Assembly: GCF_023702065.1 (NCBI RefSeq)
Contig: NZ_QFDM01000002.1
Coordinates: 124,001 to 188,000 of the forward strand
DNA length: 64,000 nt
Direction of reading: 5' to 3'
Origin: Methanoculleus oceani
GTDB lineage: Archaea; Halobacteriota; Methanomicrobia; Methanomicrobiales; Methanoculleaceae
The position numbers were made by a program, and so were the translations under genes. Positions 1-64,000 of this stretch are shown here, in pieces (position 1 is the stretch's first letter; each line of letters opens with the position of its first letter). The notes under the pieces are model-generated. The model was not told the origin of the DNA. It ran no database searches and saw only the letters and a list, made by a program, of their open reading frames with translations.

Positions 1-414
1 AGAGACCCCAAGGAAGAGGAGGACCGCACCGGCCTCCTGCCCGGCCGGAACGTTGAAGATCGACGGGGCAAAGTACGCGACCGCGAGGACGACCGGGACC
101 ATCAGTAGAAGAACCGCGGAAAGTCCAAAGAGAGCAGTGTTGAAGGTCCGGTTCGCTGCGGTATAGTCCTCTCTCTGGAGGTCGACGGTAAGAAACCTGG
201 TGACGGCGGTGTTGAGCGACTGGACGACGATCGCCACGTACCCGGTGATCGAAGTCGCGAGGGGAATGAGCCCGTAGGCCGCGACCCCGAGTGTGTCGAT
301 GAAGTACGGGACCAGGAGGACGCCGATGACGATGTTGACCAGGAAGTAGGCAATGTTCGCCGCGAGGTTGCGGGGGAACTGAGCGGCAAAACGCTGGTTG
401 GTTTCGGTCTGCAT
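1..414 (-). CDS. Polysaccharide/oligosaccharide flippase, N-terminal part (runs off window)
   Basis: Translated on the minus strand from the ATG at 414, the first 138 codons are open to the window edge. The N-terminus MQTETNQRFAAQFPRN is followed by a hydrophobic helix (ANIAYFLVNIVIGVLLVPYF), then a segment resembling DTLGVAAYGLIPL and a second long hydrophobic stretch. This matches the start of Wzx-like polysaccharide transport proteins of the MOP superfamily, which flip lipid-linked sugars across the membrane. Only the first three or so membrane segments are visible, so substrate and full length cannot be judged. Confidence 0.75.
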   Translation of the reverse strand, partial: MQTETNQRFAAQFPRNLAANIAYFLVNIVIGVLLVPYFIDTLGVAAYGLIPLATSITGYVAIVVQSLNTAVTRFLTVDLQREDYTAANRTFNTALFGLSAVLLLMVPVVLAVAYFAPSIFNVPAGQEAGAVLLFLGVS

Positions 415-875
415 GGTCTGTCCCCGGGTTGAAGAGCTAACGGACTGGCGGAGAAACGGAGTAACAGTCCTTCAGTGCGTGTTCGTCCGCAACTCCTGCC
501 CACCTTTCCCCTGCAGGATTCCTTCTTTTCCGGAAGGATCCATTCACCGTATTTCCGGCAGCTGGCAGCATCGAACCGGTGAACCTGGCAGACCCTGCCT
601 CAGGCACGGCGAGACCCGGGAACCGGGTGCGACCGGCCGGGGCAGAGAGTGCTGAAAGACTGCCGCCGGCCCTGCTCACGGGAGAGGGGACGGCTATCGG
701 TATGGGCATACCATGCACATACCGGCAGCAGATATAAAACTTCGTTCTGCGGTCCTGCAGGGAAGGCGGCACCCCTGAGAACTAGAGATAGACCGTTATC
801 ACAGCATTCTCAGGGCCGTCCGCCGGCAGACATCCGGGAGGGTTTTCTCCACGGGAAACAAACACTTGTCTCTTA
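415..875. other. Intergenic region with a palindrome and a TATA-like box
   Basis: I find no convincing gene here. A minus-strand TATA-like box (GTTTTATATC) lies at 731-740, and a 14-bp palindrome GGTATGGGCATACC at 699-712 would sit about where transcription starts. If this promoter drives the flippase gene, its leader would be nearly 300 nt long. Confidence 0.35.
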
Positions 876-2831
876 TCAAGTTATCCGGCCGTCAGCCTCC
901 AAAACCGCCCGATGTCCCCGCTCCTTATCTACCTCGTCCCCGAACCGCCACCCCCCATTCAACACCCTCACCTCAAACCGGGCCCCCTCCCCGAAGATCC
1001 CCGTCTCCCTGATAATCATCCCCGTGATCCCGAGAATCCCCGCGACCAGGAACAGCCCGTGGCCGTGCCGCCGCTTATAGGTCTCGCGGAAGATTGCCTC
1101 CTTCTCGCCGTCCGGAATGCCGTTGCCGTCGTCCTCGCAGAGGAGCACCAGGTCCTGCCCGGTTCTCTCGTACGAGAACCGGACCTCCGTCACCTTCCCG
1201 CCGTGGCGGGCGGCGTTGTCGATGAGGTTGTAGAAGACCTTCTTCACCATCGGGTCCGCGTAGACCTCCAGACCCGCAAGATCAACCCGGACCCTGACCC
1301 CTTCCGGGAGGGCGAGCTCCGAGACGCTCTCCCCGATGAGGTCCGCCGGCCTCTGCCAGCCGGGTTCGTTCACCCCCATGTCCTGGTAGTCCCGGCTGAA
1401 CTCGATCTGCTTCTGGATCTCGTCCACGGCGGCCCGGGAACGCGCCAGGCAGGCCTGGACCCCGGGATTCTCGCTGTCTTCCCCGGCGAAGTCGATGTAG
1501 GCGCGTGCGACGGTGACCTGGTTGAGGATGTCGTGGCGCGTGATCCCCGCAAGAAGGTTCAGTTTGGCGTTCGCCTGCCGGAGCGCCTCCTCGGCATGCT
1601 GCCGCTCGGTGATGTCCTCACCGGAACTGAGCGTCCCGCAGACGACGCCGTTTCTGTCCCGGAGCACGGTGGTGTGCCACGCGATGATCCGCTCGCCGCC
1701 GCCGGCGGTGAGGACCGGTGCACTCGCATACTCCGCAGGCCCGATATCCCCCTGCATCAACCCGAGAAAGAGCGCACGATAACGCTCCCGCACCGCCGGG
1801 GGGACGAACCGCTCGACCCAGGGCTCGCCCACGACCGCATCCGCCGGATAGCCGAGGACCTCGGACGCACGACGGTTGATGAGGGCGACGCGCCCGTCCT
1901 TATCGAGGACGACGAAGAGAGCGCCGGCGATATCCAGGTACTGCCCGAGCCGGTCCTTCTCCCGCCGGAGCCGCTCCTCGCTCGCCACGAGACCGGTGAA
2001 GAGCACCGCGTAGGGCTGCCGGATCCCGGTCTCGACGAACGCGATATAGATCAGCCCGAAGGAGAGCACCATCAGGAGGTGGCCGATCATGTTCGAGAGC
2101 CCGTAGACGCTGATATACAGCGTGAAGACGAGTTCGGACGCGATCATCACCATGACCGCCGCGACCAGGTGGCTCGCCACCCGGGGCGAAAAGTGATCCC
2201 GCAGCCGGTAGACGGCGACGGCCCCGAGGGCGAGCATGACCGCTATGGCGTACTCGCTCCAGACCTTGAACGCCGTCAGTCCGACGCCCTCGACGTAGCA
2301 GTCGGGGAAGACCGGGACGACGAAGATCGAGAGGAGGAGGAGCACGGTAACTCCTGAAAACACGGTAAAGACCCAGCGGGGGCCCGGGTTTCTCCGGAGC
2401 ACGAGCGGTGCGGCGAGAAGGGTCCCGGCGAGGAGGTAGCGGGAGGCGATCCAGAGCTGCGTCGGGAGGTTTGCGTCGTAGCCGGCGAAAATCCCCATCC
2501 CGTCGTACGCAAGGGTGTGAACCAGTTCGATGCCGGCCACGAAGAGGAGCCCGGTGCCGGCGACCAGCAGGTACCCGTTCTCCCGCATCGTCCGGGCGTT
2601 CCAGGCCACGATGAAGACCGCTGTTGCTATCGCGATGGCGACGAGTTCGGCGATCGTGTGGAAGAGGAGGTAGTTGTACAGGCCGGTCGCTGCGAGAGCG
2701 GCGAGAAGCACCGTAAAGCCGATCAACGGGCTCCGGACGCCGGGTTCCGTGATGCCCGGCCCCGTGCGATCCTCTGCGCTGCTCCAGATAGCATGGGTGA
2801 TCGGTTCTGCCTGTGGAGGGTCGTTCTGCAT
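876..2831 (-). CDS. Membrane-bound PAS sensor histidine kinase with MASE3-like sensor
   Basis: A 651-aa sensor kinase. Residues about 35-265 are a hydrophobic block of roughly seven membrane helices resembling MASE3, with charged loops and a conserved ELVHTLAYDG stretch. A PAS domain follows (about 290-410). Next comes a DHp-like helix containing ITRHDILNQ with a probable phospho-acceptor His, then a HATPase with N box NLIDNAARHG, G1 box DDGNGIP and G2 box GHGLFLV. The ATG at 2831 was chosen over the GTG at 2936 because the upstream extension is Arg/Pro-rich and unlike the family. No receiver domain is attached and no response regulator is adjacent, so the output is unknown. Confidence 0.88.
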   Translation of the reverse strand: MQNDPPQAEPITHAIWSSAEDRTGPGITEPGVRSPLIGFTVLLAALAATGLYNYLLFHTIAELVAIAIATAVFIVAWNARTMRENGYLLVAGTGLLFVAGIELVHTLAYDGMGIFAGYDANLPTQLWIASRYLLAGTLLAAPLVLRRNPGPRWVFTVFSGVTVLLLLSIFVVPVFPDCYVEGVGLTAFKVWSEYAIAVMLALGAVAVYRLRDHFSPRVASHLVAAVMVMIASELVFTLYISVYGLSNMIGHLLMVLSFGLIYIAFVETGIRQPYAVLFTGLVASEERLRREKDRLGQYLDIAGALFVVLDKDGRVALINRRASEVLGYPADAVVGEPWVERFVPPAVRERYRALFLGLMQGDIGPAEYASAPVLTAGGGERIIAWHTTVLRDRNGVVCGTLSSGEDITERQHAEEALRQANAKLNLLAGITRHDILNQVTVARAYIDFAGEDSENPGVQACLARSRAAVDEIQKQIEFSRDYQDMGVNEPGWQRPADLIGESVSELALPEGVRVRVDLAGLEVYADPMVKKVFYNLIDNAARHGGKVTEVRFSYERTGQDLVLLCEDDGNGIPDGEKEAIFRETYKRRHGHGLFLVAGILGITGMIIRETGIFGEGARFEVRVLNGGWRFGDEVDKERGHRAVLEADGRIT

Positions 2832-2945
2832 GGTTCGGGGTCCGGTTCTTTCGAATACACGACGGGGAGCGCCGGGCCGCTTCCGGTACCTCTTCCGGGA
2901 CTCAACACCGCCGCACGGCCCGGTTCGCCGGCCCACTTTTATTCG

Positions 2946-2957
2946 CCGTATATTATA
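2946..2957 (-). promoter_or_regulatory. TATA-like promoter of the MASE3-type kinase
   Basis: An AT-rich run reading AGATATAATATA on the minus strand lies about 115 nt upstream of the chosen kinase start. It stands out sharply from the GC-rich surroundings and is a plausible archaeal TATA box. The predicted transcript would have a leader of roughly 90 nt. Confidence 0.35.
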
Positions 2958-3077
2958 TCTCTGACAACATAAATTTACCGGACAGAAAAAACCGTTTATA
3001 GTGCATTATTCAGATAAAAGAGAGCAATAAAGGGATATTAAGAGGGAATGGTTCGATCGGGATCGTGCCGAAACGAT

Positions 3078-5969
3078 CTACACCAGTTCGTTCCTCCGCA
3101 GGAACTCCCGGATGTCACGGGATTCGACCCAACCCTCGTCAAGCTGTTTGACGATCGCGTTGATCCGCTCTACCTGCTCCCGGATCTTCTCCGACGTCTG
3201 CGCGTCGTCGGCCAGGTCGGCCATGCCGAGGATCACCTGCAGGGGCAGGCGGATGTGATCCGCGAGGATTGCAAACTGCTCGATGTTCTGCTCGATCTGG
3301 TAGAAGGCCTGCAGCCGCATATCTTCGTAGTGCTTCCGGTCCGAGACGTCCCGGCCGACGATCTGGACGCCCACCACGCGGCCGCCCTCCGTGATCGGGG
3401 ATTCGTTCATCTCGACGGCGGCGGCCGTCCCGTCCTTCCGGCGGAGCTCCACCACCAGCCCCTCGACAGGCTCCCCCCGGGCAATCCGGGCCCTGGCCTC
3501 CTGCCATTCTGGACGGGTGCTGTCGAGGACGTAGTCACTGCACCGTTCGCCGATCATCTCTTCCGGGGTATACCCGAGGATCCTCTCGACGGCCGGGGAG
3601 ATGTAGGTGATCCCCCGGTCGTAGTAGCAGGTGTAGAGCATATCGAAACTCCGCTGCGCGATCTCGCGGAACCGCTCCTCGCTCTCCGCGAGGGCGTTCT
3701 GCATCTTCCGCCAGTCGGTGATATCCTCCACCATCGCGATGACGAGCCCTCTCTCCCCGGAGTCGCGGAGCAGGGACGTGGTCAGCCGCCCCCAGAGGAT
3801 CCTGCCGTCCTTCGTTACGTAGCGCTTCTCCCGGCGGGTGCTCTCCCCCAGGGCCACCCTCCGGTGGAGAGCCCCGGCCTCCTCCCGATCAGGCGGATAG
3901 ATCAGGTCCCGGGACTGCATGCCAGACAGTTCGTCCTCGTCGTAGCCGAACATACGCACGAACGCCGGGTTGGCTCCCATGATCCTCCCCTCCGGGTCGA
4001 TGAGCGCGATCCCGGTCCCTGCCTGCTCGAAGATTCCCCGGAACCTCTCCTCACTCTCCCGGAGGGCGAGTTCCGCCTTCTTCTGCTCGGTGATATCCTG
4101 TCCCGTGACGGCCAGCCGCCCGGCCTGCGGCCGGTAGATCTGCAGGTCGTACCACCGCCCTGTCCTGGGCTCCTGCAGCCGCCGCTGCATTGGAACACCG
4201 GTCTCTGCGACCTCCCCGTAGAGGACGCGGGCTCCCTTCGTGATCGCCGGGAAGATATCGAAGAGCCGTTGCCCGACCAGTTCCTCCCGGCTGCGGCCGA
4301 AGACGTCCGCTGCTTTCTCGTTCAACTCGACGATAAGGTAGTCGACGGGATTCCCATCGCCGTCCCGGACAACCTCGTAGAGGGTGTAACTCTCGAGCAT
4401 CTGTTCGAAGAGATGGCGGTACTTCTCCTCGCTCTTCCCGAGTGCTTCGGTCGCCCGCATCCGCTCGACGATCCGGCCGAGCCTCCCGGCAACGGCATCG
4501 ATCAGGCGGCGCTCATCGGTCATGAACGGCGCATCGCCATCAGCGGGCAGCCCGTGACGATAGCAGACCTCCACCTTCCCGGTGATGCGGCCATGGACAG
4601 TGATCGGGCTCTCCTGCCTCAAGGGAGTTTCGAAGAACCCGGGCGACCGGTATTCCCGGCCGTCGACCGTGATCCGGGCGGCAGCATCTTCCGGGTGGAG
4701 CCAGCCGCCGGGGAGGATGGAGGCAACCTCCTGCAGGACCTCCTCGACCGATATCCCCGGCCGTTCGACGATGCCGCTTACGGCATAGAGCGTCGCAAGT
4801 TCCCTCACCCGGGTATCCAGAGCGACCTGCTGCTTCTGGAGCAGCTCTTCCGCCCTGCGCCGGTCCGTGACGTTCTCTGCAATGGCAACAAGCCGATCGT
4901 ACTGTGGCCGGTATGCTTTCAGTTCGTAGCAGGCGCCGGTCGCCGGACTTGAGACATCGCGATGCACCGGCGTCCCGGTTCTCGCCACCCGGTAGAGGAG
5001 GTCGAGCGCTGCAGGGGTGATCGACGGAACGGCCGTGACGAGGTCTTCTCCGACAACCTCTTCCCGGCGGCGCCCGAGGCTTTCGGCGGCCTTGCGGTTG
5101 ATCCGGACGACCCGGAAGCCGGCGGGGTCCCCGGAGCCGTCGCGGAGTATCTCAAGGAGAAGCCCGGCGTCCGGCATCTGGTCAAAGAGGAGGCGGTACT
5201 GCCGCTCGTGAGTTGCGGTCTCTGTGCGTCCCGGCGCGATGGCCGCCCCGAGCATCGCGGCGACAACGCGGACGAGATCGCGCTCCTGCGGCAGGAAGGG
5301 GTCTTCTGTCCCCCGAGGGTTCTCCCGGTTCCCTACGGCTTCCTTCGGAACCCTCCGGCACTCGACCACGAGGTGCCCGGCCGGGATCCCGGCGACGATC
5401 TTTCCGGGCCCCGGAGCAGCGGTTCCGGGCACGACCCGCGCCGATACCTCCCCCGGGTTCCGAAACCCGCGGGGCAGGAGGTCGACCGTCTCCCGGAAGA
5501 CCTTTTCGGGATCAGCACCGTATCTCTCGATCGCCCGGGCGATTGCGGAGAGGGTCGCGAGTTCCCTCACCTGCCCGCAGGGTTCGTCCAGGCCGGTGAC
5601 GTCGAGGCTGACACCGGCCCAGAGGACGACCCGGCCTCCAGCGTCCCTGACCGGGACACCGCTGCTCGCGACGGTGCGGTAATCCCCTTCGGCACCCCGG
5701 ATGCGGTAACTGCACCTCCACGGTGTGCCGGCGGCGGCACAGCGCTCCCATAGGGCAAGCACAGCATCAGCCTCCTCCGGGTGGAGGGAGCGCGCCCACC
5801 CGGAGTCCCGGAACTCTTCGAGCGTCGTCCCCAGAAGGTCGAGATACGGGTCCGGGAGGTAAGGTGCCACACCGTCGGACCGGCAGATCCAGATACTGCA
5901 GGAAACCGTCTCGTCGGCGATTCGGTCGGGATTGTCCGGGGGGATCGTGGTAAAGTCTGGCGGAGGCAT
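3078..5969 (-). CDS. Multi-PAS/GAF signalling protein lacking an ATPase domain
   Basis: A 963-aa soluble protein built as PAS, GAF-like, PAS, GAF-like, PAS, PAS, PAS, with typical junctions such as VTDRRRAEELL and DITEQKKAELAL. It ends in a short helical module containing ADHIRLPLQV (His at about residue 905) that looks like a DHp helix pair. No N, G1 or G2 box follows, so the catalytic half of a histidine kinase is absent. The ATG at 5969 is supported by GGAGGA nine bases upstream; the longer ORF from 6182 is not. The last ~230 residues closely resemble those of the protein at 15519-17261, so this is a family design rather than a truncation. It may sense a ligand or redox state and pass it to a partner kinase; that is inference. 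Confidence 0.85.
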   Translation of the reverse strand: MPPPDFTTIPPDNPDRIADETVSCSIWICRSDGVAPYLPDPYLDLLGTTLEEFRDSGWARSLHPEEADAVLALWERCAAAGTPWRCSYRIRGAEGDYRTVASSGVPVRDAGGRVVLWAGVSLDVTGLDEPCGQVRELATLSAIARAIERYGADPEKVFRETVDLLPRGFRNPGEVSARVVPGTAAPGPGKIVAGIPAGHLVVECRRVPKEAVGNRENPRGTEDPFLPQERDLVRVVAAMLGAAIAPGRTETATHERQYRLLFDQMPDAGLLLEILRDGSGDPAGFRVVRINRKAAESLGRRREEVVGEDLVTAVPSITPAALDLLYRVARTGTPVHRDVSSPATGACYELKAYRPQYDRLVAIAENVTDRRRAEELLQKQQVALDTRVRELATLYAVSGIVERPGISVEEVLQEVASILPGGWLHPEDAAARITVDGREYRSPGFFETPLRQESPITVHGRITGKVEVCYRHGLPADGDAPFMTDERRLIDAVAGRLGRIVERMRATEALGKSEEKYRHLFEQMLESYTLYEVVRDGDGNPVDYLIVELNEKAADVFGRSREELVGQRLFDIFPAITKGARVLYGEVAETGVPMQRRLQEPRTGRWYDLQIYRPQAGRLAVTGQDITEQKKAELALRESEERFRGIFEQAGTGIALIDPEGRIMGANPAFVRMFGYDEDELSGMQSRDLIYPPDREEAGALHRRVALGESTRREKRYVTKDGRILWGRLTTSLLRDSGERGLVIAMVEDITDWRKMQNALAESEERFREIAQRSFDMLYTCYYDRGITYISPAVERILGYTPEEMIGERCSDYVLDSTRPEWQEARARIARGEPVEGLVVELRRKDGTAAAVEMNESPITEGGRVVGVQIVGRDVSDRKHYEDMRLQAFYQIEQNIEQFAILADHIRLPLQVILGMADLADDAQTSEKIREQVERINAIVKQLDEGWVESRDIREFLRRNELV

Positions 5970-6161
5970 CGTCAAGGTCCTCCAGAGGGGCAGGGGGGTG
6001 TCGGGTATGCCGGCTGGCCGGCACCCGGGCATGATGTGGAAAGGGTAATCTTTTCGATCATTTGGGGCGATCTCTTCATAACATTTCTGCTCGGTGAAAG
6101 GGTGACTCCCTGGTCGGATTGATCGCGTCTGAGGTGGGCCCGGGGGTGCGCCCGGACCATC

Positions 6162-6168
6162 CTTTAAG
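6162..6168 (+). promoter_or_regulatory. TATA-like box before the Zn/Cd P-ATPase leader ORF
   Basis: CTTTAAG lies about 29 nt upstream of the ATG at 6194, the spacing expected for a leaderless archaeal transcript beginning at or near that ATG. Confidence 0.35.
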
Positions 6169-6193
6169 TGGGACGTAGCCAAGATCGAATACC

Positions 6194-6241
6194 ATGATGG
6201 AGACCTGCGCCCGAAAGACTCCGGCCGGAGGCGAACCGTGA
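6194..6241 (+). CDS. Possible 15-aa leader peptide of the metal ATPase gene
   Basis: A short ORF reads MMETCARKTPAGGEP and stops at TGA 6239-6241, overlapping the GTG start of the ATPase gene (GTGA at 6238-6241). A TATA-like box sits at leaderless distance upstream. Its 3' end carries the GGCCGGAGG Shine-Dalgarno of the ATPase. The arrangement would couple translation of the two reading frames; the single Cys could be relevant to metal sensing. There is no homology evidence, so it may be chance. Confidence 0.25.
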   Translation: MMETCARKTPAGGEP

Positions 6242-8172
6242 CGGAGCATGAGGAGTGCCCGTCCTGCCCCCGCTGCCGGGCCGGGATCTGCGAGATTCAC
6301 AGGCCGGTCGTCGGCCGCCGGGAGGTCGCGGTCTTTCTGGTCGCGGGCGTCCTCCTCCTCGCGGGGGTACTCGCCGGATACTTCACCCCGTACCCCCTCG
6401 CCGGAACGGCCCTGCTGCTCGCCGCCGCGTTCATATCCGGTTACGGAGTCCTGAAGGCCGGGTTCCTCGCCCTCATCCGGCTCCGGTTCAGCATCGCCGT
6501 GCTCATATCCATCGCGGCGGCGGGCGCGTTCCTGACCGGGAACCCCGCAGAGGGGGCTACCGTGCTCTACCTCTACGCCATCGCCGAGTTCCTGGAGGAG
6601 TACGCCGCCGGGAGGGCGGAGCGCTCCATAGCGTCGCTTCTCGATATCGCGCCGCAGACGGCCCGGGTCCGGCGGGACGGCGGGGAGGTGACCGTCCCGG
6701 TCGAAGACGTCGGCGTCGGGGAGACCGTGATCGCGAGACCGGGCGACACCGTCCCGCTCGACGGCATCGTCACTGCCGGCGCATCTTCGGTCGATCAGGC
6801 GGCGATCACGGGAGAGAGTGTCCCGGTGGCAAAGGGTGTCGGGGACGGCGTCTACGCCGGGACCCGGAACATGGAGGGCTACCTCGAGGTCCGGGTGACG
6901 AAGCCCGAAGAGGAGAGCACCATAGCCCGGGTGGTGGCGCTGGTCGCGGAGGCCCAGGCCCACACTTCCCCCACCGAGGCGTTCATCGAGCGGTTCTCGC
7001 GCTACTACACGCCGGCGGTCATCCTCGTCGCCGCCCTCCTCATCGTGGTCCCGCCGCTCGCCTTCGGCGTCCCGTTCCTCGAGGCGTTCTACCGGGCGCT
7101 GATCCTGCTCGTCATCGCCTGCCCCTGTGCGCTCGCCATCTCCACCCCGGTCTCGATGGTCTCGGGTATCACGACCGCGGCGCATAACGGCGTGCTCATC
7201 AAGGGCCGGGACTCCCTTGAGGCCGTGGGGCTTGCCCGGGTCGTCGTCTTCGACAAGACCGGGACGCTCACGGCCGGAAGGCTCGAGGTGGATGACGTGA
7301 TCTCCTTCGGGGTGCCGGAGGCGGAGGTGCTGGCCGTCGCCGCATCGCTCGATTCCCGTTCCGGCCACCCGATCGCGGAGGCGATCCGGCTGCGGGCGGA
7401 GGCGGAGGGGACCGTCCTCCAGGATGTGGAGGAGTTCGCCTCGATCACCGGCAGGGGTGTCCGGGGGAAGATCGACGGTGCGACCTATCTCCTCGGGAAC
7501 GCCGCGCTCTTCCCGGAACTCCCCGGCGGAGCATGGTGGGTGGAGTACGACCGTCTTCTCCGGGAGGGAAAAACCGTCGTCCTCGCCGGCACCGATTCAG
7601 CGGTCATCGGGCTGGTTGCCCTCTCCGACGTCATCAGGGGGGATGTCCCGGAGACGGTTGCCGACCTTCGGTCGCGGGGTATCAGGACGGTGATGCTCAC
7701 CGGGGACAACGAGCGCGTCGGAGAGGCGGTGGCCCGCCGCATCGGGATCGACGAGTGCCACGCCGGCCTCCTCCCGGAGGAGAAGGTGGCGATGGTCGAG
7801 CGGCTGATGGACCGCTACGGGCTCGTGGTGATGGTCGGCGACGGCGTGAACGACGCGCCGGCGCTGGCCCGGGCGAACGTCGGGGTCGCGATGGGGGCCA
7901 TCGGGTCGGACGTCGCGATCGAGGCTGCCGATATCGTCGTGATGGAGGACGACATCTCCCGGGTCGCCTACCTCGTCGCCCTCTCGGAGAAGACGGTCTC
8001 GGTCGTCCGGCAGAACGTCGTCGCGGCCATCATCGTGAAACTCGGCATTGCGGGGCTTGCCGTCCTCGGCCTGGTCTCCCTCTGGATGGCGGTGGCGTTC
8101 GGGGATATGGGACTCTCGCTTGCGGTCATCGCAAACGCCCTCAGGATAGGCCGGCCGGATGCCGGCAGTTAA
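6238..8172 (+). CDS. Zn/Cd/Pb-type P1B ATPase (heavy-metal exporter)
   Basis: A 644-aa P-type ATPase that should pump soft divalent cations out across the membrane. Landmarks: TGES actuator loop at 191-194, CPC metal-site motif at 295-297, phosphorylation motif DKTGT at 339, an SGHPIAEA HP dipeptide and GDGVND at 534-539. Lys and Asp in the last two helices (IVKLGIAG and VAFGDMGLS) match the P1B-2 (ZntA/CadA) subgroup. There is no N-terminal HMA domain; instead a short Cys cluster, CPSCPRCRAGICEIH, could bind metal. The GTG start at 6238 has GGCCGGAGG just upstream and overlaps the stop of a tiny ORF. The metal is inferred from subgroup motifs only. Confidence 0.93.
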   Translation: MTEHEECPSCPRCRAGICEIHRPVVGRREVAVFLVAGVLLLAGVLAGYFTPYPLAGTALLLAAAFISGYGVLKAGFLALIRLRFSIAVLISIAAAGAFLTGNPAEGATVLYLYAIAEFLEEYAAGRAERSIASLLDIAPQTARVRRDGGEVTVPVEDVGVGETVIARPGDTVPLDGIVTAGASSVDQAAITGESVPVAKGVGDGVYAGTRNMEGYLEVRVTKPEEESTIARVVALVAEAQAHTSPTEAFIERFSRYYTPAVILVAALLIVVPPLAFGVPFLEAFYRALILLVIACPCALAISTPVSMVSGITTAAHNGVLIKGRDSLEAVGLARVVVFDKTGTLTAGRLEVDDVISFGVPEAEVLAVAASLDSRSGHPIAEAIRLRAEAEGTVLQDVEEFASITGRGVRGKIDGATYLLGNAALFPELPGGAWWVEYDRLLREGKTVVLAGTDSAVIGLVALSDVIRGDVPETVADLRSRGIRTVMLTGDNERVGEAVARRIGIDECHAGLLPEEKVAMVERLMDRYGLVVMVGDGVNDAPALARANVGVAMGAIGSDVAIEAADIVVMEDDISRVAYLVALSEKTVSVVRQNVVAAIIVKLGIAGLAVLGLVSLWMAVAFGDMGLSLAVIANALRIGRPDAGS

Positions 8173-8202
8173 GAAGCCTGGCAAAAAAAGAGAAGAAAAC
8201 TC

Positions 8203-9066
8203 TCATTCAAAGAGAACGGTCTTCTCCGGCGTCCACGCCGGGTCGATGAACGAGAGGATCTTCGTTGCGGAGTCAGCGGCGTTCCGGGTCTCCTTCACCA
8301 GGTCGGGCGGGACGTAAGCGGCACTCCCGGCAGGAACCAGTACAGCGTCCCCGTCGGGCGTGGTTACCTCGATCTCACCCTCGATCACGTAAATCAGGTC
8401 GGACGAGCCGCGGATTCCGTCGTACCCGAGGTACCCGCCCGGCAGGAGCTCCGCATACGCGAGACTGTAGTCGATCGGGATCTCCGTCTCGTTCATCAGC
8501 ACCGGATTTATAAGGGTATAGACCGCCACGCCGGACTCAAGGTCCCACTCGATCCCTTTCCGTGGATCGGCGACGACGATCGGCGCGGCATCCGTCATCA
8601 CGCTGACCACGTCAAGCCCGTCCCCCGAGATCTCGATTGCGGCTGCAAACGGCGGCTGGATCACGGTGAGGTAGCGGAGATCGGTATCCCCGACCGAGGC
8701 TATCGACTGCAGCACCCCTTCCGGCAGGAGGACGGTCTCCCCTCCGCAGGCGGTCACCGTCTCGCTGTCGCAACGGATCTCCGCCGCTCCTCCGAGCACG
8801 TAAACGAGCTCCGTCGTCCCGATCAACCGGTGCGGGGACGTCGCGCTACCCGGCGGGATGACGACGTAACCCATGCTGTAGTTCGTCCGGATCTGCGGGG
8901 TCTCCTCGCCGACGAGCCCGGCATACGTCGCCCGGCCGTCGAATATGGGGACCGGGTCCGCCGGGGCGATCAGTACGACACCCCCCTCTGCCGGAGACTC
9001 GCTCGCGGTGAGGCATCCGGCGGAGAGGAGCATGCAGGTGAAGAGAAGAGGAACAATCCTGTGCAT
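8203..9066 (-). CDS. Secreted bicupin lipoprotein
   Basis: A 287-aa protein with a lipoprotein-type signal peptide (MHRIVPLLFTCMLLSAGC, lipobox LSAGC). Two repeated beta-rich halves follow, each carrying a cupin-like core: GSATSPHR...ELVYVLGGAAEI in the first and PGGYLGYDG...DLIYVIEGEIEV in the second. The metal-binding His set of classical cupins is poorly preserved, so it may bind ligands rather than catalyse. A TATA-like GGATTTATTCC at 9088-9098 lies at leaderless distance. It is convergent with the P-ATPase gene. The function is unknown; an envelope role in binding small molecules or metal is a guess. Confidence 0.8.
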   Translation of the reverse strand: MHRIVPLLFTCMLLSAGCLTASESPAEGGVVLIAPADPVPIFDGRATYAGLVGEETPQIRTNYSMGYVVIPPGSATSPHRLIGTTELVYVLGGAAEIRCDSETVTACGGETVLLPEGVLQSIASVGDTDLRYLTVIQPPFAAAIEISGDGLDVVSVMTDAAPIVVADPRKGIEWDLESGVAVYTLINPVLMNETEIPIDYSLAYAELLPGGYLGYDGIRGSSDLIYVIEGEIEVTTPDGDAVLVPAGSAAYVPPDLVKETRNAADSATKILSFIDPAWTPEKTVLFE

Positions 9067-9142
9067 GGCTATTGATCTCTGCGACGGGAGGAATAAATCC
9101 GATCATCTGCGTCTGATATGCGCCTGGAACGATCCCGGCACC

Positions 9143-11551
9143 TTACGGGCCCCTGTCGCCCCCGGCCTTCCGGAGGGTGAACCGGAACGCCGCACCCTCC
9201 TCCGGGTGGCCCGGGACGCGGTCCTCGACCCAGATTCTGCCGCCGTAGCGTGCGGTGAGCATCCGGCAGATCGAGAGGCCGAGACCATGGCTTCCTCGCC
9301 TGCCGCCCTCCCGCTCGAACCGGAAGAAGATGGTCTCCTTCGCGTCCTCCGGGATACCGGGGCCGTTGTCGGCGACCGTGACGATGACGGTCCCCTCATC
9401 CAGGCTCTCGACCGTAACCGTGACCTCGACACACTTTCCCCCGTACTTTGCGGCGTTACCGATGAGGTTCGTGAAGACCTCGGGGAGGAGGTCGTCGGCG
9501 AGGACCATCACGTCCGGCCCGCCGTAGGTGATACGGGCGTCGGGGAAGTGGGCGATCTCCTCACGGATCACGTCGTGGAGGCCAAGAGGCGTAAGTCCTG
9601 CCCGACTCTCGTGGATCTTCCGGATAGTGGCGACGTTCGCGGTGATCTCGATACTCTTCTTGATCCCGGCCTTCAATTTCCGGGCATGCCGGGCCGGCTC
9701 TCCCTCGAGTTCGTCGATGAGAATGTCGGCATAAATGTTTGCGACGTTGTCGGCGTTCCGGATATCGTGCGTAAGGATATCGAGGTAGAGGTTTGCCTCC
9801 CGGTTTGCCACCTCAAGCCTCCGGTAGAGCATCCCCCGCATGATGCCGGCCCCGATCTCCCGGCCGACCGCCTCGAGGAGCGCGCGCTCGTCATGGGAGA
9901 ACGATCCCCGGTCCCTGCTCCCGATGAGGAGCGCCCCGACGACATCGGACTCGACGACGAGCGGGATGCAGGCGAGTGCGGCAAGCCCGAGTTCCCGGAG
10001 GAGGCGGGACCCGGAGGTGTTCGGCGCCCGGTCCTGTTCAAGGTAGCAGGGATGGCCGGTGGCGAGGGTGTCGGCGAACGACACTCCCAGGATGTTCCCT
10101 GCCGGATCCAGGTACGCATCCGGCATGTTCCGCCGGCACTGGAGGGTGGCCTCGCCCCGTCCGGCATCGAGACGGTAGATAGCGCCGCCGTCGTAGCCGA
10201 GGAGGTCGAGCGTCTGGTTGAGTGCCGTCTCCAGCAGTTCTCCCGGCAGATGGGCCGATGCGGATGTGGCGATGATCCGATTCAGCAGCAGGAGGTGGCG
10301 GTTCCGTGCCTGCAGCTGCTCCTCCGCCAGTTTCCGGTGGGTGACGTCCCGTATAACGACCTGGACCGCGGGCCGGCCCTCAAAGAACGTCCGTGTGCCC
10401 CTCCCCTCGATGGGGACCGTCGTCCCGTCAACCCTGACAACCAGCAGTTCGATGAGCGGCGTCTGCTCCCCCTGCAGGTCCCGTGCGGTGAAGGCCTCGA
10501 CGGTGCTCCGGGTGTCGGGGTGGACGATATCGAGGATCGCTTTCCCGAGGACCTCCTCCGGGCATGAAGCGCCGAGCAGCCTCACGCCGGCGGGGTTGAT
10601 GAATATGATCTTCCCGTCGCGGTGGATCATGGTCGCCTCGGCGGAGAGTTCGACAAGCGATCGATACTTCTCCTCGCTCTCCCGGAGTTGCGCCTCCATC
10701 CGTTTCATGGGGGTGATGTCCTGAACCCCCACAAGGAACCCCCGGCAGGTGCCGTCGGCGTTGACGATCGGGGTGGTCGCCATCAGCGTATGGACACGGG
10801 CGCCGTCTTTACGGATCAGATCGATCTCAAAGACTTCGTGCATGTTCCGGCCCAGGTTCTGCAGATACTCTCCAAGGCATCCGGCGCCCGTCTCATCGAC
10901 GAGCGCGGAGACCGGCAATCCTATGATCTCAGTGACCGGGTAGCCGACGATATCGGCCATTCTCTGGTTGGCAAAGACCGCGACACCCTCTCTGTCGATC
11001 AGCCCGATGCCTTCGTTGAGGTTCTCGACGAGGAACCGGTACCTGTCCTCGCTCTCCCGCAGGATCTCCTCTATCCGCCTCTGTTTGGGGGTATCCGCAG
11101 GCCTTCCGGGCACCGGTCCCGGGAGGATCGGGGCGTCAGCAACAGAACCGCCCCGGAGGTCGGATGATTCGAAAGAGAGACGAACGATCCGATTTCCGCG
11201 AAGCGGACCTTCATGCACAGCCCGGCACAAGCAGCGGACGCGTTTCTCCCCGCTCCCGGGCGACCGCAGCGTGCACAGGACATCGGCAGCCCGGGAGCGG
11301 CCGGAGAGGAACGAAAAGATCTCGGCCCTGCCCGACTCCTCGCAGATACGGGTTACCAGGGCCCGGCGGACGAACAGATCCGCATCGGTCTCACATAGTG
11401 CGTCCCGGTCGATGTCGAGGAGGTGCCGGAGATGCTTGTTGATGCAGGCCACCCGGTTGTCGGGGTTGATGATGAGCAGCCCCTCGTCGAACGCGTCCAG
11501 GATGCCGGAGAGGGCGAGGTTATCGCCGTGTGCGGGTGTGCATTCATGCAT
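9143..11551 (-). CDS. Soluble PAS/PAS/PAS/GAF sensor histidine kinase
   Basis: An 802-aa cytoplasmic kinase. An N-terminal PAS-like region (ILDAFDEGLLIINPDNRV) is followed by two clearer PAS domains (about 170-290 and 290-410) and a GAF domain (about 425-580). The DHp helix then contains DILTHDIRNADN, with His as the likely phospho-acceptor. The HATPase carries NLIGNAAKYGG, DNGPGIP and GLGLSI. The ATG at 11551 is preceded by GAGGAAGGTGA at suitable spacing. No receiver or output domain is present. The ligand cannot be told from sequence. Confidence 0.88.
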   Translation of the reverse strand: MHECTPAHGDNLALSGILDAFDEGLLIINPDNRVACINKHLRHLLDIDRDALCETDADLFVRRALVTRICEESGRAEIFSFLSGRSRAADVLCTLRSPGSGEKRVRCLCRAVHEGPLRGNRIVRLSFESSDLRGGSVADAPILPGPVPGRPADTPKQRRIEEILRESEDRYRFLVENLNEGIGLIDREGVAVFANQRMADIVGYPVTEIIGLPVSALVDETGAGCLGEYLQNLGRNMHEVFEIDLIRKDGARVHTLMATTPIVNADGTCRGFLVGVQDITPMKRMEAQLRESEEKYRSLVELSAEATMIHRDGKIIFINPAGVRLLGASCPEEVLGKAILDIVHPDTRSTVEAFTARDLQGEQTPLIELLVVRVDGTTVPIEGRGTRTFFEGRPAVQVVIRDVTHRKLAEEQLQARNRHLLLLNRIIATSASAHLPGELLETALNQTLDLLGYDGGAIYRLDAGRGEATLQCRRNMPDAYLDPAGNILGVSFADTLATGHPCYLEQDRAPNTSGSRLLRELGLAALACIPLVVESDVVGALLIGSRDRGSFSHDERALLEAVGREIGAGIMRGMLYRRLEVANREANLYLDILTHDIRNADNVANIYADILIDELEGEPARHARKLKAGIKKSIEITANVATIRKIHESRAGLTPLGLHDVIREEIAHFPDARITYGGPDVMVLADDLLPEVFTNLIGNAAKYGGKCVEVTVTVESLDEGTVIVTVADNGPGIPEDAKETIFFRFEREGGRRGSHGLGLSICRMLTARYGGRIWVEDRVPGHPEEGAAFRFTLRKAGGDRGP

Positions 11552-11876
11552 TGGCCGGAATCACCTTCCTCTATTCTCGGAAGAGTATCATCATCAGGGA
11601 CAGATAAAATGTTCCTGCACACGCCAAATGAATCCAGCCAAAATTCAGAGGAATTTTGAGGATCCTATCTACCTTGGGGGCAGGTTCATTTGAGCACGGG
11701 CAGTATGCTCTTTCCCTGAAGTTATAAATCTGTCCATTTACTCCGGCAGGCAATCGCCATCTGCGAGGCAACGGATGCATGCCCCCGGCGTTACCGGGGG
11801 TGCGCGCGGACGGCCGTCTCGCACCCGCCGGTGGGCAGCCGGTATATTTACGTCCTGTGAGACCGGCATCACCTCC
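11552..11876. other. Intergenic region with promoter and GC hairpin upstream of the CopB-type ATPase
   Basis: A plus-strand TATA-like box (GTTATAAATC) lies at 11721-11730 and a second one (GGTATATTTA) at 11841-11850. Between them is a strong hairpin with arms CCCCCGG (11782-11788) and CCGGGGG (11794-11800) around a 5-nt loop. From the first promoter the ATPase transcript would have a leader of about 265 nt containing this hairpin. Confidence 0.4.
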
Positions 11877-12014
11877 ATGGACGGATACATACACCCGTGC
11901 CGGAACGGCTGTCGCCGTCGGGCGCCGGGCGCGCTCCGGCAGCGCTGCATACAGAGCGAGACCGACGAAGACGACCTTTTGGGCCCCGGAGAGGGACCGG
12001 CGGGGACGGGATGA
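11877..12014 (+). CDS. Possible small Cys-containing ORF upstream of the CopB-type ATPase
   Basis: A 45-codon frame starts [12 protein letters not shown], contains three Cys and ends at TGA 12012-12014, one base before the ATPase ATG. A TATA-like box at 11841-11850 is about 30 nt upstream, as for a leaderless start. The frame can be extended upstream to an ATG at 11775. The Arg-rich composition is also what a GC-rich shadow frame gives, so coding status is doubtful. Confidence 0.25.
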
Positions 12015-12015
12015 G

Positions 12016-14070
12016 ATGGACCACGATCACGAGCACGCCGGGCGAGAGCCTGATACGCATCCAGCTGAGGCGGGCCGAAAGACGCCGCCGGAGGGGAGTC
12101 GGCCCCCGGGCTCAGGACGTCCCGTCCATCGCACACACCGCCACGCCCTCGAGGACTTCCGGCGGCGGTTCATCGTCTCGACGATACTGACGGTCCCGAT
12201 CCTCCTCCTTTCTCCGCCGGTCCAGGCGCTCCTCGGGATCGTCATCGTGTTCCCGGGCTCGGATTACCTCCTCCTTGTTCTTGCGACCGCCGTCTACCTC
12301 TACGGCGGCTGGCCGTTTCTCACCGGCATCGTGCGCGAGATCCGGGACCGGATGCCCGGGATGATGACGCTCATCGCCGTCGCGATCACCGTCGCCTACG
12401 TCTACAGTTCGGCGGTCGTCCTCGGTATCGTCGGCGGGGAAGGGTTCTTCTGGGAACTCGCCACCCTGATCGACATCATGCTCCTCGGGCACTGGGTGGA
12501 GATGCGCTCGGTCCTCGGGGCGTCGAGGGCGCTCGAGGAGCTGGTCCGGATCATGCCCTCAGAGGCGCACCGCGTCCGGGACGCCGGCACCGAGGACGTG
12601 CCCGTGGACCGGCTCGCACCGGGCGACCGGGTCCTCGTCCGGCCCGGGGAGAAGGTCCCGGTGGACGGCGTGGTTGTCGAGGGTGCGACGAGCGTCAACG
12701 AAGCGATGCTCACCGGGGAGTCGAAACCGGTGGAGAAGCGCCCGGGTGACGGGGTCATAGGCGGGGCGATCAACGGCGAAGGCTCGATCGTCGTCGAGGT
12801 CAGAAAGACGGGTGCGGAGACCTACCTCGCCCAGGTGATCGACCTTGTGCACAGGGCGCAGGAGAGCCGGTCCCGGACCCAGGACCTCGCAGACCGGGCG
12901 GCGTTCCTCCTGGTGGCGATCGCCCTCTCGGTCGGTGCGGTGACGTTTGCGGTATGGTTCGCCGTCGGAGAGAGTACCGGATTTGCGGTGGAGCGGGCCG
13001 CGACCGTGATGGTCATCGCCTGCCCCCACGCGCTCGGCCTTGCCGTCCCGCTCGTGGTCGCGGTCTCGACGGCGCTTGCCGCCCGGTCCGGGTTCCTGAT
13101 CCGCGATCGGAGCGCGTTTGAGCGGGCAAAAGACCTCACAGCAGTCGTCTTCGACAAGACCGGCACCCTGACGACGGGGAGATTCGGGGTCACGGATGTC
13201 CTCGCCTTCGGCGGCGCCGCGGAAGACGACGTGGTCCGGGCGACGGCATCGGTGGAGGCACATTCCGAGCACCCGATCGCCCGGGGCGTGGTCCGGAGCG
13301 CGGAAGAACGGGGCATTTCCCTGCTCCCGCTCGAAAACTTCCGGGCGATCCCGGGAGTCGGCGTCGAGGGAAAGGCAGGCGGCCGGACCGTCCGGGTGGT
13401 CGGTCCTGGCTATCTCGCAGAGCAGGGCATAGCGGCCGGGGACGAGCGGGTCGGAACGCTCCAGCGGCAGGGCAAGACCGTCGTCTTCCTGCTCGAGGAC
13501 GATCGGCTCACCGGCGCGATCGCGCTCGCCGACATCATCCGGCCGGAGTCGCGGGAGGGGGTCGGCCGGCTCAAAGCGATGGGCATCCGGTGCATGATGC
13601 TGACCGGGGACAACCGTGACGTCGCCGCGTGGGTGGCGGGGGAACTGGGTCTCGACGAGTTCTTCGCCGGGGTCCTGCCTCACGAGAAGGCAGCAAAGAT
13701 CCGGGAGGTGCAGCGCCGCTACCGGGTGGCGATGGTGGGTGACGGGATCAACGACGCCCCGGCGCTCGTCCAGGCCGATGTGGGCATCGCCATCGGGGCC
13801 GGGACCGATGTTGCTGTCGAGAGCGCCGACATCGTCCTCGTGAAGAGCGATCCGCGGGACGCGGCGGCGGTCATCGACCTTGCAAGGAAGACCTACCGGA
13901 AGATGTTTCAGAACCTTCTCTGGGCGACCGGCTACAATGCCGTCGCCATCCCGCTCGCCGCCGGCGTGCTGATCGGTGCCGGTATCGTCCTCACTCCGGC
14001 CGTTGGGGCGGTGCTGATGAGCGCAAGCACCGTGATCGTCGCGATCAACGCCCGGCTGCTCCGGGTATAG
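12016..14070 (+). CDS. copB: CPH-type P1B ATPase (CopB-like copper/silver exporter)
   Basis: A 684-aa heavy-metal ATPase. The N-terminus is His-rich ([16 protein letters not shown] plus further His) rather than an HMA domain, as usual in CopB. TGES is at 233-236, the membrane metal motif is CPH (336-338, in IACPHALGL), DKTGT is at 380 and GDGIND is at 575-580. CPH places it in subgroup P1B-3, associated with Cu(II), Cu(I) or Ag(I). The ATG at 12016 was chosen because the protein then begins with the His-rich segment and GGGGACGGG precedes it. An upstream in-frame extension to 11779 reads as low-complexity Arg/Gly. With the Zn/Cd-type ATPase 4 kb away it suggests a local metal-tolerance theme. 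Confidence 0.93.
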
Positions 14071-14171
14071 GGGCGGTCCCCGCACCACTTCCCGGGTGAT
14101 CGATTGAACCGGGAAGCTCAATGCGGTCAAATAGGGGAGCAGGGCCAGTAGGTATCGGAGGTACGTTACTC

Positions 14172-15020
14172 ATGAAACGCGACACTACAATCCGAATCTT
14201 CTCCCTGCTGATCGCCCTCGCCGTGGTGGTTCCTGCCGTGCAGGCCGCCCTCACGGTCGATGCAGGGAGCGACCGCACCGTGCTTGCCGGGGAGCCGGTC
14301 ACTATTCTCGCGACCTGCAACGACACCGATGTCTTCGATGCGATGAACCTCTCCGCTTCCATCGACTGGAGCACAGGAGCGACGGATGCCGGGATCGTGC
14401 AGGACGACGAGCATAACGGCACCATACAGGCCACCCACACCTACCTCGCCGCCGGCACCTACGCCGTCACGGTGAAGGTCGCAAACAACGCCACTGGCGC
14501 CGTCGCCTGCGATACCCTGAACGTGACCGTGAGCCCGCAGCAGGCGGAGGTGAAGGTCGTCCCGAAGACGCTGAACCAGAAGAGCAACGGTGTCATGACC
14601 GTCTTTGTCAGCCTTGCGGAATGGCTCGGGTTTGCCGGCGCCGACCGCACGAACGTGACGGTGTCGGACCCCTCGGAGTTCGCAATCGGGAACGCAACGC
14701 CGGAGAAGGTCAACTTCTGCATGAAGGACGGCGGCACGCTCATCCTGAAGTACCGGCGGCAGGACCTCGACCTCGCCACCGGCGACGGCAACCTGACCGT
14801 GACCGGCAGCGCCGTGACGGAGGAAGGGAACGTCTCGGTGGCCGGCACCGGTGCCGTCTCCGTGATCAACCCGGGTAACGGCAAAAAAGGGGAGAACGAT
14901 GACGGCTACGCCTGGGCCGCCATGGTGAAGGAGAACGCGAAAGAGAAGGTGAAGAACCAGAAAGAGTTCCGTGAAGAGCAGCAGAAAGGCAACGGAAAAG
15001 CTAAAGGACAGGCGCTGTAA
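14172..15020 (+). CDS. Secreted PKD-domain protein
   Basis: A 282-aa exported protein. The signal peptide (MKRDTTIRIFSLLIALAVVV, cleavage probably after VQA) is followed by a PKD/Ig-like domain with ATHTYLAAGTYAVTVKV, whose YxAAGTYxVTV signature is diagnostic. A second beta-rich part contains many N-x-T/S sites, and the C-terminus is Lys/Gln/Gly-rich and highly charged (ENAKEKVKNQKEF). There is no PGF-CTERM sorting signal and no C-terminal membrane helix, so it is probably released or held by charge. GGAGGT lies about 12 nt before the ATG at 14172, which decides that start. A surface or matrix role is inferred. Confidence 0.8.
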   Translation: MKRDTTIRIFSLLIALAVVVPAVQAALTVDAGSDRTVLAGEPVTILATCNDTDVFDAMNLSASIDWSTGATDAGIVQDDEHNGTIQATHTYLAAGTYAVTVKVANNATGAVACDTLNVTVSPQQAEVKVVPKTLNQKSNGVMTVFVSLAEWLGFAGADRTNVTVSDPSEFAIGNATPEKVNFCMKDGGTLILKYRRQDLDLATGDGNLTVTGSAVTEEGNVSVAGTGAVSVINPGNGKKGENDDGYAWAAMVKENAKEKVKNQKEFREEQQKGNGKAKGQAL

Positions 15021-15131
15021 CGGCGCACCGGAGGGTCCGGGGGGCACCCTCCTTCCTCCTGTTGCTATAAAGGCCCGAGCAGGACCCCAGGCCCGGGATC
15101 AATTCTCTTATCGCTTATCGAGTCAACCTGT

Positions 15132-15491
15132 ATGCACATGGGACGCTACGCCAGCGGCGACGTAGTTTTAGCCTCCGTCCGCATCGGGGGTATCGGCGAA
15201 CGGAAGGTGCGGCCGGTGGTCGTCGTTACGGCAGAAGAGAGCAGAGACCTGCTCATCTGCCCGGTATCGAGCAGCCCCTCCACCGACGGAATTTCCGTCC
15301 CGCTCTCGCTCGACGACTTCGCCCGCGGCGGGCTCGACCTCTTTGCAGAGAGCTACGCTCTCGCCGCACACGCCGCCACCATCAGGACGAAGGACGTCGT
15401 CGGAAAGAAAGGCTCTCTCCTGCCGGAGACGCTCGCCGCCATCCGGGAGGCCATGCCGGGGATGCACGATAAGAGGGGCCGGAGAAGGTGA
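15132..15491 (+). CDS. Orphan MazF/PemK-like protein
   Basis: A 119-aa protein whose N-terminal half fits the PemK/MazF fold: GDVVLASVRIGG, then ERKVRPVVVVT with the conserved R-P-V-V-V, then LLICPVSS. Members are ribosome-associated or free endoribonuclease toxins, usually paired with a small antitoxin encoded just upstream. Here the 111-bp gap to the PKD gene leaves no room for one and none follows, so it is either an orphan or a derived non-toxic relative. The catalytic residues cannot be assigned confidently from sequence alone. The second Met (15138) is an alternative start. Confidence 0.7.
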   Translation: MHMGRYASGDVVLASVRIGGIGERKVRPVVVVTAEESRDLLICPVSSSPSTDGISVPLSLDDFARGGLDLFAESYALAAHAATIRTKDVVGKKGSLLPETLAAIREAMPGMHDKRGRRR

Positions 15492-15518
15492 AGGCGTGGC
15501 AGGCGTTTGCCCGCCCAC

Positions 15519-17261
15519 TCAGAGTTCGTACCGCTTCAAAAACTCCCGGATCTTCCGGGACTCCATCCATTCCCGGTCCAGCAGGTTGATCTGCATATTG
15601 ATCCTCCGGACCTGCTCCCGGAGCTTCTCTGCGGTCACATCGTCGTCGAGCAGGTCCGCGACCCCCATGACCACCTGGAGTGGGTGGCGGACATGGTCGG
15701 CGAGGACGGCGAACTGCGCGATGTTTCGCTCGGTCATATCGAACGCCTGTTCCCGTAGCCGCTCGTACAGGATCCGCTCGGAGATGTCCCTGCCGATTGC
15801 CTGGAACCCCACGATCGCCCTCTTCTCGACGATCGGCGACTCGTTCAGTTCCAGTATGACGGTCTCCCCGTCCTTCCGCCTGACCCCGACCTGAAGCGCT
15901 TCGACCTGCTCGCCCCGGAGCACCTTCCGGCGCCCCTCCTCCCAGACAGGAAGGCTTGACGGGAGGATGTAATCCTCCCATTCGGTTCCTACCATCTCCT
16001 CGGGAGAGTACCCGAGTATTCGCTCCATCGCCGGCGAGACGTAGTTCAGCCCGTCGGCCAGATACGACGTGACGATGAGATCGAAACTCCGCTGGGCGAT
16101 CCCACGGAACTTCTCCTCGCTCTCCTCGAGCGCCGCTTCTACCTGCAACCGCTCGATAATCCGGCCGAGCCGCTTCGTGACGGCGTCAAGCAGCATCTGC
16201 TCTTCCTGCAGGAACGGCCCTTCAACCGCCTCCGGTTTCTCGCAGTTGTATCCGACCTCAACCTCGCCGACCTGGACGCCGCGGACGACGATCGGGCTGC
16301 TCTGCCTCCAGTGGGTCTCACCCGGGTTGCCCCGGCTGTACTCCCGGCCGTCGACGGTGATCCGTACCGCGGTACCGTCGGGGTATTGCCAGCCGGGGGG
16401 GAGAGTATCGACAACCGCCTGCAGGAGCGTTTCAAGCGTTATCCCCGGAACCTCGACGAGGTGCGTGATGGTGTAGAGGCACCGGAGTTCGTTCATCCGT
16501 TTCTTCAGCTCGAACGTCTTCTCCCGGAGCTCCTCCTCTGTCCGGTTGCGTTCGGTCACATCGAAGGCCGTTCCGGTGACGCCGACAATCCTGCCGTCTG
16601 CATCCCGGAGCGGCTTTAATGTCAGATCCCGGACACGAGGATCGCCTGCGACGGTGAACGTCACCGCCGCCCGCACGGTCTCTCCCGTCTCAAGAACCCG
16701 GCGCTTGAGTGCAGTGAGGAGCGCGGCATTGTCGGGAAAGACCTCCTCGTCCCGCATGCCGATGATGGACAGATCCGTGGGTCCCAGCTGCTGGTTATAC
16801 GACCAGGTGTAGCGGAGGTCCTTATCCTGCGCAAAGACGACCATCGGTGATTGGTCGAGCGCGGCCCTGAAGTGGTGTGCATTCAGATCCGCCGTGGCAT
16901 CCCGGACCCTGATGAACCGCTGCCCGTCGGAGATCGGCATGCCCGAGATCGAGAGCCAGCGCCGGGTGCCGTCGGGTGTCCGGGCACGGCAGAGGAAGGC
17001 GGGCAGGTCTGCGCCATTCTCCAGAGCCTCCCGGAGCAGCCGTGCGGAGTTCTCATCCTCGAGGATCGGCAGAAGGTACGTGCCGAAGAGAGAGCGCACG
17101 TCCATCCCGACGGCGTCTTCCTCCCGGATGGCAAGAGTCCGCGCGAGAGCCGGGTTGTGCCAGCGGACCCTCCGGTCGTCGCTTACCACAAGAAGACCGT
17201 CGTCGAGAGTATCGAGCACCGCACGATCGCAGGGTGCCCGGTCAGGATGCGAGTCTGTCAT
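15519..17261 (-). CDS. PAS/GAF signalling protein lacking an ATPase domain
   Basis: A 580-aa soluble protein: an N-terminal PAS-like region (LDTLDDGLLVVSDDRRVRW), a second PAS (about 125-245), a GAF-like domain with RITVDGREYSRG, and a final PAS. It ends in a helical module with ADHVRHPLQV (His at about 523) and no N/G boxes. The GAF-PAS-helical tail is the same as in the 963-aa protein at 3078-5969, including the closing IREFLK motif. The ATG has GGTGGG closely upstream. It is convergent with the MazF-like gene. Its partner is unknown. Confidence 0.85.
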   Translation of the reverse strand: MTDSHPDRAPCDRAVLDTLDDGLLVVSDDRRVRWHNPALARTLAIREEDAVGMDVRSLFGTYLLPILEDENSARLLREALENGADLPAFLCRARTPDGTRRWLSISGMPISDGQRFIRVRDATADLNAHHFRAALDQSPMVVFAQDKDLRYTWSYNQQLGPTDLSIIGMRDEEVFPDNAALLTALKRRVLETGETVRAAVTFTVAGDPRVRDLTLKPLRDADGRIVGVTGTAFDVTERNRTEEELREKTFELKKRMNELRCLYTITHLVEVPGITLETLLQAVVDTLPPGWQYPDGTAVRITVDGREYSRGNPGETHWRQSSPIVVRGVQVGEVEVGYNCEKPEAVEGPFLQEEQMLLDAVTKRLGRIIERLQVEAALEESEEKFRGIAQRSFDLIVTSYLADGLNYVSPAMERILGYSPEEMVGTEWEDYILPSSLPVWEEGRRKVLRGEQVEALQVGVRRKDGETVILELNESPIVEKRAIVGFQAIGRDISERILYERLREQAFDMTERNIAQFAVLADHVRHPLQVVMGVADLLDDDVTAEKLREQVRRINMQINLLDREWMESRKIREFLKRYEL

Positions 17262-17635
17262 TTCCCACCGGCGCTGGAATGCAGTCGCTGTAGTGGATGT
17301 GCTCCAGGGGGATAAAAAAGATTACTATCCGGTTCCCGGACGAAAATAATGTTTCCTAGACCCCCTGCGAGTTTCGGCGGCATTCCGGCTCTTCAGAAGA
17401 GCCGGATCATGTTGCAGCACTCCGGGTAAGAGACACTGCGGGGAGATGCCTGCAGATCGGGAAGCGTCTCCGGCGATACGCACCGGATCCGGCACGGCCG
17501 ACCAGCGTTGATAGGTTCTCCCATCGCTGATCTCCGACATCAGGTAGTGCAAACGCGCGTATCGGCCGGCAGGCGCGTGCAGGGTGGGTGTCGGGTTCCG
17601 GTGGGACGTGGAGGACGGAGCAGGTTCACTCAAGG
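17262..17635. other. Divergent intergenic region with a 21-bp palindrome
   Basis: No gene is seen. Arms CCGGCTCTTC (17385-17394) and GAAGAGCCGG (17396-17405) form a perfect 10-bp inverted repeat around one base. A T-rich stretch at about 17312-17322 (CTTTTTTATCC on the minus strand) is a possible promoter for the PAS protein. Confidence 0.5.
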
Positions 17636-17645
17636 TATAAATATC
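17635..17645 (+). promoter_or_regulatory. TATA box of the nitroreductase gene
   Basis: GGTATAAATAT ends about 22 nt upstream of the ATG at 17668, so transcription should begin at or within a few bases of the start codon. It looks like a leaderless gene. Confidence 0.6.
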
Positions 17646-17667
17646 ATCGGCGAGCCGTTGGGGTTCT

Positions 17668-18255
17668 ATGGTGACGGCTACAGAGTCCATTGGGATCCTT
17701 TCCGTGATCCGCGAACGCCGGAGCATCAGGAACTACATCGACCGGGATGTCCCGGACGAGGCTATCAGGGCGATCATCGCTGCGGGCATCCAGGCCCCGA
17801 CCGCTCTTGGGCTTCAGCCCTGGCAGTTCGTGGTCGTGAGAGACAGGGACCTGATGCAGCGGGCGTCCGATTACTGCAAACCGATCCTCTTAGAGAAGAT
17901 CGGAGAGGAGGCACGCCCGGGGACGGAAGAGTTCCTTGCGGCGCTCAGGGGCCCGGAGTTCAACATCTTCTACAATGCCCCGGTGCTGATCCTGGTCCTC
18001 GGCGCACGGGAGGTCGTATCGAGCGTCCTCGACTGCGCGCTCTGTGCGGAAAACATGATGCTTGCCGCCTGGGCCCTCGGCATCGGCAGCTGCTGGATCG
18101 GTTCCGCAGCCCTCATCGAGCAGAACCCCGACCTCCTCGCGGCGCTGAAGGTCCCCGACGACCACCAGGTCGTGGCACCGCTGATCTTCGGCTATCCTGC
18201 CCCCCTGTTGCCGAAACCGGTGCGGCGGGAACCCCGGATAACGTGGATCCCGTAG
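17668..18255 (+). CDS. Nitroreductase-family flavoprotein
   Basis: A 195-aa protein of the nitroreductase fold, which binds FMN and uses NAD(P)H or reduced F420-linked donors. The N-terminal RERRSIRNYIDRDVP is the classic FMN-phosphate-binding R-x-S-x-R segment. APTALGLQPWQFVVV is the conserved second motif, and a Gly-rich ALGIGSCWIGS stretch comes later. Length is normal. The substrate cannot be deduced; methanogen relatives are usually annotated only to family. It converges on the HtrA-like gene. Confidence 0.88.
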   Translation: MVTATESIGILSVIRERRSIRNYIDRDVPDEAIRAIIAAGIQAPTALGLQPWQFVVVRDRDLMQRASDYCKPILLEKIGEEARPGTEEFLAALRGPEFNIFYNAPVLILVLGAREVVSSVLDCALCAENMMLAAWALGIGSCWIGSAALIEQNPDLLAALKVPDDHQVVAPLIFGYPAPLLPKPVRREPRITWIP

Positions 18256-18293
18256 TCGCATCACGGGAGACGTGGTGAGGGGAGGGGACCCGC

Positions 18294-19349
18294 TCACCCG
18301 GTGGCGGGACACGCGACCGCTTCCGCCGGGATGATCGGGAGCGTGATCCGCCGCTGTTCCCGCACGAGCGATAGGGTTGCCGGCTCCGCGATGGGCCAGG
18401 TGGCGAGGAACCGGTGCAGGTCGTCCACGCACGCAACGTCGGTCTCGTTGATCCCGATGATCAGGTCTCCCGGCCGGAGCCCTGCCCGACCGGCGGGGCT
18501 TGCCCTGTTCACCGAGACGACCTCGACCGCCTGATTCACGGTAAGCCCGAGCGCCGCAACAAGCGGCTGCGGGAGCGGCTGTGACTGGCCGGCAATACCG
18601 AGGTATCCGCGACGCACCCTGCCGTCGGCGACCAGCTGCGGGAGGACCCAGGCGGCGGTGTTCGAGGGGATTGAGAAGCAGATACCCTGGGCCATCGGGA
18701 TGATGGCTGTGTTGATGCCGATGACCCGGCCGCGCGAGTCCACCAGCGGACCGCCGGAGTTGCCGGGGTTTAAGGGAGCGGTGTGCTGGATGATGTTCTC
18801 GATCAGGCGGCCGTCCCGGCTCCGGAACGCCCGCCCGAGAGCGCTCAGGACTCCCGTCGAGACGGTCGAGTCGAAGCCGAGCGGGTTGCCGATGGCTATC
18901 GCGAGCTGGCCGACCGAGAGCGCCCCGGAGTCGCCGAACGGCGCGTAGGAGAGACCCCCGGTATCGGTACGAAGCACGGCGAGATCGGTCGCCGGATCGG
19001 CCCCGGCCAGGCGCGCAGGAAGAGCGGTCCCGTCAGCCGTACGGACCTCGAGCCTCCCCGCTCCCTGCACCACATGGTTGTTGGTCAGGATGTAGCCTTC
19101 CGGTGCCACGACCACGCCCGAGCCTGCCCCCATCTGCTCGCCGCGCCGGCCCTGGAGGTTCTTCCCCGCGACCACGCTCACGACCGCGGGTCCCACCGAC
19201 TCGACGACCCTGACGACGGCCCGGGAGTAGGCGTCGAGGAGGTCGGCATCGGACTCCCCGGTATCGGGAGATGTACCGTGGCCTTTCTGGGCGGATACCG
19301 GAGGAGAGCCGCCAGCATGCTGGAAGAGTTTGTGGCTGATTTTATCCAT
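18294..19349 (-). CDS. htrA: HtrA/DegP-like serine protease with PDZ domain
   Basis: A 351-aa trypsin-fold protease. The catalytic triad is visible as His92 (NNHVV), Asp122 (TDLAVL) and Ser198 (GNSGGP). A C-terminal PDZ domain spans about 245-335 with GLRPGDLIIGINETDV. These enzymes degrade or refold damaged proteins, usually outside the membrane. This one has no recognisable signal peptide or membrane anchor: the first 40 residues are polar. It may therefore act in the cytoplasm, or the start may be wrong. A perfect ATTATAA/TTATAAT inverted repeat (19348-19362) overlaps the start codon. Confidence 0.9.
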   Translation of the reverse strand: MDKISHKLFQHAGGSPPVSAQKGHGTSPDTGESDADLLDAYSRAVVRVVESVGPAVVSVVAGKNLQGRRGEQMGAGSGVVVAPEGYILTNNHVVQGAGRLEVRTADGTALPARLAGADPATDLAVLRTDTGGLSYAPFGDSGALSVGQLAIAIGNPLGFDSTVSTGVLSALGRAFRSRDGRLIENIIQHTAPLNPGNSGGPLVDSRGRVIGINTAIIPMAQGICFSIPSNTAAWVLPQLVADGRVRRGYLGIAGQSQPLPQPLVAALGLTVNQAVEVVSVNRASPAGRAGLRPGDLIIGINETDVACVDDLHRFLATWPIAEPATLSLVREQRRITLPIIPAEAVACPATG

Positions 19350-19541
19350 TATAATTTATAATTTTGTAACCAATAGTAATGTACTTTCCGCACCGGTTTG
19401 TTGAGTAACGCTCCTTGCGGCACGCGAGATCGCGCCGGTCTCAGGCGCGCAACAACATCCGCCCCCCATGGACTGCACCGGGTCCCTGCCGATCCTGCAG
19501 TAGCCGCAACAGACAAATAGACCCGATCTCTATTGCCCTCC

Positions 19542-20246
19542 ATGCTCGAGACGGCTGCAATTCAAGTGGATGTAGGTGCAACGAGGGTCGAGGTGCACCC
19601 CACGAACGTCAGGAGGATGCCGCAGGCCGGCGAGGCCTACGAGATCGTGGAGATCGAGACCGACCGCGGGACGACCACCTGCCGCTACTACGAGGCGCAG
19701 GGGGCCAGAAACGGCGTCGTCATGGTAGGCGGGACCGGCGGCGGGTTTGATACCCCCGCCCGGGAACTCTACCCGCAACTGGCGACGGATCTCCAGAACG
19801 ACAGGATCAGCACGCTCCGGGTGCAGTACCGGCACCCGACCGACCTCGTGGAATCGACCGTCGACACGATCCTCGGCATGCGCTACCTTGAGAGCCGGGA
19901 GGTCTCGGCCGTCGGGCTGGTCGGGCACTCGCTCGGGGGAGCGGTGGTGATCCAGGCGGCGGCGAGCGATCCGGCGGTCAGGGTCGTCGTCGCCATCTCC
20001 ACCCAGACCGACGGGACCGAACCGGTCGCCGGCCTCGCCGGCCGTGCGGCAATCCTCCTCCTTCACGGGGATCACGACCCGGTCCTCCCCCATAGCGCAT
20101 CTGAGGAGGTCTACCGGCGTGCCCACGAGCCCAAACGGCTGGTCGTCTATGAAGGAGCGGGCCACACCCTCGATGAGGTGGCGGAGAGCCTCTCCGTCGA
20201 GGTGAAGGCGTGGCTCCTCAAACACCTCCCGGGGACGCTCGTCTGA
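19542..20246 (+). CDS. Alpha/beta-hydrolase-fold protein
   Basis: A 234-aa cytoplasmic protein with the nucleophile elbow GHSLGG, an Asp in HGDHDPVLP and a C-terminal His in EGAGHTLDE, a complete Ser-Asp-His triad. The segment VGGTGGGFDTP after the first strands is the likely oxyanion-hole loop. It resembles dienelactone-hydrolase-like and BAAT-like esterases; substrate unknown. The ATG at 19542 was chosen over the TTG at 19533. It ends 9 bp from the convergent glycerophosphodiesterase gene. Confidence 0.85.
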   Translation: MLETAAIQVDVGATRVEVHPTNVRRMPQAGEAYEIVEIETDRGTTTCRYYEAQGARNGVVMVGGTGGGFDTPARELYPQLATDLQNDRISTLRVQYRHPTDLVESTVDTILGMRYLESREVSAVGLVGHSLGGAVVIQAAASDPAVRVVVAISTQTDGTEPVAGLAGRAAILLLHGDHDPVLPHSASEEVYRRAHEPKRLVVYEGAGHTLDEVAESLSVEVKAWLLKHLPGTLV

Positions 20247-20254
20247 CCGGTCCT

Positions 20255-20950
20255 TCACCTCGCCGGCGACGTGGCTCCGCCCTGCAGGTATCGGCGTGCG
20301 GCGCAGGGGTCGTCGCTCGCGAATCCGTCGACGCCGAGCCGCACCGCTTCTTCGATATCGTCCTCCCCATTCAGCACCCAGGGAACGACGAGCAGCCCGG
20401 CGTCGTGCGCCCGCTCCACCACCTCGTGCGAGACCCGGTCCCACCGCGGGAGGATGATCTCCGCCTGCACCGAGAGGGCGAGCCCGACGGGGTCATCAGC
20501 CTCCCCCGAGTAGATGAGGCCCGCCTGTGCTCCGGGGAGGAGCCTCTTTGCCATCGCAACGCTTTCCGGGTGGAACGAGACTAAAAAGAGCCGTTCCGGC
20601 ATCCGGCCCATGAGCATCGAGACGATGATCGCTTCGGTCCCGGGCTCTTTGATCTCCACGACAAGCCCCGACTCGTTGTGGACGAGGTCGAGAACCGCCT
20701 GGAGCGTCGGGATCGTCTCGCCCTCTCCCGCATCAAGCGCCGTCAGGTCCTCGAGGGTATAGCCTTTGACCGGCCCGGTCCCGTCGGTCGTCCGGTCGAC
20801 GGTCGCGTCGTGGATTGCGACCGGGATACCGTCTCTTGTGAGGCGCAGGTCGACCTCGACGAGATCGGCGCACGCCATACCTCTTCGCAGGGCCCGCAGG
20901 GTGTTCTCCGGTCCGAGAGCCCTTGCCCCCCGGTGTCCGATGATGAGCAT
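20255..20950 (-). CDS. Glycerophosphodiester phosphodiesterase
   Basis: A 231-aa TIM-barrel enzyme of the GDPD family, hydrolysing glycerophosphodiesters to glycerol phosphate and an alcohol. The signature HRGARALGPENT (His6, Arg7) is at the N-terminus, followed by EVDLRLTRDG with metal ligands and AIHDATVDRTTDG with the second catalytic His. The ATG at 20950 gives the usual family N-terminus; the longer ORF to 21064 adds an unrelated segment. There is no signal peptide, so it is cytoplasmic, probably in phospholipid turnover. Confidence 0.9.
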   Translation of the reverse strand: MLIIGHRGARALGPENTLRALRRGMACADLVEVDLRLTRDGIPVAIHDATVDRTTDGTGPVKGYTLEDLTALDAGEGETIPTLQAVLDLVHNESGLVVEIKEPGTEAIIVSMLMGRMPERLFLVSFHPESVAMAKRLLPGAQAGLIYSGEADDPVGLALSVQAEIILPRWDRVSHEVVERAHDAGLLVVPWVLNGEDDIEEAVRLGVDGFASDDPCAARRYLQGGATSPAR

Positions 20951-21150
20951 GCCCCGCCATGCACCGGGGACCAGATATAGGTGGCGGGTCGCGGGCTTTT
21001 CCGGCAGAGCGGTCCATACATTGATACACTTTGCGGGAGTTACGGCGCGGTCCCGCTCCTGCATCCTGGCGTGGTGTGCCGCCCTGCAAAACGGTTCCGC
21101 CAGGGGCCGGCAGGCGTCGCCTCCGGCACCCGTATGCGGCTGAAAAAGGG

Positions 21151-21417
21151 TTACTTCTGCTGGACTTTCTGCAACTCTGATTTAATGTCTTCCTGGCTGT
21201 TGTACTGCTTATCCTCAAACTGGTTCAACATGTCGAGGATGCCCTGGGGTGCTCCGCTATCCTTCGCCTGGGAGATAAGATTGTCTTTCGACGCGGGAAA
21301 ATTGATCCTCGAAGTGATCTGCTCGATGATCCGCGGATCGAGTTCCTGCAGGGACCCGGCGGCTTTTGACATCCCGCCCATGGCGGATTCCTTCATACCT
21401 TTCATGATCCTCACCAT
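21151..21417 (-). CDS. DUF2795 family protein
   Basis: An 88-aa helical protein. NFPASKDNLISQAKDSGAP followed by DMLNQFEDKQYNS is the recognisable DUF2795 core, a small domain of unknown function common in actinobacteria and archaea. GGGGAG precedes the ATG at 21417; a GTG one codon earlier is possible. A TATA-like run (GTATATATCATAG on the minus strand, about 21467-21479) lies some 50 nt upstream. Confidence 0.8.
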   Translation of the reverse strand: MVRIMKGMKESAMGGMSKAAGSLQELDPRIIEQITSRINFPASKDNLISQAKDSGAPQGILDMLNQFEDKQYNSQEDIKSELQKVQQK

Positions 21418-21702
21418 CACATTTGCGCTCCCCGTGCCGGGGAGGGTGCTCCCGATAGGTAAACTATGATATATACCTGCCCCTCCCGTACCGCTCTCGA
21501 CCGGTGAGGGGCCTGAGGCGCGTCGGGTGTTCCGGGACCCCTCCTGTGGTGATCACCGCCCTTGAGTTGAGGGCATACCGGACTGGAATGGTGGGGCGCT
21601 GCCTTCAAAAGCATGGTATCATTCCCGGCCGCCGGCTGAACCGGACCTTCAGGAAAGCCAAATCAAAAGGTTAATTTTACTTATCTAGCTAATTTCTCTT
21701 TC

Positions 21703-22497
21703 ATGAGAACGCATGGCATTCTTACGTTGCTCGCCTGTCTTGTCGCAGTGCTGGCCGTCGCAGGTGCGGGGTGCACCGGCACGACCGAGCAGACCGGCGG
21801 AGCGGAACTGAAAGACTCATACATCGTCGGCATCGACGGCGCGTATCCTCCCTTTAGCTACATCGATAAGGACGGGAACGCCCAGGGATTCGATGTCGAC
21901 TCCATGAAGTGGATCGCCGAGAAGAAGGGCATCGAGGTGACGTTCATGGCGGTCGACTGGGACGCGATCATCCCGACCCTCCAGGCGGGGAAGATCGATA
22001 TGGTCTATGCCGGGATGTCGATCACCCCCGAGCGGCAGGAGAAGGTCAGCTTCACCAACCCCTACTGGTCAATCAATCAGGACGTCGCGGCCCGCGAGGA
22101 CTCGAACGTGACGCTTGATGACGTCCTTGCCGGAAAGGTAATCCTCGGAGCGCAGCGGGGATGCACCGCCGCCATCTGGATCGAGGAGAACCTGATCGAG
22201 ACCGGGAAGATGCCCAAAGACAACCTGAAATACTATCCCGACACACCGGCTGCCGTCAGCGACCTCGAGATCGGTAGGATCGACGCAGTTATGTACGACG
22301 ACGTCTCCCTGCAGGACATCATCAGCGGCAAGCCGCTGAAGACCATCGGGTCCGTCGAGACGCAGGAGCAGGAACAGTTCGGCGTCGCCATCAGAAAGGA
22401 GGATACCGCGCTCCTCGAGCTCATGAACGAGGGGATTGCGGAACTCCAGGCCGATCCCTACTGGGAAGAGCTCAAAGAGAAGCACAACCTGAAGTAA
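21703..22497 (+). CDS. Amino-acid ABC transporter substrate-binding lipoprotein
   Basis: A 264-aa family-3 solute-binding protein. A lipoprotein signal (AVLAVAGAGC) anchors it outside the membrane. The mature part starts with VGIDGAYPPFSYIDKDG, the signature of polar-amino-acid binding proteins, and later has GFDVDSMKWIAEKKG and LGAQRGCTAA. It should deliver its ligand to the permease/ATPase set at 24229-26360 on the opposite strand; that pairing is inferred from family and proximity. The ligand cannot be told. Confidence 0.92.
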   Translation: MRTHGILTLLACLVAVLAVAGAGCTGTTEQTGGAELKDSYIVGIDGAYPPFSYIDKDGNAQGFDVDSMKWIAEKKGIEVTFMAVDWDAIIPTLQAGKIDMVYAGMSITPERQEKVSFTNPYWSINQDVAAREDSNVTLDDVLAGKVILGAQRGCTAAIWIEENLIETGKMPKDNLKYYPDTPAAVSDLEIGRIDAVMYDDVSLQDIISGKPLKTIGSVETQEQEQFGVAIRKEDTALLELMNEGIAELQADPYWEELKEKHNLK

Positions 22498-22555
22498 TCG
22501 GGGACGACTCGTCCCCCATTTTTCACTATCTTCAACTCACCCGGAGGCAACTCTC

Positions 22556-23680
22556 CTGTACCCGCGCAAACCCGCCGCCATAGAGAACGGATCCACCCTG
22601 GCGCATTACCGGGCGCCCGTCCTCTGTGCGCTGGCGACGGCGGTTCTCATCGGGGGGAGCGCCCCGTTCACGAAACTTCTCCTCGACGGCACCGGACCGC
22701 TCGTTCTCGCCGCACTGGTCTCGCTCGGGAGCGGCTCCGGCGCACTGCTCTTCTCCCTCACCGGAACGGCGGCGGGTAACAAACGGAGCCACATGGAGGC
22801 GCCGCCCGGGAGGAGCGAGATCCCCTGGCTCATCGGCGTGACGCTCTTTGGAGGGCTTCTCGCACCGGTCACCCTGGTATACAGTCTCCCCGAAACGCCG
22901 GCGGCGACGGCGGCCCTCCTCCTGAACTTCGAGGCCGTTGCAACGACACTGATTGCCGCGACGCTCTTTGGCGAGTGGGTGAGCCGCCGCGTCTGGGTTG
23001 CGCTCGGGTGCATCACCGCGTCGTGCCTCCTCCTCACCTGGAACCCGGCCGCCGGACTCGGGTTATCCCTCCCGGCGATCGGCATCCTGCTCACCTGCCT
23101 CTTCTGGGCGGTCGACAACAACCTGGGGCAGCGGCTCTCGGCAAAGGACCCCCTCCTCGTCATCTCCGTAAAGGGGATCGGGGCCGGCACCGTCACGCTC
23201 CTCGTCGCGCTCGCCGCAGGCGAACATCTCCCGGGCCCGGCCACGGCCGCTGCCGCCATGGTGGTCGGGTTCCTCTGTTACGGGGGGTTGACGAGCATCC
23301 TTTTCCTCCTCGCCCTCCGTGGTATCGGCGCCGCCCGGGCGGGTTCGCTCCTTGCCGTCTCCCCGTTCTTCGGTGTCCTCTTCTCGCTCCTGCTCTTCGC
23401 CGAACTGCCGGCGGGCGCGTTCTACGTCGCGCTGCCCGTCATGGCGCTCGGGGCCTGGCTGATGATCTCCGAGGAGCACTCTCACCCTCACCGGCACCCG
23501 GCGACCGTCCACGAGCACCGTCACCGCCACGACGACCTACACCACGACCACGACCACGAGGCCGGCGACCCGCCGCTCTCGGCGGCCGGCGAGCATTCCC
23601 ATGTGCACGCCCATGCCGAACTCGCCCACGAGCACCCGCACCAGCCTGATATTCATCACCGGCACCTGCACAGGCGGTAG
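22556..23680 (+). CDS. EamA/DMT-family transporter with His-rich C-terminal tail; non-canonical start
   Basis: About 374 aa with ten membrane helices in two EamA repeats, a drug/metabolite-type exporter fold. The last ~69 residues contain 23 His in HEHRHRH-like runs, suggesting metal binding or sensing. The first ATG in frame (22793) would remove the first repeat's opening helices, although upstream codons clearly encode them (VLIGGSAPFTKLLLDG). No ATG, GTG or TTG exists in frame before it. The best candidate is CTG at 22556, eight bases after GGAGG; ATA at 22580 is a weaker alternative. It lies between the binding-protein gene and the other ABC genes. The substrate is unknown. Confidence 0.82.
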   Translation: MYPRKPAAIENGSTLAHYRAPVLCALATAVLIGGSAPFTKLLLDGTGPLVLAALVSLGSGSGALLFSLTGTAAGNKRSHMEAPPGRSEIPWLIGVTLFGGLLAPVTLVYSLPETPAATAALLLNFEAVATTLIAATLFGEWVSRRVWVALGCITASCLLLTWNPAAGLGLSLPAIGILLTCLFWAVDNNLGQRLSAKDPLLVISVKGIGAGTVTLLVALAAGEHLPGPATAAAAMVVGFLCYGGLTSILFLLALRGIGAARAGSLLAVSPFFGVLFSLLLFAELPAGAFYVALPVMALGAWLMISEEHSHPHRHPATVHEHRHRHDDLHHDHDHEAGDPPLSAAGEHSHVHAHAELAHEHPHQPDIHHRHLHRR

Positions 23681-23836
23681 GGTGGGGATGGAGGGGCGGG
23701 GCTGCTGCATCTTTTTTACGAGCCACATTGGTGGGTTGGCGAGAGTCAGCACCACTCGAAGTATGATGGGCTTTCACGGTTTGCAAACGTGTTTTCGCAT
23801 GCTTTTCGAATACTCTGCTTCATTCCATTGAATAAA

Positions 23837-24049
23837 CCCGTGCACGGATTTCCAGTGGATTGCGCACCTGCGGTGCTCGCGCTCCCGCCCTTCAGCCGGT
23901 CGCGTATCGCAACCGGGGGTGGGGTTGCAGGGGAGGACGACGTTCTGCAGGAACGGAGTTCGACCACCGCTAGGTGGGGAGGGGGGAGTATCCCCCCTCC
24001 CATGTCCCCTCCCCCCTAATTGCGATATTCCCACGGTCCAGTGTACGGG
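23837..24049. repeat. Hairpin-module element A with imperfect terminal inverted repeats
   Basis: A 213-bp intergenic element. The left end starts CCCGTGCACGG and continues to TTGCGCA at 23866. The right end (24021-24049), read on the other strand, starts CCCGTACACTGG and ends ATATCGCA. Inside is a GCACC-tgc-GGTGC hairpin and a perfect stem pairing GGGGGGA with TCCCCCC near 23980-24000. It shares ends and modules with copies near 28.8 and 55.5 kb. A further decayed module follows to about 24130. The rest of the 23681-24228 gap holds no gene I can support. Confidence 0.6.
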
Positions 24050-24228
24050 GTTTTTCACAGTTCCAGCCTTTCCACCAGTCACAACTCCCACAGTTGAAAG
24101 ACAGGAGCACAAACACCGAAGATGTGAGTGACAATAGACGGGATGCCCGGGGCAGGACCCCCCGCTCATTCCCGCATCGGGCTGCCTAAGACCCTCCCGG
24201 AACCCCAAAAGGAACCTTTTGAAAAAAC

Positions 24229-24915
24229 TCACAACTGAGCCGCAGTGGCGGCCCGGGTCGTTCCGGGGACGGCCACCCGTTTTTCCAGGATACTGACGGC
24301 GACGGTCGTGATAGTCACCAGCACGAGGTAGACGACGCCGACGACCGCAAACGACTCCGTATAAGTGAAGTACTTCGTCGCCACCAGTTTCCCAGCCCCG
24401 GAGAGCTCGATCACCGTGAGCATGTACGCGAGCGACGAATACTTGATCAGGTAGATGAACTCGTTCGAAAGCCCCGGTATCGCCCGGCGGAGCGCCTGCG
24501 GCAGGATAACGTTCCGGATCGCCTGCCACCGGGTCATCCCGAGCGCCTGGGCGGCAACCATCTGGCCTTCCTTGATCGATATGAGGGCGCCCCGGATGTA
24601 CTCGGCGTTATACGCCCCGTTGCAGAGGATAAACCCGACCACCGATGCCACGAATGCGGTGAAAGTGATCCCGATCGCCGGAAGGCCGAAGTAGAGGATG
24701 AAGAGGAGAAGGAGGAGCGGCGTGCCCTTGATGAGAAAGACGAACATCTTGCAGGCAGAGGATACGGCACGGCCGCCGTACTGTCTCCCCACCGCAACGG
24801 CGATCCCGAGCGCGAGGCCGAACGGGGCGGAGCACGCGATCAGCTGCAGGGTTACGACCAGCCCCTGCATCAGCGCCGGGAGGAGGATATCGAAGACGAA
24901 GACTGCCTGGTCCAT
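24229..24915 (-). CDS. Amino-acid ABC transporter permease
   Basis: A 228-aa His/Glu/Gln/Arg/opine-type permease with five or six hydrophobic helices. The cytoplasmic EAA loop reads EGQMVAAQALGMTRWQAIRNVILPQALR, in which A-x-x-x-G-x(9)-I-x-L-P is canonical for contacting the ATPase. FLIKGTPLLLLLF is also typical. It is the last gene of a minus-strand permease-ATPase-permease cluster, eight bases after the ATPase gene. Confidence 0.92.
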   Translation of the reverse strand: MDQAVFVFDILLPALMQGLVVTLQLIACSAPFGLALGIAVAVGRQYGGRAVSSACKMFVFLIKGTPLLLLLFILYFGLPAIGITFTAFVASVVGFILCNGAYNAEYIRGALISIKEGQMVAAQALGMTRWQAIRNVILPQALRRAIPGLSNEFIYLIKYSSLAYMLTVIELSGAGKLVATKYFTYTESFAVVGVVYLVLVTITTVAVSILEKRVAVPGTTRAATAAQL

Positions 24916-24923
24916 GCCGCTCC

Positions 24924-25679
24924 TCAGTCCTCCATCCGGGAATCGATCCGGCCGATGAAGTCCTTCATCCGGGTGAACCGCGGATCATGCAGGAGCAGGT
25001 CCGGCGACCCCTGCTCGGCAACCACGCCGTTCTCCATGAAGAGGACCTCGTTTGCAACCGAACAGGCAAACCCCATCTCATGGGTGACGACGAGCATCGT
25101 CATCCCCTCCCGGGCCAGTTTCTTCATGACCTCGAGCACCTCCCTCGTCAGTTCGGGATCGAGCGCGGACGTCGGTTCGTCAAAGAGGATGACGTCCGGG
25201 TCCATGGCAAGCGCCCGGGCGATGGATACCCTCTGGGCCTGGCCGCCGGAGAGTTCGGCCGGGTAGTGGTCGGCCCAGTCCTCCATCCCCACCTGCCGGA
25301 GTTCGGTGAGGGCTTTCTCGCGTGCCTCCGCCTTCCCCATGCCCCTGACCTTCAAGAGCGCCAGTTCGACGTTCCTGAGCGCGGTGAGGTGGTCGAAGAG
25401 GAAGAAATTCTGGAAAACCATTCCGATCTTCTGCCGGAAGTAGTTGATCCGCGCCCCCGAGTTCGTGACCTCCTCTCCGTCAAGCCAGACCGTCCCGCGG
25501 TCGGGCGGCGTCAGCTGGTTGATGCACCGGAGAAGCGTGCTCTTCCCCGTCCCCGAGGGACCGATGAATACCTTCGTCTCGCCCCGCCGGACATCGAACG
25601 AGACTCCCCGCAACACCTCGTTCCCCCCGAAGGACTTGTGTATGTCCTCGACTCTCAACACAATGTCGTTGTTGTTCAT
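24924..25679 (-). CDS. Amino-acid ABC transporter ATP-binding protein (GlnQ-type)
   Basis: A 251-aa ABC ATPase that powers uptake. Walker A is GPSGTGKST, Q-loop VFQNFFLFDHL, signature LSGGQAQR, Walker B VILFDEPTSALD and switch VVTHEMGF. All are intact and the length is normal. It starts three bases after the stop of the permease gene at 25683-26360, indicating one operon. Confidence 0.95.
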   Translation of the reverse strand: MNNNDIVLRVEDIHKSFGGNEVLRGVSFDVRRGETKVFIGPSGTGKSTLLRCINQLTPPDRGTVWLDGEEVTNSGARINYFRQKIGMVFQNFFLFDHLTALRNVELALLKVRGMGKAEAREKALTELRQVGMEDWADHYPAELSGGQAQRVSIARALAMDPDVILFDEPTSALDPELTREVLEVMKKLAREGMTMLVVTHEMGFACSVANEVLFMENGVVAEQGSPDLLLHDPRFTRMKDFIGRIDSRMED

Positions 25680-25682
25680 GCT

Positions 25683-26360
25683 CTACATCGCTCCGGTTCC
25701 GAATCCCGGGATTGCTACCCTCCTCTCCAGCCTGTGCAGGACTTTGAGGCCCCCGTAGTTTAAGATGATGAATATCCCCGCCGTGGTAAGGTAGACAGGC
25801 ATGGTTATGTGGGTCTGCGTGACCATCCGCGACGTAATGGTGAGCAGTTCGACGACCCCGATCGCGTAGCAGACCGCCGAGTCGGTCAGGATATTGGGAT
25901 ACTCGTTCGACCACCCGGGGAGAGCGATGCGCATCGCCTGGGGGAGGATAACGGAGCGGATGGCGGTGAGCCTGCTCATCCCAAGGGATCGCGCCGCGAT
26001 CATCTGCCCTTCCCCGACTGACTGGATGGCTCCCCGGAAGATCTGGGACTGGTATGCCGCCCCCCGGAAACCCAGCACGATCGCTCCGACGACGAACGCC
26101 GAAAGATCGCCGAGCCCGAGCCCCGGAAATATGCCGAACCAGAAGAGGAAGAGCAGGACGAGGATGGGGAGTCCCCTGAAGAACCAGACGTAGACCCCGA
26201 TGACCCAGCGCACCGGCCGGGAGCCGTACACCTGGCCGAGCGCCATGGGCAGCCCGAGAAGAAGGCCGAGGGCGAGGGCAACCAGGACAAGACCGAGGGT
26301 AGAGGCAACGCCGGAAAGGAGATATGGAAACCACTCGATAAGGATTGGCAGAACGTCCAT
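25683..26360 (-). CDS. Amino-acid ABC transporter permease (second subunit)
   Basis: A 225-aa permease homologous to the one at 24229. The EAA loop EGQMIAARSLGMSRLTAIRSVILPQAMR is intact and WFFRGLPILVLLF precedes it. Two different permeases suggest a heteromeric pore. It is the first gene of the operon. Confidence 0.92.
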   Translation of the reverse strand: MDVLPILIEWFPYLLSGVASTLGLVLVALALGLLLGLPMALGQVYGSRPVRWVIGVYVWFFRGLPILVLLFLFWFGIFPGLGLGDLSAFVVGAIVLGFRGAAYQSQIFRGAIQSVGEGQMIAARSLGMSRLTAIRSVILPQAMRIALPGWSNEYPNILTDSAVCYAIGVVELLTITSRMVTQTHITMPVYLTTAGIFIILNYGGLKVLHRLERRVAIPGFGTGAM

Positions 26361-26650
26361 TTGGCTATCCCTGAATTATTGTGCGGCACCGTCTCCGGCC
26401 GGAAGAACAGTGTCGGATACTCTAGGAATGATTCTGACGGAGAGCAAAATAAACGTTGTTAAATCCTCTTCAATTGAGGACGATTGACCGGCGGCGACAT
26501 ACTTGCGCCTCTCCACGAAGGATCCCGCCACGTCCCGGCATGGAACGTAAGCCGGATACCCCGTCCCCCGGACATCCGATTCCTTCCTCCACGCCATGCT
26601 CTCCGGGATTCCAGCAACACTTAAGTATGTGGGGATGGGGAGGATGGGGT
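26361..26650. other. Divergent promoter region between ABC operon and aldolase
   Basis: A minus-strand TATA-like box (ACGTTTATTTT) lies at about 26444-26454 for the permease operon. Just upstream of it is an inverted repeat, TCCTC (26464-26468) and GAGGA (26476-26480), enclosing the perfect palindrome TCAATTGA. On the plus strand CTTAAGTAT (26620-26628) is at TATA distance from the aldolase ATG. Confidence 0.45.
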
Positions 26651-27574
26651 ATGCCACCTGCACCCGATATCAGGATCCCTCTCGATGTGCCCTCCGAGGA
26701 GCAGGAGAGGTACCGGGAGAATTACAGTGCGATCACGCACGGCACCGGGAGGCTGATGCTCTTTGCCGGAGACCAGAAGATCGAGCACCTTAACGACGAC
26801 TTCTTCGGCGAAGGCATTCATCCCGAAGATGCCGATCCCGAACATCTCTTCCGGATCGCAAGCCGGGCGAGGATCGGGGTTTTTGCGACGCAACTCGGGA
26901 TGATCGCCCGGTACGGCGGGGATTACCGGGACGTGCCGTACCTCGTCAAACTCAACTCCAAGACCAACCTGGTCGGGACCTCCCAGCGGGACCCGCTCAG
27001 TTCGGAACTCCACCTTGTCCGGCAGGTCGTCGACCTCCGGGACCGGACAGGGCTCTCGATCCTCGGCGTCGGCTACACGGTCTACCTCGGGAGCGAGTAC
27101 GAGGCGATGATGCTCTACCAGGCTGCCCAGATCGTCAACAACGCGCACCAGAACGGTCTTATCACCGTGCTCTGGATGTATCCCCGCGGCAAAGCGGTCA
27201 AGGACGAGCGGGACCCGCACCTGGTCGCGGGTGCGGCGGGTGTCGCAGCGACTCTCGGGAGCGACTTTGCGAAGGTGAACCCGCCAAAGGCGGGCAAGTC
27301 GGTCGACGCTGCGCTGCTCCGGGAGGCCGTGGCGGCCGCAGGCAGGACGGGCGTGGTCTGTGCCGGCGGGTCGCATGCCGACATGCAGGAGTTCCTGCAG
27401 CAGCTCCACGACCAGATCCACATCGGCGGCACGGTAGGGAACGCGACCGGCAGGAACATCCACCAGCGGTCGCTTGATGAGGCCGTCCGGTTCTGCAACG
27501 CGATATCGGCGATCACCCTCGATGATGCGAGCGTGGAGGAGGCAAACAGGATCTGCACGGGAGGCAGGTGTTAG
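26651..27574 (+). CDS. Archaeal class I fructose-bisphosphate aldolase family (DeoC/LacD fold)
   Basis: A 307-aa TIM-barrel aldolase. LMLFAGDQKIEHLNDDF near the N-terminus and the barrel strands ending TVLWMYPRGKAV and GSDFAKVNPPK (Lys198, tentative Schiff-base residue) match the archaeal class I FBA/DeoC-LacD family. GGGAGGA precedes the ATG at 26651. The next gene, a phosphofructokinase, starts one base after its stop, so the pair very likely catalyses consecutive steps between fructose 6-phosphate and triose phosphates. Exact substrate specificity is inferred from this context. Confidence 0.82.
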   Translation: MPPAPDIRIPLDVPSEEQERYRENYSAITHGTGRLMLFAGDQKIEHLNDDFFGEGIHPEDADPEHLFRIASRARIGVFATQLGMIARYGGDYRDVPYLVKLNSKTNLVGTSQRDPLSSELHLVRQVVDLRDRTGLSILGVGYTVYLGSEYEAMMLYQAAQIVNNAHQNGLITVLWMYPRGKAVKDERDPHLVAGAAGVAATLGSDFAKVNPPKAGKSVDAALLREAVAAAGRTGVVCAGGSHADMQEFLQQLHDQIHIGGTVGNATGRNIHQRSLDEAVRFCNAISAITLDDASVEEANRICTGGRC

Positions 27575-27575
27575 G

Positions 27576-28610
27576 ATGACGACGGTCGGCATACTGACGG
27601 GAGGAGGCGACTGCCCGGGCCTGAACGCGGTTATCCGGGCGGTCGTGCGGACGGGAGCGAAGCACGGGTTCGATGCGATCGGGATCCGGGACGGATGGCT
27701 CGGGCTGGTCGCCGGGAACGTCGAACCGCTCACAGATTACTCGGTGACCGGGATCCTCCCGAAAGGCGGGACGATCCTCGGGACGTCGCGGACGAACCCC
27801 TTCAAGAACGAGGCCGACGTCCAGCGGCTGCGCGACAACATCAGGAAGTTCGGGATCGACGCGATCGTCGCGATCGGCGGCGAGGATACCCTGGGTGTCG
27901 CGAACAAACTCTCGAAGATGGGTATCCCGGTCGTGGGGGTCCCAAAGACCATCGACAACGACGTCGGCGCGACCGATTACACCTTCGGGTTCGACACCGC
28001 CGTCTCTATCGTCACTGAGGCGATCGACCGCCTCCACACGACGGCGGAGTCGCACCACCGGGTCATGGTCGTGGAGGTGATGGGCCGGCACGCCGGGTGG
28101 ATCGCGACCGTTGCCGGGATCGCGGGCGGGGCCGACGAGATCCTCATCCCGGAGATCCCGTTCGATCTCGACGAGGTCACCCACCACCTCCGGGCGCGCT
28201 ACGAGCGGGGAAAGAAGTTCAGCATCGTCGTGGTCGCCGAGGGCGCCCAGCCGAAGGGGATGGCGGAGGCGATCGCACAGTCCGCACGGACGGACGAGTT
28301 CGGCCACGTGACGCTCGGCGGCGTCGGGAACTACCTGCGCGACGAACTCGAAAAGCGGCTCGATATGGAGGTGCGGGTGACGGTGCTCGGGCACATCCAG
28401 CGCGGCGGCTCCCCGACGGCGCACGACCGGGTGCTCGCGACCCGGTTCGGGGTGGCGGCGGCGGACCTCATCAAGGAGAAGGACTTCGGGAAGATGGTCG
28501 CCCTCCGGGGGGACGATATCGTCGCGGTCCCGCTCGAGGAGGCGGTGGCGAACCTCAAGACGGTGGATATGGACCTTTACAAGATCGCGACCATCTTTTA
28601 TGGGGGGTGA
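27576..28610 (+). CDS. 6-phosphofructokinase, PPi-type active site
   Basis: A 344-aa PFK-A family enzyme: GGGDCPGLNAVIR at the N-terminus, PKTIDNDV with the catalytic Asp pair, MGRHAGWIA and GHIQRGGSP. At the donor-deciding positions it has Asp104 (GGEDT) and Lys124 (PKTIDND), where ATP-using enzymes have Gly at both. This predicts pyrophosphate as phosphoryl donor and a reversible reaction. Most studied methanogens use an unrelated ADP-dependent PFK. It is co-transcribed with the aldolase. Confidence 0.9.
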   Translation: MTTVGILTGGGDCPGLNAVIRAVVRTGAKHGFDAIGIRDGWLGLVAGNVEPLTDYSVTGILPKGGTILGTSRTNPFKNEADVQRLRDNIRKFGIDAIVAIGGEDTLGVANKLSKMGIPVVGVPKTIDNDVGATDYTFGFDTAVSIVTEAIDRLHTTAESHHRVMVVEVMGRHAGWIATVAGIAGGADEILIPEIPFDLDEVTHHLRARYERGKKFSIVVVAEGAQPKGMAEAIAQSARTDEFGHVTLGGVGNYLRDELEKRLDMEVRVTVLGHIQRGGSPTAHDRVLATRFGVAAADLIKEKDFGKMVALRGDDIVAVPLEEAVANLKTVDMDLYKIATIFYGG

Positions 28611-28749
28611 TGGGGGCCTCCCCCAATCGCTTTTAGTCCAGGAAATGCGGGTTATGGCGTGCGGATGGCCCTGCACATCCGGCATTGCAGGCGGGGCCGG
28701 GGTCTGATATCGGGAGGTTGATGGATAACAACTGGCGGCGATGCAAAAG

Positions 28750-28935
28750 CCCGGTACAGTGGACCGTGGGAGACTCGCACCTTTGGTGCTCGAACTCCGC
28801 CTGCCCTTCGGGCACGCGTCGTTTATCGCCATTGGGGGAGGGGCTGACGGGGAGTGCGATGTTCCGACAGGAACGGAGCACGAGAAGGCCGAAGGCCTTG
28901 GAGGTGCGAGCGAAGCGAGCGGCAGGGTTACCCAT
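28750..28935. repeat. Hairpin-module element B
   Basis: An intergenic element beginning CCCGGTACAGTGGACC, which matches the right end of element A. Hairpins follow: GCACC-ttt-GGTGC (28777-28789), TGCCC-ttc-GGGCA (28802-28814), GTTCC-gaca-GGAAC (28861-28874) and AAGGCC-gaa-GGCCTT (28885-28899). The last is enclosed by GCAC (28878-28881) and GTGC. A 27-bp block at 28833-28859 is identical to one in element C. I find no right terminal repeat. The remainder of 28611-28967 shows no gene. Confidence 0.6.
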
Positions 28936-28967
28936 GGTCGCTCAGGAAAGGCCTCTCCAGTAGCCCT

Positions 28968-29747
28968 TCAATCCCCCACACCATCACCCGCACCCTTCCC
29001 AAAACTCTGTCGCACAACCGCCCCGGCAACCCCGGCGGCGGTCCCGAGGAGAGGGAAGAGCAGTCCCAGGGCGATCGCGGCCATCCCCGCGAGCCCGGCG
29101 ACGAACCCCTCAGCATGCGACGCGGTCCAGAGGAACGGGGGCAGAAAAAGGCCGGTACCGAAGAGCGCCGCGACAAGCCCGGCCTCAAGGCCGTCTCGTG
29201 CCCCTCCCTTCGTAGAATAACCTGCGATGAACCCCCCGACGAGCGGAGGAGCCATAAGCAGCGGGCCGAGAAAGGCAACGAGGAGAGACGAACCGGCGAT
29301 GACGGCCGTGCCGATGCCGATCCCGAGCCATCGTGCTCGCTCGGCGGCACCGGCGGTACCCCTCCGGATACCGTTTCGCACCGCCGTCCCGGCCGCCCCG
29401 CCGACGGCGTTGTAGGGGAGGAGGATTGCCGTGAGGACCAGGGCGTAGAAGCCGAAGGTCATCCAGAACGGGGGATACTGTGGACTGCTCTCCACCAGGC
29501 TCATGAGAGTTATCAAGGAGGCTGCAAGCAGGGCCGTAAGCATCCCGCATGCGGCCCCGGTGACGGCGCCGTCCCTGATTGTTCCCGGGGTGAGAAGCCC
29601 GGCGACGAGTCCCCCGCCGAAGAGGAACGCCACCGTCATCACCGGACCCGGGAGGAACTCCAGCCGACCGAGGAGCGAGACCGCACCGATCACCAGCGCT
29701 CCCACAACCGCCCCGAAAAGGCGGCCGACGGCGGTACGCGATACCAT
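28968..29747 (-). CDS. Integral membrane protein of unknown function
   Basis: A 259-aa, very hydrophobic, Gly/Ala-rich protein with about seven or eight membrane helices. Two Gly-rich halves (GGGLVAGLLTPGTIRDGAVTG and VGGFIAGYSTKGGARDGLEAG) look like an internal duplication, with a Gly-x-x-x-Gly-rich loop before each Arg-Asp-Gly. Archaeal DUF5518-like proteins have this pattern, but I am not sure of the family. The ATG at 29747 was chosen; a GTG at 29768 is possible. Confidence 0.75.
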   Translation of the reverse strand: MVSRTAVGRLFGAVVGALVIGAVSLLGRLEFLPGPVMTVAFLFGGGLVAGLLTPGTIRDGAVTGAACGMLTALLAASLITLMSLVESSPQYPPFWMTFGFYALVLTAILLPYNAVGGAAGTAVRNGIRRGTAGAAERARWLGIGIGTAVIAGSSLLVAFLGPLLMAPPLVGGFIAGYSTKGGARDGLEAGLVAALFGTGLFLPPFLWTASHAEGFVAGLAGMAAIALGLLFPLLGTAAGVAGAVVRQSFGKGAGDGVGD

Positions 29748-29923
29748 GCGGGGATCTCGCCCCGTCACCCTTTATCCGTTCTGGTTTGTCCCGGCCGCCG
29801 GAGCGCAGGTATTATACGGCAGAGGAGGCATGGAACTGCAACAGAGGCGTGGCGGGAGAGCGGAGAGCGACCCCTCCGGGGTCCGGCCTCAGGCTCGCTG
29901 CTCCTCAACCGGACCTGTAGACC

Positions 29924-31777
29924 ATGAACATCACGGACCACTGCCGGCGCACCATCGCCTTCACCCGGGAGATCATGCGGCAGCCGGTGACGGCGAGGGG
30001 GGACCTCCGGTTCTCCGACCTCGCCTTCTTCCTCCGGTTCGCCCGGCCGATCTGGAGAGTGGGCGTGCTGGCGCTCGCGGCGACGGCCCTTGTCTCTGCC
30101 GCGAAGACCGTGCTCCCGCTCAGCATCAAGTTCTTCATCGACAACGTCCTCCTCGGCGAGACATCGGCCTCCGATGCCCTCATCGCAGGGGCCGGCGGGA
30201 TCCTCTCGTCGCTCGACGCCCTCATCGTCGCCCTCCTGGTGCTCGGGTTCTTCACCGGCGGCATGGATCTCCTCCGGAACTACTGGACCGCCCGGTTCCG
30301 GGAAGGCTACGCCTTCAATATCCAGACCACCCTCGTCGAGCACGTCTTAAGCTTCCCGCTCTCGTACTTCAAGTCGCAGCAGACCGGCTACATCATGTCC
30401 CGCCTCTCCGACGACGTCCAGATCCTGCAGTACACCGTCTCCCAGTACCTCCCCCAGATCGTCGCAAACGCCCTTTACGTCACCTTTACCTTCGCCATCC
30501 TCTGCGTCCTGAACCTCAGGCTGACCCTCGTCGTCGTCGCCTTCATTCCCCTCTACCTGCTGGTCAACGCCGTCTTCATCCGGCGGATCCGTGCCGCCAC
30601 CCACCGGGAGCGTGAGCGGCAGGCCTACGTCTCGCGGGACCTCCAGGAGGTGATCTCCGGCATCGACACCGTAAAGTCGCACGCCGCGGAGGATCGGGAG
30701 ATGCACCGGGTCTCAGGGACGCTCCGGAACATGATCGATGCCCGGATCAAGAACACGATGCTCTCGGCATTCTCGGAGTATTTCAGGATCGGCACGATGT
30801 CGCTCATGCTGATCGCCGTCTTCTGGTTCGGCGGAAACGAGGTGCTCGCCGGTGCCATGAGCGTGGGGGACTTCGTCGCGTTCGCGGTCTACATCGTGAC
30901 GTTCGCTCCCACCGTCAACACGTTCTTCGCCTTCCCCGTCGTCATGCAGCCCGCACTCACGTCCGCCGCCCGCCTGCGCGAACTCTTCCGGATACACGGT
31001 GAAGCGGGCGCCGCCCCCGGCACCGGCGGGATTGTGCCCGCCACCGTGCAGGGCCGGATCGAGTTCTCCGGTGTCCGGTTCGGTTACACAGCGTCCGAAC
31101 CGGTCCTCCTGGACGCAAACTTCGTCGCCCGTCCGGGCGAGGTGATCGCTGTCATCGGGCGGACCGGCGCCGGAAAGACGACGCTGATCAACCTGATCCT
31201 CCGGGCCTTTGCACCGCAGGAAGGCACGATCACGCTTGATAACTGCGACCTTGCATCGCTCGATCCCCGGTGGCTGCGACGGCAGATATCGCTCGTCTCG
31301 CAGGACCTCTTCCTCTTCCACACCACCATCGAGGAGAACATCCGTTACAGCAGGCCCGACGCCGCCTTCGAGGACGTCATAGAAGCCGCCCGGAAAGCAC
31401 GGATCCACGACGATATCGTACGGTTTCCCGAAGGTTACGGAACAATCGTCGGGGAGCGCGGGACCCAGCTCTCCGTCGGCCAGCGCCAGCGTGTCGCCAT
31501 CGCCCGGGCGTTCCTGAAGGATGCGCCCATCCTCATCCTCGACGAGCCCACGTCGGCGCTGGATATGCAGACCGAGGACCAGATCCGCCGGACGCTCCGG
31601 GACCTGGTGCGGGACCGGACGACCATCCTCGTCTCTCACCGCCCGTCGCTCCTGGAACTCGCCGACCGCGTCCTCATGATCGAAGGCGGACGGGTGCGGG
31701 AGTGCATGGGGGCGGAGCCCGCCCGACAGGTCGATCCCGACCGCACCCCTCTCTCTGGCCAATCCACCGCCCCCTGA
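29924..31777 (+). CDS. ABC exporter half-transporter (MsbA/multidrug type)
   Basis: A 617-aa fusion of a six-helix membrane domain (about 45-345) and an ATPase domain (about 375-600). Walker A is GRTGAGKTT at about 412, Walker B ILILDEPTSALD, switch LVSHRPSLLE. The signature reads LSVGQRQR instead of LSGGQ, a Val for the first Gly, which is unusual but seen in some exporters. It should act as a homodimer exporting lipid or hydrophobic compounds; the substrate is unknown. It is a single gene with no partner half-transporter alongside. Confidence 0.9.
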   Translation: MNITDHCRRTIAFTREIMRQPVTARGDLRFSDLAFFLRFARPIWRVGVLALAATALVSAAKTVLPLSIKFFIDNVLLGETSASDALIAGAGGILSSLDALIVALLVLGFFTGGMDLLRNYWTARFREGYAFNIQTTLVEHVLSFPLSYFKSQQTGYIMSRLSDDVQILQYTVSQYLPQIVANALYVTFTFAILCVLNLRLTLVVVAFIPLYLLVNAVFIRRIRAATHRERERQAYVSRDLQEVISGIDTVKSHAAEDREMHRVSGTLRNMIDARIKNTMLSAFSEYFRIGTMSLMLIAVFWFGGNEVLAGAMSVGDFVAFAVYIVTFAPTVNTFFAFPVVMQPALTSAARLRELFRIHGEAGAAPGTGGIVPATVQGRIEFSGVRFGYTASEPVLLDANFVARPGEVIAVIGRTGAGKTTLINLILRAFAPQEGTITLDNCDLASLDPRWLRRQISLVSQDLFLFHTTIEENIRYSRPDAAFEDVIEAARKARIHDDIVRFPEGYGTIVGERGTQLSVGQRQRVAIARAFLKDAPILILDEPTSALDMQTEDQIRRTLRDLVRDRTTILVSHRPSLLELADRVLMIEGGRVRECMGAEPARQVDPDRTPLSGQSTAP

Positions 31778-31947
31778 CCCTGCCGATAAGGAAGGAGGCG
31801 AAGACGATGAGGATCACCTTCCTGTCCAGCGTAGCCATGATCGTCTCCTGCCCGGGGATGGAGAACTATCGGCATTCTCCAGCCATATCGTTCGCGCACA
31901 TCTCGAACCGCAGGATTATTAAGCCGGCCGGTACCCTTCATCGAAGG

Positions 31948-32634
31948 ATGTACATCGCCTGCCACCTGTTTCTCGGCCTCATTCTGGGCCTCGCGATCGC
32001 CGGACGCCTGGGCGACCGGCGGCTCATCGGCTTCTGTGCTCTCGGGGCCGTCCTCCCCGACCTGCTCGATAAACCGGTAGGCCACCTCCTTCTTGCAGGG
32101 TCTCTCGACTCCGGGCGGATCTTCGGGCACGGACTGCTCTTCCTCGCGCTCCTGCTCGTTGCAGGCATCGCCCTCGAGCGGCGGCGGCGATCGCTCGCGC
32201 TCCTCGCCGTCGCGGTCGGCGCACTCTCCCACCAGGTCCTCGACGCGATGTGGGCGATGCCCGTCACCTGGTACTTCCCGCTTCTCGGCCCGTATGAACC
32301 CTACGAGGTTGCCGACTACTTCGGCAACGCCATCCTGGCGGAGGTCTCTTCGCTCTCTGAGTGGATATTCCTCGCCGCATCGACCGGAATAGCCCTCGCC
32401 GCCTGCCGGGGTTTCTGCCCCGATCTCTCCGGGGTTGCCGCGACAATCGTCCGGGTCTCCGTCCTGCTCCTCGGAATCCTCGTTCTCGCCTCCCTCTTCG
32501 CCTGGGCAGCCGGCTTTCCGGAGAGCATCCTGATGGCCGGGGCAGGGCCGGAAGATTACCTGGTGCTTGCAGCGGTGGGGGCCGTCGGGGCGATCGGGGC
32601 GATCGGACACCGGGAGTTCCTGAATACCGGATAA
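31948..32634 (+). CDS. DUF457-like membrane-bound putative metal-dependent hydrolase
   Basis: A 228-aa membrane protein. MYIACHLFLGLILGL with His6, then AVLPDLLDKPVGHLL, GHGLLFLALLL and ALSHQVLDAMWA supply the scattered His/Asp set of the LexA-binding/YdjM (DUF457) family. A TATA-like GATTATTAAG lies at leaderless distance from the ATG at 31948. An upstream in-frame ATG at 31807 has the stronger Shine-Dalgarno (AAGGAGG) but would add 47 residues unlike the family. The last residues are Gly/Ala/Ile repeats. Function unproven. Confidence 0.75.
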   Translation: MYIACHLFLGLILGLAIAGRLGDRRLIGFCALGAVLPDLLDKPVGHLLLAGSLDSGRIFGHGLLFLALLLVAGIALERRRRSLALLAVAVGALSHQVLDAMWAMPVTWYFPLLGPYEPYEVADYFGNAILAEVSSLSEWIFLAASTGIALAACRGFCPDLSGVAATIVRVSVLLLGILVLASLFAWAAGFPESILMAGAGPEDYLVLAAVGAVGAIGAIGHREFLNTG

Positions 32635-32638
32635 TCCG

Positions 32639-33220
32639 TCATTCCAGGCGGGTCAACCTGTTGATGCTGCCCGGGACGGTCCTCTCCACCCGGAGCGCCG
32701 CCATTCCCGCCGGTTTGATCTCGACGGCAAACGACCTGTACGGCTTGCAATCGGTTCTGACCTCCGGGGAAATATTCAGTATATACTGCTCCCCGGCCTC
32801 GAGAAGGAAGTCTGAGTCGCTGTTCACCCGTTCCTGGACGCTCCAGCGCCTGTGGCCTGGAAAGACGTCGATAAGAGGCACGTTTTGAGCAACTATCTCG
32901 CTATGCGTAGAACCGATAAAACGGACGGATACCGTGGTGATATCGATCGGCTCGCCGCCGGCGGTGAGCCCGACCGGGACGATAACGGAGTCTATCATTC
33001 CGGGAGTGTTGCTGAAGCCGTAGATGGCACCGGTCACGGTGAGGCCCGACCCTGCCTCCCGGATACCCTGGTGAACGGTGGAGCGGCTTTCCTCGGAGAA
33101 GAGGATACCCGCCGTCAGGACGACATAGGCAAAGACCGATGCGACGACGACGAATGCGATGAGTACGATCGCCGCCTCGAGTCCGGTAAATCCGGCATCA
33201 GAAGAGTTCGACGTAGACAT
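32639..33220 (-). CDS. Archaellin / type IV pilin-like protein
   Basis: A 193-aa protein with a class III signal: a short polar leader (MSTSNSSDAG) followed by FTGLEAAIVLIAFVVVAS, the archaellin N-terminal helix cleaved by the FlaK/PibD prepilin peptidase before FTGLE. The rest is beta-rich. It starts 23 bp inside the end of the upstream archaellin gene, so both are on one message. Archaellum assembly genes (arlCDEFGHIJ) are not in this window. Confidence 0.85.
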   Translation of the reverse strand: MSTSNSSDAGFTGLEAAIVLIAFVVVASVFAYVVLTAGILFSEESRSTVHQGIREAGSGLTVTGAIYGFSNTPGMIDSVIVPVGLTAGGEPIDITTVSVRFIGSTHSEIVAQNVPLIDVFPGHRRWSVQERVNSDSDFLLEAGEQYILNISPEVRTDCKPYRSFAVEIKPAGMAALRVERTVPGSINRLTRLE

Positions 33221-33755
33221 TCTTTCCAGCGCCTGCGGGAATTGTTCTGGTCAGCGAAGCGGTCGCCCCTTCTGCGGCGATTATCTCGAGGGTGAACGTA
33301 TCTCCCTGCCGGATGCCCACGCTTCCCACCATCAGTTTCACCGTGACGACCTCTCCTGTTTCCAGGAGGTCCCCGGCATTTCTCTTCTGCCGCCAGGTTT
33401 CGGTTACGCGGGGGTCGCCGGGAGGGAACGTGACAAGGGTCTCCTTCGTGGCGACGATATAGGTCATGCTCCCCATATCGATCACGGCGAGGTCGGTCGC
33501 GGTCTCAAGGTCAAGTTCAATAAAGTCGAGCAGGCCCGTGGCGTCCAGTTTGGCGATGATCGTGTATCCCGGGCGGAGGGCGGACCCGGCTTCGCCAAGG
33601 GCGGCATGCATCGTTTCCTGGCTCTTCTGCGACGTGGTCATGCCCACCCCGAGAACGACGTATGCGAAGACCGATGCAACGACAATGAAGGCGATGAAGA
33701 CGATGGACGCCTCAAGTCCCGTGAAAGCCTCTTCGTCCCTGTCTTCCCGGGGCAT
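33198..33755 (-). CDS. Archaellin / type IV pilin-like protein (paralogue)
   Basis: A 185-aa paralogue of the downstream gene: leader MPREDRDEEA, then FTGLEASIVFIAFIVVAS and a beta-rich body. The ATG at 33755 was chosen because it gives a short acidic leader, and because a TATA-like CTTTTAATC on the minus strand (about 33780-33788) sits at leaderless distance. Upstream in-frame codons to 33818 would give an implausibly long leader. Confidence 0.86.
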   Translation of the reverse strand: MPREDRDEEAFTGLEASIVFIAFIVVASVFAYVVLGVGMTTSQKSQETMHAALGEAGSALRPGYTIIAKLDATGLLDFIELDLETATDLAVIDMGSMTYIVATKETLVTFPPGDPRVTETWRQKRNAGDLLETGEVVTVKLMVGSVGIRQGDTFTLEIIAAEGATASLTRTIPAGAGKNVYVELF

Positions 33756-33913
33756 ATGATTGCGGGTTTGTCGCGCTTCGATTAAAAGATGCTGATCTTT
33801 CCCGGAGCATACGGGCAAATGCGTCGCTCACGAACCCCGGCGGAGGCGGACCCGAAGTGGAACCCTTCCCGGGACTCCCGCCTGTTGCCGCGGCATGAGT
33901 CTCCTGTCAGAGA

Positions 33914-33925
33914 ACATATTTATAC
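33914..33925 (+). promoter_or_regulatory. TATA box of the DUF1616 gene
   Basis: ACATATTTATAC is centred about 31 nt upstream of the ATG at 33951, consistent with a short-leader transcript that still includes the GGGGGT ribosome-binding site. Confidence 0.55.
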
Positions 33926-33950
33926 CATGCGTTTTTATGGGGGTAACAGA

Positions 33951-34925
33951 ATGACATCCGAAACCACCACAGGTCTTCTCATCGGCTCCCTTGACCCCCG
34001 CACCATCCCGCTGGACCTAAAAAGCATCTACCTATGGATCTTCCTCGCCCTTGCCGGCATGTACGCGCCGGTCATCAGCGAGAGTCCCCTTCGCGTGGTT
34101 TTCGTCCTGCCGTTCATCCTCTTTATCCCCGGCTATCTCCTGGTCGCGGCCCTCTTCCCCGCAAGGGGGGACCTTGACGGGATAGAGCGCGTTGCCCTCT
34201 CGTTTGGGCTTTCCATCGCGATCGTGCCGCTTTTTGGCCTCGCGCTCAATTATACACCCTGGGGCATCCGGCTCGACCCTATTGTCATCGCTCTCGCGGC
34301 ATTCAGTCTCGCCGTCGGTCTCATCACCCAGTTCCGACGCCGCGAACTGCCCGAAGAGAGCCGCTTTACGGTCCCGGTCAGCTCGTACCTCGCCGCAGCA
34401 AAAGAGGAGGTCTCGGGTAGTAGTTCCACGTCCGGGGCCGACCGGGTCTTGAGCATCGTCCTCGTTGCTGCCGTCCTCGTGGCTGCCGCGACAACGGTCT
34501 TCATCGTTGCGGTCCCCAAAGAGGGCGAGAAGTTCACTGAGTTCTATATACTCGGGCCGAAGGGGAAGGCAGCCGATTATCCGACCGAGTTCATGGCCGG
34601 AACACCGCAGACGGTCATCATCGGGATCGGGAACCACGAGTACCGCGATATCACCTACACAGTGGAGACGTTTGCCGTAGAGAGCAGGTTCGACAATGCG
34701 ACGAACCAATCGACGGTCGTCTCGGCGACCCTCCTCGACCGGTTCTCCATCACGGTGCCGCATAACCAGACCGTAGAGCAGCCTTACTCCTTCCGGATCA
34801 TGGATTCGGATACAAACAGGCTCGAGTTCCTCCTCTTCACGGAGACACCTCCCGAAGACATCCCCGAAGTCAACCTCACGAGCGCCGGTTATCGCGACCT
34901 GCACCTCTGGCTGCGGGTGCATTGA
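33951..34925 (+). CDS. DUF1616 family membrane protein
   Basis: A 324-aa protein with four N-terminal membrane helices (about 25-130) containing FILFIPGYLLVAALFP and RVALSFGLSIAIVPLFGL, diagnostic of DUF1616. A linker, a fifth helix (about 165-190) and a C-terminal extracytoplasmic beta-domain with several N-x-T/S sites follow. The family is often found near surface glycan genes in archaea, but its role is unknown. GGGGGT lies before the ATG at 33951; the upstream ATG at 33927 is possible. Confidence 0.85.
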   Translation: MTSETTTGLLIGSLDPRTIPLDLKSIYLWIFLALAGMYAPVISESPLRVVFVLPFILFIPGYLLVAALFPARGDLDGIERVALSFGLSIAIVPLFGLALNYTPWGIRLDPIVIALAAFSLAVGLITQFRRRELPEESRFTVPVSSYLAAAKEEVSGSSSTSGADRVLSIVLVAAVLVAAATTVFIVAVPKEGEKFTEFYILGPKGKAADYPTEFMAGTPQTVIIGIGNHEYRDITYTVETFAVESRFDNATNQSTVVSATLLDRFSITVPHNQTVEQPYSFRIMDSDTNRLEFLLFTETPPEDIPEVNLTSAGYRDLHLWLRVH

Positions 34926-35086
34926 CAGAAGAAGAAGTTACCTTCAAGGATCTCCTGATGCGGGATCACTCGCAAGCCTGGAGAGGGGATAGCTGGAAAA
35001 TCTCTTAAACCAGGCCATTCGAGACGCAGGAGATTCCGCCAGATATTTATCCATTAACGCAGCATATGGTTGTTCGAGGTACACAG

Positions 35087-35581
35087 ATGAAACACGGAAT
35101 TCTGATCGCCTCCCTTCTGGTCCTGACGCTTATCGTGGCCCCTGCCGGAGCTTTCAGCGCAGACAGTCTTCTGATAACCGTGGACGAGGACGGGAGCGCA
35201 AGCATCACCTTTAAGTATACCATCTCGTGGATCGAGAGGATCGCCGTCTTCTTCAAGATCACCGAGCCGGACCAGGAACTGAAATTCGCGCTCGAGGAGG
35301 CGTTGGGGGTTCCCGTAACGGTGACCTCGGCAGAGAGCGACAACGCTTCATTCCTGGTCCAGGACTTTGCAAAGGTCAAGAGCACCGATGAGGGGAGCGT
35401 CTACACGACACCGGGACTCGACTTCACCGGGGCACAGGAGATACTCGACCGTTACTGGTTTGCGCCGCTGGTCGAGGCCGACTTCTCCCCGGAGCTGACG
35501 GTTGTCAGGTTCCCGGACGGCTACGAGGAGACCTTCGCGAACCAGAGCGCCATTCCGGCACTCTCTCACGCTACTGCGTGA
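35087..35581 (+). CDS. Secreted protein of unknown function
   Basis: A 164-aa exported protein: signal peptide MKHGILIASLLVLTLIVAPA with probable cleavage after AFS, then a beta-rich soluble domain starting SLLITVDEDGSASITFKYT. There is no lipobox and no C-terminal anchor. GAGGT is seven bases before the ATG at 35087, and an AT-rich TATA-like run (GATATTTATCC) is at 35042-35052. I do not recognise the family. Confidence 0.75.
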   Translation: MKHGILIASLLVLTLIVAPAGAFSADSLLITVDEDGSASITFKYTISWIERIAVFFKITEPDQELKFALEEALGVPVTVTSAESDNASFLVQDFAKVKSTDEGSVYTTPGLDFTGAQEILDRYWFAPLVEADFSPELTVVRFPDGYEETFANQSAIPALSHATA

Positions 35582-35700
35582 GCAGAAATCTCTCTCTTTT
35601 CTGACTGATCCAGGGTTCGCGACGAAAGCATCCGGGTTAGCCTGCCGCAGGCGTGGCCCTCGAGCGATGGGAGCCCCTATAGTCGCTGACCGGAGAAGAA

Positions 35701-35734
35701 GGCGGCATCCGCCGGGCCGTAATCTATCAAAAAA
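35701..35734 (-). terminator. Terminator of fdhA1-fdhB1
   Basis: Just after the fdhB1 stop the minus strand has a run of six T (35729-35734), followed by a GGCGG-cat-CCGCC hairpin (35701-35713). A T-tract is sufficient for archaeal termination. Confidence 0.45.
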
Positions 35735-35750
35735 GGGAGAGAGATCTTCC

Positions 35751-36989
35751 TTACTCGAAGATGTTGAAGATCTGGTCGCTGCCGGTCGCGGAGAGACGCT
35801 TGCGTTCTGTCTGTTCCTCGACGAGCGCGAGCACCGGGAGTTCCATGTCCACACCCGGGGTGTGGCCGAACATCTCCTGGAGGTCGACCTGCAGGGCGTG
35901 CATGAAGAGCGCGTTCGGGATATCCATCGCGCAGTTCTCCTCGCACTGGCCGCAGTTGATACACGAGTCCGAGATGTGGGCGTACCGGATCAGGTGGAAC
36001 ATGAACGGCGGCGGGACCTGACCGGGCGTGACCAGGTAGGATTTCTTCGTGCTGCACTCGACGCAGTAGCAGATCGGACAGTTCTCGATGCAGGCGTAGC
36101 ACTTGATGCACCTGCTCGTCGCGTCCATGATCTTCTTCAGGCGGTCCTTGCCCTCGCCGAGCTCCTCGAAGTAGCGTGCCCGCCACTTGTCGCCGAGTTT
36201 CAGCATCGCGCCCTCGACCTTGCCGCGGATCTCGATACCCTTCGGGTTCGCGGCACCGGTCTTGAGGACTCCGGCACTCACGGCACCGTCGAGGAGGTTT
36301 GCACCCTTCTCGGAGCAGACCTCGACGAAGGTGGCCTTGCCGGCCTGGTCGCCGATGACGCCCCAGTTGCCGCAGGCGAGGTCCGCCTGGCGCGGGACTT
36401 TCATCTTGCACCGGCGGCAGTTGCTGCGGCGGCCGAAGCCTTCCTCTTCGAGCTCGTCCATCGAGATGCCCTTGTGCTGGCCGTCCTTCGTGACGATGAT
36501 GAACTGGCCCTTGTCGATCTCTTCCTTGACGACGTCGTCGGGGTTAACGCCGAACTTCTCGGCGATCATCTTCCGGGCCAGGACCGGGCTGACGGACCCC
36601 CCGCAGTTGAGGCCGATCATCAGGACGTTGTCCAGGTTGACCTGGTTGCGCTTCGCGAGCTCGTACAGGCCCATCGTGTCGCAGCCTTTCACCGGGACGG
36701 CGATCCGCATGTTTTCGGCGCCGTCCAGGTACTTCTTGACCAGCTTCGAGAGCAGGAGCGTCCCGCAGTGGAGCGAGCCTGCCGTCTGTGCGATCTCGGC
36801 GGGGTCGGTGATGAGTGTGGGGACGGCGTCGTAGATGTCCTGTCCCTTCTTGACGGCAAGGACAGCGTCCACCATGCCGGACTTGAGCGCGTGCGTCAGC
36901 AGAGCGGTGACCGCTCCGCCGCACTCGCCCTTCTCCTGGCAGGCGGCGTCGGCTGCCCATGCGTAGAACATATCTCCTTTTGCTGCCAT
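35751..36989 (-). CDS. fdhB: Formate dehydrogenase beta subunit (F420-binding), copy 1
   Basis: A 412-aa FrhB/FdhB-family subunit that passes electrons from FdhA to coenzyme F420 via FAD and FeS clusters. It contains the conserved NCGGSVSPVLARKM and NCRRCKMKVPRQADL segments and C-terminal ferredoxin-like motifs CIKCYACIENCPICYC and CINCGQCEENCAMDIP. It starts two bases after the fdhA stop. Compared with copy 2 it has about 30 extra residues at the C-terminus (LVEEQTERKR). Confidence 0.95.
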   Translation of the reverse strand: MAAKGDMFYAWAADAACQEKGECGGAVTALLTHALKSGMVDAVLAVKKGQDIYDAVPTLITDPAEIAQTAGSLHCGTLLLSKLVKKYLDGAENMRIAVPVKGCDTMGLYELAKRNQVNLDNVLMIGLNCGGSVSPVLARKMIAEKFGVNPDDVVKEEIDKGQFIIVTKDGQHKGISMDELEEEGFGRRSNCRRCKMKVPRQADLACGNWGVIGDQAGKATFVEVCSEKGANLLDGAVSAGVLKTGAANPKGIEIRGKVEGAMLKLGDKWRARYFEELGEGKDRLKKIMDATSRCIKCYACIENCPICYCVECSTKKSYLVTPGQVPPPFMFHLIRYAHISDSCINCGQCEENCAMDIPNALFMHALQVDLQEMFGHTPGVDMELPVLALVEEQTERKRLSATGSDQIFNIFE

Positions 36990-36991
36990 CT

Positions 36992-39058
36992 TCAGGCCTC
37001 CGTAATCTTCTCGACCTTCACAGCACAGGCCTTGAACTCAGGGATCTTTGCTATCGGGTCGAGTGCGTTGTTGGTCAGTATGTTCGCTGCGCATTCGGCA
37101 AAGTGGAACGGCATGAACATGACGCCCTTCTTGATGTCTTCGGTCACTTTCGCAGGGGCGTCGATGGACCCGCGGCGGGAGGTCACACGGACCATCTCCT
37201 TGTCCTGGATGCCGAGCGCCTTTGCGTCCTCGGGGTTAATCTCGATCCAGCCGGTCGGAACCTCGGCATCGAGGGTCTCGGAGCGGCGGGTCATGGATCC
37301 GGTGTGCCAGTGCCAGATGCAGCGGCCGGTGGTGAAGATATAGGGGTACTCTGCGTCGGTAACTTCCGCCGGGGGTTTCCACTCGATGGGGTGCATCACG
37401 CCCATTCCGTCGGGGTGCGAGCACTTGCCGATGTGCAGGATGGGCGTGCCGGGGTGTTCCTCCGTGGGGCAGGGCCAGTGGAGTGCTTCGGGCCTGTTGA
37501 GCCGCTCGTAGTTCATGCCGTGGTAGGACGGGGTGACGGCGGCGATCTCAGCGAAGATCTCCTCGGCACTCTGGTAGGGGAACTGCTTGGCGTAGCCCAT
37601 AGCGGCTGCCACTTCGCAGATGATCTTCCAGTCGACCTTCGCCTCTCCGGGCGGGTCCTGGGCCTTGCGCCACATCTGGACGCGGCGCTCGGTGGAGGTC
37701 TGGGTGCCGTCCTTCTCTGCGTAGCAGGTTGCGGGCAGCACGACGTCGGCGAGCTGGGCGGTCTCGGTCAGGAAGATATCCTGGACGACCAGGAACTCGA
37801 GGTTCTCGATGGCATGCTTGACGTGGGTCAGGTCCGGGTCGGAGAGCATCGGGTTCTCACCCATGATGTACATCGCCTTGAGTTCGCCGGGCTTGTCGGT
37901 CAGGACGTCCATCATGACGGTGACCTCGTAGCCGTTCTTGGGCTCGCAGATGCCGTCGGGGAAGCCCCAGGCGTCGGCGAACTTCTTGTGGGCGGCCTCG
38001 TCGATGACCTTCTGGTAGCCGGTGAAGACAACCGGGAGCGCTCCCATGTCGCAGGCGCCCTGCACGTTGTTCTGGCCACGGAGTGCGTTCACGCCGCCAC
38101 CGCGCTTACCGATGTTTCCGGTCAGCATCTGCAGGTTTGCGGTCGACTTGACGTTGTCGACACCGACGGTGTGCTGGGTGATGCCCATCGAGTAGAGAAG
38201 TGCGGAGGATTCTGCGGTACCGATCCATTCGGCTGCCTTTTTGAGATCCGCAGCGGCAATACCGGAGATCTTCTCGACGTTCTCGGGGAGATAGGTGTCG
38301 CTGAGCACGACCGCCTTGAGTTCCTCATATCCCTTTGCACGGGTCGAAACCCATTCCTTGTCCTCCCAGCCGTTCCGGATGATCTCGCCCATCAGGCAGT
38401 TGAGGATGGCCACATCGGTGCCGGAGTAGAAGGATGCGTAGAGATCCGCCTGCTTTGCAGTCGGCGTCATGCGCGGGTCGAATACGATGAGTTTTCCGCC
38501 GTTCAGCTTCGCCTGCATGACCCTGCGGCCGATGAGGGGGTGCTGCTCGAAGGTGTTGGACCCGATGATGAAGACGCACTTCGACTCGGCGATGTCGCCG
38601 ATGGAGTTGGTCATCGCGCCGGAGCCGAAGGATGCGGCAAGGCCGGCGACGGTGGACGCGTGGCAGAGCCGGGCGCAGTGGTCGATGTGGCGTGTCTTGA
38701 AGACACCGCGTGCCAGTTTCATCAGCGCGTAGTTTTCCTCGTTTGAGGTACGTGCTGACGAAAGCACGGCGATTTCATCGGGCTTGTACGACTTGAACTT
38801 CGATGCGATCAGGCCGTATGCCTCGTCCCAGGTCGCCTCGACGAATTTGCCGTCCTTCTTGATGAGCGGCTTCGTCAGGCGGTCCGGGCTGTTCACGAAC
38901 TCGTGAGCGTAGGTCCCCTTGGGGCAGACCTTTCCCTCGTTGACCGGAGAACGGTTGTAAGGTTGTGTGCCGACAACCTTCCCGTCCTTCACGACGAGGT
39001 TGAAACTGCATCCCGTACCACAGTACGGGCATGTTGTCTGTACATACTTGAGATCCAT
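36992..39058 (-). CDS. fdhA: Formate dehydrogenase alpha subunit (molybdopterin/tungstopterin), copy 1
   Basis: A 688-aa catalytic subunit oxidising formate to CO2. A 4Fe-4S site is formed by Cys10, Cys13, Cys17 and Cys45. The metal ligand is Cys132 in CARLCHASTVAG, so this is a Cys enzyme, not a selenocysteine one. His133 follows as expected. GAGGTT precedes the ATG. It heads an fdhA-fdhB operon and is about 85-90 percent identical in protein to copy 2 by eye. Confidence 0.96.
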   Translation of the reverse strand: MDLKYVQTTCPYCGTGCSFNLVVKDGKVVGTQPYNRSPVNEGKVCPKGTYAHEFVNSPDRLTKPLIKKDGKFVEATWDEAYGLIASKFKSYKPDEIAVLSSARTSNEENYALMKLARGVFKTRHIDHCARLCHASTVAGLAASFGSGAMTNSIGDIAESKCVFIIGSNTFEQHPLIGRRVMQAKLNGGKLIVFDPRMTPTAKQADLYASFYSGTDVAILNCLMGEIIRNGWEDKEWVSTRAKGYEELKAVVLSDTYLPENVEKISGIAAADLKKAAEWIGTAESSALLYSMGITQHTVGVDNVKSTANLQMLTGNIGKRGGGVNALRGQNNVQGACDMGALPVVFTGYQKVIDEAAHKKFADAWGFPDGICEPKNGYEVTVMMDVLTDKPGELKAMYIMGENPMLSDPDLTHVKHAIENLEFLVVQDIFLTETAQLADVVLPATCYAEKDGTQTSTERRVQMWRKAQDPPGEAKVDWKIICEVAAAMGYAKQFPYQSAEEIFAEIAAVTPSYHGMNYERLNRPEALHWPCPTEEHPGTPILHIGKCSHPDGMGVMHPIEWKPPAEVTDAEYPYIFTTGRCIWHWHTGSMTRRSETLDAEVPTGWIEINPEDAKALGIQDKEMVRVTSRRGSIDAPAKVTEDIKKGVMFMPFHFAECAANILTNNALDPIAKIPEFKACAVKVEKITEA

Positions 39059-39064
39059 GGTTAA

Positions 39065-39106
39065 AACCTCGGATACATAAAATTTCGAGGTTAGGCATAT
39101 TTAATT
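39065..39106 (-). promoter_or_regulatory. fdhA1 promoter with inverted repeat
   Basis: A TATA-like AATTAAATATGC (minus strand, 39095-39106) is followed toward the gene by an inverted repeat AACCTCG (39065-39071) and CGAGGTT (39086-39092). The repeat includes the Shine-Dalgarno GAGGTT. Pairing in the mRNA would mask the ribosome-binding site; as DNA it could be an operator. Confidence 0.5.
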
Positions 39107-39264
39107 GTAGTGATTAACTTGCCCATTTTTGGCGAATAAGTGTGGGCTGCGGCAGGTCTTTCACAGGGAGATCCGGGCTATACCGTAAATTCTTTCCGGA
39201 ATGTGCAATCAAACACCTAAAAAGGGTCAGATATCAGATGCGCACCAGAATAGCGAAGAATGCG

Positions 39265-39270
39265 AAAAAA
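39265..39270 (-). terminator. T-tract after fdhB2
   Basis: Six T on the minus strand immediately after the fdhB2 stop, a likely archaeal terminator separating the two fdh operons. Confidence 0.4.
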
Positions 39271-39272
39271 GG

Positions 39273-40424
39273 TTAGTTGGAATAGGGTGCCTTCCCGAGT
39301 TTGGGCTCGAATGCACTGTCGCCCTCGGTCCTGACGGCGTGGGAGAAGAGTGCAAGCGGGATGTCCATCGGGCAGAGCTCTTCACACTGGCCGCAGTTGA
39401 TGCAGGAGTCGGAGATGTGCGCAAACCTTCTCAGGTGGAACATCGGGTTCGGCGGAACCTCTCCCGAGGTGACCATCCTGGAGTTTCCTTTGAGTTCCTC
39501 CGCTACCGGGAAGCAGACCGGGCAGTTCTCGATGCAGGAGTAGCACTTGATGCACCGGCCCGTCTCGCGGCCGATGGTGCCCCAGAGGTCGGATGCAAGC
39601 GCTTCGAAGTTCTTCTTCCGCCACTTGTTGCCGAGACCGAGCATTGCGCCCTCGACCTTGCCGCGGATCTCGATACCCTTCGGGTTCGCGGCGTCGGTCT
39701 TGAGGGCCCCGGCTTTCACGGCCGCATCGAGAAGTTTTGCGCCCTTCTCGGAACAGACCTCGACGAAGGTGGCATTGCCGGCTTTTTCCCCAATAACGCC
39801 CCAGTTGCCGCAGGCGAGGTCCGCCTGGCGCGGAACCTTGTAGAGGCACCGGCGGCAGTTGCTGCGGCGGCCGTAGCCCTCGTCCTCGAGATCGTCGATC
39901 TTGATCCCCTTGTGGCCGCCTTCATACTCGATGATGAACTGGCCCTTGTCGATCTCCTCTTTGTGGACCGAGTCGGGGTCGACCTCGAACTTCTCGGCGA
40001 TCATCTTCCGGGCCAGGATCGGGCTGACGGAACCGCCACAGTTCACGCCGAGCAGGAGGAGCCGGTCCATATCGACCGCATTCCGCTTCGCGAGCTCGAT
40101 AAGGCCCATCGTGTCGCAGCCTTTGACGGTGACACCGAGCCGTGCGGTCTTGTTGCTGTCAAGGTAGTCCTTCACCAGTTTCGAGAGTAGAAGCGTCCCG
40201 CAGTGGAGGGAGCCCGCCGTCTGTGGGATCTCGGCAGGATCGGTGATGACCGTGGGAACCGCATCGTAGAGGTCCGCACCCTTCCTGACGGCAAGGACGG
40301 CGTCCACCATGCCCGACTTCAGGGCATACTGCTGCAGGGCGGTGATCGCTCCGCCGCACTCTCCCTTCTTCAGCACGTCGGCGTCTGCCGCCCATGCGTA
40401 GAACATATCTCCAATTGCTGCCAT
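39273..40424 (-). CDS. fdhB: Formate dehydrogenase beta subunit (F420-binding), copy 2
   Basis: A 383-aa paralogue of the gene at 35751. The NCGGSVSPILARKM and NCRRCLYKVPRQADL segments and the ferredoxin motifs CIKCYSCIENCPVCFP and CINCGQCEELCPMDIP are intact. The stretch between the two ferredoxin motifs differs from copy 1 (ELKGNSRMVTSGE), the most likely place for partner specificity. It begins two bases after the fdhA2 stop. Confidence 0.95.
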   Translation of the reverse strand: MAAIGDMFYAWAADADVLKKGECGGAITALQQYALKSGMVDAVLAVRKGADLYDAVPTVITDPAEIPQTAGSLHCGTLLLSKLVKDYLDSNKTARLGVTVKGCDTMGLIELAKRNAVDMDRLLLLGVNCGGSVSPILARKMIAEKFEVDPDSVHKEEIDKGQFIIEYEGGHKGIKIDDLEDEGYGRRSNCRRCLYKVPRQADLACGNWGVIGEKAGNATFVEVCSEKGAKLLDAAVKAGALKTDAANPKGIEIRGKVEGAMLGLGNKWRKKNFEALASDLWGTIGRETGRCIKCYSCIENCPVCFPVAEELKGNSRMVTSGEVPPNPMFHLRRFAHISDSCINCGQCEELCPMDIPLALFSHAVRTEGDSAFEPKLGKAPYSN

Positions 40425-40426
40425 GT

Positions 40427-42493
40427 TCAGGCCTCCGTAATCTTCTCGACCTTCACAGCACAGGCCTTGAACTCAGGGATCTTCGCGATCGGGTCGAGGG
40501 CATTGTTCGTCAGGACGTTTGCCGCGCATTCCTTGAAGTGGAACGGCATGAACATGATGCCCTTCATGATGTCTTTGGTCACTCTCGCGGGGACGTCGAC
40601 GGACCCGCGGCGGGTGATCGCACGAACCTTCTCCTTGTCCTTGATGCCGAGCGCCTTCGCATCCTCGGGGTTGATCTCGATCCAGCCGGTCGGAACCTCG
40701 GCATCGAGGGTCGCGGAGCGACGGGTCATGGTGCCGGTGTGCCAGTGCCAGAGGACACGGCCGGTCGTGAGCACGAACGGATACTCCGCGTCGGGGACTT
40801 CCGCCGGCGGTTTCCACTCGATCGGGGTGAAGACGCCCAGACCGTCGGGGTGGGCGAACTTCGCCGTGTGCAGGATCGGGGTTCCCGGGTGGTCTGCGGA
40901 CGGGCAGGGCCAGTGGAGCGCTTCGGGCTTGCTGAGCCGCTCGTAGTTCATGCCGTGGTAGGACGGGGTGACTGCGGCGACCTCGTTGAAGATCTCCTCG
41001 GCGCTCTGGTAGGGGAACTGCTTCGCGTAGCCCATCTTTGCGGCGAGTTCGCTGATGATCTGCCAGTCTTCCTTCGCCTCTCCGGGCGGGTCCTGGGCCT
41101 TGCGCCACATCTGGACACGGCGCTCGGTAGAGGTCTGGGTGCCGTTCCGCTCCGCGTAGCAGGCGGCGGGGAGGACAACATCGGCCATCTCAGCGGTCTC
41201 GGTCAGGAAGATATCCTGGACGACCAGGAACTCGAGGTTCTCGATGGCGTGCTTGACGTGGGTCAGGTCGGGGTCGGAGAGCATCGGGTTCTCGCCCATG
41301 ATGTACATGCACTTGAGTTCGCCGGGCTTGTCGGTCAGGACATCCATCATGACGGTGACCTCGTAGCCGTTCTTGGGCTCGCAGATGCCGTCGGGGAAGC
41401 CCCAGGCGTCGGCGAACTTCTTGTGGGCGGCCTCGTCGATGACCTTCTGGTAGCCGGTGAAGACGACCGGGAGCGCTCCCATGTCGCAGGCGCCCTGCAC
41501 GTTGTTCTGGCCACGGAGCGCGTTCACGCCGGCGCCGGGCTTGCCCAGGTTGCCGGTGAGCATCTGGATGTTCGCGACCGACTTGACGTTGTCGACGCCG
41601 ACGGTGTGCTGGGTGATGCCCATCGAGTAGAGGATCGCGCCGGGCTTTGTCGTGCCGAACCACTCTGCAGCGGTCTTGAGGCTCTCGACGGGGATGCCGG
41701 AGATCTTCGAGACGTTCTCAAGGCTGTAGGCGTCCTTCATGACGACCTCCTTGAGTTTCTCGTAGTCCTTCGTGCGGTTCGCGACGAACTCCTTGTCCTC
41801 CCAGCCGTTCTTGATGATCTGCTGCATCATGCAGTTGAGGATGGCGACATCACTGCCGGACACAAACGGCATGTAAAGGTCGGCCTGCCGGGCGGTCGCG
41901 GTGTAGCGCGGGTCGGCGTAGATGACCTTCGCGCCCTTCTGCTTCGCCTGGACGATCTTGCGGCCGATGAGCGGGTGCTGCTCGAAGGTGTTGGACCCGA
42001 GGACGAAGACGCACTTCGAGTCGGCGATGTCGAGGATGGAGTTGGTCATCGCACCGGAGCCGAAGGCGGCGGCAAGGCCGGCGACGGTGGATGCGTGGCA
42101 GAGCCGGGCGCAGTGGTCGATGTGCCGGGACTTCATGACGCCGCGGGCGAACTTCATCAGCAGGTAGTTCTCTTCGTTCGAGACCCGGGCGGATGAAAGC
42201 GCCGCGAACTCGTCGGGCTTGTACGACTTGAACTTCTGTGCGATCAGGTTGTAGGCTTCGTCCCAGGTCGCCTCGACGAATTTGCCGTCTTTCTTGATGA
42301 GCGGCTTGGTCAGGCGGTCCGGGCTGTTCACGAACTCATGAGCATAGGTTCCCTTGGGGCAGACCTTCCCCTCGTTCACGGGCGAACGGCGGTAGGGTGC
42401 GGTTCCAACTACCTTGCCGTCCTTCACGACGAGGTTGAAACTGCAGCCTGTTCCGCAGTAGGGACATGTTGTAGCTACGTACTCCAACGTCAT
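40427..42493 (-). CDS. fdhA: Formate dehydrogenase alpha subunit, copy 2
   Basis: A 688-aa paralogue of the gene at 36992 with identical length and the same Cys10/13/17/45 cluster and Cys132 active site. Long blocks are almost identical at DNA level to copy 1 (for example the region around 41350-41480 against 37915-38045), while other parts differ, suggesting duplication followed by gene conversion. GAGGTGAT precedes the ATG. It supplies electrons from formate to F420 or to heterodisulfide reductase; which copy does which is not visible. Confidence 0.96.
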   Translation of the reverse strand: MTLEYVATTCPYCGTGCSFNLVVKDGKVVGTAPYRRSPVNEGKVCPKGTYAHEFVNSPDRLTKPLIKKDGKFVEATWDEAYNLIAQKFKSYKPDEFAALSSARVSNEENYLLMKFARGVMKSRHIDHCARLCHASTVAGLAAAFGSGAMTNSILDIADSKCVFVLGSNTFEQHPLIGRKIVQAKQKGAKVIYADPRYTATARQADLYMPFVSGSDVAILNCMMQQIIKNGWEDKEFVANRTKDYEKLKEVVMKDAYSLENVSKISGIPVESLKTAAEWFGTTKPGAILYSMGITQHTVGVDNVKSVANIQMLTGNLGKPGAGVNALRGQNNVQGACDMGALPVVFTGYQKVIDEAAHKKFADAWGFPDGICEPKNGYEVTVMMDVLTDKPGELKCMYIMGENPMLSDPDLTHVKHAIENLEFLVVQDIFLTETAEMADVVLPAACYAERNGTQTSTERRVQMWRKAQDPPGEAKEDWQIISELAAKMGYAKQFPYQSAEEIFNEVAAVTPSYHGMNYERLSKPEALHWPCPSADHPGTPILHTAKFAHPDGLGVFTPIEWKPPAEVPDAEYPFVLTTGRVLWHWHTGTMTRRSATLDAEVPTGWIEINPEDAKALGIKDKEKVRAITRRGSVDVPARVTKDIMKGIMFMPFHFKECAANVLTNNALDPIAKIPEFKACAVKVEKITEA

Positions 42494-42914
42494 ATTTTTA
42501 TCACCTCTATGGCGAACCGAATATCTGATGTTAAGCTACTTAAATTATATTAGTTAACGGGATCTGTCCACTCTGTCGCCGGCAGCACTGGCTGGCGAAT
42601 AACAATCCGCGTCCTTTGTTTGGGTTTTTACGTGAGTGGGAATCATCTGAACACAGACATCGATGCCGATCGAGGCCAGACACAAGTGTTAAACCAATGC
42701 CCGGGCGGCGTCCTGGTGAGCCGTTCGCAGGAAGGGTGATCGCCCGGGACCGGCGTGAGAACGGCAGGGCAGGCAAAAAAGCGGGTGCTCTCCGGGGCAC
42801 CCCTCCTGTGGGTTGAAATGACCTCTGGGCCGCCCATTCCCATTTGAGGGGAGATGTTATTATTGGTGGAAACCTACACATTTCGCACAGTTGCACAGGG
42901 AGAGAGGCGCCATC
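42494..42914. other. Intergenic region: fdhA2 promoter and a GC hairpin
   Basis: On the minus strand a TATA-like CTAATATAATT (42543-42553) lies about 50 nt from the fdhA2 start, within an AT-rich segment resembling the fdhA1 promoter (GTTAA, then AATT-AA). Further right a hairpin pairs GGGTGC (42783-42788) with GCACCC (42797-42802). No gene is seen between. Confidence 0.45.
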
Positions 42915-43553
42915 ATGAAGAAGACACTCATTGTTCCGCCGATGCTCGTCGACCTGGTGGCGAACGCCCTGGCGTCGATGGACGGCGTAAAGTTCACCGA
43001 TCTCGATGCCTGCCCGTCGTGCGGCGGTCCGGTGACCGGGCACGACCTGCGGGCGAAACGGTTTGCCGTCATGCTCCAGAAAGGAGAGGAACGCCTGATC
43101 CGGGTCTACGTGAAGCGTTTTTACTGCCAGCGGTGCGGCACCCTCTGCTACGCAGACGCACCGTTCTATCCCGACACCCGCCTCGCATCGCCCGTCGTCG
43201 ACCTCTGTCTCCTTCTCGCGCAGCAGATGCCCTTCAACCAGGTGGCACAACACCTCCGGGCGATGGGGATCGTCGTCGATCGGGGAACGATCCGGAATTA
43301 CGCCTCTCGCGACTTCGGCACGATTCCGGCAACCGAACTCTTCGGCTTCCTTCTACCGCTCTCTCTGCTGAACCTCGCCACCTTCACCCTCGGGCGTGAG
43401 CGCCGTCCCATCGCGGGGGCAGAAGCGCTCGCCGCCTGCGGTTTCCCATCCGCAGGCCGGGCAGCGCCTCACGACGGGGGAGCGCCCGAAGAGCGGGATC
43501 AGCGGAATGAACAGGAAGAGAAAGAAGAACGGAAAGCCGAGCGCCAGCGATAG
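42915..43553 (+). CDS. Zn-ribbon/helix-turn-helix protein of unknown function
   Basis: A 212-aa frame. The first ~160 residues look real: a four-Cys zinc ribbon (Cys33, Cys36, Cys71, Cys74 in CPSCGG and CQRCG) and a helix-turn-helix-like segment, FNQVAQHLRAMGIVVDRGTIRNY, of the kind found at the N-terminus of some transposases and regulators. After about residue 160 the composition becomes Arg/Glu-rich and the frame overlaps a minus-strand gene end, so the true protein may be shorter or 3'-damaged. The ATG at 42915 was chosen by protein start. Confidence 0.6.
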   Translation: MKKTLIVPPMLVDLVANALASMDGVKFTDLDACPSCGGPVTGHDLRAKRFAVMLQKGEERLIRVYVKRFYCQRCGTLCYADAPFYPDTRLASPVVDLCLLLAQQMPFNQVAQHLRAMGIVVDRGTIRNYASRDFGTIPATELFGFLLPLSLLNLATFTLGRERRPIAGAEALAACGFPSAGRAAPHDGGAPEERDQRNEQEEKEERKAERQR

Positions 43554-43583
43554 GGCCGTGACGGCAACCGATACCGCAAGCAA
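43353..43583 (-). CDS. Small membrane-anchored zinc-ribbon protein
   Basis: A 76-aa frame on the minus strand: a hydrophobic helix (ALGFPFFFLFLFIPLIPLF), then a zinc ribbon CPACGWETAGGERFCPRDG. It lies eight bases downstream of mfnF on the same strand, consistent with co-transcription. It has only a TTG start and no clear Shine-Dalgarno. It overlaps the 3' part of the plus-strand Zn-ribbon gene; the zinc ribbon and helix make this frame the more protein-like of the two in the shared stretch. Confidence 0.5.
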   Translation of the reverse strand: MLAVSVAVTALSLALGFPFFFLFLFIPLIPLFGRSPVVRRCPACGWETAGGERFCPRDGTALTPEGEGGEVQQRER

Positions 43584-43591
43584 AAGAAGAG

Positions 43592-44518
43592 TCAGTTTCC
43601 GTCGGCTCGCCGTAGCGCCACCTCCCTGACCGCGTATGCCGGCAGTGCATCAGAGACCTCCCCGATCTCCCCCTCAAGCGTGACGCCGCCCAGTTCACGG
43701 GAAAAGAGGTCCGATCCTATCCCGGCCGTGATCACCCGTCCGGCACCGCTCTGGATGAGTGCGCGCTCCACTGCGCGGGCGATCAGCGTTCGCTGGGTCT
43801 CCCAGAACTGCCGGGCGATCTCCAGGGCCCCTTCCCTCCCGATCTCCTCGAGATCGGCGCAGACAACCCGGGCGAGTCTCCGGAGCGCCGCTTCCGCGGT
43901 CTTCTCGCCGTTATCCGGTGCGGGGGAGGTGTAGTCTTCCGGAGCGATGTGGCCGAGCACGAGGTGCGCGTCGGCGCTTGCGGCGAAGTACTCGGTGCTC
44001 ACCGGGGTTACCGTTCCGTCCAGCGTCACCGACGACAGGAGCGTTGCAACGTTCGTCCTGAGCATCCCGGTGTAGACGAGGTACTGTTTCTGCAGCCGCC
44101 GGGTGTCGGTCAGTCCTTTGAGGTTCTCGAAGCAGTTTAAAGGGATGATGTCGGCGGTGGTGCTCCCCACGTCGAGGAGCACCGCGTCGGCGTACTCCTC
44201 CCGGAGGTAGTCGGCCGATGCCAGCCAGTTTGCGGCGGCAAGTGCCGGGACCGGCCGGGTGTGGAACGCCGCGTCGGTGCCGTAGAAGGCGGCGCCGGGG
44301 ATGACCCCCTGTACGGCCCCGACAATCCACCGGATACCTTCGATCTTGCTCGCAAAGCAGTCCGCGAGCTCTCCGCTCATCACCACGGCAGCAGGACCCG
44401 CATACTGTTCGAGGAGCTCGGCGAGCGGCGCGCCCTGCCAGAGCGGACAGTAATGAATATGCACGCCGGCGTCGTCGACGACCTTGAGATTCGCACCGCC
44501 GATATCGATGCCGATCAT
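43592..44518 (-). CDS. mfnF: Methanofuran biosynthesis enzyme MfnF
   Basis: A 308-aa ASKHA-fold protein (long annotated as hydantoinase/oxoprolinase-like or H4MPT-linked C1 protein). MIGIDIGGANLKVV is the phosphate-1 loop and LLDVGSTTADIIPL the phosphate-2 loop. MfnF joins the furan diphosphate precursor to gamma-glutamyltyramine in methanofuran synthesis. It overlaps mfnD by four bases (ATGA), strongly supporting the assignment because MfnD makes gamma-glutamyltyramine. Confidence 0.9.
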   Translation of the reverse strand: MIGIDIGGANLKVVDDAGVHIHYCPLWQGAPLAELLEQYAGPAAVVMSGELADCFASKIEGIRWIVGAVQGVIPGAAFYGTDAAFHTRPVPALAAANWLASADYLREEYADAVLLDVGSTTADIIPLNCFENLKGLTDTRRLQKQYLVYTGMLRTNVATLLSSVTLDGTVTPVSTEYFAASADAHLVLGHIAPEDYTSPAPDNGEKTAEAALRRLARVVCADLEEIGREGALEIARQFWETQRTLIARAVERALIQSGAGRVITAGIGSDLFSRELGGVTLEGEIGEVSDALPAYAVREVALRRADGN

Positions 44519-45402
44519 ACCCGGCTGATCCTCCCGTCCTTATCGAACCGTACCTTCCCGGAGAGGTGCACCTCTGCCGGCGCTTCGCCGTGCGACGCTT
44601 TAACAAGGATGTCGGCGATCTCCTCCCCCATGACCGCCGCGATGCCGACCAGGCTGGTCGTGGGTCTCGGGTTGACGTCCACCACGTAGATGCGGTCGCC
44701 GGCGATGATGTCGATCCCGGCGTACCCCTGGCACCCGAGGACGTTCATCGCCCGGACGGCAGTGGCGACGATCTCTTCCTCGCGATCGGGGTGGACGGGC
44801 GTCTCGCCCCCGAGGTACCGGAACCTCCCGTCGTCTGCTATGGTGACCTCCTGCCGGTTGACGGCGAGCAGGAGCGGAGGGGTGCCCGTGTAGTACTCGC
44901 AGACGTTGCCGGTCACCCGGCTCCCCACGAGGCTCACGCTCAGTGCCTCCCCCTCGACGTACGCCTGTGCGAACTCGCCGGGGCCCGGCTCCTCGTCCGT
45001 CAGCCTGACTCCCTGGGCGCCGCAGCCCATGATCGGTTTGACGACCCTCTTCCCCTCGCCGGCATCGGGGGGAACCTCTATCCCGTTCCGGGAGAGGATC
45101 GCTGCAGTCCGCTGTTTGTTGGCGCAGACGGCCGCATTCATGCTCCCGCACCCGACGTTGTGGGTGAGCCCTTCGAGGATCTGCGTGTACCGGAAGAGGA
45201 GGTGGTCGGGTGCGATGACCAGTCCCACATCGCACCCCGGCGCGAGCCTCCGGATCTCGCCCTCGAAGTCGGCCCCCTCCGGGGTCACTACGTCGTAGCC
45301 GCACCTCTCGAAACTCTCGCTTATCGCGGCGAGCATGGCGGCACCCTCGGGCGCAAGCTCGGGGTCGTTGCATACGGAGTATTCGGCGAGAATTGCCTTC
45401 AT
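44515..45402 (-). CDS. mfnD: Tyramine-L-glutamate ligase MfnD (ATP-grasp)
   Basis: A 295-aa ATP-grasp enzyme joining tyramine and glutamate in methanofuran synthesis. The middle has VVKPIMGCGAQGVRL, the nucleotide-binding strand-loop. The C-terminal GYAGIDIIAGDRIYVVDVNPRPTTS holds the metal-binding Asp/Asn of the fold. Its neighbour mfnF overlaps by four bases. The general fold is certain, and the specific role rests on the mfnF pairing. Confidence 0.9.
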   Translation of the reverse strand: MKAILAEYSVCNDPELAPEGAAMLAAISESFERCGYDVVTPEGADFEGEIRRLAPGCDVGLVIAPDHLLFRYTQILEGLTHNVGCGSMNAAVCANKQRTAAILSRNGIEVPPDAGEGKRVVKPIMGCGAQGVRLTDEEPGPGEFAQAYVEGEALSVSLVGSRVTGNVCEYYTGTPPLLLAVNRQEVTIADDGRFRYLGGETPVHPDREEEIVATAVRAMNVLGCQGYAGIDIIAGDRIYVVDVNPRPTTSLVGIAAVMGEEIADILVKASHGEAPAEVHLSGKVRFDKDGRISRV

Positions 45403-45485
45403 CGTAATAGAGGTTGGCTACAAACGACTTGACCCTGACGATCGGGCAAGTATTTGATGCGCGGGAACCATCCCTATAGACAAGG

Positions 45486-46277
45486 ATGAAGCCGAAGATA
45501 CTGCTCACCAACGATGATGGGATCACGTCCACGGGACTCTGGGCGGCCTATGAGGCGCTCGCGCCGATCGCGGACGTCACCGTGGTCGCGCCGGCCACCC
45601 AGCAGAGCGCCGTAGGGCGGTCGATCTCCATCTTCGAACCTATTCGTGCGAACCGGGTAACGATGAACGGGGTGCCGGCATACTCGGTCGGCGGGAAACC
45701 GACCGATTCCGTGATCATCGGGCTGTTCGCGCTGCGCCTGAACCCGGACCTCGTGGTCAGCGGGATCAACATCGGTGAGAACCTCTCCTATGAGTCCATC
45801 ATGACCTCGGGCACCGTCGGGGCCGCGCTCGAAGCGTCCAACCAGGGAGTGCCGTCCCTCGCCTTCTCTCTGCAGGTGGAGGACCAGGGCGACAAGTTCG
45901 ACGACCCCTCAAGGATCACGGACCGGTTCTTCGATGCGAAGCGGGTGGTCCGCGAGGTCTGCGAGAGGATTCTTGCAAACGGGTTTCCCGGAAACGCTCA
46001 CGTCGTCAACGTGAATATTCCCACGCCGGTGCGCGGCGGATACGAGATCACCCGCCTTGCCGAGAAACTCTTCTATACCGGCGTCGAGGAACGCCTCGAC
46101 CCTCGCGGGCGCCCCTACTACTGGATCGACGGGCCCCTGCACGAGGATGCGGAGGAGGGAACCGACGTGCATGCGGTGCAGAAGGGCAACATCTCCATCA
46201 CGCCCATCACGCTCGACTGCACTGCGTTTCGTGCCACTGATGAACTCAGGGGCATCTTTGACGGCATGAATATCTGA
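45486..46277 (+). CDS. surE: 5'/3'-nucleotidase SurE
   Basis: A 263-aa SurE-family phosphatase acting on nucleoside monophosphates. LLTNDDGI at residues 6-13 supplies the metal-binding Asp10/Asp11, SVGGKPTDSV and VVSGINIGENL are conserved, and MTSGTVGAALE is the active-site Ser/Thr loop. AAGG precedes the ATG. It is followed at 21 bp by rpiA, probably as one operon. Confidence 0.95.
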   Translation: MKPKILLTNDDGITSTGLWAAYEALAPIADVTVVAPATQQSAVGRSISIFEPIRANRVTMNGVPAYSVGGKPTDSVIIGLFALRLNPDLVVSGINIGENLSYESIMTSGTVGAALEASNQGVPSLAFSLQVEDQGDKFDDPSRITDRFFDAKRVVREVCERILANGFPGNAHVVNVNIPTPVRGGYEITRLAEKLFYTGVEERLDPRGRPYYWIDGPLHEDAEEGTDVHAVQKGNISITPITLDCTAFRATDELRGIFDGMNI

Positions 46278-46298
46278 ATGGAAGGAGAAGAATACGTC

Positions 46299-46997
46299 AT
46301 GAATGCAGCAGAGCAGGCAGCGTCGAAGCAAAACGCAGGTTACCTGGCGGCCGGTATGGTCGAAGACGGGATGGTCGTCGGCCTCGGCACCGGATCGACC
46401 GTCTTCTTTGCGATGGAACGACTGGGCGAGCGGATCGCTACGGACGGCCTTTCCATCGCCGGCGTCCCGACATCCTATCAGGCGGCCATCAGGGCACGCC
46501 AGTACGGCATCCCGCTCACGAGCCTCGACGAGCATCCCGAGCTCGATATCGCCATCGACGGGGCCGACCAGGTCGACCCTGCTCTCCGCCTGATCAAGGG
46601 GCGCGGAGCGGCGCTCCTCCGTGAGAAGTGCGTCTGCGACGCGGCTAAAAAAGTGCTCATCGTCGTCGACCCGACGAAGATGGTCGATACCCTGGATGCT
46701 CCCGTACCGGTCGAGGTGCTCCCGTTTGCCTCTGCAGGAGTCTTCCGGCGCCTCACTCTTCTCGGTGCCGTCCCGGTCGTCCGGGAAGGGGTGAAGAAAG
46801 ACGGTCCGGTCGTCACCGATAACGGCAACTTCATCCTCGACTGCGACTTTAAGGCGATCGCCGACCCCGGACGCCTGGAAGCGGAGATAGCCTCGATACC
46901 CGGTGCGCTGGAGTGCGGCCTGTTTTGCACTTACGGAGAAAAGATAACGGTTATTGTCGGTGAGGGGAAGGGTTGCCGCGTCGTATCACTGCAATGA
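46299..46997 (+). CDS. rpiA: Ribose-5-phosphate isomerase A
   Basis: A 232-aa enzyme interconverting ribose 5-phosphate and ribulose 5-phosphate. GLGTGSTV, DIAIDGADQVD with the catalytic Asp, and KGRGAALLREK are all conserved. The ATG at 46299 was chosen because AAGGAG lies ten bases upstream; the frame also opens with ATG at 46278, directly after the surE stop. Its 3' end overlaps the convergent regulator gene by 12 bp. Confidence 0.95.
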   Translation: MNAAEQAASKQNAGYLAAGMVEDGMVVGLGTGSTVFFAMERLGERIATDGLSIAGVPTSYQAAIRARQYGIPLTSLDEHPELDIAIDGADQVDPALRLIKGRGAALLREKCVCDAAKKVLIVVDPTKMVDTLDAPVPVEVLPFASAGVFRRLTLLGAVPVVREGVKKDGPVVTDNGNFILDCDFKAIADPGRLEAEIASIPGALECGLFCTYGEKITVIVGEGKGCRVVSLQ

Positions 46998-47366
46998 TAT
47001 GCATTCCCGCATCTTCTGGATAAGGTCCAGCTGGTGCCGGGCTTCTCTCTTCTTTTCCTTCTCGATCGTATCCATGATCTCGGTTATCGAACGGGAAAGC
47101 GTATAGATCTTCACCGGCCTCCCTTTGCTCTCCGATTTGCTCTCGCGGGTGTCGATCCAGTCACATTCCTTGAGGTAGCGCATGGCGATGCTGACTTCAG
47201 GCTGGCGGAGATCGGTGCCCCGCTCGATGTCCCGGGATGTTGCTTCCTCGGCGTTCGCAAGATATACGAGCACTTTGGAGACGTTTCTCTTGATCCCGAT
47301 ACCTATGAGGAGCTCGGCGAGTTCTTCATCGCGTGGCGTAAAATACCGTACCTTGTCTGACCTCAT
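46986..47366 (-). CDS. Winged-helix transcriptional regulator
   Basis: A 126-aa DNA-binding protein. VSKVLVYLANAEEATSRDIERGTDLRQPEVSIAMRYL is a helix-turn-helix with recognition helix around QPEVSIAMRYL, followed by a wing (GRPVKIYTLS) and a C-terminal coiled-coil-like helix (EKEKKREARHQLDLI) for dimerisation. It resembles ArsR/TrmB-like archaeal regulators. GGTGG lies before the ATG. A palindrome in its own promoter suggests autoregulation. Confidence 0.85.
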   Translation of the reverse strand: MRSDKVRYFTPRDEELAELLIGIGIKRNVSKVLVYLANAEEATSRDIERGTDLRQPEVSIAMRYLKECDWIDTRESKSESKGRPVKIYTLSRSITEIMDTIEKEKKREARHQLDLIQKMRECISLQ

Positions 47367-47374
47367 CCATCCAC

Positions 47375-47402
47375 CAACAGATAGTATCTATTGTTTTAAA
47401 TC
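47375..47402 (-). promoter_or_regulatory. Regulator promoter with near-perfect palindrome
   Basis: CAACAGATA-G-TATCTATTG (47375-47393) has nine-base arms with one mismatch. It lies between a minus-strand TATA-like TTTAAAA (about 47395-47402) and the regulator's ATG at 47366, exactly where an archaeal repressor would block polymerase. Confidence 0.6.
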
Positions 47403-47667
47403 TGACTATAAAAATATTATTATTTCAATGGGAGATCCGGCGATTGTGATAGTTTTTAGAGAATGGATGAAGCATCGAACTGATAAGATCGAACTTTTTT
47501 TCACCGGACGGCGATTCCCCCGGCAGTGAGGAGTGCTCTCCGGGGGAAGGGCGGCAGTCCGGGTGGTGCGGCCCCGTTCCCGTCCACGGTGTGGTCGCGA
47601 GACCGGAAGATGGCGGTCACGGCATCCCGCCGGGGAACCATGCGTGTCCGGATAGGGTTCCTGGCGG

Positions 47668-47779
47668 CCCTTACGGGATCGACGGCCCTACGGCCCTTAC
47701 GGGATCGACGGCCCTACGGCCCTTACGGGATCGACGGCCCTACGGCCCTTACGGGATCGACGGCCCTACGGCCCTTACG
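47668..47779. repeat. Tandem repeat, four copies of a 26-bp unit
   Basis: Units start at 47668, 47694, 47720 and 47746 (unit beginning CCCTTACGGGATCGACGG), with a partial fifth copy to about 47779. The copies are essentially identical. The period is not a multiple of three, so it is not coding. It lies just beyond the tbp terminator in a gap without genes. Confidence 0.85.
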
Positions 47780-47785
47780 AATTCC

Positions 47786-47792
47786 AAAAAAA
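47786..47792 (-). terminator. T-tract after tbp
   Basis: Seven T on the minus strand, 20 bases after the tbp stop; a standard archaeal terminator signal. Confidence 0.5.
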
Positions 47793-47812
47793 GAAGGGGA
47801 TATTAACTGAGT

Positions 47813-48376
47813 TCAGATGAGACCGAGATTGGAGAGTTCGGATAGGATACGCTGTACCGCCCGCCTGGCATCCTCGGGCTGCTTGCCGCCCGTGATGATC
47901 AGTTTGCCGGACCCGAAGAGGAGGACGACCACCTTCGGATCGTCGAGCCGGTAGACCAGCCCGGGAAACTGTTCGGGCTCGTACTCGATCTTGTCCAGGT
48001 TGAAGCCCACGGCAATCTTATTTAAGTTGATCGGCGTCCCGAGGTCTGCGGACGTGACGATATTCTGGATCTTGTAGGTCAGGTTTTCGGGGATATCGAT
48101 GTTGAGTGCCCGCAACTGGTCGCCAAGGATCTGCAGACCGCGTGAGAGGCTGTCGATGCTCTTTGCACCGGTCAGGACGACCTTGCCGGAACCGAAGACG
48201 AGCGCAGCGATCTTCGGATCCTGCATCCGGAGAACGACGCCGGGAAACCGTTTTTTATTGTATTCCGCGTCCTTCAGCTGGGAGGCAAGGGAGTGAAGAT
48301 CAAGAGAATCGGTCACTTTCGCTGAAGCAACGATGTTTTCTATCTTGAGGGACTCCTCGGGTTTGTGATCATTCAT
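47813..48376 (-). CDS. tbp: TATA-box-binding protein
   Basis: A 187-aa protein of two homologous ~90-residue repeats, the saddle that bends promoter DNA. The repeats carry KKRFPGVVLRMQDPKIAALVFGSGKVVLTG-like and EQFPGLVYRLDDPKVVVLLFGSGKLIITG-like cores, in which the paired FPG and FGSGK motifs are diagnostic. Acidic N-terminus, normal length. It is the general initiation factor of this archaeon. Confidence 0.98.
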   Translation of the reverse strand: MNDHKPEESLKIENIVASAKVTDSLDLHSLASQLKDAEYNKKRFPGVVLRMQDPKIAALVFGSGKVVLTGAKSIDSLSRGLQILGDQLRALNIDIPENLTYKIQNIVTSADLGTPINLNKIAVGFNLDKIEYEPEQFPGLVYRLDDPKVVVLLFGSGKLIITGGKQPEDARRAVQRILSELSNLGLI

Positions 48377-48399
48377 ATTTATAACATATATAAAAAGAG

Positions 48400-48409
48400 T
48401 ATATAAAGG
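48400..48409 (-). promoter_or_regulatory. TATA box of tbp
   Basis: CCTTTATATA on the minus strand ends about 24 nt before the tbp ATG, so the message should be nearly leaderless. It lies in the 41-bp gap after acs. Confidence 0.6.
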
Positions 48410-48417
48410 TTGGTTGT

Positions 48418-50316
48418 CTATTCTTCCAGGGTCGAGATGTCCCCGGGGTCCATACCCAGTTCCTGCGCTTTTAAGACCCGTCTCATGATCTTGCCGCTGC
48501 GGGTTTTGGGGAGCGACTCAACGAATTCAATCTCGGACGGTATGGCGATGGGGCCGAGCGTCATCCGGACGTGGTAGACGAGGTCGTTTCTGAGTTTCTC
48601 ACCCGGCTCGCGGCCGTTCTTGAGAATGACGAAGGCCTTGATCGAGTTCCCCTTCAGGGCGTCGGGTTTTCCGATGACGGCAGCCTCCGCCACCGCATCG
48701 TGGGAGACGAGTGCGCTCTCGACCTCCGCGGTCCCGATGTTGTGCCCGGCGACGACGATCAGGTCGTCGGACCGCCCGATGACCATGATGTAGCCGTCCT
48801 CGCCCTTCACCGCAAGGTCGGCCGCCGTGTAGCATCCCGGAACGGTGTGCCAGTACTTGCGGTAGCGATCGTCGTCATTCCATATCGTCCGCATCATCGA
48901 CGGCCAGGGCTCCCTGATGACCAGGAGGCCGCCGGTGCCCGGGGCGACCGGGTTGCCTGCCATGTCGACGACGTCCGCGACGACGCCCGGGATCGGTTTT
49001 CCGGCAAACCCGGGGCGCATGGGTTCGCCGATCATCGTGGTCACCATGTGCATCCCGGTCTCGGTCTGCCACCAGGTGTCCACGATCGGGCACCGGTCTT
49101 CTCCGATGATCCGATAGAACCACTCGAACGCCTCAGGGTTGAGCGGTTCGCCGACCGACCCGAGGATACGGAGCGACGAGAGGTTGTAGCGGTTCGGCCA
49201 CTCTTCACCCACCCGCATGAACATCCGGATGGCGGTCGGGGCGGTGTAGAAGACGGTGACGCCGTACTCCTCGATGAGATTCCAGTAAGTGCCCGGGTCC
49301 GGGTAGTCGGGCGTGGCCTCCGCGATGAGGCAGGTGGCGCCGTTCAGGAGCGGGCCGTAGACACCGTAGCTGTGGCCGGTGATCCACCCGGGGTCGGCGG
49401 TGCACCAGTAGATGTCATTGTCCTTGATATCGAAGACGTGCTTCGTCGTATAGTAGGTCCCGACCATGTAGCCGCCGCAGGCATGCACGATACCCTTCGG
49501 GGACCCGGTGGTGCCGCTCGTATACAGGATGAAGAGCGGATCCTCGGCGTCCATCGCCTCAGCCGGGCACTCCCGCTCCACGCCCTTCATCAGGTCGTAG
49601 TAGTCCACCTCCATCTCGGGGTGGAGTTCCACGGGCTTGTCGGCATCGCGCCGGAGAATAACGATCCGCTCGACGCTCGGGGCGTTGACGACCGCCTCCT
49701 CAACGATGTTCTTGAGCGGGATTGCCTTGCCGCGCCGGTAGGTGACGTCGGCGGTGACGACCACCTTCGCTTCGATGCCCGTGATACGCTGGTTGAGCGC
49801 GCTGACGCCGAACCCGCCGAAGACGACCGAGTGGATCGCCCCGATACGGGCGCAGGCGAGCATCGCGATGATCTGCTCGGGCACAACCGGCATGTAGATG
49901 CAGACCCGGTCCCCCTTCCCGACGCCGAGGCGTTTCAAGCCGTTTGCGAACCGGCAGACCGCCTGGAAGAGCTGGCGGTAGGTGAAGATCCGCTCCTCCT
50001 CCTCGGTCTCTCCCCGCCACATGATCGCGACCTTGTTCCGCCGCTGGTTGTGGACGTGGCGGTCCAGGCAGTTGTGGGTGATGTTGAGTTTGGCGTTGAC
50101 GAACCACTTAGCGTACGGGAACTCCCACTCCTTCACCCTGTCCCAGGGCTGGTACCACTCAAGCTCCCCGGCAACGCTGCCCCAGAACCCGTCAGGGTCC
50201 GCCAGGAACTCCCGGTAGGCCCGGTTGTAGTCGCCGATCCATGAGTGCTCTTTAAAGCTGGCCTCGGGGGTATAGTACTTCGCCTCCTCGAGTTTGACGT
50301 TAAAATCTTCAGCCAT
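48418..50316 (-). CDS. acs: Acetyl-CoA synthetase (AMP-forming)
   Basis: A 632-aa adenylating enzyme activating acetate to acetyl-CoA with ATP. FILYTSGTTGSPKGIVHA is the phosphate-binding loop, DTWWQTETGMHM the adenine/acyl motif, and SLPKTRSGKIMRR near the C-terminus carries the catalytic Lys. The TWWQTE motif with its Trp fits short-chain acyl substrates. AAGGGG precedes the ATG. Control by the palindrome just upstream is likely. Confidence 0.96.
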   Translation of the reverse strand: MAEDFNVKLEEAKYYTPEASFKEHSWIGDYNRAYREFLADPDGFWGSVAGELEWYQPWDRVKEWEFPYAKWFVNAKLNITHNCLDRHVHNQRRNKVAIMWRGETEEEERIFTYRQLFQAVCRFANGLKRLGVGKGDRVCIYMPVVPEQIIAMLACARIGAIHSVVFGGFGVSALNQRITGIEAKVVVTADVTYRRGKAIPLKNIVEEAVVNAPSVERIVILRRDADKPVELHPEMEVDYYDLMKGVERECPAEAMDAEDPLFILYTSGTTGSPKGIVHACGGYMVGTYYTTKHVFDIKDNDIYWCTADPGWITGHSYGVYGPLLNGATCLIAEATPDYPDPGTYWNLIEEYGVTVFYTAPTAIRMFMRVGEEWPNRYNLSSLRILGSVGEPLNPEAFEWFYRIIGEDRCPIVDTWWQTETGMHMVTTMIGEPMRPGFAGKPIPGVVADVVDMAGNPVAPGTGGLLVIREPWPSMMRTIWNDDDRYRKYWHTVPGCYTAADLAVKGEDGYIMVIGRSDDLIVVAGHNIGTAEVESALVSHDAVAEAAVIGKPDALKGNSIKAFVILKNGREPGEKLRNDLVYHVRMTLGPIAIPSEIEFVESLPKTRSGKIMRRVLKAQELGMDPGDISTLEE

Positions 50317-50332
50317 GCGATTGCCCCTTATT

Positions 50333-50360
50333 ATACATTATTAATAATGTATTTTATATC
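50333..50360 (-). promoter_or_regulatory. acs promoter with perfect 20-bp palindrome
   Basis: ATACATTATT and its exact complement AATAATGTAT form a perfect 20-bp palindrome (50333-50352). It abuts a minus-strand TATA box GATATAAAAT (50351-50360) and ends 17 bases from the acs ATG. The placement between TATA box and start is typical of a repressor operator. Confidence 0.7.
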
Positions 50361-50767
50361 AACATTCTGGTTCAGGGTCCGGATGCGCCGGGAAAGGATC
50401 GTCGGGAACTGGTTGCCGGAGCCGCACCGGGAGGGGGTCCGGCTGAGCAGAATTGTGCAACTCTTGAGAGGTTTTTGGCAAATTACAGGCCACAGAGAAC
50501 GATTTTCGGGCGGGCGCCGGGATGGCTCCGGGGTTCTGCCCGGGGCGGATCGTTGCGCAATGGGGAAATTCGGCCTTCGCCCGGGATCGATAGTATACAT
50601 AGACTTCCGTCCGGGACAAAAAAGGCAGATAAAAGTAATTCAGGGTGCGCTTAGCGTGGGCGCGACAGATTGGAAACAGGCCCCCACGGGGTGAAAAATA
50701 ACCTCACAAAATCCAACAGAAAGAAAAAACCCCGGGAGGGGCAACAAATCAATAAAATGGCTCCAGC
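50361..50767. other. Gene-free stretch between acs and tfs
   Basis: I see no gene or repeat here. Frames on both strands are short and lack protein-like character. Near the right end a minus-strand T-tract (50724-50729) probably terminates the tfs message. Confidence 0.4.
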
Positions 50768-51082
50768 CTAATCGTACTCGCGCCAGGTTTTGCCGCAGGC
50801 GGTGCACCGGAAGAACCTGACTTCGCTCTCATCTGCCGCACGCAGCTGCCGCAGCCACCAGTATGCCGTCGTGCAGTCGCACTCCGGGCACTTCATGGTC
50901 GCGGTCGGAAGGGTCGCTATCTTGTCCTCTTCGTCGACGATGGTGATCTCTTTCTCCACGCGTTTGTCTGTCTTCTTTAACCGGTCCGAGTCATCGATCT
51001 CCCGGATATAGCCACATTTTTTGCATTTCAGCTGACCACCGGACGATATCATCAGGCCTTTGCACTGCGGACAGAACATCAT
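50768..51082 (-). CDS. tfs: Transcript cleavage factor TFS (TFIIS/RpoM-like)
   Basis: A 104-aa archaeal TFS. The N-terminal zinc ribbon (FCPQCKGLM...CKKCGYI) matches RNA polymerase subunit Rpb9. The C-terminal TFIIS ribbon (CPECDCTTAYWW...CTACGKTW) carries the acidic Asp-Glu pair in RAADESE that enters the polymerase active site to stimulate RNA cleavage. The first of two adjacent ATGs was chosen. Confidence 0.95.
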   Translation of the reverse strand: MMFCPQCKGLMISSGGQLKCKKCGYIREIDDSDRLKKTDKRVEKEITIVDEEDKIATLPTATMKCPECDCTTAYWWLRQLRAADESEVRFFRCTACGKTWREYD

Positions 51083-51208
51083 TGTAATAAATGTGGTGCC
51101 GATCGAAATTAACCCTTGGTCGCACGGGGTGCCGGGTCCGCACGGCCGGTGACCCGGGCGGAACGGGCGCACAAATGATTTATTGCCGGATACGCCGAAG
51201 GGTAAAGG

Positions 51209-52033
51209 ATGAAGGATTACCTGGTGCTGATCTCCTGCATCTGCTTTCTCGCCTTCCTTATCCCGAGCAGGTTCCGGAAGTACTTTGCCCTCGGCGGGTG
51301 GGCAAGCATCGTCGGATACCTCTTCCTCGAGCTCCCCTACTACTTCTCCCTCAACAACTTCATGTACCCGGCGATAGCCCTCCTCTCGGTACCCTTCCTC
51401 TATATCACTGCAAAATACCTGCTCCGCGACGATCCCCGGGTGATGCAGATCTCGACGATAGCGGCCGTGGCGTTCCTGATCTATGCCCCTTTCGGCTACA
51501 TACCGGCACTCGGGAACTGGCTGATTGCAGTCGTCGCCGACCAGACATCCGCGGCGCTCGCGGCGGTCGGCTACCCCGTGACCTTCCAGGCCTGGAACCT
51601 GATGGAGCGCAACGGGTTCCAGACCGAGATCATCCTTGCCTGCACCGGAATCCAGAGCATCGCGATCATGCTCGGGGTAGCCTGGGGCGTGCAGTCGACG
51701 GCGAGGCAGAAGATCGCCGGCTTCCTCCTCGTCTTCCCGACGATCTATATCCTGAATATCGTCCGAAACGTCTTCGTGATCACGGCCTACACCGAGCAGT
51801 GGTTCCCCTACCTCCCCGAGATCGCCGGCAACGGCGAACTCGGTTACGAGAGTTTCTTCTGGGCGCACAACGTCATGGCAGAACTCGGGGCACTGGTATT
51901 TCTCGTGGTCCTCGCCTATGCCCTCTTCATGATCATCCCCGGGCTCGGCACCCTCGCCGACAGTCTTTACCGGCTCTATCGCGGTGAGGTTGAGCAGATC
52001 GTCCGGCCGAACGCCGGGGGACCCGAGCCCTGA
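51209..52033 (+). CDS. artA: Archaeosortase A
   Basis: A 274-aa membrane protein with about eight helices. The exosortase/archaeosortase catalytic set is present: Cys145 in LACTGIQS, Arg176 in NIVRNVFV and His210 in FFWAHNVMAE. ArtA removes the PGF-CTERM tail of surface proteins and promotes lipid attachment. No PGF-CTERM substrate is evident in this window, as expected for a trans-acting enzyme. Confidence 0.93.
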   Translation: MKDYLVLISCICFLAFLIPSRFRKYFALGGWASIVGYLFLELPYYFSLNNFMYPAIALLSVPFLYITAKYLLRDDPRVMQISTIAAVAFLIYAPFGYIPALGNWLIAVVADQTSAALAAVGYPVTFQAWNLMERNGFQTEIILACTGIQSIAIMLGVAWGVQSTARQKIAGFLLVFPTIYILNIVRNVFVITAYTEQWFPYLPEIAGNGELGYESFFWAHNVMAELGALVFLVVLAYALFMIIPGLGTLADSLYRLYRGEVEQIVRPNAGGPEP

Positions 52034-52217
52034 ACCCCGATCGGGTTTCGCGGTTCCTGCCCGGAGCGGGCCGATGAGATGCCTGCCGCAGGGCGCACGG
52101 GAAGGTCTCTACCCGGTTCACCCTGTACCTGCCGGTCTGCTGTTCTTCCGGGGAGGGGTGCTGCCGCGCGGAGAGCGATCCAAAAGAAAAGGGAAGGGCA
52201 GGCGGACGGCCCTCCCA

Positions 52218-52850
52218 TCAGGAGTACTGCCGGTAGAGGTAGAAGATCCGCTGGACCGCAGAGAGGTTCGTGCAGACCGCGATGAGGAGCACCGCAACCC
52301 AGAGGTAGCCGGTCACGCCGCCGAGCACCAGCGCGAGGATCGTCTCGGGCCTGCCGAAGAAGCCGACTCCCTCGAGGGGGTCCTCGATCTTTCCGGCGAT
52401 CCGCTCACTGTAGCCGATCTCCGCATACGTGACCGGCTTGATGAAGGTGTTGATCAGGGATCCTGCGAGCGCCAGCCCCACGACACCGAAATCGGCGATC
52501 GGCGGGACGTCTAGGAGGTGGCTGACGATAGGGATGCCGGAGAACCCAACGCCGAGGATGATCGCCGCGTCGACATATTTGTCGGCGACCCAGTCGAAGA
52601 CGGCCCCGAATTTGCTCTCTGTATGGTTCTTCCGGGCGACATTGCCGTCCACCAGGTCAAGGATCGCAGAGACGACCAGAAGCAGGCTGCCTGCGAGGAA
52701 GTAGCGCCCGGAAAAGGCAAATGCGCACGAAAAGCCGAAGAACACGGAGAGCACCGACACCTGATTCGGCGTAACGCCCAGGCGTATGAAAAACGACGCG
52801 ATAGGCTCCGTATATTTGATGAATTTCGGCCGCAGGGAGGTTATATTCAT
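52218..52850 (-). CDS. CDP-alcohol phosphatidyltransferase (archaetidyl-lipid synthesis)
   Basis: A 210-aa membrane enzyme. The family motif D-x2-D-G-x2-A-R-x8-G-x3-D-x3-D is complete: Asp65, Asp68, Gly69, Ala72, Arg73, Gly82, Asp86, Asp90. Five or six helices surround it. It transfers an archaetidyl group from CDP-archaeol to a polar head group; inositol phosphate is a plausible acceptor for this archaeal subgroup, but serine or glycerol phosphate cannot be excluded. Confidence 0.9.
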   Translation of the reverse strand: MNITSLRPKFIKYTEPIASFFIRLGVTPNQVSVLSVFFGFSCAFAFSGRYFLAGSLLLVVSAILDLVDGNVARKNHTESKFGAVFDWVADKYVDAAIILGVGFSGIPIVSHLLDVPPIADFGVVGLALAGSLINTFIKPVTYAEIGYSERIAGKIEDPLEGVGFFGRPETILALVLGGVTGYLWVAVLLIAVCTNLSAVQRIFYLYRQYS

Positions 52851-52993
52851 CGCATAATTTATCAGCCCGGAAGGGGTTTAACCTTTGCTCTGGCGGACGG
52901 GGCCGCAACACCTCACCCGGAAGAGTGCATACGCTCCAGAATCACCAGATTCATAAACGCTCCCACCAGATAGATCACCGGGAACGAAGACCA

Positions 52994-53686
52994 ATGCCAG
53001 ATCACGACAGGCCGCACGTGCTCATGATGTCAGAGATCACCGTCGACGGGAAGCTTACCCTGAAGCGCGGGGCCTCCAGCAAGATCCTCATGAAGTATAT
53101 GGCCCCCGAGACCGAACTCCTCCTTCACCAGACCCGGGCGGAATACGACGCCATCATGGTCGGAGCAAACACCATCAGGATCGACAATTCTTTCCTGACG
53201 GTCCGGCTGGTAGAGGGGAAAAGCCCGATCCGTGTCATTCCGAACAGCCGGGGGGATATCCCGCCGGATTCAAACGTCCTTGGATCGGACGCCCGGACGA
53301 TCATCGCCGTCAGCGAGGCTGCACCGCCGGAGAAGGTTGCGCGGCTCCGGGCAGGCGGCGTCGATGTCGTTGTCGCGGGAGCGAGCCAGGTCGACCTGCC
53401 GGAACTGATGCGGGTTCTCAAAAGAGATTACGGCGTCTGCCGGATGATGATCGAGGGTGGACCGACGCTGAACTGGTCCATGTTAAACCACCGCCTCGTA
53501 GATGAGATACGCCTGATCCACCTGCCGTTTATCGTCGGCGGTGCCGATACCCCGTCTCTCGTCGGGGGCATGCATATCGAGACAGAAGAAGAGATGTTCC
53601 GGCTCTCCTTGAAACGCCATTTCATGTGCGGGAGCAACCTGGTCACGGAGTGGGACGTGCTCTACAGTCCCGCTCCCGGAAATTAA
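52994..53686 (+). CDS. arfC: 2,5-diamino-6-ribosylaminopyrimidinone 5'-phosphate reductase (RibD-C)
   Basis: A 230-aa stand-alone RibD C-terminal (DHFR-like) reductase of archaeal riboflavin/F420 biosynthesis. SEITVDGKLTLKRG, YDAIMVGANTIRIDN and MMIEGGPTLNWSML are the three conserved motifs for NADPH and substrate. Bacteria fuse this to a deaminase; archaea do not. The ATG at 52994 was chosen. Confidence 0.93.
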   Translation: MPDHDRPHVLMMSEITVDGKLTLKRGASSKILMKYMAPETELLLHQTRAEYDAIMVGANTIRIDNSFLTVRLVEGKSPIRVIPNSRGDIPPDSNVLGSDARTIIAVSEAAPPEKVARLRAGGVDVVVAGASQVDLPELMRVLKRDYGVCRMMIEGGPTLNWSMLNHRLVDEIRLIHLPFIVGGADTPSLVGGMHIETEEEMFRLSLKRHFMCGSNLVTEWDVLYSPAPGN

Positions 53687-53692
53687 TTTTTT
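53687..53692 (+). terminator. T-tract after the RibD-C reductase gene
   Basis: Six T directly follow the TAA stop, between this gene and the convergent truD. Confidence 0.5.
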
Positions 53693-53695
53693 GGG

Positions 53696-54967
53696 CTAGA
53701 TCATCATATAGGGGTCCGCCTTCATGTATTCCCGGCAGACCGTCGTCGCGTAGTGGCCGGGAGGGAGCGTAAACCTGAGCCTGACGCTCAAATCGACCAC
53801 ATCCGCCTCCACGTCGGTGGAGAGGCTGATCGGCCGGAGGGCCCCGGCGAACTTTGTCGAGACGAACCGGGAGACGCGCTCGAAATTCCCGGTATCGATC
53901 CCTGATTTTTGCATCAAGTCCTGCAGGATCTCATCCATCGGCCCGTGCGACACGATCGGTTCCGAGCCCGGGATGAAGAGAGCGATCCGGCACCGGCCGC
54001 GACGGATCTGCAGCAGGGCCGCCTGCCGGTTCCGCGCGGAGACGATGTCTTCGCGCCCGTTTGCAAAGAGCAGCCGGTCGCCGACCTCCGGTTCGGTCAG
54101 CGAAAGGCCGGCTTCTATACGGGAGGAGAGCGCGCTGTTGAAGAGATACGACTGGAACGCGCTCACGAGAAGCGAGAGGAGCTTTGGCGGGAGCGCCTGA
54201 AGCGCACCGGCATAGTCGCCGGGGTTCGCAACGAGGTGGTTCAACATCGCCCGCTCGTAGGTCATCTGGACGGGGAGGGCGGCGAGGGCCGCCCTTGCGT
54301 CCCGGGTCTTTGCGAAGTGAGTCCGGGCCTGTTGCGCAACCTCCGATTCGCGGGGGTATGACCGGCCGACATACGTGGCCACGGCGCCTTCGTAATCACC
54401 TTTGAGGATGCTCTCGCCGACGACGTGGGTGACCGGCCGGACGACGCCGAACCGCTGCAGCCCGTAGTAGTTCGGTACCCCGGCGGACGCGACCTCCGTC
54501 GCCGCCTGCACCCGCGCCGGGAGGTCCTCTGCGATGCAGTCCCGGATGGTGATATCGAACCGGTTGCCTGCGAGGCCCCCGAGGACGAGCGAGTGCTGCG
54601 ACCGTCCGACGACCTCGAGCGTGATATCGGCAAGATGCACCTGCCCGACCGCTTCGGGCGAGACGTCATAGAGAGATATGAACTGGGTGGTCACCGCGTT
54701 CTTGTCCTTGGTCCCCGCCCAGGCGATCCGCCGGTGGCTGATGCCGAGCCGCTTTGCGATCTCCTTGACCGCCCGCTGGAGTTCCCAGTTCTTCTTGGTG
54801 AGCCGGCAGATCAGGTACGGGCCGTCGGGATCGCTGATCGGGAGCGGCAGCTCTTCGACGACAAAGTCTTCCGGGCTCGAGCGGAGCCGCCCGCCGATGC
54901 CGGGAGCGTCGGACGCGTAGTAGCGCATCCCCAGTTCCTCTTCGAGGGGATAGGGTGAGGGCATCAT
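53696..54967 (-). CDS. truD: tRNA pseudouridine(13) synthase TruD
   Basis: A 423-aa enzyme converting U13 of tRNA to pseudouridine. The catalytic Asp88 lies in AGTKDKNAVTTQ, the TruD signature. GNRFDITIRD and YYGLQRFG are also conserved, and a large insertion domain precedes the C-terminal REYMKADP. It overlaps pth2 by four bases (ATGA), forming a tRNA-related operon. Confidence 0.96.
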   Translation of the reverse strand: MMPSPYPLEEELGMRYYASDAPGIGGRLRSSPEDFVVEELPLPISDPDGPYLICRLTKKNWELQRAVKEIAKRLGISHRRIAWAGTKDKNAVTTQFISLYDVSPEAVGQVHLADITLEVVGRSQHSLVLGGLAGNRFDITIRDCIAEDLPARVQAATEVASAGVPNYYGLQRFGVVRPVTHVVGESILKGDYEGAVATYVGRSYPRESEVAQQARTHFAKTRDARAALAALPVQMTYERAMLNHLVANPGDYAGALQALPPKLLSLLVSAFQSYLFNSALSSRIEAGLSLTEPEVGDRLLFANGREDIVSARNRQAALLQIRRGRCRIALFIPGSEPIVSHGPMDEILQDLMQKSGIDTGNFERVSRFVSTKFAGALRPISLSTDVEADVVDLSVRLRFTLPPGHYATTVCREYMKADPYMMI

Positions 54968-55326
54968 AGCAGGGAGAGGTCGCCGGTGATCCGGTCGAGG
55001 TCTTCGGCACGGGCGGGCCCGAGACCGAGCGCGGTCACGGTCCCCGGCGGGATCTCGGTCATCCCGGCGTCCTGGATGATCGATGCGGGGATGCCCGCCC
55101 GCTCTGCAATCGTCTTGAGTTCAAAGAGCTGCCGCTCGGTCGATGCCTTCAGCACCACCTTCTTCTGTCCCTCGTCAAGCCAGGCCTTCCTCGCAAGCTT
55201 GTCGGCCTTCTCGTAGGCCCCGATGGCGGCGTGGGCGATCTGTGCGCACTTCTTGCCGCAACTCATCTTGACGTCGGCGCGCACGACCAGGCATTGCTTC
55301 CACTTGAACTCCCGTAGATCAGGCAT
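54964..55326 (-). CDS. pth2: Peptidyl-tRNA hydrolase (Pth2)
   Basis: A 120-aa archaeal/eukaryal-type hydrolase releasing peptides from stalled peptidyl-tRNA. KQCLVVRADVKMSCGKKCAQIAHAAIG carries the conserved Lys/Asp and GK-x-x-AQ-x-AHA. The C-terminal PGTVTALGLGPA is the second signature. Full length; first gene of the pth2-truD pair. Confidence 0.96.
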   Translation of the reverse strand: MPDLREFKWKQCLVVRADVKMSCGKKCAQIAHAAIGAYEKADKLARKAWLDEGQKKVVLKASTERQLFELKTIAERAGIPASIIQDAGMTEIPPGTVTALGLGPARAEDLDRITGDLSLL

Positions 55327-55467
55327 TTCGTACTAGTTGGGGGATGATCCGTCAAATACGCAGCTATGGGGACGGGGGGCGGCACGCGGCCGGCGTCGTG
55401 GAGGGGTGGAGAGGGGGGTCGCAAGAGCGGGGAGGCAACCAGCCGCTCATCATAACCTCACGAACCA

Positions 55468-55783
55468 TTACACGGATTTCCAGTGGATATCGCGTCTGGG
55501 GGAGGGGCTGACGGGGAGTGCGAGCGCAGCGAGCTTGAGCACCGTTAGGTGCGAGGGGGGAACATCCCCCCTCCCCGCAAGGGGACACCTGTAAAACCCC
55601 TCATTGCAACCCCCACCCCACCCGGCCTCCGGCCTCCTCCTCCGCACCTTCGGTGCTCATGCTCCGGCCCTATGGCCCATCGCAACTCGCACCTGCGGTG
55701 CTTAAACTCCTGCCGTTCCGGCAGTCGTTCCCCGCCCCGAGGGTCGGGGGCAGTGCGTGGCGATATCCCTCAAAATCCGTGCC
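55468..55783. repeat. Hairpin-module element C with terminal inverted repeats
   Basis: A 316-bp intergenic element. The left end includes CACGGATTTCCAGTGGATAT. The right end (55761-55783), on the other strand, reads GCACGGATTTTGAGGGATAT, so 9 plus 8 bases match in place. Internal hairpins: GCACC-ttc-GGTGC (55644-55656), GCACC-tgc-GGTGC (55689-55701) and CTGCCG-ttc-CGGCAG (55710-55724). A 27-bp block at 55497-55523 is identical to element B. Confidence 0.65.
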
Positions 55784-56047
55784 AGGGCTTGCGAGGTCTC
55801 GAAGAATGCCGGGGGTTCTACCTGGATTTCAACCACCATCTGGCAGTCTGAGAGTGCAAGCGAAGTGAGCATGAGAAGACCAAAGATCTTCGAGAGGGAC
55901 ATGCTCGCTCACGACTCGACCCCCCATCCCCCACCCGCTCCCTTTTAAATCACCGAACGTCCACTTTACTCAGGAACCCGGTCGCCGGCCTGCAGCACAG
56001 GGGCAGGCAACCGGCACCGGAAATGCACGTGTGCGGGGCATGGTAAT
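55784..56047. other. Decayed hairpin module and promoter of the geranylgeranyl-reductase gene
   Basis: A further module at about 55866-55914 pairs GTGAGCATG with CATGCTC...CAC around AAGA/TCTT. To its right CCTTTTAAAT (55941-55950) is a TATA-like box for the next gene. No coding sequence is seen in 55327-56047. Confidence 0.45.
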
Positions 56048-57199
56048 CTGGTCTGGGATGTTGTTGTTGTGGGCGCGGGCCCCGCCGGGAGTGCCGCGGC
56101 GCGGGCGTGTGCGGAGAAGGGGCTTTCGACGCTCTGTATCGAGGAGCACGGGACGATCGGCTACCCCGTGCAGTGCGCAGGACTGCTCTCCGCGTCCGCG
56201 TTTGCCGAGTGCGGCGTCTCAGAGCGATCGGTCCAGAACGAGGTGAGCGGCGCCCGCATGGTCTCGGATCTTGGTGGCGAACTCCTCTTCGATGCCCGGG
56301 CCACAAAGGCCTATGTCGTCGACCGGGGCCTCTTCGACCGGGAGATGGCAAAGAATGCGGCGGATGCTGGCGCGGAGTTCCTCTTAAAGACCAGTGTATC
56401 GGGCATCAGCGGCTCCTCTCTCCAGACCCGGGGGGCCCGCGGGCGCGAGGAGATCCCCTTCCGCCTCATCATCGCTGCGGACGGGCCGCGGAGTTCCGTC
56501 GCCCGCATGCTCGATCTGCAGCGGCCTGAGCTCTACCTCGCCGGGGTTCAGGCGGAGGTTCCCTACGAGATGAATCCGCGCTACGTGGAGCTGCACCCCA
56601 ACGCCTCGCCCGACTTCTTCGGGTGGGTGATCCCGGTCTCGGGGACCCGGGCCCGCGTCGGCCTCTGTGCCCGGGAGCACGCAAAGGATCACTTCGACCG
56701 GTTCATCTCCCGCTACGGGGGGAACTCGCTCCACCTCGCAAGCGGGGTCATCCCGCTCGGGGTTATGCCGCAGACCTACGGCCGCCGGGCACTCATCGTC
56801 GGCGACGCGGCAGGGTTCGCCAAGCCCACGTCGGGGGGGGGAGTCTACACCGGCATCCGGTCCGCAAAACATGCGGCCGCGACCGCGGCGGCGTGCGTGG
56901 CGCGCAGGACATTCGATGACGGGAGCCTCCGGGATTACGAACGGCGCTGGAAGGAAGACTTCGGGAAAGAACTCGATATCGGAATGAAAGCACTCAGGAT
57001 GCGGCAGAGAATGACGCCCGAGGAGATCGATCGTCTCTGCCGGGCCTTAAATGACCCGGACCTCATCGAGACGATCGTGGAGCACGGCGACATGGACCGG
57101 CCGGGCACCCTGCTTCGAAGGCTCGCCCTGAAACCCGCATTGGTCAGGGCAATGGGCATACTTTTCGCGTCGGGAGTACGTCAGGTTCTTACCGGTTGA
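56048..57199 (+). CDS. Geranylgeranyl-reductase-family FAD oxidoreductase; non-canonical start
   Basis: About 383 aa. The FAD-binding beta1-loop is [15 protein letters not shown], followed by [37 protein letters not shown] and [20 protein letters not shown], as in archaeal enzymes that saturate lipid chains (archaeol synthesis) and related reductases. The first ATG/GTG/TTG in frame is the GTG at 56069, which falls inside the FAD motif and would delete its first strand. CTG at 56048, nine bases after GCGGGG, gives a complete N-terminus and is used here. A frameshift error in the sequence is an alternative. Confidence 0.85.
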
Positions 57200-57249
57200 T
57201 ACAACTCTCGCGCTTAGTAATACATTTATACCTAAACGTAATACAACTC
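57199..57249 (+). promoter_or_regulatory. Promoter/operator candidate of the cobalt/nickel operon
   Basis: The nonamer ATACAACTC occurs at 57199-57207 and again at 57241-57249, 42 bp apart (four helical turns). Between them is a TATA-like ACATTTATACC (57222-57232), 30 nt before the cbiM ATG. The pair looks like a regulator binding site flanking the promoter. Confidence 0.5.
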
Positions 57250-57261
57250 GTCAGGTGTGCC

Positions 57262-57900
57262 ATGCATATACCTGATGCATTTATACCGATGGGACAGGCC
57301 CTGGTCTACTGGGTCATCGCCCTCGTCTTCATCGCTCTTGCCCTCCGGTGGGCGCGGCGCTCGATGGGAGAGGAGAAGATACCGCTGGTCGCCGTGCTTG
57401 CGGCAGGCATCTTCGCCATCCAGGCGTTGAACATCCCCATTCCCTGGGGAACGAGCGGCCACATGGTCGGTGCGGCGCTCGCGGCAATCGTCCTCGGGTC
57501 GCCGTATGCGGGGGTCTTCGTCCTGACGCTGGTGCTCCTCGTGCAGGGCGTCATCTTCGGTGACGGCGGCATCACCGTCATGGGCGCCAACATCGTCAAC
57601 ATGGGCGTCGTCGGCGGGTTCGTCGGTTACTATGGCTATACCGGCATCAAAGGCGTGATAGGGAATGCATATGCCGCTGCGTTCATCGCCGGCTGGGCGT
57701 CGCTTTTTGTCTCCGCAATCCTCTGTGCGGTCGAACTCGCAATCGCCGGCACGTTCCCGCTCAGTCTCGGACTCACCTTCATGGGGACCTACCACGCGGT
57801 CATCGGTCTCATCGAGGGAGGCATCACCGCGGTCGCTCTCTACCTGATAGCCTCGGCACGGCCCGACATCCTTGAACACCCGAGAGGGGTGAGCGCGTAA
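57262..57900 (+). CDS. cbiM: Cobalt/nickel ECF transporter substrate-binding subunit CbiM
   Basis: A 212-aa membrane S-component. It starts [10 protein letters not shown], in which the N-terminal Met-His supplies metal ligands in this family. [18 protein letters not shown] (with His) and [20 protein letters not shown] are conserved. AGGTG precedes the ATG. It heads cbiM-N-O-Q; Co(II) for corrinoids or Ni(II) for F430 cannot be separated by sequence. Confidence 0.95.
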
Positions 57901-58250
57901 TGGAGACGAAACAGTTTGTCATCATCGGTGTGGTGATTGCCCTCGTGATCGCCGTTGCCGCGCCGTTCCTTGCGTCCGGTGACCCCGACGGCCTCGAGAG
58001 CGCGTTCTTCAGCATCTACGAGGCAAAGCCGTTCATGGGGAGCGAACTCGACGAAGATGCCGCAGGCACCGCAGAGGAGCAGGTGATCGCCGCGACCGGG
58101 AACGACTTCTCATACGAGGCGCTCATGCCCGATTACAGCATCCCTGGCCTCGATAAGACAGGAGAGGTGTTTGCGGTCGTGATCGGCACGCTTCTTATGC
58201 TGGTACTGGTATTCGCCGTTGCGAAGATTTCCGCACGGCCCGATAATTAG
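57900..58250 (+). CDS. cbiN: CbiN-like PDGLE-domain subunit
   Basis: A 116-aa protein with an N-terminal and a C-terminal membrane helix and an extracellular loop. FLASGDPDGLESAF contains the PDGLE motif of the CbiN-like/NikN subunit, which helps load metal into CbiM. Its ATG overlaps the cbiM stop by one base (TAATG). Confidence 0.9.
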   Translation: METKQFVIIGVVIALVIAVAAPFLASGDPDGLESAFFSIYEAKPFMGSELDEDAAGTAEEQVIAATGNDFSYEALMPDYSIPGLDKTGEVFAVVIGTLLMLVLVFAVAKISARPDN

Positions 58251-58280
58251 ATACCTGAAAAACTCCCACTTTTTGCTATT

Positions 58281-59114
58281 ATGCACCTGCTCGAGACCCG
58301 CGATCTCACACACATCTATCGCGGCAACGTCCACGCTCTCGAGGGCGTGAACTTCGTCGCAGAGAGAAGGTCCCGCATCGCCGTCATCGGGCCGAACGGT
58401 GCCGGCAAGAGTACCCTCTTCAAGCACTTCAACGGCATCCTCAGACCCACGTCCGGCGAGGTGCTGGTCAGGGGCGAGCCTATCACGAAGGAGAACATCC
58501 GCGAGGTCAGGAAGTTCGTCGGGATCGTCTTCCAGAACCCCGACGACCAGATCTTCTCCCCCACCGTGGAGCAGGACATTGCGTTCGGCCCGACGAACCT
58601 CGGCCTCGACGAGGAGACAGTCGCCCACCGTGTCGAGGAAGCCCTGCACCTCCTCGGGATCGAGGAACTGCGCGAGCGCGTGCCGCACCACCTCTCGGGC
58701 GGTGAAAAGAAACGGGTCGCCATCGCAGGCATCCTCGCGATGGAGCCGCAGGTGCTGGTGCTCGACGAGCCGACTGCGGGGCTCGATCCCCAGGGTGTCG
58801 CCGACCTCGTGGCGTTCGTCAACCGGCTGCCCGAGGAGTACGGCATGACGGTGATCTTCTCGACCCACCATCTCGACCTCGTGGCGGAGATGGCGGACTT
58901 CATCTATGTGATGGACCGGGGAAGCGTGGTGGGCTCCGGGACGGTCGAGGAGGTCTTCACCCGGCCGGAGCTGCTCACCAGGACACGGCTCGACGTGCCG
59001 CCCATACCGAAGCTGATCCGGTCGCTGCAGGAGAGCGGTATCGCCATCGATATGGCCTACACTTACGAAGATGCGAAGAAGTCGTTCCTCGACGCCTACG
59101 CGAGACGAGAATGA
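58281..59114 (+). CDS. cbiO: Cobalt/nickel ECF transporter ATPase CbiO
   Basis: A 277-aa ABC ATPase: Walker A GPNGAGKST, Q-loop VFQNPDDQIFSP (the NPDDQ form is typical of CbiO/EcfA), signature LSGGEKKR, Walker B VLVLDEPTAGLDP and switch FSTHHLD. It is the motor of the ECF importer. Confidence 0.96.
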   Translation: MHLLETRDLTHIYRGNVHALEGVNFVAERRSRIAVIGPNGAGKSTLFKHFNGILRPTSGEVLVRGEPITKENIREVRKFVGIVFQNPDDQIFSPTVEQDIAFGPTNLGLDEETVAHRVEEALHLLGIEELRERVPHHLSGGEKKRVAIAGILAMEPQVLVLDEPTAGLDPQGVADLVAFVNRLPEEYGMTVIFSTHHLDLVAEMADFIYVMDRGSVVGSGTVEEVFTRPELLTRTRLDVPPIPKLIRSLQESGIAIDMAYTYEDAKKSFLDAYARRE

Positions 59115-59926
59115 TCGACGATCTCTACTTCATCGAGAAGTCCGCTTACCAGACGAGTGTCGTCCACCGACTGGACGCAAGGATTAAACTCCTCGTAGCC
59201 CTCGCTGCCATCGTGGCCGTCGTAGCCCTGCCGTACTCGACGAGGGTCTACGAGCTTGGCGCCGTCCTTTTCGCTCTCGTTGTCGTCCTCTGGGCCGCAT
59301 CGCGCCTCTCGCCAGCCGTCTACCTCCAAAGGCTCGCCCTCATCCTGCCGTTCGGGATCTTCCTGGTCGGGTTTCAGGTATTCGTAAAAAACCCTTATTA
59401 CGAGGTTTTCCACCCGATTGCGACCCTGCCCTTCGGGATAGAGGTCTACGCGGAGTCGGTGGAGTTCGCGTCGATCCTCCTCGTGAAGTTCATCGTCAGC
59501 ATATCGTTCATCGTCCTGCTCTCGTCGACGACGAAGATGCAGGACCTAATCGAGGCGGCAGGGAGGCTCGGTCTGCCCAGGGAGTTCACCCTCACGCTCG
59601 GGATGATGGTCCGCTACATCTTTGTCTTCGCCGAGATGTTTAACAGGATACGAACCGCGATGGAGACCCGGTGCTTCGATCCCCTCGACCGCACCCTCCC
59701 CTACCGCTACCGGCTGCACGAGATCGGCTACACGGTCGGGACGATCTTCATCCGGTCCTACGAGCAGGGCGAGCGCACCTACACGAGCATGCTCTGCCGG
59801 GGATACGGGGCGAACGCCGGCCTCTACATCCGACGAAAACCCCTCCGTGCCGGGGAGATTGTATTCTTTGCCGCGACGCTTGCCTTCATCGCGACCTCCA
59901 CGGTCCTGATCTACCTGCACCCGTAG
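59111..59926 (+). CDS. cbiQ: Cobalt/nickel ECF transporter membrane subunit CbiQ
   Basis: A 271-aa T-component with five or six helices. The coupling motifs for the ATPase are ETRCFDPLDRT and MLCRGYGAN (both of the A/E-x-R-G type). It overlaps cbiO by four bases (ATGA). Last gene of the operon. Confidence 0.95.
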   Translation: MIDDLYFIEKSAYQTSVVHRLDARIKLLVALAAIVAVVALPYSTRVYELGAVLFALVVVLWAASRLSPAVYLQRLALILPFGIFLVGFQVFVKNPYYEVFHPIATLPFGIEVYAESVEFASILLVKFIVSISFIVLLSSTTKMQDLIEAAGRLGLPREFTLTLGMMVRYIFVFAEMFNRIRTAMETRCFDPLDRTLPYRYRLHEIGYTVGTIFIRSYEQGERTYTSMLCRGYGANAGLYIRRKPLRAGEIVFFAATLAFIATSTVLIYLHP

Positions 59927-59949
59927 GTCAGATTGCGTAAGGCGCGCCG

Positions 59950-60135
59950 GGTCGTGCTCCTGCCCGTCCCCTCGAAACTCTTCGGCCCGTCGTCACTCGA
60001 AACCCTTCGGGTTTCTCATGCTCCTGCCGTTCCGCCAGTCGCAACTCGCATCTGCGGTGCTCATGCTCCTGCCGTTCCGCCAGTCGCAACTCGCATCTGC
60101 GGTGCTCATGCTCCTGCCGTTCCGCCAGTCGCACA
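59950..60135. repeat. Hairpin-module array D with 45-bp tandem repeat
   Basis: After an AAACCC-ttc-GGGTTT hairpin (60000-60014) a 45-bp unit beginning CTCATGCTCCTGCCGTTCC repeats at 60015, 60060 and 60105 (the third partial). The unit combines the same linkers and stems as element C, but TGCCG-ttc-CGCCA is mispaired here. Being a multiple of three, it leaves open frames on both strands that are not genes. Confidence 0.75.
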
Positions 60136-60182
60136 CGGAAAAAACGGATCGTTCATATAAACCGGCGGTGCATAGGGAAAGT

Positions 60183-60497
60183 ATGCCCCAAAAGAGCGAA
60201 TTCGGCAGAGGGTTCGTCGTCAGCCTGATGCTGCTTTCACGGCACTTCGGCCTGCCCCCCGAGAAAGCCTTCTTCGGCGCCGCGGATCACCTCAACGACC
60301 TCACGGTGCCGGAGCAGTTCCGGGGAACGGAGATCGAGGAGCTCATCGAGCGCCTCCGCAAGATGGTGATCTGGCACCAGCCGGGCACCCTGGACAAGGA
60401 GGACGCGACGGACATCAAGAGGCTTCTCAACCGGATAGCGGTCGCAGTCGATACGCACCTCGGCATACCCGATCCGGATACCGGGAAGTACGACTGA
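60183..60497 (+). CDS. Conserved-looking small protein of unknown function
   Basis: A 104-aa, mostly helical, acidic, cytoplasmic protein: MPQKSEFGRGFVVSLMLLSRHFG, PEQFRGTEIEELIERLRKM and ATDIKRLLNRIAVAVD. I do not recognise the family. The upstream frame is open through the tandem repeat only because its period is a multiple of three; the ATG at 60183 marks the likely start. Confidence 0.7.
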   Translation: MPQKSEFGRGFVVSLMLLSRHFGLPPEKAFFGAADHLNDLTVPEQFRGTEIEELIERLRKMVIWHQPGTLDKEDATDIKRLLNRIAVAVDTHLGIPDPDTGKYD

Positions 60498-60654
60498 CAG
60501 GCGCGCTCTCTTCCCTCCCGGAACCTGCCCCGCAGGAGACAATACGGGAGGGATAGGTCGGGGTGCCGGGCCTCTCCGGGTGCGCTCGCGTGGAGGCCTC
60601 CTCGCACCGTGGACCGGCAGGGTAACCTCCAAACCAGGAATTTTCCGGAGCCAT

Positions 60655-60689
60655 ACAGTATAAGTGGTTATAAAACCAATATATACTGT
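60655..60689 (+). promoter_or_regulatory. gyrBA promoter with nested inverted repeats
   Basis: ACAGTATA (60655-60662) and TATACTGT (60682-60689) form perfect eight-base arms. Between them GGTTATAAAACC (60666-60677) is itself an imperfect palindrome containing the TATA box TTATAAAA. The gyrB ATG is about 60 nt downstream, leaving a short leader with GGAGGT. Confidence 0.65.
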
Positions 60690-60691
60690 GA

Positions 60692-64000
<3,309 letters not shown>

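Follow-up and report, generated by a model that had tools for sequence, protein, structure and literature searches.

Operators of MarR-type regulators are AT-centred palindromes of about 16–20 bp lying over promoters, and to our knowledge no MarR regulator of an acetyl-CoA synthetase gene (acs) is known in archaea. TrmB and TrmBL1 (Tgr) of the Thermococcales, which repress as winged-helix dimers, likewise bind palindromes, placed next to BRE/TATA or 3' of it; their targets, however, are sugar genes, not acetate genes. In OxsR of Haloferax volcanii, a small, sensorless, single-domain protein of the TrmB type, position relative to BRE/TATA goes with the sign of regulation: sites 3' of BRE/TATA are associated with repression and 5' sites with activation, with a CG-rich motif and a role in oxidative stress (PMC9426492). 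MreA (MA3302) of Methanosarcina acetivorans, a TrmB-like protein with a single winged helix, controls acetate metabolism (PMC12918732, PMC4158304). Its deletion lowers ack and pta, raises fpo and slows growth on acetate (PMC12918732); in Methanosarcina it activates acetate genes, and its targets are ack/pta and fpo rather than acs. As stated in a 2014 review, no MreA binding motif could be identified (PMC4158304). The hydrogen-using methanogens of the order Methanomicrobiales, in turn, draw on acetate for biosynthesis (for Methanoculleus, PMC11201294).

The window, that is, the whole 64,000-nucleotide stretch of the Methanoculleus oceani genome analysed here, carries an acs gene with the following surroundings.

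46986–47366, minus strand: mreA homologue, coding for a 126-aa winged-helix regulator, the leading candidate binder (NF053756 MreA, 153.6 bits, cut-off 100)
47813–48376, minus strand: tbp, TATA-box-binding protein, with its own TATA-like box (PF00352, NF001600)
48418–50316, minus strand: acs, AMP-forming acetyl-CoA synthetase (acetate–CoA ligase), 632 aa, the target gene (TIGR02188, 858.7 bits, cut-off 725)
50324–50329, minus strand: AAGGGG, probable ribosome-binding site (direct reading; G-rich in relatives)
50328–50331, minus strand: expected transcription start, about 25 bp from the TATA box (archaeal promoter geometry)
50333–50352, no strand: perfect 20-bp palindrome ATACATTATTAATAATGTAT, proposed operator (direct reading, palindrome scan)
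50335–50350, no strand: 16-bp conserved core ACATTATTAATAATGT, with an order-wide consensus near WMATKATTAATMATKW (genus promoter identity, genome-wide searches)
50355–50362, minus strand: putative TATA-like box TTGATATA of the acs promoter (present in 30/30 genus acs loci)
50363–50370, minus strand: conserved CCAGAATG at the putative BRE position (genus acs promoters, small variations)

Read along the minus strand, the order is CCAGAATG, TTGATATA, palindrome, AAGGGG and ATG, with 2 bp between the TATA-like box and the palindrome and 4 bp between the box and the 16-bp core. The original prediction of a 20-bp palindrome between TATA box and acs is exact at 50333–50352, and its distance of 17 bases to the ATG at 50316 is correct as an offset, the intervening bases numbering 16 (50317–50332). 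No other perfect palindrome of at least 16 bp occurs in the window. The further claim that such a palindrome is unlikely by chance carries modest weight in a single genome: first-order Markov sequences contain 0.22 perfect palindromes of at least 20 bp per 64 kb, and of 200,000 shuffled versions of the AT-rich acs promoter (54 bp) 25 contain one, so that the single-genome case is only moderate. The claim becomes strong once it is made comparative; the decisive evidence is the comparison across genomes. The TrmB/TGM operator motifs, TACT-N3-AGTA and TATCAC-N5-GTGATA (PMC4158304), do not match 50333–50352.

At the acs loci fetched from the genus Methanoculleus, the dyad stands at the same place in 30/30, with 4–6 bp from the end of the TATA box to the core and 13–18 bp from the core to the ATG. 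Among the 29 distinct promoters, the 16-bp core reaches a mean pairwise identity of 0.96; the flanks adjoining it have 0.79 and 0.78, the region across the acs gene start 0.58 and the DNA further upstream 0.34. The central bases of the palindrome are invariant within the genus, and outer dyad positions sometimes change symmetrically (e.g., from A-T to C-G at pair 10).

Within the genus, the site is almost confined to acs promoters. In the 2.46-Mb host genome, CATKATNNATMATG is found four times: once before the window acs and three times before acs2, a second acs gene 72% identical to it (C1:412735, 412941 and 412965). There, a tandem pair directly follows the TATA box and the third copy lies beside the ribosome-binding site; across the genus, the second acs carries up to three copies. 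The 35 genus genomes contain 78 occurrences of CATKATNNATMATG, 76 of them in acs1 or acs2 promoters, and 3 of the reversed control pattern. When up to two mismatches to the core are allowed, most genomes give two matches, at the window acs and the acs2 promoter. No local regulator was seen in the acs2 neighbourhood, which holds only CorA-like, RNase III and MFS transporter genes. The acs2 leader itself is GC-rich and about 200 nt long (L067, about 10720–10940, G000:C1), with blocks CCGGCGGGGACCGGCACC..TGCCGGCGACCG conserved in the genus; it has a consensus fold with weak covariation and no match in Rfam, and a leader RNA is possible.

In a survey of 150 Methanomicrobiales genomes, a core with one mismatch precedes acs in several families. 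The sister form TAATGATTAATCATTA is present in 13 genomes from four genera in family f5, each having exactly one mismatch-free copy, which always precedes acs; in perfect form it also stands before satP in two genomes of family f2. Methanogenium-type genomes have the variant ACATGATTAATCATGT. In six genomes of four genera (G045, G096, G070, G089, G135 and G036), the site stands before a gene for a SatP/AceTr acetate permease (PF01184), as one-mismatch variants in G089, G070, G036 and G135. In other genomes satP lies downstream of acs within the same cluster, and satP genes of a second class do not carry the site. Among 48 distinct 16-mers from these promoters, the covariation at dyad pairs 4 and 7 exceeds what column composition explains, the observed count being reached in 134/2000 and 1/2000 shuffles, respectively, which ignore relatedness; symmetric variants such as TAATGAT/ATCATTA and ACATGAT/ATCATGT exist.

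The three Methanosarcinaceae acs promoters examined (L155, L174, L176) lack the palindrome; they contain GACCTGAAA..AGGTC, in which GACCT-N6-AGGTC forms an inverted repeat upstream of the TATA box. Other families show a second conserved element, ATGCAGTGCATATGTGTT(GTGC), upstream of the acs TATA box (L216, L223, L287–L293), to which a different regulator may bind. G067, a genome from another family, has a second acs (L061, G067:C5:5932–7827) that is 88% identical to the window acs and has the same promoter, with mreA downstream at G067:C5:4640; a transfer of the acs–mreA block is likely. A weaker copy, TCATTATTGATCACGT, lies directly before an acyl-CoA synthetase gene divergent from a second tbp (L217, G022:C92, site at 314), and at the second tbp of the host genome, in the same arrangement (L218), the site is absent. 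Loose matches with CG arms (TCGTGATCGATCACGA) were dismissed as chance, being located within a coding gene, and AT-rich one-mismatch matches in G040, G044 and G018, near or within unrelated genes, are probably chance as well.

Taken together, the comparative data make it very probable that the palindrome serves as operator for a dimeric DNA-binding protein that controls acetate uptake and activation in Methanomicrobiales. As in operators, dyad symmetry is kept between species through covariation, and the site recurs before related genes and hardly elsewhere (76/78 at acs1 and acs2; satP in other genera). As in archaeal repressor sites, it lies 3' of BRE/TATA over the putative start region in all 30 loci. 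Symmetry and covariation together point to a dimeric protein. The original prediction of a control site for acetate activation is borne out by this conservation and by the near-exclusive placement before acetate genes: the orthologous acs promoters, on whose conservation it had staked itself, keep the site in 30/30 genus loci, with variants across the order, and the search that it suggested for copies near acetate genes led to acs2 and to SatP-type acetate permease genes.

The sign of regulation is read solely from the placement between TATA box and start codon. Repression is the likelier sign, and a probable one, because the site lies 3' of BRE/TATA, as in repression by OxsR. In archaeal promoters, TATA box and start site are about 25 bp apart. 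With such a start, the dyad would span roughly −22 to −3, and a bound dimer would occupy the DNA between the TATA box and the start site. It may thereby block the recruitment or the start of RNA polymerase, and would be released once acetate must be assimilated.

The symmetry could also have arisen by chance within an ordinary AT-rich promoter part, such as the start region or a second TATA box. AT-rich start regions are common and about 0.2 such palindromes are expected per 64 kb, but a part of this kind should precede many genes, and genome-wide the site is restricted to acetate genes; this origin is extremely improbable. Hardly more credible is a role in RNA, as a hairpin with which the acs mRNA would begin. 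Compensatory changes would fit a hairpin too, and folding of the 20-mer is possible (−4 kcal/mol, z −3.5); however, the structure is weak (−1.8 kcal/mol for TAATGATTAATCATTA), the genus shows no variation at the central bases, which would form the RNA loop, the distance to the TATA box hardly varies, and the acs1 dyad should sit upstream of the transcription start. An activator site, or a bidirectional one, instead of a repressor site would agree with the activation of acetate genes by MreA in M. acetivorans (PMC12918732). It is nevertheless unlikely given that the dyad follows the TATA box and overlies the expected start, a position from which regulators in archaea usually repress, and that the extra acs2 copies fall within the presumed transcribed leader.

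For the protein that binds the palindrome, two readings have to be weighed. One assigns the site tentatively to the MreA homologue, whose gene is the second downstream of acs; to this we give somewhat less than an even chance. A member of the family that controls acetate metabolism in Methanosarcina is encoded beside acs (NF053756), with a putative tie to the palindrome. Among the genes found repeatedly around acs in the loci fetched, MreA is the only regulator. All six families of the order have acs and mreA near each other, tbp standing between the two where the loci were read, and an MreA match is present in 34/35 genera, above cut-off in 120/150 genomes. In two genomes (G125 and G145), only 81–84% complete, the site is present and MreA does not exceed the cut-off, and in G080 a contig edge breaks the locus. 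The joint loss of acs and MreA (Fisher p = 1e-15 with one genus, 0.36 without it) was discounted as evidence because that single genus carries the signal. The predicted structure (pLDDT 91) has a winged helix and a long C-terminal helix and resembles TFE-alpha, MarR-type proteins and TrmBL2; the recognition helix and wing are invariant (LRQPEVSI stretch; wing KGRPVK). Against MreA as a repressor stands the opposite sign of its effect in M. acetivorans, where it raises ack/pta (PMC12918732).

Alternatively, the operator is real and its binder is not MreA but a regulator whose gene lies elsewhere in the genome, and the neighbourhood of mreA reflects an old tbp–mreA block; we regard this as marginally better than an even proposition. 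It accords with the unlinked position of acs2, and of many acs genes in other genera, relative to mreA, with the lack of such a site in Methanosarcinaceae acs promoters and with an mreA promoter without the site. The palindrome is absent from both the mreA and the tbp promoter examined, so an mreA autoregulation site was not found; an autoregulatory site in a regulator's own promoter is common, not required. The recurrence of MreA, as the sole regulator near acs in the examined loci, and its match in 34 of the 35 genera are the points that speak against a different binder.

The neighbourhood has further features. Upstream of acs are a transcription factor S gene (50768–51082, minus strand) and an exosortase-like (archaeosortase-type) gene (51209–52033, plus strand); with TFS, TBP and MreA, three genes of the transcription machinery and its regulation cluster around acs. 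A 26-bp tandem repeat, GTAAGGGCCGTAGGGCCGTCGATCCC, is present in several copies at 47660–47790 between tbp and mreA.

In the literature searched, which included few subscription papers, an acetate operator or regulon for Methanomicrobiales with consensus and targets was not found. The element is of a known kind, the archaeal operator of a small regulon, and its consensus, targets and order-wide reach are apparently new. On the operator reading, the acetate regulon is defined across the order, its consensus is precise, and its candidate regulator can be tested; the family of this candidate steers acetate use in Methanosarcina and had no known DNA motif.
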